Shown here in pieces: positions 1 to 64,000 of a stretch of 64,000 nucleotides of DNA. How positions within the stretch are numbered: the stretch's first letter is position 1; every line of letters begins with the position of its first letter. Origin of the DNA: Spongilla lacustris. Taxonomy: Eukaryota > Porifera > Demospongiae > Spongillida > Spongillidae. The stretch is from the NCBI GenBank assembly GCA_949361645.1, contig OX442429.1, forward strand, positions 6,646,290 to 6,710,289. The letters are read 5' to 3'. The notes beneath the pieces were generated by a model, which worked only from the letters and a program-made list of their open reading frames with translations, had not been told where the DNA came from and did not search any database. Made by a program: the position numbers and the translations under genes.

Positions 1-84
1 CGTATGATACATTCCCTATTTGTGGTCTGGTTCCCAGACTAACCAAAACCTTTTTCATGTACATTTATTGATTTCTGCTTTCAG

Positions 85-3000
85 TTGCATTGGTGATATG
101 CATGTGTGGGAAAATGCAGTTGTCGAGGCAACAGCTGACCGTGTTCAGAACGCTGTGGAGTGGGTGGAGCACCTTCTCCTCCTCCCCAGTCCCGAATCGC
201 CACGCTGCACCATTTTTGAGGTTGTGACTACTGCCCTCAATGAGGAGCAGGTATGCAACAGAATGGCCTCCCTCCTCCCCAGTTATGGAATGTGTTGTTC
301 CCATCCAGGCTGAGTGTGTTTACATGCTTGTCAGTGGACGTATATGCTCCCATGACTACAGCAAGCTTCAGGAACAGGTCTGGTGTCTAGCTGTGGTGTT
401 TGCACTTCTCCACACTTCCACCTTTCTCCCTCATCCCCCCCTACCCCCCACCACCCACCCCCCACCCCCGTAGCTCAAGGCTTCCCCCAGACCCCTGCAC
501 ATTGTGGTGTGTGGTAATTCATGTGCAGCTGCTCTTTGTGAATATGAACAGCTGGCATCAGCTAGTGGAGGAAGGTGGGAGTTTAGGGGTTAAATGGGGG
601 GGGGGAGGCTTGGAGGAGTGCAAAGGAGTGCTAGAGTACCTCTGTAGGCATGGTGGATATGATAGGGATTGGGGAAGTATTTACTAGTATCCTACTCAGC
701 CTTGCCTCTCCCACTGGCCCCTCCCACTGTAGGTGTCACACCTGGGGTCCAGGAGCGGTTTCATTTGACAGCCATTTCACTCCCTCTCGCTCTACGTGTG
801 GCGACAGGGATGACCACAGCTTGGGGACTGAATCAGCTGTTCACACAATGGCTTCAACATGCTATGACCTGCAACTGGTGTGTAAGGAGCTCGATACAGC
901 ACGGAGCCTTCTTGCAGAGGTACTAGTAATGTGTATGCGGGAGGGAGGGAGGGAGGGAGGATGTCAGTTAATTATCTTCAGTCTTGTATGGTTAACAAAA
1001 CCCCCATTTTATTCATTTGCAAGTTTGAAAAGCAAAAACAAAAACAAAAAAAAACTCATCTGCTCTGTGTGTTTGTCTCTATTTCCAAAAGGTGCACACC
1101 TTGCAACTAGAGGCAACATTGGATTGGTTCAGCGTGGCAGGCTCCACTGATGAGCCTTACATCACCTCCGAGGAATGGCTTATGGTACGACAGCGGTCTC
1201 GGTTCCATTGCCCCACCTGTTGGATGTGGCCTTATTATCTGTTAGGCTCATGGCATGCACAGCAGTCGACTGATGTTTGAAGATCTGGTGTTCTCGCTTG
1301 CTTTCAACCACTGTGGAGGTGTGGTCAGGGCTTCCTCATTGCAACAGACAGCAGATCCAGTAAGGGTGTTTGCATGTGGTGGGATGGGGAAGAGGAGCCC
1401 ATGAGAACTTAGCCTTGCCTCTCATAGTTGCCCGGCAACAGTGGGTTGAGGTACACGAGGTACTGCAAGGACTTTGTGCACTTGAGGTAAGCTGTAAAAA
1501 TTGATTGATGCATTCTACTACCTGTATGTGTGTGTCTATGTGCACATGTATGTGTGTATGTTTGCATATGTGTGTGTCTGTGTGTCTATGTGTTATATGT
1601 GTGTGTGTTCATTTTGTACCCAGGCACAAAGGCTGCGTCATTCATGTACAGCTTAGCAATGATGCATTTCAGCAGTACAAGGCAAAGCTGGATGATGTCA
1701 TAAGAAAATACAGAGAAAGGTAAAGTCACCATGTGATAGTCATGTGATAGTTTAAATGAAGTGGTTTATAGTTGGTACCATTTATACATTTGTCAGTATT
1801 AATCATCATTACTAATCATCAGTTATCTAATAATTATTATTATAATTATTATATTGTCATTAGTGAGGTTGGCTGTGTGCAAACTATTTGAATGGTGCTA
1901 GTTGAGTGCTTACCATGGTGCTAGTTGAGTGCTTACCTCTCAACAAGACCGTGTGCAGTGTACACACATATTAAAGCTCATCACATGCAGATGTAGCACC
2001 AAGTTTATATGAAAAGCCACTACATGTACTGTGGTCTGTGCAGGCATGGCATAAAGCGATTAAAATGTTGCCTACGTGCATAGTGGTATAAGTACACAAT
2101 GATATACAGAAGTGCACAAAGGTACACTGAGGTGTATGGAAGCACTGGTGAAGAGGGATAGCTCTGTGGAGCATCTTGCTTTATTTGAAGGTGAACCACA
2201 CCCCTGTGTCAACACAGGCTGGAGTTGCTCATTGGCGGGAGTCGTGCTCTATTTGGAACCATCTTGGAGCAGAGGATTGTGATCATATTGGACACATCAT
2301 CCTCCATGGCTGGACATCTAGACTTTGTGAAGGGCAAAATGAAGAGGCTTATCCAGGTATCCAGGCAACACTATCCTGCTCTCTCCTCCTTTTCCCTACC
2401 TCCTTCAATTTCCCTCTCTTTCACACTATTCCTCTCACTTCCCTCCTCCCCAATTCCTCGCCCTTCACCTCCCCAATTCCTCCCCCTCTCTCCCTACCTC
2501 CTTCAATTTCCCTCTCTTTCACACTATTCCTCTCACTTCCCTCCTCCCCAATTCCTCGCCCTTCACCTCCCCAATTCCTCCCCGTCTCTCCTCCCCAATT
2601 CATCGCCCTTCTCCCCAATTCCTCACCCTCTCTCCTCCCTAATTCTCACCCTCTCTCCTCCCCAGTTCTTCACCCCCTCCCTTCCCCACACCTCCCCACC
2701 ATCTATTATCAACTCCTCCTCCTCCTTCCCCCTCAGGAGCAGTTGGCGCACACAGAGGCATTCACAGTAGTGCAGTTCCACACTTCCATCACCTGCTGGA
2801 GGGAGGGTCTGGTGCCGTCAAACCAGTCTAACCTGCTGGCCATGTGGCAGTGGGTGAGGGGCATGCAGGCTGGTGGGAGCACCAACACTCTGGGGGCACT
2901 GCTAGCCTCCCTGAGGGTCCCTAATGTGCAGGCCTTGTACCTCCTCACCGATGGAAGACCAGACCAGCCAGTGGAGGCCATCTTGGCCAAGGTGCAGCAA

Positions 3001-3719
3001 TGGCAGCAGCCTGGGGTCGTCGTCAATACCATCTCCTTCAACTGTGTGGACCCTGGGGCCAACCACTTTCTTGAGGAGCTTGCTAGGGTGACAGGTGGCA
3101 GGTGAGTGTGAGTGTGAGTGTGTGTGGCCATTCTTGTGGAGTGCTTGTTACAAGCGATGGTTTCTAAAGGTATCATTGCTTCCGTGGTGATCTTGGTGAT
3201 GATGGAAGTCCAGCCTGTTGTGAGGTATGGAAGGTTTGGGCAAGGGATGGTGTGAAGGGGGCAAGGGATGGTGTGAGGGGGGCAAGGGATGGTGTGAGGG
3301 AGGCAAGGGATGGTGTGAGATAGGCAAGGGATGGTGTGAGGGGCAAGGGATGGTGTGAGGGAGGCAAGGGATGGTGTGAGGGAGGCAAGGGATGGTGTGA
3401 GGGAGGCAAGGGATGGTGTGAGGGGGCATTAAGGGATGGTGTGATTTAGAATTTACTCTACTGGTCTAGAACGTAGATATCCAGAAGGTGAGGGATGAGC
3501 TCACTCTAGCTCAGCAGGAGCTGGCTAAGGCTGCACAGCTGCACCAGCAGTGCAGGGAGTTGTGTGAGGGAGGCGGGGCCTCTTCCCCAGTCCCACATTT
3601 GGGAGTTCGGAGGACGACACATGCAGTTAACCTCAGGTATGGCAAAAGGTTGTCTTGCCACTTTAATCATGTTTCATGCTCTGGTCTGCTTGTTAGGTCC
3701 TTCCTGTCATCAGAAAGGC

Positions 3720-3786
<67 letters not shown>

Positions 3787-6700
3787 GTGTGTGTGTGTGT
3801 GTGTGCAGTGTGTGTGTGTGGTGTGTGTATGTATATATTTGTATCAATTAATGTTCACCACTCTGTATTCTCAGATGGTTGAGATCAAATAGCCTCTCAG
3901 CCAAAAAGCTGATACCCGTGGACATCTGCAGCTTGGAACAACCAAACACGTCCCAGCTAACATTGACTGTCACCACGGCTACTGGAACAGTCAATGCTCA
4001 CAACTCAAGCCCCACCCACAAACAGTCTCCACCAACTCCACCCAGTCCCACCCACCACCACGCCCCCCTCATCCTGCCCAGCTCCGCCCACCAACGCACC
4101 CCTCTTAAATCACCATCCCCTTCCTCCACTGAAGACCTCAAAGGCTACAAGGGTCAGCTAGAGAGGCAGATTGAGGCATACTGGAGCAGGCTCAGCTGCT
4201 TGGCCTGGCACTCCCTCCCTCCCCAGGTGAGGGTGAAGGTGAGGAGCCTGATCCCCCGAGGGAAGCCCTCCTCATACAGGCATAACAGGGCCCTCCTGCA
4301 CAAGGCTCTCTCGGAGGCCAATTGGCCCTGCCCACAACAGAACTTCATCCTTATTGAAGAGCAGATCTCTCAGGCCCAGTCCTACCTTGAGTGGTGCATA
4401 TCTCTTTTGGAGGAGAAGGGTTCGCCATCTCTGTCGTCAAAGCGTCCCCAAGCCTCTCGTTCTGCCCAGGCTCACAGCACATCTCCACTGACTGCCACCA
4501 GAGTGCCATCTAGATATATGTCACACTTGGCAACCAGCAGAATGAAGGGTCAAGTGGTGGTAGCAAGATCAGACATTGACAGATTATACTATCCAAGTGA
4601 GCCTCATAACCCATCAAAGTCCTTGGTAGTTATTAATGAACACCTCATTGATCACCTCATTTCTCAGTAGTTATTAATGATCACCTCATTCCTCAGTAGT
4701 TATTAATGACAGCTCATTCCTCTAGTTATTAATGATGACATCATTCCACAGTAGTTATTAATGATACACCTCATTCCTCAGTAGTTATTAATGATCATCT
4801 CATTCCTGAAGTACTTCTTAGTACACCTGTCAATGGCACGTTTTACAGGCACCACATGTCTCAGTACTGTAACACACTCACATGTGTGCAAATGCACTCC
4901 CACAGGTGTGGTTTTGGATTACGTCCGAACGTGTCACGTCTCTGTGCAGTTTGCAGATGGACGTCAACAGTTGACCAACACTCGTCATGTCTTCCCTATT
5001 GGAGGAAAAGCCGCATTGTGCCACACCTTCCAGCCTGGGGACTGCGTCTTGGTTGGACTGGGGACCTCCATGGCAGGGCTGCCTATGTCCCATACCGGTA
5101 CACGGGCCCGGTATGTGCCCGGGATTGTGGAGGCTGTAGACTTGAGGAGGGAGAACTTTGTCACATGCCGCGTTAACACTTTTAGTTGTCATGGCATCGT
5201 GACCACGTCCAGGAAGCAGCTCATCAAAATTCCATACTCCTGTTACGCTGAAGCGTGCAGGTCAGGGGTGGATGGGATGGGGAAGAGGACACAGGCTAGG
5301 GGACAATATGGAATAATACGGTCCAGAAGTTGGCATGAGAACGGGTTGCAAAAGTGCTGGAAAAGTGTGCTGGACAAAGAAGTGGGCACTGTTTGGAGTT
5401 TCACACCAAGCCAGGAAGTCAAAGAAGCTTTCAAAACAAGTGAAAAGGGTCCCTTTCTGGGTACTGTTGTGCCAAAGAGCCAACATGAACAAATGGACTC
5501 GAAAGTAAAACAACAGCTCACTTCAGAAGGACAAGAGAATGAAAGGGAGCGTTCTAAGCAAGGTGCATGTGGTGTGATAAGGAGTGAGGTGGGGACTGCT
5601 ATTGAAGTGCAGGACAAGCCACAAAGGAGTGAGGTGGGGACTGCTATTGAAGTGCAGGACAAGCCACAAAGGAGTGAGGTGGGGACTGCTATTGAAGTGC
5701 AGGACAAGCCACAAAGGAGTGAGGTGGGGACTGCTATTGAAGTGCAGGACAAGCCACAAAGGAGTGAGGTGGGGACTGCTATTGAAGTGCAGGACAAGCC
5801 ACAAAGGAGTGAGGTGGGGACTGCTATTGAAGTGCAGGACAAGCCACAAAGGAGTGAGGTGGGGACTGCTATTGAAGTGCAGGACAAGCCACAAAGGAGT
5901 GAGGTGGGGACTGCTATTGAAGTGCAGGACAAGCCACAAAGGAGTGAGGTGGGGACTGCTATTGAAGTGCAGGACAAGCCACAAAGGAGTGAGGTGGGGA
6001 CTGCTATTGAAGTGCAGGGCAAGCCACAAAGGAGTGAGGTGGGGACTGCTATTGAAGTGCAGGACAAGCCACAAAGGAGTGAGGTGGGGACTGCTATTGA
6101 AGTGCAGGGCAAGCCACAAAGGAGTGAGGTGGGGACTGCTATTGAAGTGCAGGACAAGCCACAAAGGAGTGAGGTGGGGACTGCTATTGAAGTGCAGGGC
6201 AAGCCACAAAGGAGTGAGGTGGGGACTGCTATTGAAGTGCAGGACAAGCCACAAAGTGAAGCAATTAGTGGAGTGCAAGTAGAGGCAGTTGCTGGAGGGA
6301 GGGTCTTGAGACAGGAGGGGCCCCAGGAGGTGCAGGATGGGCCCCAGGAGGTGCAGGATGGGCCCCAGGGGGTGCAGGATGGGCCCCAGGGGGTGCAGGA
6401 TGGGCCCCAGGGGGTGCAGGATGGGCCCCAGGGGGTGCAGGATGGGCCCCAGGGGGTGCAGGATGGGCCCCAGGGGGTGCAGGATGGGCCCCAGGGGGTG
6501 CAGGATGGGCCCCAGGGGGTGCAGGATGGGCCCCAGGGGGTGCAGGATGGGCCCCAGGGGGTGCAGGAGGGGCCACAGAAGATTAAGACCACAGCAGGAG
6601 ACAATGCAGTAGGGGACATGATATGTGATAACCTGCCTGTGCAGCCTGGAGTGGAAGGTACATCGGTGCTCCACCCACAGCCAGTGGAGGTGTGGAGAAG

Positions 6701-9258
6701 TGTCTCTTCACTGGAGAAGCAGTTGGACAATGGCATGCAGCAGCTAGGGGGGCACTTGGATCAGCTAGGGGGGCACCTGGATCAGCTGGGGGGCCAAGTG
6801 GCCAGTCTGCTGTCACGGCAGGTCAAGGTAGATGAGATGCTCCAAAGACTGGTCTCTGAGGAACAAAGCGCCCTTGCAACCATGGGTGGTCGGTCTGTTG
6901 TGAGAAATGGTGAGTTGCATCTGTAGGATGAGTAAAACCTGCAACGTGCAAAGTTGTAATGGAGGCATTGTTGTCCTCTACCTTTTTACTTACTGCTCCC
7001 CTTCCCTGTAGCATTCCTTCCCTCGCCCGTGGGGAAGTCCCCTGAAGTGGCCAGCCAGGCAGTGATGGCTGTTGTTGATGTTTACGACCAATCAGTTAAC
7101 ACCGAGTCATCGAAGGAGGACAGAGTGGTTGGAACCGATCCAATTACCGAGTCTCGTGGAGTTGGAACAGAGTGGTACGACTCAGTCAACAGCAGTCAGG
7201 CATGCCAACACTGCAGACAGCAGGCCCTGGGCTCTCAGACATCGCACTATGCGCCACTTTTGGCAAGTAGTAATGGGAGGGGCATTGGGAGGGACAGTGG
7301 GACGGTCCAATCGTGTGGCAGCTGTGTGATGAATGCAAGTAGAAATCTAACAATGAGTGGCGGCTGTGCAACCAAGGGAGGGAAGAAGAGAAAAATCCGG
7401 ATCAAGTCATTAAGCAGTATGAGCAGTAGGAAGGCTAACCAAGTGGTGCCTGTGGACGATTGTCAGGTAGTAGTTTGTGATGTGAAGAACCTTCAGGTGA
7501 ACAATAATCAGCAAGATGGTGATCAGGTGAGAGGCAGCAGAGCAGGTGATGATCAGGTGGTAGGCAGCAGAGCAGGTGATGATCAGGTGAGAGGCAACAG
7601 AGCAGGTGATGATCAGGTGAGAGGCAGCAGATCAGGTGATGATCAGGCGGGAGGCAGCAGAGCAGGTGATGATCAGGTGAGAGGCAGCAGAGCAGGTGAT
7701 GATCAGGTACTGGTGCTAGACCATAACAAGGTGATGATCGCTAAGAGGGTGGAGGATGTTACCAAAGAATGCAACATGGTGGACAAATGCATGGTTGGAG
7801 TTGAAGCAAGTGGTGAGACAGCCATTAGTGAACACAACAGCACACATCCTGGCATGCGTGCACCTCCTGCTACAGATGGGGCTGAGGCTTGGTTGCCAAG
7901 CAGCACCCCTCTTGCCAAGGCCACTCAAACCGAACACAAAGGCACTATTGTTGGCATGGAAACAGAACCACTAGTTGTGGGGCAGGCACCCAGCGCATGC
8001 TCGTGTGTTGTGGGTCCCTCTTCCAAGTTGGACACTGCCAGAGACACCATATCAACGGACAGCCATCACACGGCTGCCCTTCTCGTTGGCCAGACTGTCT
8101 TGGCACGATGGCCGGACAGAGGCTGGTATTATTGGGCCCGCGTACTAAGGTGTGAAGAGGGTGGAGCCTGGTACCTGCTGGAGGCCGAGGGGGACAATGA
8201 AACAATCCACTCTTCAGACATTGTTATCCGTAATAGCCCTGTACCCTCTTCCTTCAAGGTAAATTGGTAGGATGTGCCCTGCCTTTGCAACTAGTGCCCA
8301 GTCCCTCCTTCCAGGTAGGAGATACGGTGTTAGCCTGCCATCCAAGCTATGAAGGCTGCCATGTTCCAGGCAAGTATAGTTATTGCCCATCTACCTATCC
8401 ATTAACCCCTTCTACCTGTCCTTTCCTTCCTACCCCTTCTCTGTCCCTTCTACCCGTCACAACAGGCCACATCACAGAGGTCAACAAGCATCAGGTCATA
8501 GTCTGTCTCTATGACGATGCTCTGGTTCAGTGCTCAGCGCAGGATGTCTACCCCCTCTCCCCCCAAAAGCATCAGGAGGACCTGAGGTGCATAGTGGAGA
8601 GGGAACACTCACTGGTGGGCAAGGCGGTGATCGCCCGAAGGGACTCCGACGGCCTCTTCTATCCCGGGAAGGTGTTGAAGCACCTGGCATTCCCGCAGGT
8701 GTATCTGATTGGTTGGAAGAGTGGCAGCACGCAAGAGCAGGTGAAATGAGCCCAATGTGTTGCAAAATGAAATGTAAACTGAGACGTGCACACACTCCAT
8801 CCCCCTGATGTCGTTGACCACAACAGAGCGGGTGTCATTTGTTTGGACCAATGACAAAGCGCCACTCACTGAAAGAAGGAGACAGCGTGTTGGCCCTTGC
8901 CAGCACATGTGAGTACATTCTCTTTAATTGGTACTTAGGCTGGATTATCTGTAATTTCTCCTCCGTTTCCATAACAACAATACAGCATATGGCATGTGCA
9001 TGCCTGGTCAGGTTGTGGGGACACACAAAGGGAAACTGGAGGTGGAGTTTTGTGATGGACAAATGTAAGCCACAACACAGACACACAGACACATGCTGCT
9101 GGATTGCCATGATAACAATCACCTCTTGTGTAAACAGTCAGCTGGTACCGCCCACATACTGCTTCAGGATCACCAAGAAGTACTATGAAGCTGCAGTGGA
9201 GTACATAGCATTGAAGGTACAGGACGAACTGCAGCAACACACAGCCGAGGGTCACTAA
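85..9258 (+). CDS. VWA3A/B-like protein: VWA domain plus Tudor-like (DUF4537) modules, 20 exons, 5' end outside window
   Basis: Exons that keep frame across GT/AG sites: 85-250, 309-377, 474-574, 733-919, 1092-1195, 1263-1359, 1428-1486, 1624-1719, 2218-2356, 2737-3101, 3170-3224, 3470-3636, 3875-4596, 4906-6909, 7012-8258, 8315-8369, 8466-8740, 8827-8908, 8986-9064, 9138-9258 (stop). Exon 9 carries the MIDAS motif ILDTSSSM and exon 10 the rest of a VWA fold (ALYLLTDGRPD, VNTISFN, TGGR). An earlier VWA-like end lies in exons 2-4 (LHIVVCGN, SASGGR). Later exons hold repeated Tudor-like modules typical of VWA3B/DUF4537: VVVARSDIDRLYYP, LVGQTVLARWPDRGWYY, VGDTVLACHPSYEGC, KAVIARRDSDGLFYPG, LKEGDSVLALAS. 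Introns are mostly 50-350 nt. The 1092-1195/1263 junction uses a weak donor and is the least certain. VWA3 proteins are poorly characterised; metal-dependent adhesion-type binding and peptide binding are inferred from domains only. N-terminal exons lie before position 1. Confidence 0.82.
2384..2736 (+). repeat. Intronic polypyrimidine repeat ending at a 3' splice site
   Basis: This C/T-rich tandem array, built on CCTCCCCAATTCCTC-like units including a duplicated block of about 110 bp, fills most of the 380-nt intron between VWA3 exons 9 and 10 and runs into the acceptor at 2736. Confidence 0.85.
3233..3440 (+). repeat. Intronic minisatellite, about 21-bp unit
   Basis: About nine copies of a unit containing GGCAAGGGATGGTGTGAGG fill the intron between VWA3 exons 11 and 12. 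Confidence 0.9.
3721..3832 (+). repeat. (TG)n microsatellite
   Basis: An alternating TG tract of more than 100 bp, interrupted twice by GCAG, lies in the VWA3 intron 3637-3874. Confidence 0.97.
5581..6256 (+). repeat. Coding minisatellite, 15 copies of a 45-bp unit, in the VWA3-like gene
   Basis: Fifteen head-to-tail 45-bp units each encode RSEVGTAIEVQDKPQ. The only coding variation is D to G in alternating copies near the 3' end (units 10, 12 and 14). The near-identity at DNA level means recent expansion or homogenisation. Because 45 is a multiple of 3, long ORFs also appear in other frames and on the minus strand; these are shadows. Confidence 0.97.
6312..6572 (+). repeat. Coding minisatellite, about 12 copies of a 21-bp unit
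   Basis: Directly after the 45-bp array, the same exon carries about twelve 21-bp units encoding VQDGPQG (first copies VQDGPQE). The unit is GC-rich with a GGGCCCCAGGGGG core. It stays in frame and leads into a predicted coiled-coil/heptad stretch (LDNGMQQLGGHLDQLGGH...). Confidence 0.95.
7520..7710 (+). repeat. Coding tandem repeat, 30-bp unit (RAGDDQVRGS), about 6 copies
   Basis: Exon 15 of the VWA3-like gene contains a third in-frame array of a 30-bp unit encoding RAGDDQVRGS with small substitutions. It lies in a low-complexity linker before the Tudor-like module at about 8080-8215. Confidence 0.9.
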
Positions 9259-9409
9259 CACAGCCGAGGGTCACTAACACAACAAACAACTCAACAAAAG
9301 CATCCTTCTTTTGAACGTGATTGGCTACATTCTTAGGACCATTAGCTCACGATTGCACAGTGCAATATATACACACAAACACGCAACATGAAGGTACTAC
9401 ACACATGTA

Positions 9410-9886
9410 TCAGGATTTGTTCTGGCAGACAGCACCAGAGTACTCTTGGGAACAGTCGCATGAGTAGCTGTCTAGGTGCCTCACACACACCCCATGTCCA
9501 CTGCAAGGTGCTGGAAGGTATGGTTGCCATAGCGATTTATAAAGTCCATCCTTGTGCCAAGGTTTTCCTAAAATTGGTTGGTTGAAACTCTTTAGAGTGA
9601 TCAAAAGAGAACCACTAACTAACTTTTCCCGGTCCAATGGAGAAGGAAGGCATCTTTAAGGATGTCCTCACTTAAATGTTGGTTCCACCCTAAGCCTAAG
9701 CAGATAACGCATAGAAGTGGGCACTAAATAGAACAAGAGCTGGACACACCGTTTACATTCCACCGAGGGTCCAAGCGGTCCCACTGGTTGTAACCAATCA
9801 GAAGCATGATGGGCTGTGTCCCCAACATCCACAAGGGCTCCCTGGCATGCTGGTCAGAGAACCAATGATGTAACACACATAGGTAT

Positions 9887-9929
<43 letters not shown>

Positions 9930-9950
9930 CCAGGGATTTACTGCTCCTCC

Positions 9951-9985
<35 letters not shown>

Positions 9986-10603
9986 GGTTTGCCCCTAATT
10001 TGACTAACCCACCCCCTGGTTTACACATGATGCCATGTCAAAATAAAACTACATGGCATGCCATTTAACGGAAGACTTTTATTTTTGCCTACCCCTTATA
10101 TTTATATATATTCCGAAACCCACCCCCTGTTGCAAACTTGGTAGTAAATCTCTGCATACACATGCACACACACATACACGTGCACACATAAACATACACA
10201 CCTCCTTCATCCAGTAAAGCACCTCCTTGTGAATCATCTTCTGACGCCAAAGATCAAGGTTAACCCCGTAGACACCAGCATTAAAGGTAGGGTGATCATT
10301 CTTGAATGACCTTTTATACCTGGGTACAAACAAGGGTGTGTGGTCAATAACATTTGAATAGTCTCCAAGCGTGGCACACAACCTCTCTCTGAACATGGCC
10401 ATCACTTTATCTCCAAACACATCTCCATAGGTGGGGCTACCCCTCTCCACCACAGCAAGCAGCTGCTGGGATGAAGCCACACTCCCCCACAGCAGAGAGA
10501 TGTCAGACTGAACCACCACATCAGCATCCAGGTACAGCGCCCTCTTCAGGCCCGGGAACAGCCGGGCAAACCAGAACCGAGCAAAGTTTGCCTCACTGGC
10601 TAG
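9410..10603 (-). CDS. Glycosyltransferase family 8 with C-terminal EGF-like segment, 5' end in assembly gap
   Basis: Exons on the minus strand: 10603-10202 (5' side cut by the N run), 9837-9750, 9695-9624, 9567-9410 (stop). Frame is continuous across all three joins. The first exon shows the GT8 donor-sugar and metal site YLDADVVVQSD and the conserved FNAGVYGVNLDLWR. Later exons show GTQPIMLLIG, RWNVNGLG and LLHWTGKRKPW, all classic GT8 C-terminal landmarks. This should be a retaining glycosyltransferase of the secretory pathway; acceptor unknown. After the catalytic domain comes CSGHGVCVRHLDSYSCDC...C, an EGF-like pattern with five of six cysteines (the first is missing). The N-terminus, including any signal anchor, lies in or beyond the gap. 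Intron 9836-9751 flank and the others are under 370 nt. Confidence 0.82.
9888..9982. repeat. (CA)n followed by poly(C) tract of about 30 bp
   Basis: A CA dinucleotide run at about 9889-9925 is followed by an uninterrupted C run at about 9953-9982 inside the GT8 intron. It is one of about a dozen long C or G homopolymers in this window. Confidence 0.95.
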
Positions 10604-10803
10604 NNNNNNNNNNNNNNNNNNNNNNNNNNNNNNNNNNNNNNNNNNNNNNNNNNNNNNNNNNNNNNNNNNNNNNNNNNNNNNNNNNNNNNNNNNNNNNNNN
10701 NNNNNNNNNNNNNNNNNNNNNNNNNNNNNNNNNNNNNNNNNNNNNNNNNNNNNNNNNNNNNNNNNNNNNNNNNNNNNNNNNNNNNNNNNNNNNNNNNNNN
10801 NNN
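10604..10803. other. Assembly gap (about 200 N)
   Basis: The run of N interrupts the GT8 gene upstream of LASEANFARFW. The length is probably nominal. Confidence 1.
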
Positions 10804-11010
10804 GCAATTACAGCTACTGTATCTTTTTCAATTGATCGACAGGGCTTAATAAAGAGGTACCATTTATGTTGTATATGATGACATCATATCACACATATGG
10901 TCAGATGTACGATAACTGCTGCTGGAGATATACGGCTGTCTCCACCTTTTCCATCTACCTCTATATAGTTTCTTAGGTTATAGAACTTGACTTCATTATT
11001 GTACTTTATA

Positions 11011-11326
11011 ATGCCATGTACATGTATAATGCCATGTACATGTATACTGCCATGTACACGTATAATGCCATGTACATGTATAATGCCATGTACATGTATA
11101 ATGCCATGTACACGTATAATGCCATGTACATGTATAATGCCATGTACACGTATAATGCCATGTACATGTATAATGCCATGTACACGTATAATGCCATGTA
11201 CATGTATAATGCCATGTACATGTATAATGCCATGTACACGTATAATGCCATGTACATGTATACTGCCATGTACACGTATAATGCCATGTACATGTATAAT
11301 GCCATGTACACGTATAATGACGTACA
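11011..11326. repeat. 18-bp satellite, about 17 copies
   Basis: The unit is ATAATGCCATGTACATGT, with an alternative ending ACACGT in about every second copy and two units starting ATACTG. Long ORFs in this stretch on both strands are repeat artefacts. Confidence 0.97.
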
Positions 11327-11509
11327 CAGTACATAATTATAGCAGTGAAGTGGTTAAAAGACAAGCCAATTGGACTTGCAATTAGATTGATAAAGATCTC
11401 TTCAACAAAAATACCTATATTGCAGCCTGGACAGCCCCTCCCCCTTCAGTACTTATCTCATCACGCAGCCCCTCCCCCTTATCAGTCATGTGCAGCCCCT
11501 CCCCCTCAC

Positions 11510-14500
11510 CATATCTGGGAGGTCATCTTCGCGGGTGTCGAAGGTGAGGTACAAGAGGAGGTGTGGGAGGGACTGGAGGAAGCGGGAGAGGGAACGCAGG
11601 GTCACCTTGCTCCCAGCCACCAGCTTGGAAAGGGAAGGAGATCCAGGATTGGGGATTGGGAAGTTCTTCCGAATCATTAACTGTACCTGCATGTGAGAAT
11701 GTGTGTGATGTGGTGAAGGTAAGTAGGTGGTGATGATGATGTGAGGGTGAGGGTAGGTAGGTGGTGATGGTGAGTGAGTGGTGATTGTGGTATGAGGTGT
11801 GCAGTTTAATTGGACCACAAGCATTTTCAATACACATGCACATGTGATAGATAGGTGATGTGTATGTATGGTGTGTATGTGTTGTACATGTGCATGTGTG
11901 TACATATGCATGTGTGTACATGTGCATGTGTGTACATATGCATGTGTGTACATGTGCATGTGTGTACATGTGCATGTGTGTACATGTGCATGTGTGTACA
12001 TGTGCATGTGTGTACATGTGCATGTGTGTACATATGCATGTGTGTACATGTGCATGTGTGTACATGTGCATGTGTGTACATGTGTGCATGTGTGTACATA
12101 TGCATGTGTGTACATGTGCATGTGTGTACCATGTGCATGTGTGTACATGTGTGTATGTGTTGTATATGTGTGCATGTGTACATGTGCACGTGTATGCATC
12201 AACAAAGGTTGCCAAGGAGACAGACGATGTACCTCATCAGTCACCACACTTAACACAGAGTCAACGTTGGACATGTCCACTGATGTTCCGTTCACAGCAA
12301 TGACAGTATCACCTGCTCAGAAAAGACAGAAATTGGGTCAAAAATCTGGCACCTTTACCACCACAGCAATGACAGCCATTCAACATCAAATTAAACCCCC
12401 ACATTTACTTCTAGCTAAGAAATGCTTGTAACTTGTTACTGAAATGAAATGAAATCAAAAGTTCAAGAGCAATGGTACGCCTTGGCTCACAGCTAGAGAA
12501 CCACACCACGTGCAGCATCTTTCTTAACGCTGCTTCGTAGATGATATATTAACAACAAAACAATTTTACTTTACAAAAAATATATAATATTACATACAAT
12601 AACATGTACAATTTAAACACACATCACAAAGTCAAACACATACTCTAGATAGAATGGCCCTGGAGTTGGCTCTTATCAGGGTCAAGTTCATCATGTACAT
12701 GTTGCATACAACCATAATATTAAAGTTAGTTGCTTCAAAATAATGATGCAAGCATTCAAACCAAACACACACACCACACCCATACCCTACCCCCACACAC
12801 ACAACACCCTTACCCTGATGCAGCTGCTGGGTTACAGCTGCCGGTGAGAACTTGGCCACATCCCTTATGACGACGGGGGAGTGCCCAGGCAGGTGGCGAC
12901 GGTGGGACCTCAGTGACAGCCGACTGGAGGCAAAGATGGCGTGGCCTTGCCTCGGAATGGGCCCCCTGGTCGGTACAATGCCAAGCAGCTCTAACGAGCA
13001 GGGGTTCCCCCCTTCAACCCCGATGTGGTACTGCACGAGGTCTATCTTGACCCTCGTTATGCACAAAGCGTTTTCGTCCAGGGGCACCCCCCTGGACCCA
13101 AACTGCTCCCCCTGGGGCACAGGTGGGAAGGACCCTGGTAGGTACAGTGTGCAGGGGTGGGGGTGATAGAGGGGATTGGGGATGGGGAAAGATCGGCATC
13201 AAGTTAGCACAGGCAGTTGTCAAATAAACTAGCCTGTGAATGTAAAGGATGTGCTGTGTATTGCCCTGTTGTTGAACATTACACTGCTTTCCCACACCCA
13301 CATACTCACAAGTCTTTTGTTACATGTGTATGAAGTTTTGGATAGTCTCTCCCATCCCTCTTCCCCTACCACCCCCTCCTATCCCTCTTCCCTACCACCC
13401 CCTCCTATCCCTCTTCCCCTACCACCCCTCCTATCCCTCTTCCCCTACCACCCCCTCCTATCCCTCTTCCCCTACCACCCCCCTCCCATCCCTCTTCCCT
13501 ACCACCCCCTCCTATCCCTCTTCCCGTCCCATCCCTCTTCCCTACCACCTCCTCCTATCCCTCTTCCCCTACCACCCCCTCCTATCCCTCTTCCCCTACC
13601 ACCCCCTCCTATCCCTCTTCCCCTACCACCCCCTCCTATCCCTCTTCCCCTACCACCCCCCTCCCATCCCTCTTCCCTACCACCCCCTCCTATCCCTCTT
13701 CCCGTCCCATCCCTCTTCCCTACCACCTCCTCCTATCCCTCTTCCCCTACCACCCCCTCCTATCCCTCTTCCCCTACCACCCCCTCCTATCCCTCTTCCC
13801 CTACCACCCCCTCCTATCCCTCTTCCCCTACCACCCCCCTCCTATCCCTCTTCTCCTAACACCCCTCTCCCCCCCCCCCCCCCCCTATTACTCTCACTTG
13901 GTAGGCTACTACTCAGACTGATGCTGTCCAGCTGGCAAGGGTCCAACGCCGCGCTCTTCCTGTAGCTGGGAGACCTTTTGGGGGACTTTCCCTCCCTGCT
14001 CCCACCCTTCGACGCCTTCTCGTCCAAGGCCGACATGCTGGGACTGTTGCGGTACTCGGACTTTTGTGGACTGTTGCGATACTCGGACATACTGGGACTG
14101 TGGGAAATTTGGGCGAGCGAGTCGCTTTGCTGATACAGCGACTGTCTCGAGGGGGACGTTTCTGGAGAGACAAGAGAAGATATGCTGGAACTACTACCGC
14201 TGCTGGTCGACTCGAAGACACCTGAGCTGGTAAGCCGGCTCTCAGGGCGCGGCACGGCGTCCACGTAAAGCAGTGAGCCCGTTGCCTGGTCCACTTTGTC
14301 CAGCCAGGCTTCGTCATCGATGCTAACACAATGTTGAAAACAAGGAAGTGGGCGTTAATTGAAGGGGTGATAAAAACTTGGCCTCTTCCTCCTTCCCCTT
14401 CACCGTCGTCGTACCGAACGGTACTCTACCGCCACACATCCCCACCCTTTCGATTTCTCATGCAACGTACTTGTATTTGACTGCTGGCTGTAAAAGAATG

Positions 14501-14604
14501 CGCTGTGGAGGTAATTTATCTTGAATGGAAACATTCGGCAACGAAGAGAAGATCTCCGAATTCCGCTGTTTTTTCAAGTTTCGCAACGGTTTTGTTCCCG
14601 CCAT
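11510..14604 (-). CDS. Inturned-like PDZ protein, N-terminal part (5 exons)
   Basis: Minus-strand exons: 14604-14471 (ATG), 14322 to about 13907, 13134-12814, 12312-12233, 11686-11510. All joins keep frame. The protein has a basic N-terminus, a conserved IDDEAWLDKVDQ then LLYVDAV, a Ser-rich linker with SPSMSEYRNSP-type repeats, then a PDZ domain (GHSPVVIRDVAKFSPAA ... QGDTVIAVNGTSVDMSN) followed by LPHLLLYLTFDTREDDLPDM. PDZ plus this following longin-like strand resembles inturned, a CPLANE planar-polarity/ciliogenesis effector. The identification rests on remembered family features, so it is moderate. The remaining several hundred C-terminal residues expected for inturned are not seen between 11509 and the GT8 gene; they may be in the gap or lost. 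Confidence 0.55.
11880..12190. repeat. 14-bp alternating purine-pyrimidine satellite
   Basis: About 20 copies of TGTGTACATGTGCA with TACATATG variants. Nearly every step alternates purine and pyrimidine, so Z-DNA potential is high. It occupies the inturned-like intron between exons 12312-12233 and 11686-11510. All ORFs here are artefacts. Confidence 0.95.
13340..13860. repeat. Intronic C/T-rich minisatellite (about 26-27 bp unit)
   Basis: About 18 copies of a unit built on CTATCCCTCTTCCCCTACCA with higher-order duplication (two near-identical blocks of about 180 bp) fill the inturned-like intron between its second and third exons. A C run follows at 13868-13884. Confidence 0.93.
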
Positions 14605-14697
14605 CCACCGACTTTCCCATGGGGTCTCGTACGGGATTCGATTGTCTCAAAATGTAGCCACGCCTAACAAGAAAACCACGCCTACACCGCGCTCGAC
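14605..14697. promoter_or_regulatory. Putative bidirectional promoter between inturned-like gene and RBM41
   Basis: Only 93 bp separate the two opposing start codons (14604 on minus, 14698 on plus). The interval has no TATA box. It contains the motif CCACGCCTA twice (CCACGCCTAACAAG and CCACGCCTACACC), a KLF/Sp-type CACC-like box. Both 5' UTRs must be very short or overlap. Shared control is inference. Confidence 0.55.
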
Positions 14698-16822
14698 ATG
14701 GCGGGAGAGAAAGATAAAGTCAGTAGGTACGGTGAATTGTGATAGGAGAAGCATCGTCATCTTTTTAATTGCAAAGCAGGGGAACCCCGTCTCGCTACTA
14801 TAGCAGGCACGTGCTGCATATGGGCGGCGCGAAAGGGCGGCTTCAGGAAAGTGAAACAAAAGAGGTCGAAACAGAAGGAGAACGACAGTTGAAGGAGCTG
14901 TTGAAAAAGCAGCTGGATACCTCCACAGATGCCATTCATAGGTTTTGTTTTTGTTTTTGTTTTTGTTGTTGTCGCTGCGCCCACACTTTGAAAGGGGAAA
15001 ATACCTTATATTTAGGGACCTTAACAGAGGGAAGCGCCAGTTCTTACCTGCTACCACTTACCAGCAGCTAAGCAACGAAGTGGAGGGCCTTCGGTCTCTG
15101 TCTCAGTACCAGAGAAGCGAGAAAGTTCACTCACAGGTTGACCAACTAAGACAGAAGGGCCTGTCTGAAGATGAGATAGAGTGAGTGCCTAGCGGCTGGG
15201 GCAACATGGCAGCTGATGTTCTTTGTTTGGGGGCTAGGTTGGCACTCCTGGGGGAAGGCGTGGCCTCCAAAAGGGGAAAGTGCTCCGTTGAACCTGAAGC
15301 TCACAGGGGAAGGATGGAAGCCATACAGAATGTATGTGTGTGGGGTTGTCGTATGCCTGATTTGAGGAGGCCACTTTTCGACAGCCCAGAAAATTGAGGA
15401 GAGAAAGGATTTGGTGGGCCAGGATGCAGTTGGCTCAGGTGTGAAGCAGCTGAGCCGCCATGCCATGGAAGTGGAGAACAGTCTGTTCAGTGGGTGTGAA
15501 AAGGGGACGCTGATGCCCCACCTTGTGGCGTTAGGTGAGGGCAGGGATCATGTGATGCATGTGCCATTGATCACATGACATGTAGGCTCTGATCATGTGA
15601 CATGGCATGAAGGTTGTGATTATGTGATGTTGAGTTGCATGATGCTGTACCTGATGGCTGGCTGATGTGTTGTGTGTGTGTGTGTGTGTGCGTGTGTGTG
15701 CGATTCTTGTATCACAGAACAAAGAAAGAGTAATCTTGTTAGGTAAGTGCTTGTGTGTGGTTGGTGATATGGAGGGTGTGTGGTGGGTGATATGGAGGGT
15801 GTGTGGTGGGTGATATGGAGGGTGTGTGGTGGGTGATATGGAGGGTGGGCGATGGGTGATATGGAGGGTGTGCGGTGGGTGATATGGAGGGTGTGTGGTG
15901 GGTGATATGGAGGGTGTGCGGTGGGTGAGAAAGGCATGGGAGATTATGGTAGTGAGCATTGAATACTCATAGCAGAGAGAGAGGCACTAACTTGAATACC
16001 TTCAAACAGAAATCCAACTAAGTTATTCCTGGACAAGGGAGCACATCGTGGGAAGCAGGAGTGTACAGTAGCAGCACATGGAGGTGGGTCTGGGGATGAG
16101 GAGGACCAGCACAGAGGGTTGGCACCGCCACACCATGAAGGTGGGTCTGGGGATGAGGAGGACCGGCACAGAGGGATGGCACCACCACACCATGGAGGTA
16201 CAACAGCTCTGGGGAGCGGGTCACAGGAAGCTCCCACAGAGAAGAGGGAGGAGCCCACGGGGGGAGAAGGAGGAGGAGGGGCACACCCAGAGCAGGACGC
16301 TAAATGTCCACCCCGCACTGCCGTCCAATCATCAGCAGGAGGTGATGGTGGGTGCATACCACAGCCCCTCCCAGTGCAGGTCATTGAGAGGCACAGACTG
16401 ACCATCGAGCAGCTCAAGGCTCTACCACGCTTCAGAGACTACTGCCCTGGGGAACCGAGCAAGGCATGTGTGGTTGCGATGCTATTGAATGCCTCCCTTC
16501 ACTGGGTCCTTTTGGTTGTGGTTCGTACGTAGGTGCTGTATGTTAAGAACATCCCTAGCCGGACTGGGGAGGAGGACCTACAAGCCGTGTTTGGTAGCTG
16601 TGGGGCTGTACCTAAAGTTAAGCTTCTTTCTGGTCGCATGAGGGGCCAGGCATTTGTTGAGTTTAACAGTAGGTGATGCCAAGTGTGATTGGCCACCCCA
16701 CCAGCTGTATTTATGTTTTGTGCACAGGTGTCGAAAATGCTTCCAGAGCCATGGAATTGGTGAATGGGTATCTTTTGCAAGACAAGCCACTGGTGATTAG
16801 CTATGGCCACAGAAGACCCTAA
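14698..16822 (+). CDS. RBM41: RBM41, RRM-containing RNA-binding protein
   Basis: Eight exons join in frame: 14698-14726, 14780-14941, about 15018/15030-15180, 15238-15331, 15390-15534, 15718-15742, 16010-16463, 16533-16668, 16728-16822 (stop); the first is a short start exon. The N-terminal half carries ETEGERQLKELLKKQLDTS and MEVENSLFSG, which match the conserved start of RBM41. After a His/Gly-rich linker comes LKALPRFRDYCPGEPSK, then an RRM with RNP2 VLYVKNI and RNP1 RGQAFVEF, ending LLQDKPLVISYGHRRP. The RRM type is that shared with U11/U12-65K (RNPC3), and RBM41 has been linked to the minor spliceosome's U12 snRNA; that role is established knowledge, not visible here. Odd points are a 25-nt microexon and a GC-AG intron at 16464-16532. 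Start choice rests on MAGEKDKVS joining in phase 2. Confidence 0.9.
15718..15742 (+). other. RBM41: 25-nt microexon of RBM41
   Basis: The exon is flanked by TTGTATCACAG and GTAAGTG. Its 25 nt (not a multiple of 3) are required to bring the phase-1 end at 15534 (VALE) into the frame of 16010 (RNPTKLFL). The encoded stretch is EQRKSNLVR. Skipping would shift the frame upstream of the RRM. Confidence 0.8.
15765..15930 (+). repeat. Intronic minisatellite, 23-bp unit
   Basis: Seven copies of a unit containing GGTGATATGGAGGGTGTG lie in the RBM41 intron between the microexon and exon 16010-16463. Confidence 0.93.
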
Positions 16823-16969
16823 CTGTACCGGGTATTCGTACTTTCTCAGTGCCGTATTGTTATATATTACTTGTGTACCTTTTGGATTGTTGCAACAACT
16901 GAAGTGCGAATTAATACATGTTGGGGCGTGGTGCTAAGGGGGCGATAAAACAGGAAACCTAAACAAAAC

Positions 16970-19711
16970 ATGGCGAGTGACGAACAGGACCAAGCGAGTG
17001 CGGAGCGTGTGAGGGAGCTGGAAGACATGATACACAGGCTGAAGCAAGAAAACATGAAGCTATTAGGCACGGTGAAGGACGGCTCTCAAAAAATTGCGCG
17101 CCAACAATTAGATTCGCCAGAGGACCCCGAAGCAGACCTAATTCCGTTGAATGACTCGAAGGACGACCCGGACGAGTGGTAAACGTGGTCTTATGGGATT
17201 ATGTGTATGTATTAACACACCGTGCTTACCCCCTCGCTCCATACTATCTCTCCCTCCTCACTTTCTCTTTTCACTCTAAACTTTATTTCTCTTCTCTTGC
17301 TCTCTTTCTTTTCCTCTTCTCGCCCTCTCTCACTCTCTCCCTCTTCCCCTCTCCCTCTTCCCCTCTCCCTCTTCCCCTCTCCCTTTTTCCCTCTCCCTCT
17401 TCCCCTCTCCCTCTTTCCCTCTCCCTCTTCCCCTCTCCCTCTTCCCCTCTCCCTTTCCCCTCTCCCTCTCCCCCTCTCCCTCTTCCCCTCTCCCTCTTCC
17501 CTCTCTCCCTCTTCCCCTCTCTCCCTCTTCCCCTCTCTCCCTCTTCCCCTCTCTCCCTCCCTCTTCCCCTCTCTCCCTCTTCCCCTCTCTCCCTCTTCCC
17601 CTCTCCCTCTTCCCCTCTCTCCCTCTTCCCCTCTCTCCCTCTTCCCCTCTCTCCCTCTTCCCCTCTCCCTCCCTCTTCCCCTCTCTCCCTCTTCCCCTCT
17701 CTCCCTCCCTCTTTTGTTTTTTCTTCACAAACAGGCTTTACGTGTCACCACTCCACCCACCAACTCCCGCAAATAAGACTCTCACTCCACGCCAGTGGCT
17801 CTTAGAGGGGAGTGACCCGATGAAGGATGACCAGGACATCCCATCACTGGATGAAGTGCGCAAAGCTATATCATTCCAGTCTGCAGAAATTCCCGAGGTA
17901 CTAACCAGCAGTCAGCCATCTGCACACGAGGACATGTCAGCCAGCACTAAGGCACCAGGAGATGGGGCAGGGAAATGCGTGCCTCGAGTAGCCAGACCTG
18001 TTAGAGCTAAGCTGCCACCAGATGAAGAATCTATCCCTGTGGTGAGGGCAAGACTGCCACCAGAGGATGTTGTGTCGCTGACTGAAGAGGTTGTACCTGT
18101 AGTCAGAGCCAAGCTGCCAGCAGGGGAAGAGGATGCTCTTACTGTAGCTGTTGAGGCAGATGTGTCACTGAGGCAAATACAGGCTAAGCTACCACCTGAT
18201 GAAGATGCCATCCCTGTGGTTAGGGCTAGACTGCCACCAGAGGATGTTGAAGAACAACTTTCCATATCACCATCAGAAGAGGTTATACCAGTGGTCAGAG
18301 CAAAGCTTCCACCAGGGGAAGAACCTGTTGTTGATGTGCAACAGGTTCCCAGGCCTGCTAGAGCCAAGCAACCCAGGGGAGTAGCCAGGCCTGTCCGAGC
18401 CAAAGCACCACCTGATGAAGATGCCATCCCTGTGGTTAGGGCTAGACTGCCACCAGAGGATGTTGAAGAACAGGTTTCCATATCTCCAACAGAAGAGGTT
18501 ATACCAGTGGTCAGAGCGAAGCTGCCGGGTGTACAACAGGTACCCAGGCCTATCAGAGCCAAGTTGCCACCTGATGAAGATGCCATCTCTGTGGTTAGGG
18601 CAAAAATGTCACCAGAGGGTGTTGAATCTGAACAACTTTCCATATCACCATCAGAAGAGGTTATACCAGTGGTCAGAGCAAAGCTTCCACCAGGGGAAGA
18701 ACCTGTTGTTGATGTGCAACAGGTGCCCAGGCCTGCCAAAGCCAAGCAACCAGGGGGAGTAGCCAGGCCTGTCCGAGCCAAAGCACCACCTGATGAAGAT
18801 GCCATCCCTGTGGTTAGGGCTAGACTGCCACCAGAAGAAGAGGTTTCCATATCACCATCAGAAGAGGTTATACCAGTGGTCAGGACAAAGCAGCCAGGTG
18901 TGCAACAGGTACCCAGGCCTATCAGAGCCAAGCCACCACCTGATGAGAACAGCTCTTCCCCACAAGGTAAGGTTGTTAGGTCAAAGTTGGCTCCGCCCTC
19001 AAGCAGTCAAGAAGATACGGTCCCCAGGCCCAAGCCCAGCAGTGCACAGCTGGTGGCTGGCACCTCCGGCCTCCCAAAGAACGCACGGAATATTTCTTCT
19101 CAGAACAGCTCTCCAACCCCCCGGGGGTCTAAAGCCCCCACCACACAAGCCACCAAGAGGGTCTCCCCCCTCTCTTCCCAGCAGTCCTCACCATCCCCTC
19201 CGCCCCTCCAACAAGTCAATCATTCCTCCTCCTCCCCTCCCCCCACAGACAGAGGAGAAGCAGAGAAGGTAGGACCAAGAGGGAAGGTCACCCGCCTGCC
19301 CGGGTCCCCATCCTCCTTATCCGGCCGCACCCCTTCTGCAAGGTCCCTCCCCGCTCCCTCTGGTCAGAGGCCATTGGTCGCCAAGGGGGAGGGCTCTACT
19401 AGTTCCTCCTCCCCAGCCCCCTCTTCCCCTTCCCAGTCTGGTGTTTCAAGGCGGGTGTTACAGGGAGCTGAGGGCGTAGCTGAATCCCCTTCGAATCTCA
19501 AGGTACCTTCGAGACCATCTTCACGGTCAAAGATGGTGGCATCACCTAGCAACCAGCAGAAGCGGCTTGTTTCGACACCCACATCAAGGTATGCAGATGG
19601 AAGCTATTTCAAGTGGTGTGTTTTGAACCTCTCTCCCTTCCATTTAGATCGACACAGGCAGAGCAGCCACCACCCAACGGAGTCGATGATTGGTCCGAAG
19701 GTTGCTACTAA
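16970..19711 (+). CDS. SLAIN motif-containing protein (SLAIN1/2-like)
   Basis: Exons: 16970-17178, 17735-19588, 19648-19711 (stop). The N-terminus is a heptad coiled coil (VRELEDMIHRLKQENMKLLG), then DPDEW joins in phase to LYVSPLHP, matching the SLAIN-family W-LYVSP signature, followed by TPRQWLLEGSDPMKDD. SLAIN proteins bind microtubule plus-end factors (EB and XMAP215 families) and promote microtubule growth. The large exon carries an unusual run of PVVRAKLPPGEE / PRPIRAKLPPDE repeats (about 17970-18960), then Ser/Pro-rich basic sequence with SRPSSRSK-type motifs expected to bind EB proteins. The last exon, read from AG at 19647, gives a short tail ending DDWSEGCY. It starts 147 bp after the RBM41 stop. 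A partial copy lies at 23690-24595 and a smaller one near 27930-28205. Confidence 0.8.
17325..17715 (+). repeat. Intronic polypyrimidine array (CCCTCTTCCCCTCTCT-like)
   Basis: Almost pure C/T for about 390 bp on the coding strand, built of 12- and 16-bp units, filling the SLAIN intron up to its acceptor at 17734. This is a very long polypyrimidine tract with triplex potential. Confidence 0.95.
17970..18960 (+). repeat. Coding degenerate repeats in SLAIN exon 2
   Basis: Alternating motifs (A)IPVVRARLPPEDV, EEVIPVVRAKLPPGEE and QQVPRPIRAKLPPDE recur about 15 times with higher-order duplication of roughly 190-340 bp blocks. It is in frame throughout and gives a basic, proline-rich disordered region. 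Confidence 0.85.
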
Positions 19712-20128
19712 CTGTTAATGAATTTGCACATGGACTACAGATATTTGTTGTCATTGTTCACACACCTATGTGTATGCATCATATTGTGTCATGATCATCT
19801 GATGTAGAGTGACTCTATTTAAAGCCTGAAATGCACAGGCCATTTTCTACCAAATGTTACACTTGAAATACTACAAAAGTGTTGGTATTCCCATAGATAC
19901 TACATCATAAAGCTCTGCAGGCAACTTAACACACTTGTATTTTGGCCCACAAGTCCTCAAAAGATTAAATGTGATCAGTTACCCAAGCCCGTTCATCCAG
20001 CTCACTAACCTTGTATACTAAACATTACACTGCACTGAAAGATACCAACAAAAAATATAATATATAAAAAGAACACTCTGTATAAATTTAAACATGATAA
20101 GTGGCGATTATTCCACCATCTGGTAGTG
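19712..20128 (+). other. SLAIN 3' region, no gene seen
   Basis: AT-rich sequence between the SLAIN stop and the protease ORF. It is duplicated with about 90% similarity by eye at 24596-24920, which marks the duplication as genomic rather than a processed copy. Confidence 0.6.
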
Positions 20129-20632
20129 TCATGACTTTTTTCCCCAGATTCTGGTGAAGTCAACTATGGTGGTGAGGGTGATTGGAATGGTGGCAAGCAG
20201 TAAGGGTGGCAGCTGTAAAGCTGTGAGGGTGTAGAAAAGTTGGTGGGGATAAAAGTGAAAGAAATGACTATGGAGCAGGTACGCATCATTGGCTGCTGCA
20301 TAGTAGCCACAGCTGGTATTGTCTGGCTGCTGTGGACATGGCTGATAGTAGAGGGAGATGAGAGAAGGGTCGTCACTGTATTTAATCACCTCCCTTTGGA
20401 CATACGTGTTGTGCCCACAGCTCCTACTGCTACAGCTGTCCAGGGCTATTACATAACCATCACCAAGGCCAACTAGGCACACCCAGTGCCCAGGCTCAGG
20501 TGGTGAAGGTGGTGGTACTAGGAAGAAAAGCACTTCTTTTTGTTTTGTCCTGACTGGTGGAGTCTTGAGAGGACAAACCACCCTAACTGTTAATTTATAT
20601 TTATGGCTTAGCAGTCTTGCTACTTTCTGCAT
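20129..20632 (-). CDS. Ulp1/SENP-like cysteine peptidase (C48) domain ORF
   Basis: A 167-residue ORF with the C48 catalytic layout: His in GHWVCLVGL, Asp in VIALDSCSS, and oxyanion Gln plus nucleophile Cys in CPQQPDNTSCGYYAA. The usual H-W, D, Q-x-D-x-x-S-C-G spacing is kept. It starts near the HW core, so the N-terminal half of a normal Ulp1 domain is short or lies in unseen exons. Such isolated C48 ORFs in invertebrates often derive from transposons; SUMO/Ubl protease activity is possible. A copy with the core deleted lies at about 25223-25435. Flanking sequence is shared by three copies in the array. Confidence 0.6.
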   Translation of the reverse strand: MQKVARLLSHKYKLTVRVVCPLKTPPVRTKQKEVLFFLVPPPSPPEPGHWVCLVGLGDGYVIALDSCSSRSCGHNTYVQREVIKYSDDPSLISLYYQPCPQQPDNTSCGYYAAANDAYLLHSHFFHFYPHQLFYTLTALQLPPLLLATIPITLTTIVDFTRIWGKKS

Positions 20633-22260
20633 GTCATCTGTTCCAACAGATGGCTAGCTGGAATGGAATGAAGCACCAAAGGATGATTTTAAGCAAAACG
20701 AAATATGCACCCCCCCTGTATAAAATATAAAGTCCCAGTAATCCACATTTATACTTGCAATGGGGCAGGTCTACTTTTAAACCCTGGAATTCGACATTTG
20801 TTTATAACTTTATAGATTTGGTTTACGTTTTGGAGGCCATGTTTGAAAAGTCGACCCAGGGAGGGGCATTGACTATGACTTCTGTAAAAACCTGGGCATG
20901 CCATATAAGTAACATGGATGTAAAATGCAACAAAGACAGTAAATATGAATTTTTCCACACGCGTTGTCAACCCATAACCAAAATTACAATCAGCATTTGA
21001 GCTTTTAATGTGTCCAATTTATACTGTACAATGAGTGAGTGTGTCAGCTGCTCACCTGCCACTGCAGGGGTCATATGTCACACTTTGGGGGTCGTATGTC
21101 ACAGTAATATTGATCCATTAAAGCTATACACCTTCTGCATGTAAAATTGTAAGGTCTGAACTAAACCTTTCAAGTCAACACAGTCAACACCTATGTTAGG
21201 TATCTCTCATAACTTGTGGTTGACCCGATTGATATATAACATCCAAGCATTAATGTTAACTGGCAAAAAACATACATGTACACCTGACCTTCACATTAGC
21301 AAGATTTGCAGTCACAACCTGAACACATTTTGTTTGTTTTACAGACCATACCTGACAGTACAAAACTACTGTATTCGTGTTTCGAGGCTGAGGATTTGTT
21401 ATTTTGATCAGAATAGGATACATGATTATTTTTATATAAATTTATCTTACAAAATTGTCTTCCTTGTGTCTTGTATTAACAATGTCCGTCAGCTTCCTCA
21501 CCACAACATGATTCACAAACTATTTTTTCATCCTAAGTACAGATATACTGCTAGTTAAAATTCATATAAAACAAGAATAGGACCACCACTATTTCCATGC
21601 ACATGCAATATACAGGAAAGATGATATGGAGCCTGAATGTGCATCACTCTCCTTATAAAAAGAATTGCAAAATGTATTTGGCATAACACGTCATAACATT
21701 TGTATAAACACACTCATCAGAAAATGCACATAAAATGTTTGTAAAGGAACAAGATTACTAGGCCTACTGATCACCAATACTTCCACATGACTAACTATTT
21801 AATAACAAATTGGTGTTTTAATAGCTCCTGTGCAAATGGTCTTTGGGATGGGTCCCTAAGAGAGAATAAGAGAGAATAATACCATCAGAACTGAAGTTCT
21901 CTATATTGATTATTGAAACTGAAGGTGTGCATTATACAAGAAACTTACATACCATAAAGTACCACTAGCAAGCAATCCCCTTCAGCCCCCACCAAAAGAA
22001 ATACCTAATGTTTATACCAGCATATCTGCTGAATACCATTCTACAGATAATGAAAGCACTACTGAACGGCTACAGAGATATGCTTGTTTTAACAAATGCC
22101 TTTTGGGGGGGGGGGGGGGGGGGGGTTTGCTGTGTTTAAGGCAATTGAACAATAATATAATGTTGGTATTGAAGTCACAAATCTTAGTTACTAGAAATTG
22201 TTTCATGTGGAAACATAGTTACCTTTCATGTGGCTGATTATGTATTATGTACACTGATAG
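20633..22260. other. Duplicated noncoding segment (copy of 55.0-56.3 kb)
   Basis: No gene recognised. From about 21100 the sequence parallels 55060 onward (CTATACACCTTCTGCATGT, CACCTGACCTTCACATT, TTTGTTTGTTTTACAGACC, CATAACATTTGTA, GGTCTTTGGGATGGGTCCC). A poly(G) run of about 22 bp sits at 22104-22125; the other copy has a G run near 56267. Confidence 0.75.
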
Positions 22261-22439
22261 GAATCACTACAGGACTGTCCCCTTCATCACTACTACATGT
22301 ATGGGCAAAGCATTGTATGACCTTGCTCTGTGCATTCTTTGGTGAGGATGACTCTGAAAAGCTCTATAATGATGACACTGGGTCCAAGTTACCTCTAAGA
22401 TGATGCTAACAAGGACTACAAGTGGATGGACTCTGAATT

Positions 22440-22650
22440 CAAATATCACCCAACTCACTTCTTAAAGCACAATTGGACAAAATGTTCTGCATGTTCCGAG
22501 CAGTCTGAGGAAGGTTCGGACGTGCATCCTCATTCAAACTCCCTATCTTGAATATGACTTGATATTGATTACACTCATGCCAGGGAGGGTGGCCTGTGAG
22601 CATCTCAACAACTGTGGCACCTAAACTCCTGCATACAGCACAGAGGTGGT
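22440..22650 (-). pseudogene. MAP3K2/3-like kinase exon fragment, copy 2
   Basis: It matches the kinase exon at 57379-57549 (encoding [16 protein letters not shown]) but the central part differs by insertion/deletion and the ATGGCTGCCATG segment is replaced, breaking the frame. It belongs to the duplicated block 20.8-23.7 kb. Confidence 0.75.
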
Positions 22651-23309
22651 AGGATGGAGAGGTGAAGGCACATATATATGGTCGTATGCAGGGGGGTCGA
22701 TGGGTTCAAATGACCCGCCCCCCTCTTTAAAACGAGGTCATCCTCGCACACTTAGTTTTATGTATCGATTTGTTGATTAAAAGTCCATACATGTACGCAG
22801 TATTTAGTAATAATTAATTTTGCTTAAGATCGTAAATGTTATTTTAAGGTCACCTATTAATAAAATTAGACCTCCCCCCCTACAAGCAAGTTGCCATTAT
22901 GATTTTTTTTTTCATTTTTGCACTGCACATGAACTGTTTTTGTTAGTGTATTTTTGATTAACCATTCAAGTTTGTTTTTGTCTGTATGTCTTTTGCTGGT
23001 CGGATTTATAGCAACAATATTTGTGGTCAATCACTGCACCACTTTCCTTAATTGTGAAATACACTGCACAAATACCAGACAACTCACAAGCTACACATTA
23101 ATGATGAATCGCATTTCGGACAATAGCACATACAATTAATTCACAAACATGTGTAATGGCCTAGTTGCAATGTGTGCACCACATGAGTGGGATTGTGAAG
23201 CATATCAGCGAGTGTCGTACATGTACATGTGCATATCATTTCAAACAATTTATAGCGTCAAAAAAAATGTCCTACTCACATACACACTCTTACCATGTAT
23301 CAGCCTTCT

Positions 23310-23395
23310 CTGTGTATGTCTCTCTTCTGATCACCTCTGGAGCCATCCAGTATGATGTGCCCATAACAGACTTCAAGCCGATGAACTAGGAGCAA
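23310..23395 (-). pseudogene. MAP3K activation-segment exon fragment, copy 2
   Basis: This parallels 58330-58415 (exon encoding [10 protein letters not shown]) with several substitutions and loss of part of the exon. It directly abuts the same minisatellite as the apparent parent locus. Confidence 0.75.
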
Positions 23396-23690
23396 TGGTA
23401 AGGAGAGGGGAGGAGCAATGGTAAGGAGAGGGGAGGAGCAATGGTAAGGAGAGGGGAGGAGCAATGGTAAGGAGAGGGGAGGAGCAATGGTAAGGAGAGG
23501 GGAGGAGCAATGGTAAGGAGAGGGGAGGAGCAATGGTAAGGAGAGGGGAGGAGCAATGGTAAGGAGAGGGGAGGAGCAATGGTAAGGAGAGGGGAGGAGC
23601 AATGGTAAGGAGAGGGGAGGAGCAATGGTAAGGAGAGGGAGGAGCAATGGTAAGGAGCAATGGTAAGGAGAGGGGAGGAGCAATGGTTAG
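23385..23690. repeat. 22-23 bp minisatellite, about 13 copies
   Basis: The unit contains GGAGCAATGGTAAGGAGAGG. The same unit is expanded to more than 30 copies at 58420-59165. The array ends at the junction with the SLAIN copy, so it may mark the duplication breakpoint. Confidence 0.97.
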
Positions 23691-24595
23691 GGCAAAAATG
23701 CCACCAGAGGAAGAGGTTTCCATAATCACCATCAGAAGAGGTTATACCAGTGGTCAGGGCAAAGCAGCCAGGTGTGCAACAGGTACCCAGGCCTATCAGA
23801 GCCAAGTTGCCACCTGATGAGAACAGCTCTTCCCCACAAGGTAAGGTTGTTAGGTCAAAGTTGGCTCCGCCCTCAAGCAGTCAAGAAGATACAGTCCCCA
23901 GACCCAAGTCCGGCAGTGCACAGCTGGTGGCTGGCACCTCCAGCCCTCCAAAGAATGCACGGAATGTTTCTTCTCAGAACGGCTCTCTAACCCCCCGGGG
24001 GTCTAAAGCCCCCACCACACAAGCCACCAAGAGGGTCTCCCCCCTCTCCTCCCAGCAGTCCTCGCCATCCCCTTTGCCCCTCCAACGAGTCAATTCCTCC
24101 TCCTCCTCCTCCTCCTCCCCTCCCCCCGCAGACAGAGGAGAAGCAGAGAAGGTTGGACCAAGAGGAAAGGTCACCCACCTGCCCGGGTCCCCATCCTCCT
24201 TATCTGGCCGCACCCCTTCTGCAAGGTCCCTCCCCGCTCCCTCTGGTCAGAGGCCATTGGTCGCCAAGGGGGAGGGCTCTACTAGTTCCTCCTCCCCAGC
24301 CCCCTCTTCCCCTTCCCAGTCCGTTGTTTCAAGGCGGGTGTTACAGGGAGCTGAGGGCGGGGCTGAATCCCCTTCAAATATCAAGGTACCTTCGAGACCA
24401 TCTTCACGGTCAAAGATGGTGGCATCGCCTAGCAACCAGCAGAAGCGGCTTGTTTCAACACCCACATCAAGGTATGCAGATGGAAGTCATCAAGTGGTGT
24501 GTTTAGAGCCTCTCTCCCTTCCATTTAGATCGACACAGGCAGAGTAGTCAACACCCAATGGAGTCGATGATTGGTCCGAAGGTTGCTACTAACTG
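23690..24595 (+). pseudogene. Partial duplicate of SLAIN exons 2-3
   Basis: Starts mid-exon after the minisatellite with GTTAGGGCAAAAATGCCACC, has a one-base insertion near 23722 (ATAATCACC versus ATATCACC) and then an open frame equivalent to 18840-19588 followed by the last exon and stop (TGCTACTAACTG). The coiled coil, W-LYVSP segment and promoter are absent, so it is not a complete gene. The long intact stretch means the duplication is recent or the fragment is transcribed. Confidence 0.85.
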
Positions 24596-26600
24596 TTAAT
24601 GAATTTGCACATGGACTACTAATATTCGTTGTCTTCGTTCACATGCCTCATTGTGTCATGATCATCTGGTGTAGAGTGACTCTATTTAAAGCCTAAAATA
24701 ATACAGGCTGTCATGTTACACTTACAATTCTAGAAAAGTGTTGGTATTCCCATTGATACTACATCATAAAGCTCTGCAGGCAAAACACCTGTATTTTGGC
24801 TGTGTTTGAACCCACAAGTCCTCAAAAGATTAAACATGATCAGTTACTACCCAAGCCCATTCATCCAACTCACTAACCTTGCAGCTAAACATTACACTGC
24901 ACTGAAAGAAATAGTAAAATAGTAAAAGCAGGGATAAATTTACACTCAGTAGCATAAATAGGAATAGATATAGGAATTTTTAGCACATAAGCATACAAAA
25001 AAAGATGATTGCCAGCAATATGCTATGTTTACATAATAAATAGGGTTAACCATTTATCCTAACAATCTATTAATATTAATACATTGCAGCGTGGATGAGC
25101 TCGAGCATGGAATCTAATCATGTCGTACTGTGCTCATTTGCGACTATTCCACCATAATGATATTGTGATTGTGTCCAAGTGTGACGCTTACGGCGTAATT
25201 TTCCAGATTCTGGTGAAGTCAACTACGGTGGTGATGCTGAGGTAAGCAGTAAGGGTGGCAGCTGTAAAGCTGCGAGTGTGTAGGCTGTGACAGAAACATT
25301 GGTGGGGATAAAAGCGAAGGAAATGACTATGGAGCAGGTACCCATGTATAAAATATAAAGTCCCAGGTTACCAGCTAATCCACATTTATATTGGTCATGC
25401 AAGGGAGCAGGTCTACTTTTAAAGCTGGAAGACATCGATATATCAACCTCTCTAACTCTATAGAGATTGAAAGCAGTCCAAAACCGGGCTTACGTTTTCA
25501 AGCCCATCTTTGAAATGTCAAGCTAGGAAAGGGCATTATGTAAAAACCTATGCAAATGTGCCATATAAGTAACACAGAACAATGTCAGTAAATATTAATT
25601 TTCCCACATGGTTGGCAACCCAAAACATAAATTACAATCGGCATTTGAACTTTTCATGTACACTAATTTATACTGTGCAACAAGTGAGTGCACACCTGTC
25701 ACTGCGGGAGTCATATGTCACACTGTGGGGGTCATATGTCACACTGTGGGGGTCATATGTCACACCACGGGGGCCATCTTTTACTGCCACTGTATGTTCA
25801 AAAGAAGTGTTATTTGATTCAAAAAAATTACTTGCAATACACGCACTTACAGAATGGTAACAGTACTGTCAAGTAGTGATCTACCTTCATTGTTTGTCAC
25901 ACATGTGTTTTGGTGTTGCATCTTAACAGGACCAAATGGGTAGGTGTGAGGGCTTTATGTTATGTGGCTCAGTTGATCAATTGTATCCCTCCAACTGCAA
26001 CTGTAGAGGCAGATGGCACACCTCAGTGTGAGGTGGATGTGCAAAACAGCACACACATACAGCCACACACACATCAACCTTTGTATCTTATGCATACCCC
26101 TGCATGCCAATGGCTAGCTGGACCTAGATCACAATAGGAATAGGTGGATGTGCACAACAATAGCACACACACACACATTAACTATCCACCAGACCTACAC
26201 ATACATGTATGGTGTTGTGGAAAGTCTCTCAATCAAGCAAACCCAAACTGCACAGTAAAGCAGCTCTCAATGCAATGAACCTACATTTAGCATGCGTGGT
26301 CTGGTGTACTTAAGGCTGGTATACATGTTCAGTGACAATTGGATGATGCTATTTTTTTGATACAACAAAACTCATCACAAATTCATGACTGATCTAATGC
26401 TAATAACCAATCCTTTAAAAGTTCATCTCTGATACATACATGCACATGCATATTATTTGTGCAAAAATATATACGTATAACAATGGCATCTCTAAAGAGG
26501 TCTAGTATAGGTGGCCCACTAATCATTCAGAGGGTTGTAAATTTATTTATAAACTGAAAGCTTATAACTTGAGGTACATGTACATGTGCATGTATGCATT
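24596..26600. other. Duplicated SLAIN 3' flank and protease remnant
   Basis: 24596-24920 parallels 19712-20060. 25140-25700 parallels 20100-21060 with the protease core deleted (a short C48-derived remnant at 25223-25435, minus). 25706-25775 holds three copies of a 21-bp repeat containing TCATATGTCACACTG. I see no gene from 25900 to 26600. Confidence 0.7.
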
Positions 26601-26639
26601 ATATTGTGCCAACTTATTTAGATGCATACTGTACATGTA

Positions 26640-26860
26640 TACGTGTATATAAACCATGGTGAGGATGACTCTATCACAATAATGATGACATTGGGTCCAA
26701 GTACCTCCAAGATGATGCTAACAAGGACTACGCAGTAGAAATGGATTGATTCTGAATTTGAAAAATCAACCCACTCACTTTTTAAAATACAGTTGGACAA
26801 AATGTTCTGCATTCTGTGGGAAGGTTGGGATGTGCATCCTCACTCAAATTCCCTCAAATG
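26640..26860 (-). pseudogene. MAP3K kinase exon fragment, copy 3 (heavily decayed)
   Basis: Shares AGTTGGACAAAATGTTCTGCAT and GGGATGTGCATCCTCA with the exon at 57379-57549, but most coding sequence is lost. Confidence 0.6.
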
Positions 26861-27289
26861 TACATGTACTGTTTTTGTAAGTTTATTTTTGATTAACCAT
26901 TCAAGTTCTTTGTCTGCATGTCTTCTTTTGCTAGTAGAAACAATAATCAGATGTTTGTGATCAATCGCTACACCACTTTCCTTGATTTTGAAACCATCTA
27001 TGATGAAACACATTGCACAAATACCAGACACACCTTGCCAACAGCTCAATGTATCACTCACAGGCTACACATTAATGACAAATCGCATCTTGGACAATAG
27101 CACATACAATTGATTCACAAACAGTTGCTAAGTGTGCATCACATGAGTAGGTTTGTGACGCGTTTCGGCTAGTGACATAAGAATGACACACAATAAACTA
27201 CATGTGCATATGATCGTACATTTCAATGAATGTATAGCACATGTGCTAAGGAATAGATTAAATGTCCTACACACAATCTTGTAATATAT

Positions 27290-27400
27290 CAGCCTTCTCT
27301 GTGCTGGACTCTCCCCCTGATCACCTCAGGAGCCATCCAGTTAGGTGTACCCTTAGCAGACTTCAAGCCGATGGTCTAGGAGCAATGGTAAGTATGTTCT
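27290..27400 (-). pseudogene. MAP3K activation-segment exon fragment, copy 3
   Basis: CTGATCACCTCAGGAGCCATCCAG and CAGACTTCAAGCCGATGG match the exon at 58300-58409 with substitutions. It ends AGGAGCAATGGTAAG, a single minisatellite unit, without array expansion. Confidence 0.65.
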
Positions 27401-27506
27401 GTGATTTGTTGAGGCGCAGTAGTACCCTTAAAAACTACAAGGCATCAACGTCAAACGCAAGTGTAGACATAATTTCGACGATGTTTACCTAATTGAGATC
27501 CTCCAT

Positions 27507-27657
27507 GACAGAAAACCTATTTGTACTCTCATGGTGCACACTCATTGGCAAAGGCCTTGTCCATCGATACCAGACTCCTTCTCACCACCAAAGTTTTCCA
27601 AGTGTGTAGGGTAGTTCCAATGAGTGTGCACCACGAAAGTACAAGTAGGTTTTCAGC
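27507..27657. repeat. Foldback element with 41-bp arms
   Basis: The left arm at 27507-27548 (AAAACCTATTTGTACTCTC, TGGTGCACACTCATTGG) is inverted at 27617-27657 (CCAATGAGTGTGCACCA, AGTACAAGTAGGTTTTC) with about 5 mismatches. The loop is about 68 bp. This suggests a short MITE-like element. Confidence 0.85.
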
Positions 27658-27924
27658 ATTGTGGCTTCGGCTAAAGATGGAAAGTAGTGTGAGGTGGCCA
27701 GCCTACACATACCAATCGTAGAGGTAAGAATTTGGTCCAAGAAGCAAGGGATAGTAAGTCGACGTACGAAACTCTACATACACAACGGTCTGGGACAAGA
27801 ATGAGTTTACGCTGAAAATGAGATGGTGTAAGGAAAGGTGTACAAACAAAAATTACAAAAGTATATGATTACCACTTTTCTTGGTAATGGCTAGCGCCCT
27901 ACTATAATATAAAAATTGGGCCTG

Positions 27925-28205
27925 GCGACAAGGCTAGGTCCCTCCCCGCTCCCTCTGGTCAGAGGCCATTGGTTGCCAATGGGGAGGGCTCTATTAGTTC
28001 CTCCTCCCCAGGCCCCCCTTCCCCCTCCCAGTCTGTTGTTTCAAGGCAGGTGTTACAGGGAGCTGAGGGCGGGGCCGAATCCCCTTTGAATCTCAAGGTA
28101 CTTTCGAGACCTTCGTCACAGTCAAAGATGGTGGCATTGCCTAGCAACCAGCAAAAGTGGCTTGTTTCCATTTAGATCGACACAGGCAGAGCAGCCAAGA
28201 GTCGA
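27925..28205 (+). pseudogene. Third, short SLAIN exon 2-3 copy
   Basis: Corresponds to the SLAIN stretch CCCTCCCCGCTCCCTCTGG ... CCATTTAGATCGACACAGG. The intron and the end of exon 2 are deleted, and substitutions change SRRV to SRQV. It continues into the flank shared with 20760-21100. Confidence 0.8.
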
Positions 28206-28514
28206 TGATTCTACTTTTAAACGCTGGACGGCATTGATATATCAACCTCTATAACTTTATAGATTGAAACAAAACTGGGCTTACATTTTGGAGGCCAGTT
28301 TGAAAATTCAACCCAGGGAAGGGTATTATCACTTCTGTAAAATCCTGTGCAAATGTGCCATATAAGTAACATGGATTTGAAATGCAACAAAGTCAGTAAA
28401 TATAAATTTTTCCACATGTGGTAACAACCCATAACCAAAATTACAATCAGATTTGAGCTTTTCATGTGTCCAATTTATACTGTACAATGAGGGAGTGTGT
28501 TGGCTGCTCACCTG

Positions 28515-28795
28515 CTACTGCAGGGGTCATATGTCACACTGCGAGGGTCATATGTCACACTGTGGGGGTCATATGTCACAATGCGGGGGTCATATGTCAC
28601 ACTGCGAGGGTCATATGTCACATTGCAGGGGTCATATGTCACACTGCGAGGGTCATATGTCACATTGCAAGGGTCATATGTCACACTGTGAGGGTCATAT
28701 GTCACACTGTGGGGGTCATATGTCACAATGCGAGGGGCTTATGTCACACTGCAGGGGTCATATGTCATACTGTGGGGGTCATATATCACACTATG
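28515..28795. repeat. 21-bp tandem repeat, about 13 copies
   Basis: The unit contains GGTCATATGTCACACTG. Two to three copies of the same unit sit at equivalent positions in the other two duplicate blocks (about 21066-21105 and 25706-25775), so expansion happened after duplication. ORFs here are artefacts. Confidence 0.95.
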
Positions 28796-29145
28796 GGGGC
28801 CATCTTTTACTGTTTTTAAAAAGAAGTGTTATATGACTTCAAAAATTATATGCACTTGTAGAATGGTAACATGATTGTGTTCTTTCAATACAAAGTAGTG
28901 ATTATTTGTCATACATGTGTTTTGGTGTTGCATCAGAACAGGACCAAATGGGTAGGAAGGAATGGTGTGCGCACTAAATGTGGCGGCATGATCAATACAT
29001 AGCCTTATTTGGTAGTATTCTGGTGTATATAAAATGCTGGCAGTTTGCTCAATTAGAAAGTGCATAACAATGCCGAAATTCACATTTGAGTAGAATTGCT
29101 CATAATAAATATATTCCAATACTAATACAATTGCATTCTATGAGC

Positions 29146-32100
29146 CTACATTAAACTAAAAGAATGCCTGTATAATAATTTAACTCTCACTAATTCCTTT
29201 ATGTTTTCTTCAAAACTAAACATAAGTGCTCCTTTACCGTCATCACGGGTCGCAAAGAGTACACCAACAATGCTGTTATCCACAGTATCTGGTTTGACCA
29301 CAACAGAACCAGAATCACCTTCTCCTGCAATCTCATTGTTCTCTTCATGTACAAGTCTCCAACAGTTTCTATTCTCTCTGCCATCAACAGTGCATGACGC
29401 AACATCCTCCTTTATGACCATTTCTGAGTATCCTGTACATGCTCCTTGTTTGATAACAGCATCACCTATTTCTGGTGTTTGAAATTTCTTTAAAGTTACT
29501 TTGTGACAATTTACCAGATCAGTAATGTCATTAACAATGCCGTAGTGCTGCATTAGAGGTTGTACCTGTAGAAGACAAATGTCTGCTGTGTCACTTTTAA
29601 TGCCAGCCATGTAATGAACTTTAAATTTGTTGTCGCTGTCACATTTAACAATCATTTGAAAATTATGTTCATCTCTACAGTGCTCACATGTACTGACAAA
29701 AAGGTCGCGCCCTGATGTCTTTTTCAAAAAACATCCCAGTGATCCATAATCATGAACATTTGTTGTATACATTTTACTGCCTGGTGCACAAGCAAGCATG
29801 AACTTTTGCACTCCTTGCGCAACAATTATTGGAGTATGAATACATGCAATCTTAGCTGCTCTGTGTATCCTTTTTTCAAATTCATCAAAATCACTAACTT
29901 CAACGTTGATCACGTATTGTGGATAGTAAAGCTGATTTTCTTCATTTATTCGCACAGCTATAGTAATGTCCTTTTCAATGCCTTGTGTGATCAGCTCTTT
30001 ACAAAGAGATTCAGAATCAGTCTTGGCATTGCTGTGGTCCTCATCACTGAGTAGAAATGCAGCTTCAGCAAGTGACATATATCCTAATTATGAGAATAAG
30101 CTTTAAATCAGCAATATAATGAGTGCAGAAAATCTTAAGTTGTTACACCTATATATAACAAGGCACATAAAATAAAGATTGTGACATTAGGTTACTGCAC
30201 TACAAAATTCTAAGTACAGTACTGCCCAGTAGCCAAATTAAAGAATTATTCACACGCATAGTATATAGAGGATATGCAATACTAATTGTATTTACTTAAC
30301 TTATGTATAATGTCACAAGTCCTATTAATTCATATTAGGTGTGGTGACACCCCGCATTCTTTCCTCTAATATTTGCTCTTGCCCGCTTATGGTTCCCAGC
30401 ATATGAAGGAAAAATAAATTGGGGATGTATGGACACTAGAGAGGACAAAAATACTAGAGTTAGTCAATGCAATCATCCTCAATTTTGAGACTGTTGAGAT
30501 ATAAAAAAAAAAACAATGTTCAGTTTCATTAGGAAATGTCCCACAAAAGATATCTTGTGATTTTCAGTTTTATATTTCAAATGCACTTTATACTAATGTA
30601 AACTGATGATTAGTTAGAACAATGATCGATCAACTACGTAGACTTTTCTGTTCATAAAGATGGACCTACAGGATAGCCCACATACAAAGTTAGCGGTTAA
30701 CTACATCAATTGATACAAAACGATCAAACACTGTTTTTCCACCTATTTTCCAAGCTTGTTAGAATCACCGACTACTCTGGGACCTTTTTAAATGTTCACT
30801 CAGTTCGATTTCAACTACATGATGTAGCTCCGAAACCTAGTTTTTCTACAAAATCTCACCTTTTAGTTTATGTGCATCATCAGTAATGACATAAAACTGT
30901 AAACAATAAGCATGACATCAATTGCATATATCCTCTATTGTAGGTGTTTTCATTTCCTGTGCTATCTAACTCACAGGAAATGAATAAGGCCAACAACATA
31001 CCATGTACATAAACAATTAAATTAATTATTTTAACTTGGCTCTGGATGGTACTGTATGTGAAAGATGGAGGAGCAGCAAGGCTTGTTGGATTGCATAACA
31101 ATGTGTAACTTTCATCATACATATACGTTCATTAATAGAACATGTGCTTCGAGTTTTAATAAGGATAGCGCAAAGTAACACTAGAATGATGCTGGCACTT
31201 TGAAAATATAAATACCCATAAGTAAAGACTGAGCTACAAATAATTGTAACTTGGGTAACCAAACTCACTAAACATATAATCCATAAAATGTGTAAACAAG
31301 ACAGCACCCATGAGTAACTTGCGTGTGAATAAAGGAGCTGAAAAATCTATGTGCTACAACTAGTATTTTTCAAGGCAGTGCTGTATACATGTAGATACAT
31401 GGATCCTGATTTCAGACTTTATCAGACTCAAGCAAACATGTGTTTACTTACGTAAAATCAATGCAGCATTCTTTTGAATTTCATCAGCTGCAATATTAAG
31501 ATCATATTTCCTCAGTACACTTATCAATGAATTCCAGCTATTATCTTCAGCTGTCTTAGCCCACTTCATCACCCTAGTTATACAAGTGAGCACATCTGAA
31601 TAGTTGTCATCATCAGGTGCCCGGTGTGTATACATGGCCTTGGAACAGTGTTCAACGACAACTTTCTGAACATCCTCATTTAGCATCGATAATAGGTAGT
31701 ATAGAGATGATAGTGTTGGACTATCTGTCTCTAGGGGTAAAGAAGACAGTATTTTTATGTGTTATGAGATAGATTGTCTTTGCTCAAAAATACACATGTA
31801 TTATTGTACGTGCAGGTGCGCACATGCAGTGCCTACAAGAAATTCGATTCACGATGTACATATGTATGTACATTGATGTGATTCGTATTGCCATTTGACT
31901 AAATAAAATACATCACCTGATTAAATAATGTTGGTGTTGCAGTATAGCATTTCCCAGTATACGTAATACTTACTTATATTTATACTTGTAAAATATTGGT
32001 TTTTCCGAGCAATGGGTACCGGAACATCTGAAACAAAATTTGATGCAGCAGTTTAAAACAGATGCACCCATTAACAAACATAGTGAAGCTAGTGAGTTTG

Positions 32101-33664
32101 CGTTTTTTCTCCGTGCATTACAAAACATACATAATGTTATTTGTTGATGGAAAGCAAATAGGCCATGTCATTATTAAAAAATTCTGTTTTCACAATGCAT
32201 TTCATACTACTAATCGTATTACTAAGTTATGCAGCCTAGAAATACTTTGTTAAAGAAGTTTGAATCCAATTATCTGACTGAATTACATAACATGCACATG
32301 CACTTGACATCCAGTAAGTGCCATTACCTTGAAGTGTTGAAAGAAACACTTTGCAGTAGTCCACAGCTACCTTTGCAGCTGTGACAGTCCATGTGTTGTT
32401 GGTGGAGATTCCACTTATGGCAAACGTAATAATTCCAAATACACTTTCCATTGCTTGAATCTCAGCTACAAAAGGGTCTGGTTCACGTGCATGAATTACT
32501 GATTTCCGTAAATTCATGCCACACACACAGTCCCAATCACCATGTACATATTTAGACTTGGTGGAAGGCACAACAATATCTCCATTCATTCCTCCAGCTG
32601 TTGTGCCGGACACAGACAGTGCAACTACTGTTGTCGCTTGTGGAAAATAATGCTTTAGTGCCTTAGTAACAGAGCGGCATGATGTTCCTACAAAAAACAG
32701 TGATGTTTTCTTTCCTGCAAATATTCCAAGAAATATGTCTTTTGTTGGAAAGGACACATGATTTGTAAATTCATCCAGTGGAGGCTTGAGATCTTCAAGG
32801 ACAGCAGCTTTTGAAAAGGCATCACGTGCTAACAGTATAACTTCAACAGTACTCATAAATAGCTGCAGCTTTGGGTGGTCCTTTTTCTCTAGCACCTGGC
32901 GAGGTACAGGTCCACCCCAGTGTTGAAATTTAGGTCCTAAATAAAATCCCAAAATGAGAATAACTTGCACTAGTGAGAATACAAAATATAGCCAAACATA
33001 ATACATGTACGTGACATTAAGCTTGTGATTCAATGACAATTGTAGACATCAATTGAGTAAAAAGTAAGGAAACAAGGAATTACGGAAATTATTCATTACA
33101 ATAGTAGTAGTAGGTGCCAAGACCAATGCATCCAGCTGCAGATGAATTTCATTATCGCTACGGGTCGTGGTAATGTATTCATCCACAGCTGCGGCATTGA
33201 GTCTGGGCACGAGACTATGTTAGTCATATGTGAAGTGTCATGAATACGATTAGCAAAACACAAGATTGATTCCACTATTGCCGTTGCATCAGTTGGACTT
33301 TAGCGAGCAATGTAGTAAAACTGCTGATGCTTAGAAAGCTCAGACAACAGAGATAACGCTCACTCATTCCCACACTAGAACCTTACATGTAAAAGTTTTT
33401 CCTTTTCCCGGATCTGATAAGATAAGATTTGCTCAGGTAAGAGGTTTATTGCACTGTACAGTTGAAGCGTAATGTTTGCGGTTATGCGGAAGCACTAGAA
33501 CCAACAAGTTAGAAACTTACTGCCGAGTTGGATTTGTTTTTATTATTTTCGTAAGGGGAGTTATGCTTGACACAATTTCGATCTTTAGCAAAAACAATTG
33601 CGAGAACAACCAGAACAAAGTCGATCCCGAAAGTAAGAAGGATCCATAGTCTATCGATAAGCAT
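29146..33664 (-). CDS. Nucleoside-phosphorylase-like / death-like / trypsin-like protease fusion protein
   Basis: Minus-strand exons: 32936-32328, 32031 to about 31990, about 31729 to 31461, 30088-29146 (stop). All three joins keep frame. The first encodes a purine-nucleoside-phosphorylase-superfamily-like domain (LFFVGTSCRSV, VVALSVSGTTAGG, GDIVVPSTKSKY, then AAKVAVDYCKVFL). The third is a helical death-like segment (NYSDVLTCITRVMKWAK ... SWNSLISVLRKYDLNIAADEI). The last is a chymotrypsin-fold protease with His in VSTCEHC, Asp in ADICLLQV and Ser in GEGDSGSVVV, all three triad residues present. No NTPase or signal-receptor domain is visible. A possible first exon at 33664-33521 encodes a hydrophobic anchor (LWILLTFGIDFVLVVLAIVF) but its phase does not match, so an exon may be missing. 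An innate-immune or cell-death role is inferred from the domain types. Confidence 0.7.
30095..31455. other. Long intron, nothing recognised
   Basis: AT-rich intron of about 1.37 kb between the death-like and protease exons. No repeat family or conserved ORF was recognised. Confidence 0.6.
33521..33664 (-). CDS. Candidate first exon: short signal-anchor peptide
   Basis: ATG at 33664 gives 48 codons with one strong transmembrane segment (ILLTFGIDFVLVVLAIVFAK), ending at GTAAGTTTC. Its phase 0 end does not fit the phase-1-requiring acceptor at 32936, so membership in the protease gene needs an extra exon. Similar but frame-broken sequence lies upstream of two of the death exons (37620-37760, 40980-41160). 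Confidence 0.35.
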
Positions 33665-33764
33665 GACAGCAGTATGAAGGATAGCGTGAAGCTGGGATTC
33701 TGGGAAACCACTGCATGCAACTGGCTGTTGCTAGCTATTAAGGCCAAAAAAGTTGGCATTCATG

Positions 33765-34260
33765 ATTGATTGGCCATGGGTTACGTATACAGGTGAGCCA
33801 CCTAACGACGAGGGAATGTTACTATTTGCATTCCCCCTCCCCCACCACGACTTGTAAATGGCCCCCTGGACAAGCTTGTGTTTTGTTCCCTCTGCCCTAG
33901 CAAAGCTTCTGTTATACCTTATAGCCTCCCAGGACAGGCATTTAAATGACCGTCCCCCGGGACATATTTCCTATTCCCCCCCCCCCCCCCTCCCCAACAC
34001 CATTTACATGTATTAGGGGTTTGCGGTTAAATATTGGAATAGCCCAAAACACTATGCAAGCTCTCAAAGATGGCCTGCTGGTAGGACCATTTATAAGTGA
34101 GTTCTGCCTGATAAATGCTTGTCTATGAGCGGGAATGTCCTTCACAAATGCGTGTCCTCTGGTGGTCCCCACCATGTGCTGCTCATTCAGGCTGCACTGG
34201 TAACCCGCCCATAACCACATACATGTAAGTCATATATATCTCTCCTTGGAACTAACCCCA
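33765..34260. other. Intergenic, no gene recognised
   Basis: Contains a C run of about 15 bp at 33978-33992. ORFs on both strands have no recognisable motif. Confidence 0.5.
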
Positions 34261-34263
34261 TAG

Positions 34264-34804
34264 CAGATGCTACACCAGAAGCTTCCAATGAGGACAGCTT
34301 TGTTCTTGACATGGCCACAAGCACTGCTGCTCTGAAGGAGGTATATTCTACTATATTGTATTCATTCAAATGTGTGCATCTGCCAGATGTGAGCTGTACT
34401 TGGCCGATGTTATTAGGTGGACATGGAGAAGAAATGGAACGCCATCCATACCAGGATGAGGAGTGGACCACTCTGGAAAGGTGGGTTTATGTGTATGTTT
34501 GTGTGTGACATGTCCCATGGATATGTTGCCAAGGGGTGCACTGCTTATCTGTGCGACGTTCTGCTTGCCATCCCCTCCGTTGCTCCCATCTTCTCATCTC
34601 TCCTCCCTTCCCTCCTCTCCCCATCTCTTCCTCTCTCCTCTCCCTCCCCTCTCATCTTTCCCTTCTCTTCTTCCTTCCCCTCCTTCACTTCCTTCTCCAA
34701 CTACATGTATTTGCCCCAACACAGCTGGATACAATGGATACAATTTGGCCATGATGGTAGACCTATTCTGTGTTGTACTCAGTGGTGGTCCTTTTGCCCC
34801 ATGA
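34264..34804 (+). pseudogene. 3' fragment of an Ldh_2 (malate/L-lactate dehydrogenase) family gene
   Basis: Three exons join in frame: 34264-34340, 34417-34480, 34725-34804. They read FVLDMATSTAALKEVDMEKKW then GYNGYNLAMMVDLFCVVLSGG, the conserved DMATS helix and the GYKGYGLAxMVxxLxGxLSG motif of the NAD(P)-dependent Ldh_2 oxidoreductase family. An in-frame TGA follows PFAP, earlier than normal. The N-terminal two thirds, including the catalytic His and nucleotide-binding residues, are absent upstream, and the usual segment between the first two motifs is shortened. It is either a truncated relic or a gene whose 5' exons were displaced. A C/T-rich stretch fills the second intron (34570-34700). 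Confidence 0.6.
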
Positions 34805-35082
34805 AAATGGCTGGTAAGCATCTCTGGTGTGAAAGGCCAATTGCTTTAATCCGCAGACCGTACATACCCTTATCAGGGACAGTTATTTATGGCAATTAAT
34901 CATGATGCCTGGCTTTGAAGAACGTATGAGTACCTTCAGTCAAGAGAAGTGGGCTTTGAATCCTGTGAGGATAATTGTGATGGAGGTTCTTGTGTATGAC
35001 ATGTGTGGCCAGGTGTTTATGTGCAGTCACATGCGAGAACTTAGCTGTTTAAAAGAAATCGTTTGATTATGTTATGATGTGA

Positions 35083-35862
35083 TTTAACCTTTAATCCTAC
35101 ACAAAGGATTATCGTCCTACGCATAGGACGCAAGATTTTTTAGCAAACTGATATGAACAAAGAACAATAAAAATCTCATTGTACTGTAGAAATGGTTATT
35201 AATTCAGAAAATATTTTAACTTTCTTGCAATTCGTCAAAGATTGTCAAATACAATCAATACTGCATTGCTAAAAGATGTATTTGCGGTAAATCGCAAAGC
35301 AACTTAAAGTACCAAAAAGTAATGTTGAGAAGATCAGAGCAACATATTAAAAGAAAGGGGTATTAAGACAGGTCTTTTGCACTAAGCATATAAAGAAGTA
35401 CATTGTAGATTTGGAAATTGCTAGCTCCACAAGCTTATGAACGATATATATTTGTCAGACGCATGTTGCAGGAATAGCCAAGTGAATGGACTAAATCTTG
35501 AAAACGTACAGTGCGTTTTCGGTAAAAATGGCAAAACCAATTAGAGTAAAAACAATGCCATAGAATGTATAAAGTAGCACACATATCATGTTTCAAAAAA
35601 CATTCAAAAAAAGTTATACTTATCGTACTTTTAAATTAAATTCTGTAAATAATGCATTTTAAAGAACCGTATCTGTTTATTTGCATCGTGCAACGAAAGG
35701 TGTGATTTAAAAAATAGACTAACAATTGGTAAATTTAGCACGATAGACACATTAAACAACAGTAGAGAAATGGATGCCAAAAAACTGCATTTCTATTTAT
35801 GATGAATTTTCAAATATTGGTCCTAAGTGTAGGACTTGGATCTAGGGAATTTAGGTTAATAA
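35083..35862. mobile_element. Candidate non-autonomous element with TTAACC termini
   Basis: The left end has TTTAACCTTTAATCCTACAC and a CCTACGCATAGGAC palindrome. The right end, inverted, has TTAACCTAAATTCCC and TCCTACACTTAGGACC. The interior is AT-rich with no ORF. The architecture matches the element at 38317-39286. No clear target duplication is seen. Confidence 0.45.
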
Positions 35863-36002
35863 TGCCTGTGATAGCAAGTGAGCAGATCAAATTTGTTTAC
35901 TATATGAACAGGTAGTATTCCAAGGTTGCCCTTCCTTCTTTGTTTGCTCTCGTGCATGCAATGTATAAGTAGGAACTTGCCGGGGAAAAAATGGAGTGAA
36001 AC

Positions 36003-36290
36003 AAGACATAAAAATTTAATAAAAACAAAATTAGTGATGTAGGATTTGTAGACAGCAATTGAGTAAACAAGGAATTACGGATATTATGCATTCATTCATT
36101 TATAAATATTACATACTTACATTATTTAGCAAATCTACCAGCCTGAAATTCTGTGCTAAAAGTAGACCTGTATGTAATATTTATAAATTATTGAACGCAT
36201 AATATCCATAATTCCTTGTTTCCTTACTTTCTACTCAATTTCTGTCTACAAATCTTACATCACCAATTCTATTTTTATTAAATTTTTATA
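36003..36290. repeat. Foldback (hairpin) element, arms of about 95-100 bp
   Basis: The left arm (TGATGTAGGATTTGTAGACAG ... AACAAGGAATTACGGATATTATGC ... ATTTATAAATATTACAT) is inverted at 36170-36285 (GTAATATTTATAAATTATTG ... GCATAATATCCATAATTCCTTG ... CTGTCTACAAATCTTACATCA). The loop is about 60 bp. Pieces of the same element recur at about 33040-33090, 36380-36450, 37870-37900 and 41225-41300. Confidence 0.85.
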
Positions 36291-36629
36291 TCTTGTAGAT
36301 ACTACAGACCATCCTTACTTAGCAAATCAGATATTCTGTGCTAAATGTAGGTATGTAATATTAACGAATGCATAATTTCCGTTACCTAAGAGCTCTTTTA
36401 CTTCATTGCAATGTACAAATCCTATATCACCAATTCTATTTTAATTTTTTTATATCTTCAACATTGGTCGACTATATGTAGATCGTAAACACTACATAAA
36501 TACCAGCAACTTAGCACTTAAGCTTTCCATTCTTACTCCTTCGATCACCTCACCACTCTTCCATTGTAAACCTCTCATCACTCAAACACACCAATCACTC
36601 CTCCATCTCCATACCCTCCCACCTCTTAC

Positions 36630-36929
36630 CTTCCATCACCAGCCTGGTCACTTCCTCCACAGCGACCTTGTTCTCCAACTTCTTCAGTGCCTCCACCAGG
36701 TGCCTATATGTGGCCTTTGACCCTTCCTGCTGTAGCCATGTTGACAGCATCCTCATCCTCCCCCACCTGTTCTGTTCATCGTGTTCCTCACGATCAATGT
36801 CAGAGACATGCTGTGCCCCAATAAGATGACTGCCAACAGACCTCCAATCAAACGAAAGCTGTGCTATTTCTAAAATGAGATCTCTGCTGCATTGTGCATC
36901 CATAGCTGTTGTCCCTGTGGCCTGGGGAT
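36630..36929 (-). CDS. Death-domain exon C (300 bp, phase 1-1)
   Basis: Flanked by a CTCCAG acceptor and GTAAGAGG donor. It encodes a six-helix death-domain pattern (DLILEIAQLSFDWRSVGSHL, RMRMLSTWLQQEG, YRHLVEALKKLENKVAVEEV). It differs from copies A and B by only a few residues (W for S at NRWGRM). The exon is an exact multiple of three in phase 1-1, so it can be spliced or skipped without a frameshift. No complete host gene could be assembled. An upstream TATA-containing segment lies at 37620-37800. Confidence 0.75.
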
Positions 36930-37299
36930 CTGGAGATAAAATAAGCAGTGGACAGTGACCACAGACACAAATGCACACATGTGCACACTATGTGCACATG
37001 TAATACTCCCTGATCCACTCACTGAGCTGTAACTATTTCGTCATTATATTTAAAAAAACATTTCGATATACATGTATGCCTTGTACTTTCAAATGGAATT
37101 CTTTACATGGGCTCTTCAGTTTTGCCAGGTTACAGCCAATTGCACTTGTTGGCAATGCTATTTGGGGGGTATCAAGAACCTTTGAAAATGAAAAATATTT
37201 GACCTCTGATTTTGTCCAAGTTTTGCTACAGACCAGAATGCACTTTACTTTGTAGGCCATGCCAACAGTGACTCTCTAGTCAAATCAAGTGTATCAAAA

Positions 37300-37830
37300 C
37301 CAATGCTGATAAGTTCTGTGGGTTCATGAATACAATTAGAAAACAACCAATCCCACTATTGCCAATGTACTGAGAATCAAACAAGCATATTTGCATAGAG
37401 CCATCAAATACCTACAATGTAGTAAAACTGCCAAGGCTTACAAAGCTCGGACTACAGAGATAACATTCACTTGTTCCCACACTCAAACCTTACAAAAAGT
37501 TTCTTCTGGAACTGATAAGATAAGAATCGCTCAGATAATTGTATTGTATTGCTTAGTCACGATTGAAGTGTAATGTTAGTAGTTATGAAAAGGACCTAGA
37601 GAAGAACTTACTGTCAAATTAGTTTGGTACTATAACTTTCCAAGTTAGAGTTATGCTGAACACAATTTCAATCTTTAGTGAACTTAGTTTCGTTAGTAAC
37701 AGCCCACAACAGATATTAACAGCTTTGGAAGCCACACTACAGTAGATTGTGGTAAGTTGTCATTGGGGCTGTGTGCCAGACACACCTATATAAGAGTAGC
37801 TAGCCCACCTGGCCATGTTTCTATATGTTA
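37300..37830 (-). promoter_or_regulatory. Duplicated 5'-like segment with TATATAA box
   Basis: Shares long stretches with 40640-41170 and with 33230-33680, the 5' end of the protease gene: CCCACTATTGCCAATGTACTG, AACTGCCAA..CTTA.AAAGCTC, CTGATAAGATAAGAAT, ACCTAGAGAAGAACTTACTG, ACACCTATATAAGAGT. On the minus strand this reads ACTCTTATATAGG upstream of donor-like GTAAGTTCTTC. It may be a repeated promoter/first-exon unit feeding the death exons. Confidence 0.45.
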
Positions 37831-38316
37831 TCACAGACATGGTGCTCCCAGACACACTAAAAAATGAAGTATAATCCCTTGTTTCCATACTTTCTAACAC
37901 CGCATCCGTGAAATTCGATGGTTACTTTTGTCAAACCCAACTTCCTAAGATATTTTTAGATAGTTAAACTATCGCCTAGACATTTGGCATTGCTGTCTGC
38001 CTTATATCCATCAGGGACACTTACATGTACCTGTATGCTTTCAAAGGGACATGGTTTTATGCTTTTTGGTCACGAAACATTGCAGAGGACACATTTCCCC
38101 CCTAGACAATTAAGAGCCACTTTGGATACGCTTTTAAATGTCATTTGGTACAACTAGGAGGCCACAATGATACTGTGTTGGTAGTTAGCTTAGTTCTTGT
38201 ACAAGACTCACTAGATCAATGTAGTTGATGCATGTCTGGGTATGAGATAATCAATAACCAGACGGGAACGAACAACGGGGGCAAAGAAGGTAGTTTATTT
38301 GCTCATGTGGTGCTTA

Positions 38317-39286
38317 TTTAACCTTTAATCTATTTTCATCCTTAATTCAGGATGGAAATCCTGAATTAAGGATGACTTTACGCCGCTCGTATCGACATAA
38401 ATTCGAATGGTATTGATGATTTTTAAAAAAATATTTAGCTTCTGTAGGCTTTCATCTAAACAGCGCTATCCATTTTAGTCATTCAAATCTTTACTTCTTT
38501 TAGAAAAAACAATGTTTAGGCTTAGCTTACTTTTTCATTCGCAAATAATGCCACGGTTACCATCAAAGTCGGGTATAAGGTTGAGGAAAGAGCAGGAAGC
38601 TTACTTTCAAGGTAGAAACTGTTACTAAGATCTGTAAGGAGAGCCATATAAGCAAATTAAACAATATGGGACACAGGAGGTATGAGCATCAAATTAACTC
38701 AAGTCGGACTAAACGAAGCGAGTCAGAGCGGGTGGTACGATGGTTAGCCTCTGCAAAATAAAAATAAAAAAGCATTTCTGTTGTTGAGAGCGATGCAGAA
38801 ATACCTGGCATTGGTAGAAATGCTGTCACCAGTACTGTTGGGACATAAAAAGAAGGGGCGGATGCTCGGACAGTGATAATAAATTAACACTTTTCTATTA
38901 TTTTGTGTACAAGTTTGATAAAAATACAACTTCTACTAAAAGTCTGGAGGTGCTACCACCAATAAGTAGTGAAAAGGAGTAAAATTGATATGTTCAATGC
39001 TCTTTGTAAGCATTACAAACTATAAATTGCTAATCATTTAATTTTATGTATGCGGGAGCAACAAACGTGCTTATGCATTCTTGAAGTTTGGGCAGCTTTC
39101 TAGAAGATAAAAATTATTCCATGCTATAGAATGTGTGCACCATTGTTGAAACAAACAGCCTTTATGTTTTAATGATTTTAATTTTCACTGCAATGGTTGC
39201 TATAAATGGCAGAACTCACCATCCTGAATTCAGGATTTTACCGATCTTGAATTCAGGATCATTTCACGCAGATTAAAGGTTAAAGC
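38317..39286. mobile_element. Candidate non-autonomous DNA transposon with TTTAACCTTTAATC termini
   Basis: The left end has TTTAACCTTTAATC then palindromic TTCAGGATGGAAATCCTGAA. The right end is inverted (GATTAAAGGTTAAA) and preceded by TCCTGAATTCAGGA twice. The interior of about 900 bp is AT-rich without a recognisable ORF. Confidence 0.6.
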
Positions 39287-39923
39287 AAAATAGTGACACA
39301 AGTTGCAACTAGATGTCAATCAACGTGTTAAAACAGTATGTGATGGACAAACATTAGGCGTTTGGGACTGTGCACGATTCATATTTGGGTCCGGAGTCAA
39401 GATCCAAAGGAGTTTTAATGCTTGTTTGGACACTAGCATGAAAGGTTACTGCCAGAATTTGTTCAAGCACACTTAAAGTCAGAAACCTTGTCACAAAATT
39501 AGTGTCCCTGTTTCCGGTAACAGTCTTACCCTCCAGACTCTAAACAACTGTAGTACAGTGTAGTTTAAATACACCAGTATTGGAACCGTTCTGAATTTTC
39601 GAAACAGTGAGTTCGACAAATTTGACCAAAACAAACCTTTGAATTTCACGGATGTGGTTTTAACTGACTTGCTGTCTGCTACAAATCCTACATCAACAAT
39701 ATTTATATCTTGTTAGATATACAAGTACACCTCACATCAACCATGGTGTTACATGCATGTACATGTCACACCTTAGCACTCCAACAAAAATTACCACTTA
39801 AGCTTGCCATTCTTTCAACTTAAAAAAAAAATCCATCATAAAAAAACATCTCATCATTCACACTCCTTCAATTACCACCCTTCCATCATGGCTCCTCCAC
39901 ATCCATACCCTCCGATCTCTTAC

Positions 39924-40223
39924 CTTCTATCACCAGCCTGGTCACTTCCTTCACAGCGACCTTGTTCTCCAATTTCTCCAGTGCCTCCACCAGGTGCCTA
40001 TATGTGGCCTTTGACCCTTCCTGCTGTAGCCATGTTGACAGCATCCTCATCCTCCCCGACCTGTTCTGTTCATTGTGTTCCTCACGATCAATGTCAGAGA
40101 CATGCTGTGCCCCAATAAGATGGCTGCCAACAGACCTCCAATCAAACGAAAGCTGTGCTATTTCTAAAATGAGATCTGTGCTGCATTGTGCATCCATAGC
40201 TGTTGTCCCTGTGGCCTGGGGAT
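39924..40223 (-). CDS. Death-domain exon B (300 bp, phase 1-1)
   Basis: Near-identical to exons A and C at DNA and protein level, including the flanking intron ends (TTATTTTATCTCCAG acceptor). It has T for R in SRDLI, N for D in EEHNE and K for E in AVKEV. Preceded on the minus strand by the duplicated TATA segment at 40640-41170. Confidence 0.75.
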
Positions 40224-40639
40224 CTGGAGATAAAATAAGTAGTGGACAGTGACCACAGACACAAATGCACACATGTGCACACTATGTACACATGTAAATC
40301 TCCCTGACCCACCCAAGTATTTTGTCCTAATAGCAAAAACGTTTCAGTATACATGTTTCAAATGGCTGTACAGAATTCTTAACATTGGACAAACATTAGG
40401 CGTTTGGGACTGTTAACGATTCATATTTCGGTTCGGAGTCAAGATCCAAAGGAGTTTTAGTGCTTGTTCGGACACTAGCATGAAAGGTTACTGCCAGAAT
40501 TTGTTCAAGCACACTACCTATCCAATCCAGAACCTTTGGAATATTTGACCTCTGATTTTGCTTGGATGCTAGTTTTGCTGGGGACCAGTATGCACTTTGT
40601 AGGCCATGCCAACAGTGACTCTCTAGCCAAATCAAGTGT

Positions 40640-41170
40640 ATCGAAGCCTACGCTAATAGGTTCTACGTAGGATTTGAAGTTTCATAAATACAATTAGAAA
40701 ACACCCAATCCCACTATTGCCAATGTACTGTAGAATCAATTGGAATTTAACGAGCATATTTGCATAGAGCTGTCGAATACCTACAACATAGTAAAACTGC
40801 CAACGCTTAGAAAGCTCAGACAACAGAGATAACACTCATTTGTTCCCACACTTGAACCTTACAAAAAAGTTTCTATTGCTTCATCTGGATCTGATAAGAT
40901 AAGAATCTCTCAGATAATTGCATTTGTCACCATTGAAGTGTAATGTTAGTAGTTATGAAAAGGACCTAGAGAAGAACTTACTGTCGAATTTGTTTGGTAC
41001 AATGACTTTCCAAGTTAGAGGTATGCTGAAACCAATTTCAATCTTTAGTGAACTTGGTTTTGTTAGTAACAGCCCACAACAGATTTTAACAACTTTGAGG
41101 GCTACACTGCAGTAGTGTCGGGTGCCAGACACACCTATATAAGAGTGGCTAGCCCACCTGGCCATGTTTC
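40640..41170 (-). promoter_or_regulatory. Second duplicated 5'-like segment with TATATAA box
   Basis: Close copy of 37300-37830. Contains CTCTTATATAGGTGTG on minus and a donor-like ACAGTAAGTTCTTC. The ORF equivalent to the signal-anchor exon at 33664 is broken here. Confidence 0.45.
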
Positions 41171-41496
41171 TATGTTATCACAGACAGGGCGCTCCCAGAC
41201 ATACTTAGGTTAAATATAATTTCCTTAATCCCTTGTTTCCATACCTTTTACTGTCTGCTACAAATCATACATCAGCAATTTTATTTTAATTACGTTCTTA
41301 TATCTAATACAAGTACACCTCACATGAACCATGGTGTTACATGTACATGTACATGTAACACCTTAGCACTCCACCAACACCTGTAAATTACCACTTAAGC
41401 TTGCCATTCTTTCAACTTTCATCCCATCAGTCACACTCCTTCAATTACCACCCTTCCATCATGGCTCCTCCATCTCCATACCCTCCTACCTCTTAC

Positions 41497-42273
41497 CTTC
41501 CATCACCAGCCTGGTCACTTCCTCCACAGCGACCTTGTTCTCCAACTTCTTCAGTGCCTCCACCAGGTGCCTATATGTGGCCTTTGACCCTTCCTGCTGT
41601 AGCCATGTTGACAGCATCCTCATCCTCCCCGACCTGTTCTTTTCATCGTGTTCCTCACGATCAATGTCAGAGACATGCTGTGCCCCAATAAGATGGCTGC
41701 CAACAGACCTCCAATCAAACGAAAGCTGTGCTATTTCTAAAATGAGATCTCTGCTGCATTGTGCATCCATAGCTGTTGTCCCTGTGGCCTGGGGATCTGG
41801 AGATAAAATAAGCAGTGGACAGTGACCACAGACAGACACATAGACAAATGCACAAAAAATACACACACATGTACATTTACATGTATAACCCTTAAACAAG
41901 TATATGGTACGTAATTAGTACTAGCACCATTAACCATTCATTCTATTTCAAACACCTCACTTACCTAGCTGCACATGTATGTCCACATAGTTGGAGTCAA
42001 TCCTTTTCTCACCACAGGAGACCACACAATAGTACTTCCCCTCATCCTCACAGGTTACCTGAGGTATCCTCAGATCTCCAATGGTGTCTGGAGGGAGTGG
42101 CTTTCCATCATTATACCACTGATAGGTAACTATCTGGCCAGGTGGTCCTTTAGCCCTACATGATAACACAGCTTCTGAGCCCCATTGGACATTCAATGGT
42201 TTGGGCTGAGTAGTGATGGTTAGTGGTTCAGTTGATAGTGGTGGAGGTACCATCACCTGAAGAGGACTAGTTT
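41497..42273 (-). CDS. Ig-like domain exon spliced to death-domain exon A
   Basis: Two exons on minus: 42273-41965 (309 bp) and 41796-41497 (300 bp). The junction VQL-D-PQATG keeps frame. The first encodes an Ig fold (NVQWGSEAVLSCRAKG, YQWYNDGKPLP, CEDEGKYYCVVS), with both disulphide cysteines, the core Trp and the D-x-G-x-Y-x-C motif. The second is the death domain. Both exons are symmetric phase 1-1. Ig plus death is reminiscent of the paracaspase MALT1 and of sponge receptor/adaptor proteins, but no caspase or kinase domain is visible. 5' and 3' partners are unknown. It may continue through death exons B and C, since phases allow it. Confidence 0.75.
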
Positions 42274-42379
42274 CTGAAAACAAAAGGGATACCATGAAGC
42301 AAGGAGAGCACATACCAAATGCCAATGTACAGACACTCATACAAGGTGCCTGAACATATGCAGGAAGAGGGCATTTGTG

Positions 42380-43000
42380 CTCTCAAGAACTGTTTAAGTC
42401 CATATTTTCCCACCTAGCTACCTGGCTTGCCACTGGCTCCCAAAAATCAAAGAGCAGCCTTGTTTTAGAGATATCCAGCAAACGAAACCTCACGTTGACC
42501 AGGTCCATCGTGAGAGCAGTTATGGCCCGGACTCTAGTAGCTTTATTTAATGGTTTAATGATTAAAAGTTGTTATTATGATTGTAATGATATCACATGTA
42601 TTGTGCAATATACTATAATAATAATTATAATTATTATACTTTATGGCATTTGTTGCTTGCATTCTTTACGGATATAAGCACTTAGCTCTTAAGATATTAA
42701 AAATTGTTGTTACAAAGGGAGGAGGGTTTGTAGAGGAGGAATAAGAAGAGGGGAGTGAGGAAGATAGAGGTCTCTCACAGTTACCTGTATTGGGTACATT
42801 AAAGTGGGTTTGGGACAACTGGAACTACAGGTGCAAGGCAGCTGGGGTGATTTGCTTTCAGAAGTTGCCATGTGTTCTTGTTGTTTGGAGCAATGCCACT
42901 TGACTGCAGGACCCAACAAGCTTTTCCAAACATGCCAGATATGCCCAGTGAGATGGCCATATCAACGTTTTGGTGAATGGAAAGGGTGCTCTGGTGGGTG
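42380..43000. other. Intergenic, no gene recognised
   Basis: AT-rich at 42540-42700, then a GA-rich patch near 42718-42775. ORFs in the 42800-43000 part continue the decayed coding-like region to the right without a recognisable motif. Confidence 0.5.
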
Positions 43001-43089
43001 TGGCTGATTTGCCCTGCCTTTGGCCAAGTTCCAGAAGGAACCCAGGTCATTGTCCGTCCACATGTTGCACAGAGAATCCACTGGGAGAG

Positions 43090-43540
43090 GTTTGTCATGG
43101 CACCTGAGTGATGGGAGAACATAATTTCCTGGCATGAAATGATTGAGCCATGGCAGTACTCTTGAATGACACATCACAAAACTGATGACAGTGCTCAGGC
43201 CTGGATCTTGATGGAAGGAAGCACAGGGTTGGATGATTAAGAAGGCATGCCTCAAATGTAGGGAGACTTGGTTCAGGTTGGTGGAGGGGTGGAGCTTCAG
43301 CAGGTGGATCATCAACAGGTGTGGTTCTAAGCCTACGGCAGCTGCTACCACACTTCTTGGGTATTAATCCTGTGTTGCTGCAATATTGTCTTTCCAAAGT
43401 CACTCTTTGCTTCTGGAAAGACATCAGCAATAGAGCATAGATTTGACGCTTCTGTTCCCATGTTAGTTCTGGAGTGAGCGTCTCTATCAGCTCCCACAAA
43501 GCCTGCGTTTCTTTCCGGATATCTTGAGGTCATCTATTTG
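43090..43540 (-). pseudogene. Ty3/gypsy-like retrotransposon polyprotein fragment, frameshifted
   Basis: Two overlapping minus-strand frames each carry half of the conserved pre-reverse-transcriptase segment: LTWEQKRQIYALL in one and ADVFPEAKSDFG followed by LQQHRINT in the other. A frameshift lies between them. No RT catalytic motif, protease or integrase is found nearby, so this is a short inactive relic. Confidence 0.5.
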
Positions 43541-43869
43541 TGGCTCCTGCTCACCTTCAAACTACCCACCAATAACGCTTGGCTAGTGTCCATACTACGC
43601 ATGCGCAATGCAATGTACATGTAACTATTACAGCTTGGTAAAGGATATCTAAGCAAACCAGTTAATGGCATTGTGATCGGATCCGGAATGTCTACTGGGG
43701 ATGTCAGCAAATGTGAGGTGGAAGTCATCTACATCAATTTAACAAGAAAATTGATGTTTCACCCAACGTACGCAGAATCAAAAGACATGAAATCGACACC
43801 ATGCAATGCATGCACAGCAGGCACTTTACACACGCACGCGCGGGACCAAGTTATATATACGCATTAAAT

Positions 43870-44300
43870 TAACGGGAACTACTGTTTACAAGGTATGCCT
43901 ACATGCGACGTTTGATTCGTTTTAGTGGTTTACAGTTGCTACATATGAAATCAATTGTTTGTATAGTAAAATAGCATTGAATAAACGAAATACCATCTGC
44001 AAGAATGACGATTTCGACCATTTATATTTATAAATATCGTGCAATGATAAGAACCAACTGGTTGCTAGAGAGGCAGGACCAAAGGTTATGGTGACTGGAG
44101 GGTTAGAACGTGTTGAATGTTGGTCCTCCTACGTGTATCTCTTGTTGTGCTAAAATGCTCATTTGGTGTCAATCACCATATGCTAGCTAGCTAGCAAGCC
44201 AAAAACTCAAAGGGCATAGGTACGTCTGCGTACGCGCTGTACATGTACTTGAACACAGTTCAAATTCAAATATTTGCTATTTAAATAACCAAGGCGGGTG
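43870..44300. other. Intergenic, nothing recognised
   Basis: AT-rich, no ORF of note. Confidence 0.5.
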
Positions 44301-44308
44301 GTAGATAC

Positions 44309-44749
44309 AATGGACCTTTTGCCTTCTGACGTCACAAGTTAATTGGTTGTGTTTGACATAACATAAGTCCTTATAGGAACTTCACGAAGAAGCACAGCAA
44401 GTACTAAACTAATGGTAAATGAATGCCTGACTATATTCCAAAATGAAGTACCTTCGCCAGTTACGGTGCAAATGTTACAGCGCTCACAAGTTACCGGAAG
44501 TTGCCCCCCCAAAAATCGAAAAGCGCTACTTCGCGTGTCTCATTAGCAACTTCCGCAATGTTTCCCTGCATACAAATCCCTTACAGAGCTTCATCGTGAA
44601 ATACAACAAAAACCAAACGTGTGGTAATTTACTTCTCAATAAAAATTTAAAAGGAAAAGCATGTAGGAGCTATGATGGTGAAGTTATGCCATTTTTAAAG
44701 TTGCCCCCCCAAAATTCATGCGTGACGTCAATGGCAAAAGGTCCATTGG
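44309..44749. mobile_element. MITE-like element with about 26-bp terminal inverted repeats
   Basis: The left end CAATGGACCTTTTGCC followed by TGACGTCAC is inverted at the right end as GTGACGTCAATGG then CAAAAGGTCCATTG. Each end contains a TGACGTCA (CRE-like) palindrome. A short ORF inside (44443-44754) has no recognisable motif. No target duplication is evident. Confidence 0.7.
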
Positions 44750-44954
44750 TGTGAGCGGCGATTGGAACACGAATATCAAACCCACAAATCAAACAATACT
44801 CCAATACCGGTATTCAGCTCTACCCACCTCTTTCCATGACATCCAACGAGAAAATACAACTGCTGTTCTGTAGACACGCGTACGTTTTGCTCTATATACT
44901 AAAGCACGTGGTATTGGAGGAAATGAAATCATGAAATATGCGCAATTCTTAAAT

Positions 44955-45260
44955 ACGCACCCCCCCCCCCCCCTTAAGCTGGATTATTACGTAAGTTACA
45001 TAACTTACATTGGATCTATGGTTCAACGTTGTGGCTCTCCATATGGTCAGCAGGCAGGAGCGTAGGAACGTATTTTAAAGTGTGTGTGTATCGGAAGGGG
45101 GGGGGGGGGGGGGGGGGGAGTTTTTAAGTGGGCGGCGTAGTGGTTGTTGGACGCTCGAATACGGGGGTGGGGTGTGGTCTCCATCGCATTTAGTTACACT
45201 ACAGTCAGTGCCGGATTAACCGTTTAATGGACCTGGCGCAGAGTATAAATCTTGTGGGCC
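44955..45260. other. Poly(C), poly(G) tracts and hAT-like terminus
   Basis: C run at 44957-44973, G run at 45098-45118. From 45206 the sequence CAGTGCCGGATTAACCG resembles hAT-family termini and is repeated inverted at 54968-54984. Confidence 0.6.
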
Positions 45261-45299
45261 CAGATCTAGACAAGTAAGAAGCAGCATAGTGCCGGACTG

Positions 45300-48200
45300 G
45301 GTCTGAGGCCGGCAGAACCCCAGAAACTAAAGCAATGCATGTCTGCATTTTTGGCCCATGATCAGGATGACAGGAAAAGAGCTATGCATTTTTTGTAGCA
45401 TGCCGCACTGAAATCCTCGGAACAGAAGCACTTCGCGTCCCTGACAGCATTTGTTGCTGGCATGTCTGATGGTAAGACCTTCTCATCCCCCTTGCAAGTA
45501 GATCCTTCACTGAATTAACCCCTGTCTTTTGCCAGGGCTGCATTAATAACATAGTACTCTGCCCGAAAGTCACGGATGTTTGCGCTCGTAGAAATGTGGG
45601 AAACAAAGTTCAATAAAGTAATATTGAAATGTACTTGCGTCATCCCATAGCAACCACCCCGACAACGTAATGCCCGTTGGAATTTGCAGCTGTTCAAGGT
45701 ACCAACAAGTAAAAAAAACTTGTTTATAGCAGAACATACGCCATTGACCTTTGCTCTTTGCACTGTAGCAATCACGTGCTTGGTGTACATTTCTGCTTTA
45801 TGCCCTGGGACTCGAAAGCGGACCGCTTGAAACTGATATGTCGCAGCAGGTGCAGTATATTCGCCAAACGGCGCAAAAAAGGCCAAAAAGCCGACTTGCC
45901 AGGTAAAGTTAAGTCCTTAACGAACCCTTCTCGTCTTGTCTGAAATCGAGAACGATAATTCTGGGGAAGTTGTGTGTCACCAAACAATGGCACTTTTACG
46001 CGCGTATATTCATGCCGTGTACGAGTATCACATGTACGAGGGGAACGAAACAACTGCTTTCTGTTTTTTGGTGGTGGTATGTGAGGTGCTTGACTATGCA
46101 CAGTTGTCTTTGAACAACCTTGTCATGCATGGTGTTGTATCGGGAGAACAGGGAATTGACCTTTGCATGTATAGATTCGGTACTCTCCAAGTAGACCAAA
46201 CCCGACATGCATTCTGTTGGCCCATTGCCGGTAATGTATGGTCTTCCCAGGAGGTGTATTTTGATTGGAGGAAATGCTTTCCTGAAACTTTCCCTAAAGC
46301 TGGGTGTGGCAGTAGCTATTGTAAGCAAATTTAAAAAAACTCATTGAACTGATGTATTTTACCTACTGAGTTGACTGGCATTGTATTCATTGATGTAGCT
46401 ACCATCATACAGTTCATGGCAATGGCCAAATTGTGCCAGTATATTTCTGAACATGGTTGCAGTGGCCGTCACATCACTTAGGATGGATGGAATTTCTCTC
46501 TGCATTTTGCTCCGTGTTATAGAAACAGCAGCCTTAATGAGCAAGCCTTCTGTCCACTATGCCAGCTTCCTTTATCTGAGCCATTTTCCCGTCTCTACTA
46601 AGAATGGAGCTTGCCTCCTTACGTAGAAGTGCAGAAGGTTCACCACCAACAATGACATTCCTAATTTTGTATGCATTTCTTGGCAACGCACATTGAGTGT
46701 CTCTGCACACACAGTTGTGGCTGGTGAATTGGGCATGTGCCTCAATGTCATTGGCTATTGCACTTAACTCTGCCTCCTGTAGGGACTTTGACTATGCACT
46801 CATCAGGGGGACTGTTGGAGACCACACCATATATACTTCATTTCTTGTAGGTGAACTGGTGCATTATGACCTCCCTGCCACAGTGGACCAAGATATCAAG
46901 TAATATTATTGAATCAGAAGCTGGCCTGAAGAAAGCCAGATGACCCTGTTTATATTTATCTTGCAGGGTTTGCAAGCGCATTCAGGGTGTGTGGTGCTAC
47001 TGGTGGCCTGGGATGACCAGGATCGGTTACAGTAGCTGGTGCAATGACCTGAATATGTTTGATCAGGGTGCTTGGCCAGACAAATGGACTAAATTCTCCC
47101 CCCCCCCCCCCCCCCCCTTTGCTGCATGGTTTTTTGACAAATGTGATTTAATATTTCAACATGCATAATAATATATTTGAACCTTATTTCTTACTATGCA
47201 TCCTTCAGCTTTGTGAGCATACCACTGAAAAGGGACAATGGGCTTTTTAGGGACATCTATAGTCATCTTGCAGGGTTTGCAAACGCATTCAGGGTTCGTT
47301 TACATTTATTGCAAGTGCTTGCTGCAGACTTCCAGCAAGTACCTTGCACTTGTAAGCTGTGTGCGTACATTTACCACGATGATTTATCACCCGCCTTCCG
47401 CAAATCCTGCCGGCAGTGGATAATTATTCATAAATATGCAGCAGCTACTGTACGCGTAAAATTATCGTTCTCACATTGCCAATCAGATAGACTTGTGGAC
47501 TTAACTCTTCTCTTTACTATTTAGTATGTCTGACCTTTTGGTTTTGCGCGCCTTGCCCGCTGTATGTCAAACTTTGGTAGTAGGTTTCTAAATGGTGCGC
47601 ACATAACTATCAAAACGAGCATGCGTATTGCCATCTTGCGTTAGAAAACTGGTGCGCAAATATATGCTCTGTTAGGAAAGTGATAGATTATGTGGGTGCT
47701 ACCTTTAGATATGACAAGAGAGTTGTATTGAGCAAGAAACTGTTTTCGAAACGTATATCACAAAACGGTAGCGATAATGAGCTCATTAAACATTGCTTAG
47801 AATGAGCGATACCGTATATTCTTTTTAGGACCTTAGTTTCCAATCCGAAACATCCGTGAAGTAAAGCGGCACACAATTATATATATGAGGATTAATTAAT
47901 GGATCTGATGTTGCTAGAAGTAGTTTTAGCATATCATATTCATAACTAGTCATTTGGCTCAACGCTAAATTCAGTGGTTCTGAATCGCGGGGTAGCGAGT
48001 TCGAATCCTGCAAACTGAAAGATTGCTGATTTTTCACCCGAGGAGTTTGGTAAAATATGGTAGGCACTGCGGAATTTTTTCAAAAATGCTCAAACGATTA
48101 TAATATTATTATCGTTAGAAAGAGCAAAAAAAGCTGTGTTTTTCAGTATTTCATGCGTCATCGTACCATTTTTAGCACCGGAGATATGTAGCGCCAAAGT

Positions 48201-49300
48201 GACAACTTTTTTAGTACAGCGGTCAATGCGTAATCGTAATAAAAACTGTGACGGTTGAGGAACAATAAAGCACAACCTTGCTATTCCGTAAGATGTTAAT
48301 TCCAAACATTGCATATAAGTAGTTCTGACTTTGTTAAGACTTTTAGATGGTGTTTAACTAAAATTCATCACATGTATATTTTCAAATTGGGAACAAAATA
48401 CTGGCTAGCATGCATACACTTGATCACAATATCATTTAGCATTGAAGAATATTATTTTCATTGGCCACAAACACTAAATCACCAATTAAATAGTCCACGA
48501 GCATGTTAATGACCATGCATCAAATTGTTATTCTTCAGATTCCGGCATCCATCATTCAATATTTTTGGTAACTTCCTTTATGAGTTATCTGCCCATCGTA
48601 TAGTACGTTGGTGAAATTTACATGCACCTTGCAGAGAAGTTAAATTAGTAAATACTCTGGAAATGAAGGTTTGCTGCTCCTGTGGAATTGTCATGCATAG
48701 TACTGATATATATTTTGCAAGATGTATAGTCATCTTATGAGGCTATATAAGCCGCATGCAACTATAACTTTAAGATTCTAACATTCACAGCTACACTTGA
48801 AAACCATAGTAGAACGTATTTTAATGGTGGTATACTATGTATAAAGGCCCTCATCTGGCTGACTATTGTTTGCAGTATCAGCTACGTTTCTATAACGCCC
48901 AAAAGTTATTAAATTTGGGTGTGTCCGAGCATCATGTGAGGACAGCTGGTACGTTCGTATCGAGTGGTATATTGGTGTCTTGAAACGTTACAAAGATGAC
49001 TCAGGGTCAAGACAAAATGTTGTGAGTTAGTAGTGTTCAGCTTTACTAAAGAAAGAAAACGGCAGGAGTTCAAAGTACGCTCCATCATAAATAATGTTGG
49101 GACAAATCAATGTACGGTGCTCGTACGTACGCTTGCACTGTTCAGCTTGTTTTCACGCACAAATCGTATATAAAATACATGCCTTCATCCTTAAATACTT
49201 GCCTAACAGTCCAGCGACGATAGTAGATAGATTTCAAGTTCATAGCGTCTATGACAACGGGAGCGTCTCTCTAGGTAACCAACTCGTTCGCTCACGGTAG
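45300..49300. other. Four kb without a recognised gene
   Basis: Several ORFs of 60-130 codons show no motif I can name. There is a poly(C) run at 47097-47117. A short direct repeat (TGCAGGGTTTGCAA.CGCATTCAGGGT) occurs at about 46963 and 47270. A tRNA-like B box (GTTCGAATCC) lies at 48000-48009. Confidence 0.5.
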
Positions 49301-49307
49301 GTTACGG

Positions 49308-49507
49308 TTAACAGCTTACCTGGACTTACCCTGAATTCCTTACGTCCCGTCTCCCCTGGGATCACAATGTACCCCTGGGGGTTGGCGGAAGTGCCCAGGG
49401 CGGTCCCGGCCCGCCCCCAAGGTATGGAGGCAGGTCCCCCGCCCTTCCCCCCTCGGGGAGGGGGTTGGGCTTGGGGGGACACTGGCGGCAACTGCCAGTT
49501 CCGGCCC
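49308..49507. repeat. Split direct repeat, copy 1 (200 bp)
   Basis: TTAACAGCTTACCTGGACTT ... CCAGTTCCGGCCC, near-identical to 49807-50006 with an offset of exactly 499 bp. Confidence 0.95.
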
Positions 49508-49806
49508 TTGACACTGATCACGTCAGAAAGATAGCATAAGCCATCCCCTGACGGAGCAAGACTGAACTACCTATACTACTAAGAGGGTGGGTGGGTGGGA
49601 GAGACTATCCTCTCGGCACCCAGCTGCAGCCCTCCACCCTCTCGTCCGCCAACCTAAGCTGATAAGGACTTGCCTGCCTAGCAACCAGTGTATATGTAGA
49701 CCTGACCCGCTGCCGTGCGCGCCACGTAGCGCCCGCCCCCAGCCACGCCCCGCCCTCTGCAAGTCGGTCGCTGTTAACCCGGTCTAAACGTGCGTTTAAA
49801 CCGTAT

Positions 49807-50006
49807 TTAACAGCTTACCTGGACTTACCCTGAATTCCTTACGTCCCGTCTCCCCTGGGATCACAATGTACCCCTGGGGGTTGGCGGAAGTGCCCAGGGC
49901 GGTCCCGGCCCGCCCCCAAGGTATGGAGGCAGGTCCCCCGCCCTTCCCCCCTCGGGGAGGGGGTTGGGCTTGGGGAGACACTGGCGGCAACTACCAGTTC
50001 CGGCCC
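49807..50006. repeat. Split direct repeat, copy 2 (200 bp)
   Basis: Same sequence as 49308-49507 with about two substitutions (GGGGAGACAC for GGGGGGACAC, CTACCAG for CTGCCAG). Confidence 0.95.
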
Positions 50007-50141
50007 AAAAGGAGAGGGACCTCTCCTAGCCCAAGCACAACCCGCAGCCCCACTCCACCCCCGTCCGCGACTCTCCCTCGCACGAATCCACATGACTGAT
50101 GGTACATGTCCGGCTATTATAATACACTGTGAATCCAAACC

Positions 50142-50384
50142 CTACGAAGCTAACAATGTGGAGTAACCCGCCAACTGCTCGGACGGGATCCGAACATACA
50201 TCTGGTACACCACACTCTCCCATCTACCAAGTGTCTTGATGAATAGTACTGCGTCGCCCAGGCCCTTCTTGGCCGCCGTTGTTGCCGCTCCTATCCTTAA
50301 GCTGTGGCTGCAGTGCTTACTCTGATCGATACCCGCCCTTGACAGGCCCTTCCTCAGTGACTCTACAAGGCACCGCCTCGTCAA
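50142..50384 (-). pseudogene. Tyrosine recombinase C-terminal catalytic fragment
   Basis: An 80-residue open segment with HSLRIGAATTAAKKG, LGRW and the nucleophile region YQMYVRIP. The upstream catalytic Arg/Lys part lies beyond stops and frameshifts. Part of the DIRS/Ngaro-type remnant. Confidence 0.75.
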
Positions 50385-51910
50385 ATATCGCGCCCGCCCT
50401 GGTAGCGAAACAACGGGCCCTCGCTAACCCTCTTTAGTCGAAGGTATAGTCGAGACGCGCTGCCACTTGGACAGAGACTCGTACCCGTTCTCCCTACCAA
50501 ACGGGTCGGTCTTCGACTGCATTATATGCAATTGAACAGATGTTGGACTACTGGCGACGTCCTCGTACCGCCACGTCACTCACGTACGCTAAGGTGCACC
50601 CCTGGATAGTAACCAGCCTCTGACGGCACTGTCATCTCCCGCCTAGCTCTCAGAAAGGTGAAAAACCCAATGCGACACGCCGCCCACAACATTTTGGTAT
50701 CGACCTCACATCCCCGCCTATACTGTCCTCAACGCTGCAAGCAACTCTGGTGTAATAAATAGGAAGACGCTGTCTCTCTTCCCCGCCTTGTTCCGCCTCA
50801 GCCCTCTCCACCCCTTTCGGTACCTTCTAGAAGGGTTGGCAGCCCCGCCTTTAACTAATCACTGATAGGTAACTTGCGATGCTTCCACCCTATCGACACC
50901 AAATGCGATACGAACCTACACAAGTCCCGCTCCGAGGATGGTCGCGGAGTCCGGTTCGCTAGGCGACAGAACTCGTAAAAAAAAATAAAAAAATAAAAAA
51001 ACGCCGCACACCGATATACACTACGTTTGCTGAACTGGCTATATCTAGCTTTGTCAATGTAGACGTCAGCGCAGCGGTTCCGCTCATTGAGGTCCAATCT
51101 GCAGCTGGATCCAGCTGCAGTAACACCTGTAACCGGCGATCGGCGCTGGGGCCTGACGTGCTGTGAGAACCTGTCGGATAGGCGAAAGGCTGCCTGCCAC
51201 GTTACTCACTCCCGCAATGTGCTCGGCCCTCTTAGGACAAACACCTCATCAAGTACCTAACCAGTTAATTCATCCTTGCTCAGTAGTGCCGGATAGTACT
51301 ATGGCTACCACCGCCGCATTGTCGCACTGACACCGCACCACCTTACCTCGATCGCCACGAACTGCCCCAACTGGTAAGCGCCACCACTATTGGGAATAAT
51401 TCCTTCGCTGTGATAGGCACCCTGGACCAACTCGCCGGCCATTGGCACGTGACACATTCTCCCCTCGAGGCAAAAACGCCACATGCCACCCCACGCACCC
51501 GACGCGTCAGACCGACCCAGACGTCACCTCAAACACTGTTCAATATTGAAATGCCCTTCCACTCCTCGAGGAACGTCGCCCACCAGACCAAGTCGGCCCT
51601 GAACAATTTATTGATGGCGGTGCAGTTCGCCCGCAACTGACACCGGATTTATCATCGTGCGCAAGAATGTACGCCCTGACCGGATCACCCGACAAGCATG
51701 CTGTAACTGGCCAACTGGCGATTGGAGCTCCCTCTTTGCGCACGCTATCCGAGCCTGCCACCCCGTAAATAGCCTCCTTCAACCGCTCCAACTTCGTCTG
51801 AGGTAGGATGTCTACCTCGATACCTAAGACCGTAAGACGTCGACGGCTGGCACACCTTCTTCCTCGCAATCGGCCCCCCAATTACTCACGCAATGCCAAC
51901 GACAATGAGA

Positions 51911-52161
51911 CGCCATTTTTACAGTGCTTTTCAAAGCCTTGATCAGTGTAAAAAGGGCCTAATTAAGGAGATTGCAGCTATAATGAAAGACGTTTTTCGC
52001 AGACCGCACTCTTCGCTACTACAGACTAGCTCTAATGATTCATAGCGACAGAATTACAGCTAATATTGACCTGCATGTGGACGACATTGCCTCTGAGATA
52101 TTAATATACATGTATATTTAATTTGTACGTGCGTTTCTATGAATAACTTCCACATGCAGGG
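51911..52161. repeat. 251-bp direct repeat, left copy
   Basis: CGCCATTTTTACAGTGC ... CTTCCACATGCAGGG. It differs from the copy at 53390-53640 by one base noticed (CGCAGACC versus CGCGGACC). Confidence 0.97.
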
Positions 52162-52479
52162 CCCACTACTGTTCTACGTGTGTCAAAAAGGGTATAATTA
52201 GAACATTGCCCTTATGTACCGGAATAATGGCGTCAATAAGCTCATTATCTCAATACACAGTTCGGAGTCATTTTTTAACAACCAGAACACAAATTAGTTA
52301 TAACACAGGGCCTATTCATGTGTACATATCACTTCTACACAGAACCATACCTAAGACAATAACTGGTATAATTGTTTACGCTGATGGGGAAGTAATTTTT
52401 AATAAGCTCACGCGCAATCAATGCGGATACTCCCCTTCTTTGTTATCGTTGTTCTCGTGAACCAAAGTTTTTGGATGGA

Positions 52480-53176
52480 TTCTGCAAAACGGTACATTCA
52501 GTTGGAACCTTGTACTGTATGTTCAGGTAGGTTTCAGACTGGCTCTAATAAAATCTTCATAGTTTAACGATCCCGAAAAGTATGAATATTCCATGACTTT
52601 AATAATGGAAGCCTATGGAGTTTTATCAGGGTTAGCTCGAAAAAATATTCCCGGCTCTGTCCATGGATGGCCATTATCACACCATTGTTTCAAATTCGCA
52701 GCTGAACTGAATTTGAGCTTTGGACTATTAAATAGACGTTTTTTAAAGGACGACGTGCAGATCCACCCACAAATGTTTTGCAAGAATTGCTATGATGCGA
52801 TGCAACGTACACTGCGTAATGAATCAACAGTACCAGTAACCATCGTACTAAATTCCTGAGAAGCCCACTTACCCGGCTGTGAGTGCAAGGTAAGGATGCC
52901 GATATCTGCTCATACCAAAAAAATAAACCAGTAATAAACATCTGTGTTCATATCTAGGTGTAACCCATTAAGTGTAAACACAACAAAAATTGCTTTCAGT
53001 GGAACATATGGAATGTGTTGCACCATGCATACGATGATAACATAATAAAGGAGGCACAACTAGCTACACCTCTGCACTGGAGAAGTTGAAATGTTTCATC
53101 TGCCATGCTTCCACTGATAGGCCAGTTCAGCTACCTTGCCAGGTTGTTGTATGTACAGACTGCCTGGCACAAAGGT
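52480..53176 (+). pseudogene. RAG1 N-terminal-like zinc-binding region plus degenerate RING finger
   Basis: In order on plus: EPCTVCSG (C-x2-C) near 52510-52532, followed by a GTAGGT donor; then an open frame 52593-52859 with RRFLKDDVQIHPQMFCKNCYDAM, echoing the RAG1 IHP-x2-FC-x2-C-x3-M motif (given here only as short pieces: DVQIHPQMFCKNCYDAM); then EAHLPGCECK directly after an in-frame TGA where RAG1 proteins have Trp before x-P/A-H; then CFICHASTDRPVQLPC and VVVCTDC at 53090-53170, a RING-like C-x2-C...C-x4-C-x2-C with the expected His replaced by Val. No core (transposase-like DDE) region is seen. RAG1-N-like sequences are known in invertebrate mobile elements. The stop and the lost His suggest decay. 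Confidence 0.62.
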
Positions 53177-53389
53177 AGTATGTTGCCACACTGTACTGAC
53201 TGTGGAATGTGTGCCTAGCTCCTGCAGGACATCCTTTTGCACTGTGGTTGCTGCAATGGTGATATCAGGGCAGCACAACATTGGAGTGTAGTGCCAGCTA
53301 AGGAAGGTGTGCTTACTCCACTTCAGGGTATCGCTGGTTTATGACCACACTCCATCTTGTGGTCATTTTATAAATATCATGGGTGTCAC

Positions 53390-53640
53390 CGCCATTTTTA
53401 CAGTGCTTTTCAAAGCCTTGATCAGTGTAAAAAGGGCCTAATTAAGGAGATTGCAGCTATAATGAAAGACGTTTTTCGCGGACCGCACTCTTCGCTACTA
53501 CAGACTAGCTCTAATGATTCATAGCGACAGAATTACAGCTAATATTGACCTGCATGTGGACGACATTGCCTCTGAGATATTAATATACATGTATATTTAA
53601 TTTGTACGTGCGTTTCTATGAATAACTTCCACATGCAGGG
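53390..53640. repeat. 251-bp direct repeat, right copy
   Basis: Near-perfect copy of 51911-52161. Together they bracket 1228 bp holding the RAG1-N-like sequence. Flanks show no target-site duplication. Confidence 0.97.
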
Positions 53641-54990
53641 AGGTGCGAAGGATTATTTAATTGCTGACATACGATAACTGAAATCTGCCCCCCCCCCCCC
53701 CCCCCCCACTTTATAATACCCTCCGCGGGCCCTGGCTACTAGCCTGTGATATAGTGCATGGCAGAGGTGGGGGTGATGCAGAGGTTAGTGCCAGCGCCAG
53801 GTTAACCGGGGCGCAGCTGGCGCAAAAGCGCCAGGCCCACCGACGATAGGGGCCCATTAATCCACCAATATGTACACGCCCACAATGGATGAATTTAGGT
53901 ACAACCATAGATTATTTAGACTCTATGGTACAACAGTAAAGCAGCGTGCTCATGCGCGTGTGTTAAAGGCGATCGAATCGGCCCAACGGAACACCCATAT
54001 AAAAATGGACCACCTAGCTCGCCACAGTATGGTGCGCATTTTATTGACAGCTTCCACTACAGTTGCTGAGTTGCACCAGCTGCACAACGGAGCTTTTCAG
54101 AATTGAAGCTTTATATAAAGATTTTTCTGAATCCATCAATTACGGAAGATACTTAAGATATTCTTGAAGTTTTATAGCTTTGATTTGATCGAAATGAAAC
54201 TGCAGCATTCTTGGACTGGTGGATCGGGGGAAGCAAGTACTTAGCATGTTACTTAGTACGCAATGCACAGGGGAAAAACGCGTCGAATCAGGCCGTTTTG
54301 ATTTTATAATGGATGATTTAAAATCCTCTGTAAAATCACTGTGTGATTGAACATTAAAATTCATTTGTATGTGATATCACGTAATGATTCCAAAATGACT
54401 CCACGCGTTTTTTTTCCTGTGATTACTATGCTATTTTTTTTTTACTTTAAAAGTGCAAAACTGGCAAAGCGGCCGGGGCTCCGCCCCAGACCCCGATGGC
54501 CCATATCCGGACATCCGTGTTTGTATCCAGGTATCCTTGCCTGTCGCTCCACCCCCACCCTCGCCCCGAAATCCTGGATCCGTCCCTGCAATGCAGTACT
54601 AAAATTTATCAGTTGATTCGTTGAAGCTAGAACTAGAAAAATCGCTGTTCATGCATAAGATAATTCTTTTGCATGTGTATCTTCATTAAAATGATTACAT
54701 GCATCTGCCGGTGGCGGTGGATGTGCGCGTTGTGTACGAAACAAACCAGCCGGCTACGCGTGGTGGAAACCGCGAATGGTATCGGAAGGAGTTATGTTCA
54801 AACCTGGAAAATGCACCCTCGAGCGAGGATGGAGGGGCAGCCAAGACCCTTTTTGCCTAGGGCCGCCAAACATCTAACGCTGCCCCCCCCCCCCCCCCCC
54901 CCCCCGCTTGCATTTATACGAGGGCTGCAGGGGCCCACAAGATTTACCCTGAGCCAGGCCCATTAAACGGTTAATCCGGCACTGGTTAGT
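53641..54990. other. Mobile-element termini and poly(C) tracts, no gene
   Basis: C runs at about 53687-53707 and 54883-54905. A hAT-like end lies at about 53788 (AGTGCCAGCGCCAGGTTAACC), an end CCTGGATCCGTCCCTGC near 54580 typical of hAT right termini, and an inverted CGGTTAATCCGGCACTG at 54968-54984 matching 45206. ORFs show no motif. Confidence 0.55.
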
Positions 54991-57300
54991 GCTGGTATCA
55001 CTTGGGCTGGCTCAAATATGGCTCTTCCCAACAATGGTCAAAGTGATCCTTCATGTAACATTGATCAATTAAAGCTATACACCTTCTGCATGTGAAATTA
55101 TAAGGTCTGAAACCCTTCAAGCCAACACCTATTTTAGGTAACTTTGGGTTGGCCCAATTGATAGATAATAGCCAAGCATTAAAAAATAAAAATGTTAACT
55201 GGCTAAAAAGGTCACACACACATACATGTACACCTGACCTTCACATTTGTGTTACAGCAGTCAAACTCAGTTGAACACATTTTGTTTGTTTTACAGACCT
55301 TACTCTGACAGTAAGAACTATGGTAGGATGTTTCGTACATGTTATTTTGATGAGAATAGGATACATGATTATTTTTTAATACAATTTTTTCTTACAAAAA
55401 TGTCTCCTTGTGTCTTATATTAACAATGTCCATCAGCTGCATAGCTCCCTCACCGTGACATGATTCACAAACCATTTTGTTGTTTCTAAGCACATGCAGG
55501 TATACTGTGTTCTACTAATTCAATGTAACACTGTTAACTTCTGACTAGCTGTTAATGACTTTGTGAATAATTCATGCAATACAAGAATAGGGCCACCAAA
55601 TTGTGACAGATTTAATATAAATGCACCACCTATGGCTTGGAATAGGTTTCATGATTGGTATATGGAATACAATTGCACTTGCTGAAAGCTGCTATATCTG
55701 TCTGTTCCTGTGCACATGCAATATATAGGAACGATGAATGGAGCCTGAATGTGTATCACTCTCCTTAAAAAAAGATTAGAAAAAGAATTGAAAATGTATT
55801 TGACATAAAAATAGAAAATGGAAAATGCCATAACATTTGTACAACTCATCAGAGAATGCACATAAAATGTTTGTATAGGAACTACTTCCACATGGCTAAC
55901 TATTAATAACAAATGGGTTGTCTAATAGCTCCTGTGCAGATGGTCTTTGGGATGGGTCCCTGAGAGAGAATAAGAGAGAATAACACCATCAGAACTGAAG
56001 TTCCCTAAAGTCATATTTTGATTATTCAAACTGAAAATGTGCATTATACAAGAAACGTACATAACATAAGGTACCACAAGCAAGCCCCCCCCCCCCCCCC
56101 CCCCCCCTAAGCCCCCACGAAAAGAAATAGCTCATGTTTATACCAGCATATCTTTATCAACAATGCTACTGCATGCTGTTCTTCAAAAACAGATAAATGG
56201 AAGCACTAACTGTTACAGAGATATGCTTCTTTAAACAAGAGCCTTTTTGGGGTGGTGTGGGCAAAGGGGGGGGGGGGGGTTGCTTATCCACCATTGATGA
56301 ATTTGTTTATTGGTATTAATTAGGCACCAACTTTTATGCTGGGTTGTTATATCTCAGGAACTCTCATGCACTTGGCTGTTACATGCATCTCACAGTTTTG
56401 GCAGTATCGTATTCCACCCACATTAATTCCAAGTGTTTTTGGGTGTGTCTTCCTAGTAACCAAAAGAACTGAGGAATAAAAACAGCAGTCAAAAGGTATC
56501 CCAACTGAGTGTGTGAGAGTCCCAGAGATATGACCATCCAAATATCCTATTAGCATCTAGCAGCATAACAGTTCAGTGAAAGTTAGATGATGCTATTTTT
56601 TCGATACTACAAAGCTCATGACTAATTTAATAACCATGTAATGCAATCACTATGCAAACGTTACATTTTACATGTACTTTTTTGACCACTGCTGTCAAGT
56701 ATATTGATGAAGTTTAGTTTCTTAAACCCTTCCGTGGGGTGATAAACCTGCCAAGTGGCATCGGATCTGATAGGTTAGGCAGGGAATACTGCTACAACTT
56801 TAATAAGTGTACAAAATGATGTGTTTTCCTTCCATGTACACCACTGTACTAGTCTCGTACCCAGGCCCTTATTTTCACAGTAGCAGATGTAATCCGTCAG
56901 CTGCTGTGAAAATATGGGTCTGGGAAAAAGACTATCACAACTGGTGGAGACTGCATGCAATTTAAAGAATGCAATTTAAAGAATGCATCAATAAAAAGTT
57001 TGCACATTGACAATTGTGCAAACTTATAATAGATGCATTACTTTACATTGATTGATTGCAACATAAAATATTATGTTACACTATGTTCCTATTTCGTTAT
57101 GTTATTACTTTGAATGCAGTTTTGGGTTTTGAACATAAGTAAGCTCGTGTTTGTTCTGAAAAGGCGGTAGAACACCAGTGCGTGTAGTTTTTATATATAA
57201 CATTTACCTACAATGTATCCAACTAATGTAACGCATTACAATTCATAACGTAGCACGATTTTAGTGTGATATTTTGTGCTAACTTTGTTGTATTGCATAC
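54990..57300. other. Parent-like copy of the duplicated noncoding block
   Basis: From 55040 onward it parallels 21100-22260. It contains C runs near 56086-56107 and a G run near 56267, and a hairpin at 56853-56927 (CGTACCCAGGCCC...TTTTCACAG / CTGTGAAAATATGGGTCTGGG). No exon of the adjacent kinase was recognised. Confidence 0.6.
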
Positions 57301-57378
57301 TGCACATGTAAACCATGGTGAGGATGACTATATACATAGAAATGGATGGACTCTGAATTCAAATATCACTCAACTCAC

Positions 57379-59828
57379 TTCTTAAAACACAGTCGGACAA
57401 AATGTTCTGCTTGTTCTGAGCAGTCAGAGGGAAGGTTCGGACGTGCATCCTCATTCAAATTCCCTATCGCGAACATGGCTGCCATGGGCTCATACTCATG
57501 CCAGGGAGGGTGGCCTGTGAGCATCTCAACAACTGTGGCACCTAAACTCCTGCATACAGCACAGAGGTGATAGGATGGAGAAGTGAAGGCACATGTAGTT
57601 TTACAAAGTTTAATAATGAAACCACTCAATCAAGACACATATAGCTTGATTGATCACTGATTTGACGTAAGTTACATAACTAAGCAATACAAGACACATG
57701 TGACATCATGGAGAGGTGAAGGTGCATTTACACAGTTGTACGCCGTTGGGGGGGGGGGGGGGGGGGGGGGGGATGGGTTCAAACGACCCTCCTCTCCAAA
57801 ACGAGGTCACCCTCCCACATTTTGTTGATTAAAAGTCCATACATGTATATGGTTAATTTTGCCCTCACAAATGTTATTGTAAGGTCACCTATTAATAAAA
57901 TTCAACCCCCCACCCCCCCACCCTTCCCGAAGGCTGTGTACACCATCAAGATATATGTACATGTAGCTTTTTTGATTTACCATTAAAGTTTTTTTGTCAG
58001 CACATCTACTTTTGCTGGTAGGATTTATATTTGTGGTCAATCTCTACACCACTTTCCTTAATTGTGAAACACACTGCACAAGTACAATACCTTCCAGCTG
58101 CAGCTTGAAAACAACTCACACAGACCCATACATCACTCACATGCTGCGTATTAATGACACATCGAACATGAGCAGGTATCAGCGAGTATCATAGGAGTGA
58201 AAATACGGCATTAGGACGTATATGTAATGTGCATTTCAAAGAATTTTATAGTACAGTTAAAAAATAGATTAAATGTGCTACTCACATACACAATCTTACC
58301 ATATATCAGCCTTCACTGTGTAGGACTTTGAGTCATATTGTGCCCTGATCACCTCAGGAGCCATCCAGTATGATGTACCCTTCTCAGACTTCAAGCCACT
58401 GCAATTGGTCTAAGGTAAGAGGAGTGACAATGGTAAGGAGAGGGGAGGGCAATGGTAAGGAGAGGGGAGGAGCAATGGTAAGGAGAGGGGAGGGCAATGG
58501 TAAGGAGAGGGGAGGAGCGATGGTAAGGAGAGGGGAGGAGCAATGGTAAGGAGAGGGGAGGAGCAATGGTAAGGAGAGGGGAGGAGCAATGGTAAGGAGA
58601 GGGGAGGAGCAATGGTAAGGAGAGGGGAGGGCAATGGTAAGGAGAGGGGAGGAGCGATGGTAAGGAGAGGGGAGGAGCAATGGTAAGGAGAGGGGAGGAG
58701 CAATGGTAAGGAGAGGGGAGGAGCAATGGTAAGGAGAGGGGAGGAGCAATGGTAAGGAGAGGGGAGGAGCAATGGTAAGAAGAGGGGAGGAGCAATGGTA
58801 AGGAGAGGGGAGGAGCAATGGTAAGGAGAGGGGAGGAGCAATGGTAAGGAGAGGGGAGGAGCAATGGTAAGGAGAGGGGAGGAGCAATGGTAAGGAGAGG
58901 GGAGGAGCAATGGTAAGGAGAGGGGAGGAGCAATGGTAAGGAGAGGGGAGGAGCAATGGTAAGGAGAGGGGAGGAGCAATGGTAAGGAGAGGGGAGGAGC
59001 AATGGTAAGGAGAGGGGAGGAGCAATGGTAAGGAGAGGGGAGGAGCAATGGTAAGGAGAGGGGAGGAGCAATGGGAGGAGCAATGGTAAGGAGAGGGGAG
59101 GAGCAATGGTAAGGAGAGGGGAGGAGCAATGGTAAGGAGAGGGGAGGAGCAATGGTAAGGAGTGTATGCCAACACTCTCCCACTCATGACATCCTGGTAT
59201 CAGTTGTAGACATGTACATGTACATGTAAATGAGTACATACACAAGCATCTACATGTATATACCTATGACTGTACCTGAATCCTCTTTGCAGTCCCAAAG
59301 TCTGCCAACTTGATGTTGTCATTGGAGTCTATAAGAATGTTCGCACCCCTAATGTCCCTATGCATAATCTTGTTGTCATGGAGATAGACCACTCCTTCCA
59401 AGATCTGCTTGGTGTATTTGCATGTGATGGTCTCTGTTAGAGCCCCTGTGTGCAAGCGTTTGGAAACTGAACCCTGTACAAAATAATGTAATGTGATGGT
59501 GGTGGTGTATGTGAACATGGGTGTGGTGGAGATGGAGATATAAATAGAAGGTTATTAAAATATTAACTGGTTATCAAACTACATGTACCTAAATGCAAGT
59601 TACACAGAGACATACCCCTGGCATGAGTACCCTAATTAATAGGGACATTAGCCTTTTGCTTATATACGGAGGGGAAAAGTAGGGCCTGGTGCCCATTGGC
59701 AAGGTCCTAGAGTGCAGTGTGGGATGAGGAAAAGCTAGCACTGAGAACGAGAAAGTATACAATTACCAAGTTTGCCAAGTTTGCTGGTACATGTGCACTA
59801 GGACCTTGCCAATGGACATCAGGCCCTA

Positions 59829-59865
<37 letters not shown>

Positions 59866-62800
59866 CTGTAATCAGCACCCTAATTAGTAAATTAGCAGGG
59901 ACATCCCCAGGCAGAGGGACATACCCTACCATGAAACCCTATTAGTAGGGACATACCCCTGGCATGAACTCCATGAAGATGCACATCTTTCCATCCTTTA
60001 TGTCGGTACCATAGTAGGTCACAATACGTTCATGTCTCAACTTCTTCTCCGTCTCAAACAATTGCACCTCCTGCAGATATGTTTAATACATGATGGTTGT
60101 GATTTGCACATTCACACTGCAAAACCATTAACCTCCTGATGCCCAATATATGACTATGAACAACAAGGGACATGGGGTGAACAATATTATACATGTACAA
60201 ATGTAAGTACAAGTAAACTTAATGATAGATTGACTGCATGCCTACATGTAGGCGAAAAACATGGTTTTAACCAACATATAGGCATTCCACTGCGACTTCT
60301 AGTCCTCGCATGAAATGGTGTATAAAACTTTCAACTCGAAAAATGCTACACTAAAATATTAGGCTTCATTTCTCATTCACTTTTGGAGATCGTTCAATCA
60401 TTCTCTGTAAATACACAATTGAGATGGAGGAGTGTGTGAAAATTGCCCATAATCTTGATGATGAAGAGCATAAAAGTTGGAAATCGTGTGTGTTTGGCTT
60501 CAGGAGGTGAAATCTATGTTTTCTGCCACCACCTTATAAGTAGCTTTCTTTGCTATATTGATTATCAAGCTTTGGCTGTTTGTTCATTGTTTGCGATTTG
60601 CAACGCCTACATGTAGTAGTCGACTTATCATTAACGACAAGTAAGAGGTCATTAATTAAGTTTAAACATGTACTATACATGCATCAGTATACCGGGTGTC
60701 CACAAATGAACACAATGCTTTAAAATCAGTATAACCAGGGATCATATATATGATCTCTTGTATAACTCAGGATTGACATTAAAATACATTACCGCTGTTA
60801 GGCAAATATTTGTGTGTATTGTAAGCATTTCAGTAATTGTATCAAAACCCTCATAAAGCAACATATTCAAAGCCCTCTATTATCAAAATTATTTGAGAAT
60901 AAGGCTAGAGTTGGAACAACATTGATCTCAAGCATAGATATTAGAGTAGATATTACTAAATTCATAGTGAGATATTAGTAAAGAAGGAAACGTGACAGGT
61001 TATACTACTGGCAGTAGCTAAAGTCAATTTTCTTTCGGCGTGAGCTTTGCTTCACAAGAGGATAAGGATGCTTCCTTCATCAGCTGGGTGAAGGATGAAG
61101 GGTTCTTACATCGTAGCGATGATGTAATCCATCCACAGCTGTGGAATAAGGGTCTGGGTACGAGATTACTTTTATACCCGTATTTGCGCATCAAGAGGCG
61201 CAGCGCGTTTATTGAGTATTTATGTAGCATCTCCTCCTAGGTCATGATTTTCTTTTATGTTATTAGGGTTGAAGCTGTTGTTTCATAACTAATTTTTAAC
61301 AAACAGAATTTCACAATATTTCAAACTTCCATTTTTGTTATTCTGCAGTTTATATATATCTCGCAATTAATTAACATTATTATGCAAAATTAAGCTAATT
61401 TATCTTTTTGATTATTAATGGCAATTGAATTTTAATAATGTTGCCTAACATAGTCTTTGTATACTTTTAAATTTAAGGAATTGTATTCAATGAAAAGCGT
61501 TGCGTTCTTTTGTGGACATCCGGTATAATTATACATGCAACTCTTTCCAGCTAACAGACTTATTGTTTTAATGTACATGCATGTAGCACTGAACGTAATT
61601 AGTGTGCATGTGCACAAGCTATAGATGCACAAATTGAAATCTGTTAAGCCACACAACATTCCGAAACACTAGGTTTCCCTCAACATTACTAACTTGCTGC
61701 AAGTGTAAGGACTTAGTGTCATCAATGTCCACCATCTTCACAGCTAGCTGTCTACCAGTGTCCTGGTCATGGCACAAGAATACCTATGGAGATGACACAT
61801 ACACAAGTACACAAACACATACATGTACATATATGTTAGACACAACATAAATGCACTTTTTTGACAGATTAGTCAAGCACTTTGAGATTGCTATACAAAT
61901 TGGTTATCAGTAAATTTCTGGATGTATCTATACATATACCGGGGAGTACCGCTTATTGTACTTGTACCTGGGGTATAATAAGTGGAAATTTATGTGCTGA
62001 TGTTTGAGCTACTCTATGATCGCAATGATGTGCACTATGAGCTATCTATTTCATATTCAGATGTCCCCTACAAAATGTTATTGTCGCACTGGGTCGTAAC
62101 GTAAGATTGCAGTTAGCCTTCCACTCTGTTGAGTTCCAGCATCATATGCTAAAAGTCGTGCACTGTGTAACTTTGTCAAAATTTTGCTATACATTGCAGA
62201 GCGATACCCCAACTGATATCCGCGGCCAAATTTGTTTGAAACTAAAAGTAGTAGAAATATAAAATCACCTAACTTTGTGCACCTTCTGAGAGTTTCGAGA
62301 AGGCGTGTGCGAGCTGCAGTTTTTAATTTTAACATGCACACATTCCAGCATTCACTCGCAAGCAACAACTGCATATTAAATTTGAACAAGGTCCTCCAGC
62401 AGTGAAATGTGTGTGTGTGGCTTATATATACTATTCAATCAAATGTACCATTATTATGCAGGTATAACTAATCACTAGCTGCTGCCTTCTTCATTGATCC
62501 AGTCTTCATTGTCTGATCTAAATAAGCAGCTAATGCTGTACCAGCACCTTCTGCCATGATGGACTTCAAGCGCATGTTTAGTCTGTCCAAAATTTAAGTT
62601 ACGACACCACAAGCCACATGCTAAATATTAACACACTGCAGCCATTCATTTGCAACTATTTCACTTACTGACGATAAGGTTTTTACATCGGGAGAAAATA
62701 GCGTGACCTTTCGACCATTGGCATTGCATGTCCGTTTTTGAATAAAAAGTCATTTTGTTAAGGCCAGTTTGGATCGATAGGAGGTCGATTAGCATTTGAA

Positions 62801-63938
62801 TGCTAGTGTCATAACTTTAATTTGGACAGACTAAACATGCGCTTGAAGTCCATCATGGCAGAAGATGCTGGTACAGCGTTAGCTGCTTGTTCAGATGATT
62901 CTGATTCAGACGATGAAGAAAGGATCGTTGAAGAAGCATCTCTGTCAAACACTGGTGCAGTTTGATTGAATAGTATGCATGTTTTATAAGCCCACATTTA
63001 CTGATGGAGGACCTTGTTCAAATTTACTATGCAGTAATGTGGGCGTGTTAAATTTAAAAACTGCAGCTCTATGTAATGAGCGCGTGACTAGAAGTTTGCT
63101 AACATGCAGGCACACGCTTTCTCGAAACTCTCAGAAGGTGCACAAAGTTTAGTGATTTTATATTTCTACTACAAGTCAAACAAATTTGGCCACGGTTATC
63201 AGTTGGGGTATCCCTCGGCAATGTATAGCAAAGTTCCACAAAGATACGCAACACGCGACTTTTAGCATGAGATGCTGGAACTCAACAGAGTGGAAGGCTA
63301 ACCGCAATCTTACGTTAGAACCCAGTGCGATAATATGAACAACATTTTGTAAGAGAATGATGGGGACATCTGAATATGAAATTAGTTCGAATCATTGCGA
63401 TGATAGAGTAGCTGAAACATGGGCATACAAATTTCCCTACCCTGGGTACAATAATTGGTACTCTCCGGTACAGAGAAACCCACAGTCAAGGAAATTTTTT
63501 TAACAGCAATCAGTAAATAAATTCTAAATGTGGTGTAGTAATGAAGGCAGCGAAACCTGTACACATGTAGTCACCCTCAGGACTAAACATGTACACATGT
63601 AGTCCCAGCATTTACAAGATACGCACATACATGTACATGTCAATGTGCCTTTGTTTGGAATGTACAATATGTACATGTGACTGGTATTACTAATCTGATC
63701 CCCAGTCTATCTACACGTTCACTAGATCTAATTGGAGGAAGATTAGATAAACATGTAAGTACAAACTCATTAAATTTATGATGCTTAAAATTCACTCTAG
63801 CATCTTCTCTAATCATTCCCAACCAATGAATCAGGATTAACAGATGACTGCTGCACAGCTACATACACTGATTCTAGCTGCTTACTTGTCCAAATCCCCC
63901 TGATCCAAGGAGCTTCCCTTTCACCCAATTGGTTGGGA
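57379..63938 (-). CDS. MAP3K2/3 (MEKK)-type protein kinase, kinase-domain exons
   Basis: Six minus-strand exons join in frame: 63938-63886, 61783-61694, 60070-59957, 59473-59276, 58409-58300, 57549-57379. They encode the glycine loop [12 protein letters not shown], the AVKMVD lysine, ERIVTYYGT, the hinge IFMEFMPGG, the catalytic loop [12 protein letters not shown], the DFG motif [10 protein letters not shown], the activation segment [11 protein letters not shown], and [16 protein letters not shown]. All key catalytic residues are intact. HRDIxGANIL and YYGT are characteristic of the MEKK2/3 branch, which phosphorylates MAP2Ks. The last exon seen ends at a GTGAGT donor after FVRLCF; the terminal exon was not found, and N-terminal exons (PB1 expected) lie beyond 63946. 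Introns are large and full of repeats. Exon fragments of this gene are scattered at 22.4-27.4 kb. Confidence 0.85.
57745..57775. repeat. Poly(G) tract
   Basis: A G run of more than 20 bp in the kinase intron, opposite in strand sense to the C runs at 56086 and 59831. Confidence 0.97.
58420..59165. repeat. 22-23 bp minisatellite, more than 30 copies, in the kinase intron
   Basis: Highly homogeneous unit containing GGAGCAATGGTAAGGAGAGG, with occasional loss of AGGA or a GA change. It abuts the acceptor of exon 58409-58300. The related shorter array is at 23385-23690. Long minus-strand ORFs here are artefacts. Confidence 0.97.
59681..59832. repeat. Palindromic element with about 34-bp arms
   Basis: TAGGGCCTGGTGCCCATTGG then CAAGGTCCTAG is inverted as CTAGGACCTTGCC then AATGGACATCAGGCCCTA. 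It is followed immediately by a C run of more than 30 bp (59831-59864). Confidence 0.85.
60690..61525. mobile_element. Mariner/Tc1-like non-autonomous element with TA target duplication
   Basis: Terminal inverted repeats TACCGGGTGTCCACAAATGA and (inverted) TACCGGATGTCCACAAAAGA continue similar for about 33 bp. TA dinucleotides flank both ends (60688-60689, 61526-61527). No transposase is seen. It contains a second MITE-like piece near 61030-61165 ending CTGGGTACGAGATTA, also seen near 33200 and 56855. It lies in a kinase intron. Confidence 0.8.
62048..63384. mobile_element. Large foldback element, arms of about 560-575 bp, loop about 200 bp
   Basis: The left arm 62048-62607 and right arm 62808-63384 are inverted copies with indels: outer ends ATTTCATATTCAGATGTCCCC / GGGGACATCTGAATATGAAAT, middle TTTGTGCACCTTCTGAGAGTTT / AAACTCTCAGAAGGTGCACAAA, inner GACTTCAAGCGCATGTTTAG / CTAAACATGCGCTTGAAGTC. 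The right arm holds a short acidic ORF from 62837 ([16 protein letters not shown]), absent in intact form from the left arm. It lies inside the kinase intron between exons 63886 and 61783. Confidence 0.88.
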
Positions 63939-64000
63939 CTGAAAGAAAACCATGTGAAATCCAAAATGACTTGATTAAAACGGTGACATGTATCTGCACT

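Follow-up and report, generated by a model that had tools for sequence, protein, structure and literature searches.

The locus described here lies on the minus strand of a window of 64,000 nucleotides (the whole stretch of DNA that was analysed), which corresponds to positions 6646290-6710289 of contig C16 in the search genome of 51 contigs and 248.6 Mb. In the direction of transcription it carries an Ig exon, three Death exons (D3, D2 and D1), an exon resembling the PNP (phosphorylase) superfamily, a short candidate linker exon, a Death-like exon and a terminal exon predicted to encode a trypsin-like serine protease (Table 1). The PNP-like, Death-like and protease exons are bounded by splice sites close to consensus and connect in phase 1, which preserves the frame. 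Their acceptors end in tttatttag, tacccctag and cataattag, respectively, and the donors are gtaatg for the PNP-like exon and gtaagt for both the 54-nt exon and the Death-like exon. The protease exon begins in phase 1 and ends with a stop codon. Whether the 54-nt exon (32027-31974) is included or skipped, the reading frame is open. The PNP-like and Death-like exons are separated by 597 bases, and the Death-like and protease exons by 1368 bases. All four exon combinations tested gave an open reading frame, among them the full Ig-D3-D2-D1-PNP-short exon-Death-like-protease chain (1028 codons, 0 internal stops).

A preliminary description of this DNA had placed the gene start at 33664 and proposed four exons with compatible splice phases at each of their three joins. 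The motifs that it quoted are present in minus-strand frames, and the phase 1 joins of the PNP-like, Death-like and protease exons stand, but its first exon (33664-33521, minus strand, with an ATG at 33664 and a gtaagt donor after 33521) does not. At 144 nt, this exon has a phase 0 end where the acceptor of the PNP-like exon requires phase 1, and joining the two gives many stops; because of the phase 0 end and the stops in the joined frame, the exon was rejected and the start at 33664 is wrong. The 54-nt exon candidate and the in-phase Ig and three Death exons upstream had been missed.

Table 1. Positions in the window of the exons and proposed catalytic codons
Feature	Position	Strand	Remarks
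Ig exon	41965..42273	minus	309 nt, phase 1-1; Pfam Ig_3 E 2.9e-13
Death exon D3	41497..41796	minus	300 nt, phase 1-1; Pfam Death E 4.4e-9, 36.8 bits
Death exon D2	39924..40223	minus	300 nt, phase 1-1; Pfam Death E 2.2e-9, 37.7 bits
Death exon D1	36630..36929	minus	300 nt, phase 1-1; Pfam Death E 5e-8, 33.4 bits
PNP-like (phosphorylase superfamily) exon	32328..32936	minus	609 nt, phase 1-1; degenerate active site
Candidate linker exon	31974..32027	minus	54 nt, phase 1-1; splice sites and frame, no homology support
Death-like exon	31452..31730	minus	279 nt, phase 1-1; Death_3 E 0.0012, below cut-off
Terminal protease exon	29146..30083	minus	938 nt including stop; N-terminal segment and predicted trypsin-like serine protease
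Proposed catalytic His codon (CEHC; His133 of P0001)	29680..29682	minus	4/4 aligned, 5/5 C10 paralogues
Proposed catalytic Asp codon (ADIC; Asp166 of P0001)	29581..29583	minus	4/4 aligned, 5/5 C10 paralogues
Proposed nucleophile Ser codon (GDSGS; Ser256 of P0001)	29311..29313	minus	4/4 aligned, 4/5 C10 paralogues

Pfam bears out the domain names given to the three coding modules in part: the PNP-like exon has no match, PNP_UDP_1 included, the Death-like exon matches Death_3 below its cut-off, and the protease exon matches Nal1_C alone (E 0.039) and reaches no protease cut-off. Single-sequence structure models of the PNP-like and protease exons (mean pLDDT 39 and 40, respectively) were too poor to use and gave no usable fold.

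The protease exon has three relatives of 304-311 aa (P0002-P0004) that are 58-62% identical to it (E 1.2e-98 or better), and the His, Asp and Ser counts for aligned sequences in Table 1 refer to these three and the window's own sequence. P0003 scores above the Peptidase_S64 cut-off, P0004 matches Trypsin_2 below the cut-off (E 3.4e-4), and P0002 has no protease-family match in Pfam. Five weaker relatives are found on contig C10, one of which (L041) is without the Ser motif. When the protease profile (A3) was searched against structures, NARROW LEAF 1 ranked first at a non-significant E of 0.11, in an alignment that passes through GDSGS, with an unrelated neprilysin chain third at 0.12. By hhalign, A3 could not be linked to four Trypsin_2 members from the genome (probability 1.2%, against 0.6% for a control with PNP), although the GDSG stretch did align. 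With its three close relatives, two of which match a protease family, its C10 paralogues, and His, Asp and Ser in order with the last within GDSGS, the exon probably encodes a real trypsin-like serine protease that is probably active.

The PNP-like exon was not among the nine matches listed in a genome search with PF01048. Its relationship to the family is seen through L012, a clear PNP exon on contig C1 (Pfam 40.7 bits), which it matches by BLASTP at an E-value of 1e-5. L012 yielded 39 relatives, and a profile (A2) built from 37 of them (P0025 and P0035 were left out) scores 46.4 bits against the PNP-like exon, compared to 6.6 for the best of 1000 shuffles. Judged by sequence, the exon is a true homologue of the PNP family. 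Aligned to the relatives, it retains its N-terminal half and, around W-x-x-x-A-A, a short C-terminal stretch, and about 70 central residues are missing. In the PNP superfamily, the catalytic acid is an Asp, and ribose is bound by a Glu in the first motif. The GGEMEG motif, present in 39/39 relatives, is absent from the PNP-like exon. The IKGVxD motif reads ISGIST (by pattern, KGVxD is found in 35 of the 39 relatives), and while Lys253, Asp257 and Asp260 are invariant in all 37 aligned relatives, the invariant Asp and Lys are Thr and Ser here. Because GGEMEG is absent and the invariant Lys and Asp are replaced, the domain is probably catalytically dead, a pseudoenzyme for which phosphorylase or nucleosidase activity is unlikely. 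As its 203-codon frame is intact in spite of only ~24-33% identity to the relatives over the aligned part, retention for another role is suggested.

The Death-like exon scores 19.4 bits against Death_3 (cut-off 27) and 14.1 bits against Death (E 0.052, cut-off 22.6). It also resembles a third Death-type exon on contig C6 (9.8 bits, best of 1000 shuffles 7.2), a weak similarity confined to the last part, to an exon that has no Pfam match itself. With moderate confidence, we consider the Death-like exon to be Death-superfamily-like. Genome searches for copies of the Death-like and PNP-like exons each returned one match, the exon itself; these searches also missed L012, such that divergent copies may escape them.

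Death domains are otherwise plentiful, with at least 150 genome matches (scoring covered 150 of 405 candidates), an abundance that, along with the Ig and FN3 exons, is consistent with an animal genome. D1, D2 and D3 all exceed the Pfam Death cut-off of 22.6 bits and are near-identical, D2 matching D1 at 292/300 bases and D3 at 297/300. Their two closest paralogues outside the window are on C6, each adjoining a second Death exon. In the stretch 37100-32937, D1 is the only strong exon with a phase 1 end and is the best-scoring in-phase upstream partner of the PNP-like exon. The Ig exon sits 168 bases before D3 and may be part of the same gene. The true gene may extend to the Death and Ig exons upstream. 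As every internal exon is in phase 1-1, the gene start is not set by the frame alone.

Two other loci bear on the combination. On C1, an FN3 exon (phase 1-1), the PNP exon (ending in phase 1) and a Death exon (starting in phase 1; Pfam Death E 1.3e-4, 22.4 bits, just below the cut-off of 22.6) follow one another on one strand. Because this second locus has PNP and then Death in matching phase, the pairing of the two is, by these exon predictions, recurrent in the genome. On C10, the protease exon L039 starts in phase 1 after an acceptor, as expected of a C-terminal module. Our own Death and PNP profiles picked up neither kind of exon in the roughly 10 kb upstream of each of the five C10 paralogues, save one weak Death match, and for this reason the protease family is seen to exist apart from the PNP/Death combination.

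Several claims of the preliminary description are consistent with these results: PNP-family homology, a Death-superfamily-like segment (moderately supported), a protease with intact triad residues, and the lack of an NTPase among the nine window frames scanned, in which Pfam found no NACHT or NB-ARC domain. No TRADD-N match was found in the same nine frames, though Pfam may have no fitting TRADD-N model. Its two enzymatic effectors are not supported, given the degenerate PNP-like active site; there is likely one active enzyme instead of two. The exact domain order that it gave is not established, as its gene start is wrong and the upstream exons may belong to the gene.

The reading that we prefer is a multi-exon animal gene encoding one to three Death domains, perhaps after an Ig domain, followed by a PNP-like pseudoenzyme, a Death-like domain and a trypsin-like protease. 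We give it a probability of roughly 0.5, in the knowledge that our estimates for this reading and for its alternatives are overlapping and need not add up to one. The module combination appears real, and we infer from splice logic only that it forms one gene. Speaking for it are the open exon chains, the PNP homology, the protease relatives with their conserved triad, the succession of PNP and Death on C1, the neighbouring Death exons on C6 and the lack of AATAAA in the introns that lead from the PNP-like exon to the protease. Speaking against it are the low weight of matching phases, the AATAAA and ATTAAA signals described below, the C10 paralogues, the Death-like and protease matches below cut-off, P0002 with its lack of a protease-family match, the low hhalign probability and the poor structure models. 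Four AATAAA (and four ATTAAA) signals lie in the interval from D1 to the PNP-like exon, and there is an in-frame ATG at 33006 within the PNP-like frame. Both favour a gene limited to the PNP-like, Death-like and protease modules, with the Ig and Death exons forming a separate gene upstream, and with either an undetected first exon in the 36.6-32.9 kb region or a start at this ATG. A search of that region for first exons with a phase 1 donor yielded only three weak candidates (relaxed score 6 of 9), and translation from the ATG would run through what by eye is the T-rich end of a normal-looking intron. We regard this shorter gene as unlikely, if the most serious of the alternatives.

Somewhat less likely again is a division of the exons among two or three adjacent genes, in which case their phase 1-1 boundaries would only simulate a fusion. 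Because phase 1 boundaries recur across the modules examined, agreement in phase says little for fusion. Within about 10 kb upstream, the C10 paralogues show no PNP exon and one weak Death match, and one ATTAAA (31160) lies in the intron between the Death-like and protease exons. Against separate genes, no AATAAA is found in the introns linking the PNP-like, Death-like and protease exons, the spacing of these exons is short, PNP followed by Death is also seen on C1, and the protease exon needs an upstream phase 1 donor, which the Death-like exon supplies. The Ig exon adjoining D3 and the FN3 exon upstream of PNP on C1 would suit a membrane receptor with an Ig ectodomain, a transmembrane segment and intracellular Death, PNP-like and protease domains, but inspection without a dedicated predictor revealed neither a signal peptide nor a transmembrane exon from Ig to Death, and we find such a receptor improbable. 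Least plausible is a PNP-like domain that is still an active nucleosidase with an unusual substrate, for although its intact frame at such low identity is probably under selection, the missing GGEMEG, the Thr and Ser in place of Asp and Lys, and the loss of about 70 central residues all speak against it.

In the preferred gene, with Death exons upstream of the PNP-like module, the modules would be symmetrical phase 1-1 exons. The Death domains would interact with those of upstream sensors or of further copies of the protein, and the PNP-like domain might aid this clustering as an oligomerising or ligand-binding part. Clustering would then join the protease domains and either switch them on or bring them to substrates, by analogy with Death-fold adaptors acting on initiator caspases. 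We infer a single transcript, oligomerisation, proteolysis and an immune or cell-death role. As a tentative proposal, which we rate as possible but would not bet on, the protein may be a caspase-independent, trypsin-like initiator protease that is activated by Death clustering and uses a dead nucleoside phosphorylase as its sensing or oligomerising part, an animal counterpart of bacterial effectors that combine Death-like domains with trypsin. A single animal gene that encodes Death domains as well as an intact trypsin-like protease would link the trypsin pairings that PMC8195603, in the text available, describes for bacteria with the caspase pairings for which animals are known. It would also provide a protease other than a caspase, open to direct testing, in a cell-death or immune pathway of early animals. 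In its degenerate PNP-like domain, what was an effector enzyme would have taken on a structural or sensing role.

The full-length query of 649 aa had no relatives among proteins 0.55-1.75 times its length (a range that leaves out the exon-length P0001-P0004). Two scans of genome contigs and two of viral contigs also gave no relatives. A partial literature search, by titles and the starts of abstracts, turned up no animal protein that unites PNP, Death and trypsin, and a search on PNP effectors found no paper. The main text of PMC12909245 makes no mention of PNP, phosphorylase, trypsin or peptidase. The arrangement had been put forward as a candidate for an undescribed system; PNP with Death, Death-like domains with PNPase or trypsin, and PNPase-adaptor-caspase are known, while the three-part combination in a single animal protein is not reported in the available text of PMC8195603.

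The window gene can be compared to several known systems. Its likeness to NARROW LEAF 1 (NAL1) and other DegP-like trypsin-family proteases is the non-significant ranking of its protease profile, and to our knowledge NAL1 has no Death or PNP domain. Caspases are recruited by Death-fold adaptors, and animals are known for pairing such adaptors with caspases; the proposed adaptor-driven clustering of the window protease is similar, but this protease would be of an unrelated fold and use serine instead of cysteine. Fungal NLRs, as described in part of PMC9815663, carry PNP_UDP_1 effector domains and so share a PNP-family domain with the window gene, but they are NACHT-type NTPase receptors, and no such NTPase was found in the window frames scanned. 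The closest animal parallel is in Amphimedon, where proteins with Death and TRADD-N domains vary in their C-terminal effectors, which include PNPase and caspase (Kaur et al. 2021, PMC8195603, in the text available). Like these, the window gene is animal, modular and fast-evolving and would combine Death-superfamily adaptors with a PNP-family domain. In contrast, its PNP-like domain is degenerate and internal, no TRADD-N was identified in the window frames scanned, and at its end it would carry a trypsin-like protease as effector, a type of effector that the same portion of that paper reports for bacteria only. A Gemmata protein with an N-terminal PNPase, a TRADD-N adaptor and a C-terminal caspase has the same order of PNP family, adaptor and protease in one protein, but it is bacterial, with TRADD-N as adaptor and a caspase as protease (PMC8195603, in part). 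Finally, the bacterial Death-like domains bDLD1 and bDLD3 are fused to PNPase or a trypsin-like peptidase and thus likewise pair a Death-like adaptor with a PNP or trypsin-like effector; in the sections available of PMC8195603 these are alternative partners, whereas the window gene would hold both in one animal protein.

On another contig of the Spongilla lacustris genome (C1), exons encoding FN3, PNP and Death domains follow one another in that order with matching phases (see table), and this row may be a relative. Its PNP exon carries both active-site motifs, GGEMEG and KGVCD.

Exons of the FN3-PNP-Death row on contig C1
Exon	Position
FN3	L023:5444-5725
PNP	L023:9113-9976
Death	L024:1889-2184

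Five relatives of the protease lie on a further contig of the same genome, C10 (loci L039-L043); only the one at L041 is missing the GDSG part. The paralogue at L042:1168-2901 has a long Ser/Thr/Gly repeat between the Asp and Ser motifs. In the window itself, a short-unit tandem array was seen by eye at 28510-28800, downstream of the protease stop codon.

Three Death exons lie on the minus strand at 41796-36630. They are identical at 292-297 of 300 bases and their adjoining bases are similar too, marking the triplet as a recent duplication.

Among other coding frames, extended open reading frames encoding numerous almost identical protein repeats (plus strand, 4785-6926 and 17280-19718) and a minus-strand frame resembling a mobile-element tyrosine recombinase (50142-50423) were recognized by eye, and a protein kinase exon is found at 59264-59551, also on the minus strand (Pfam Pkinase, E-value: 5.9e-21).
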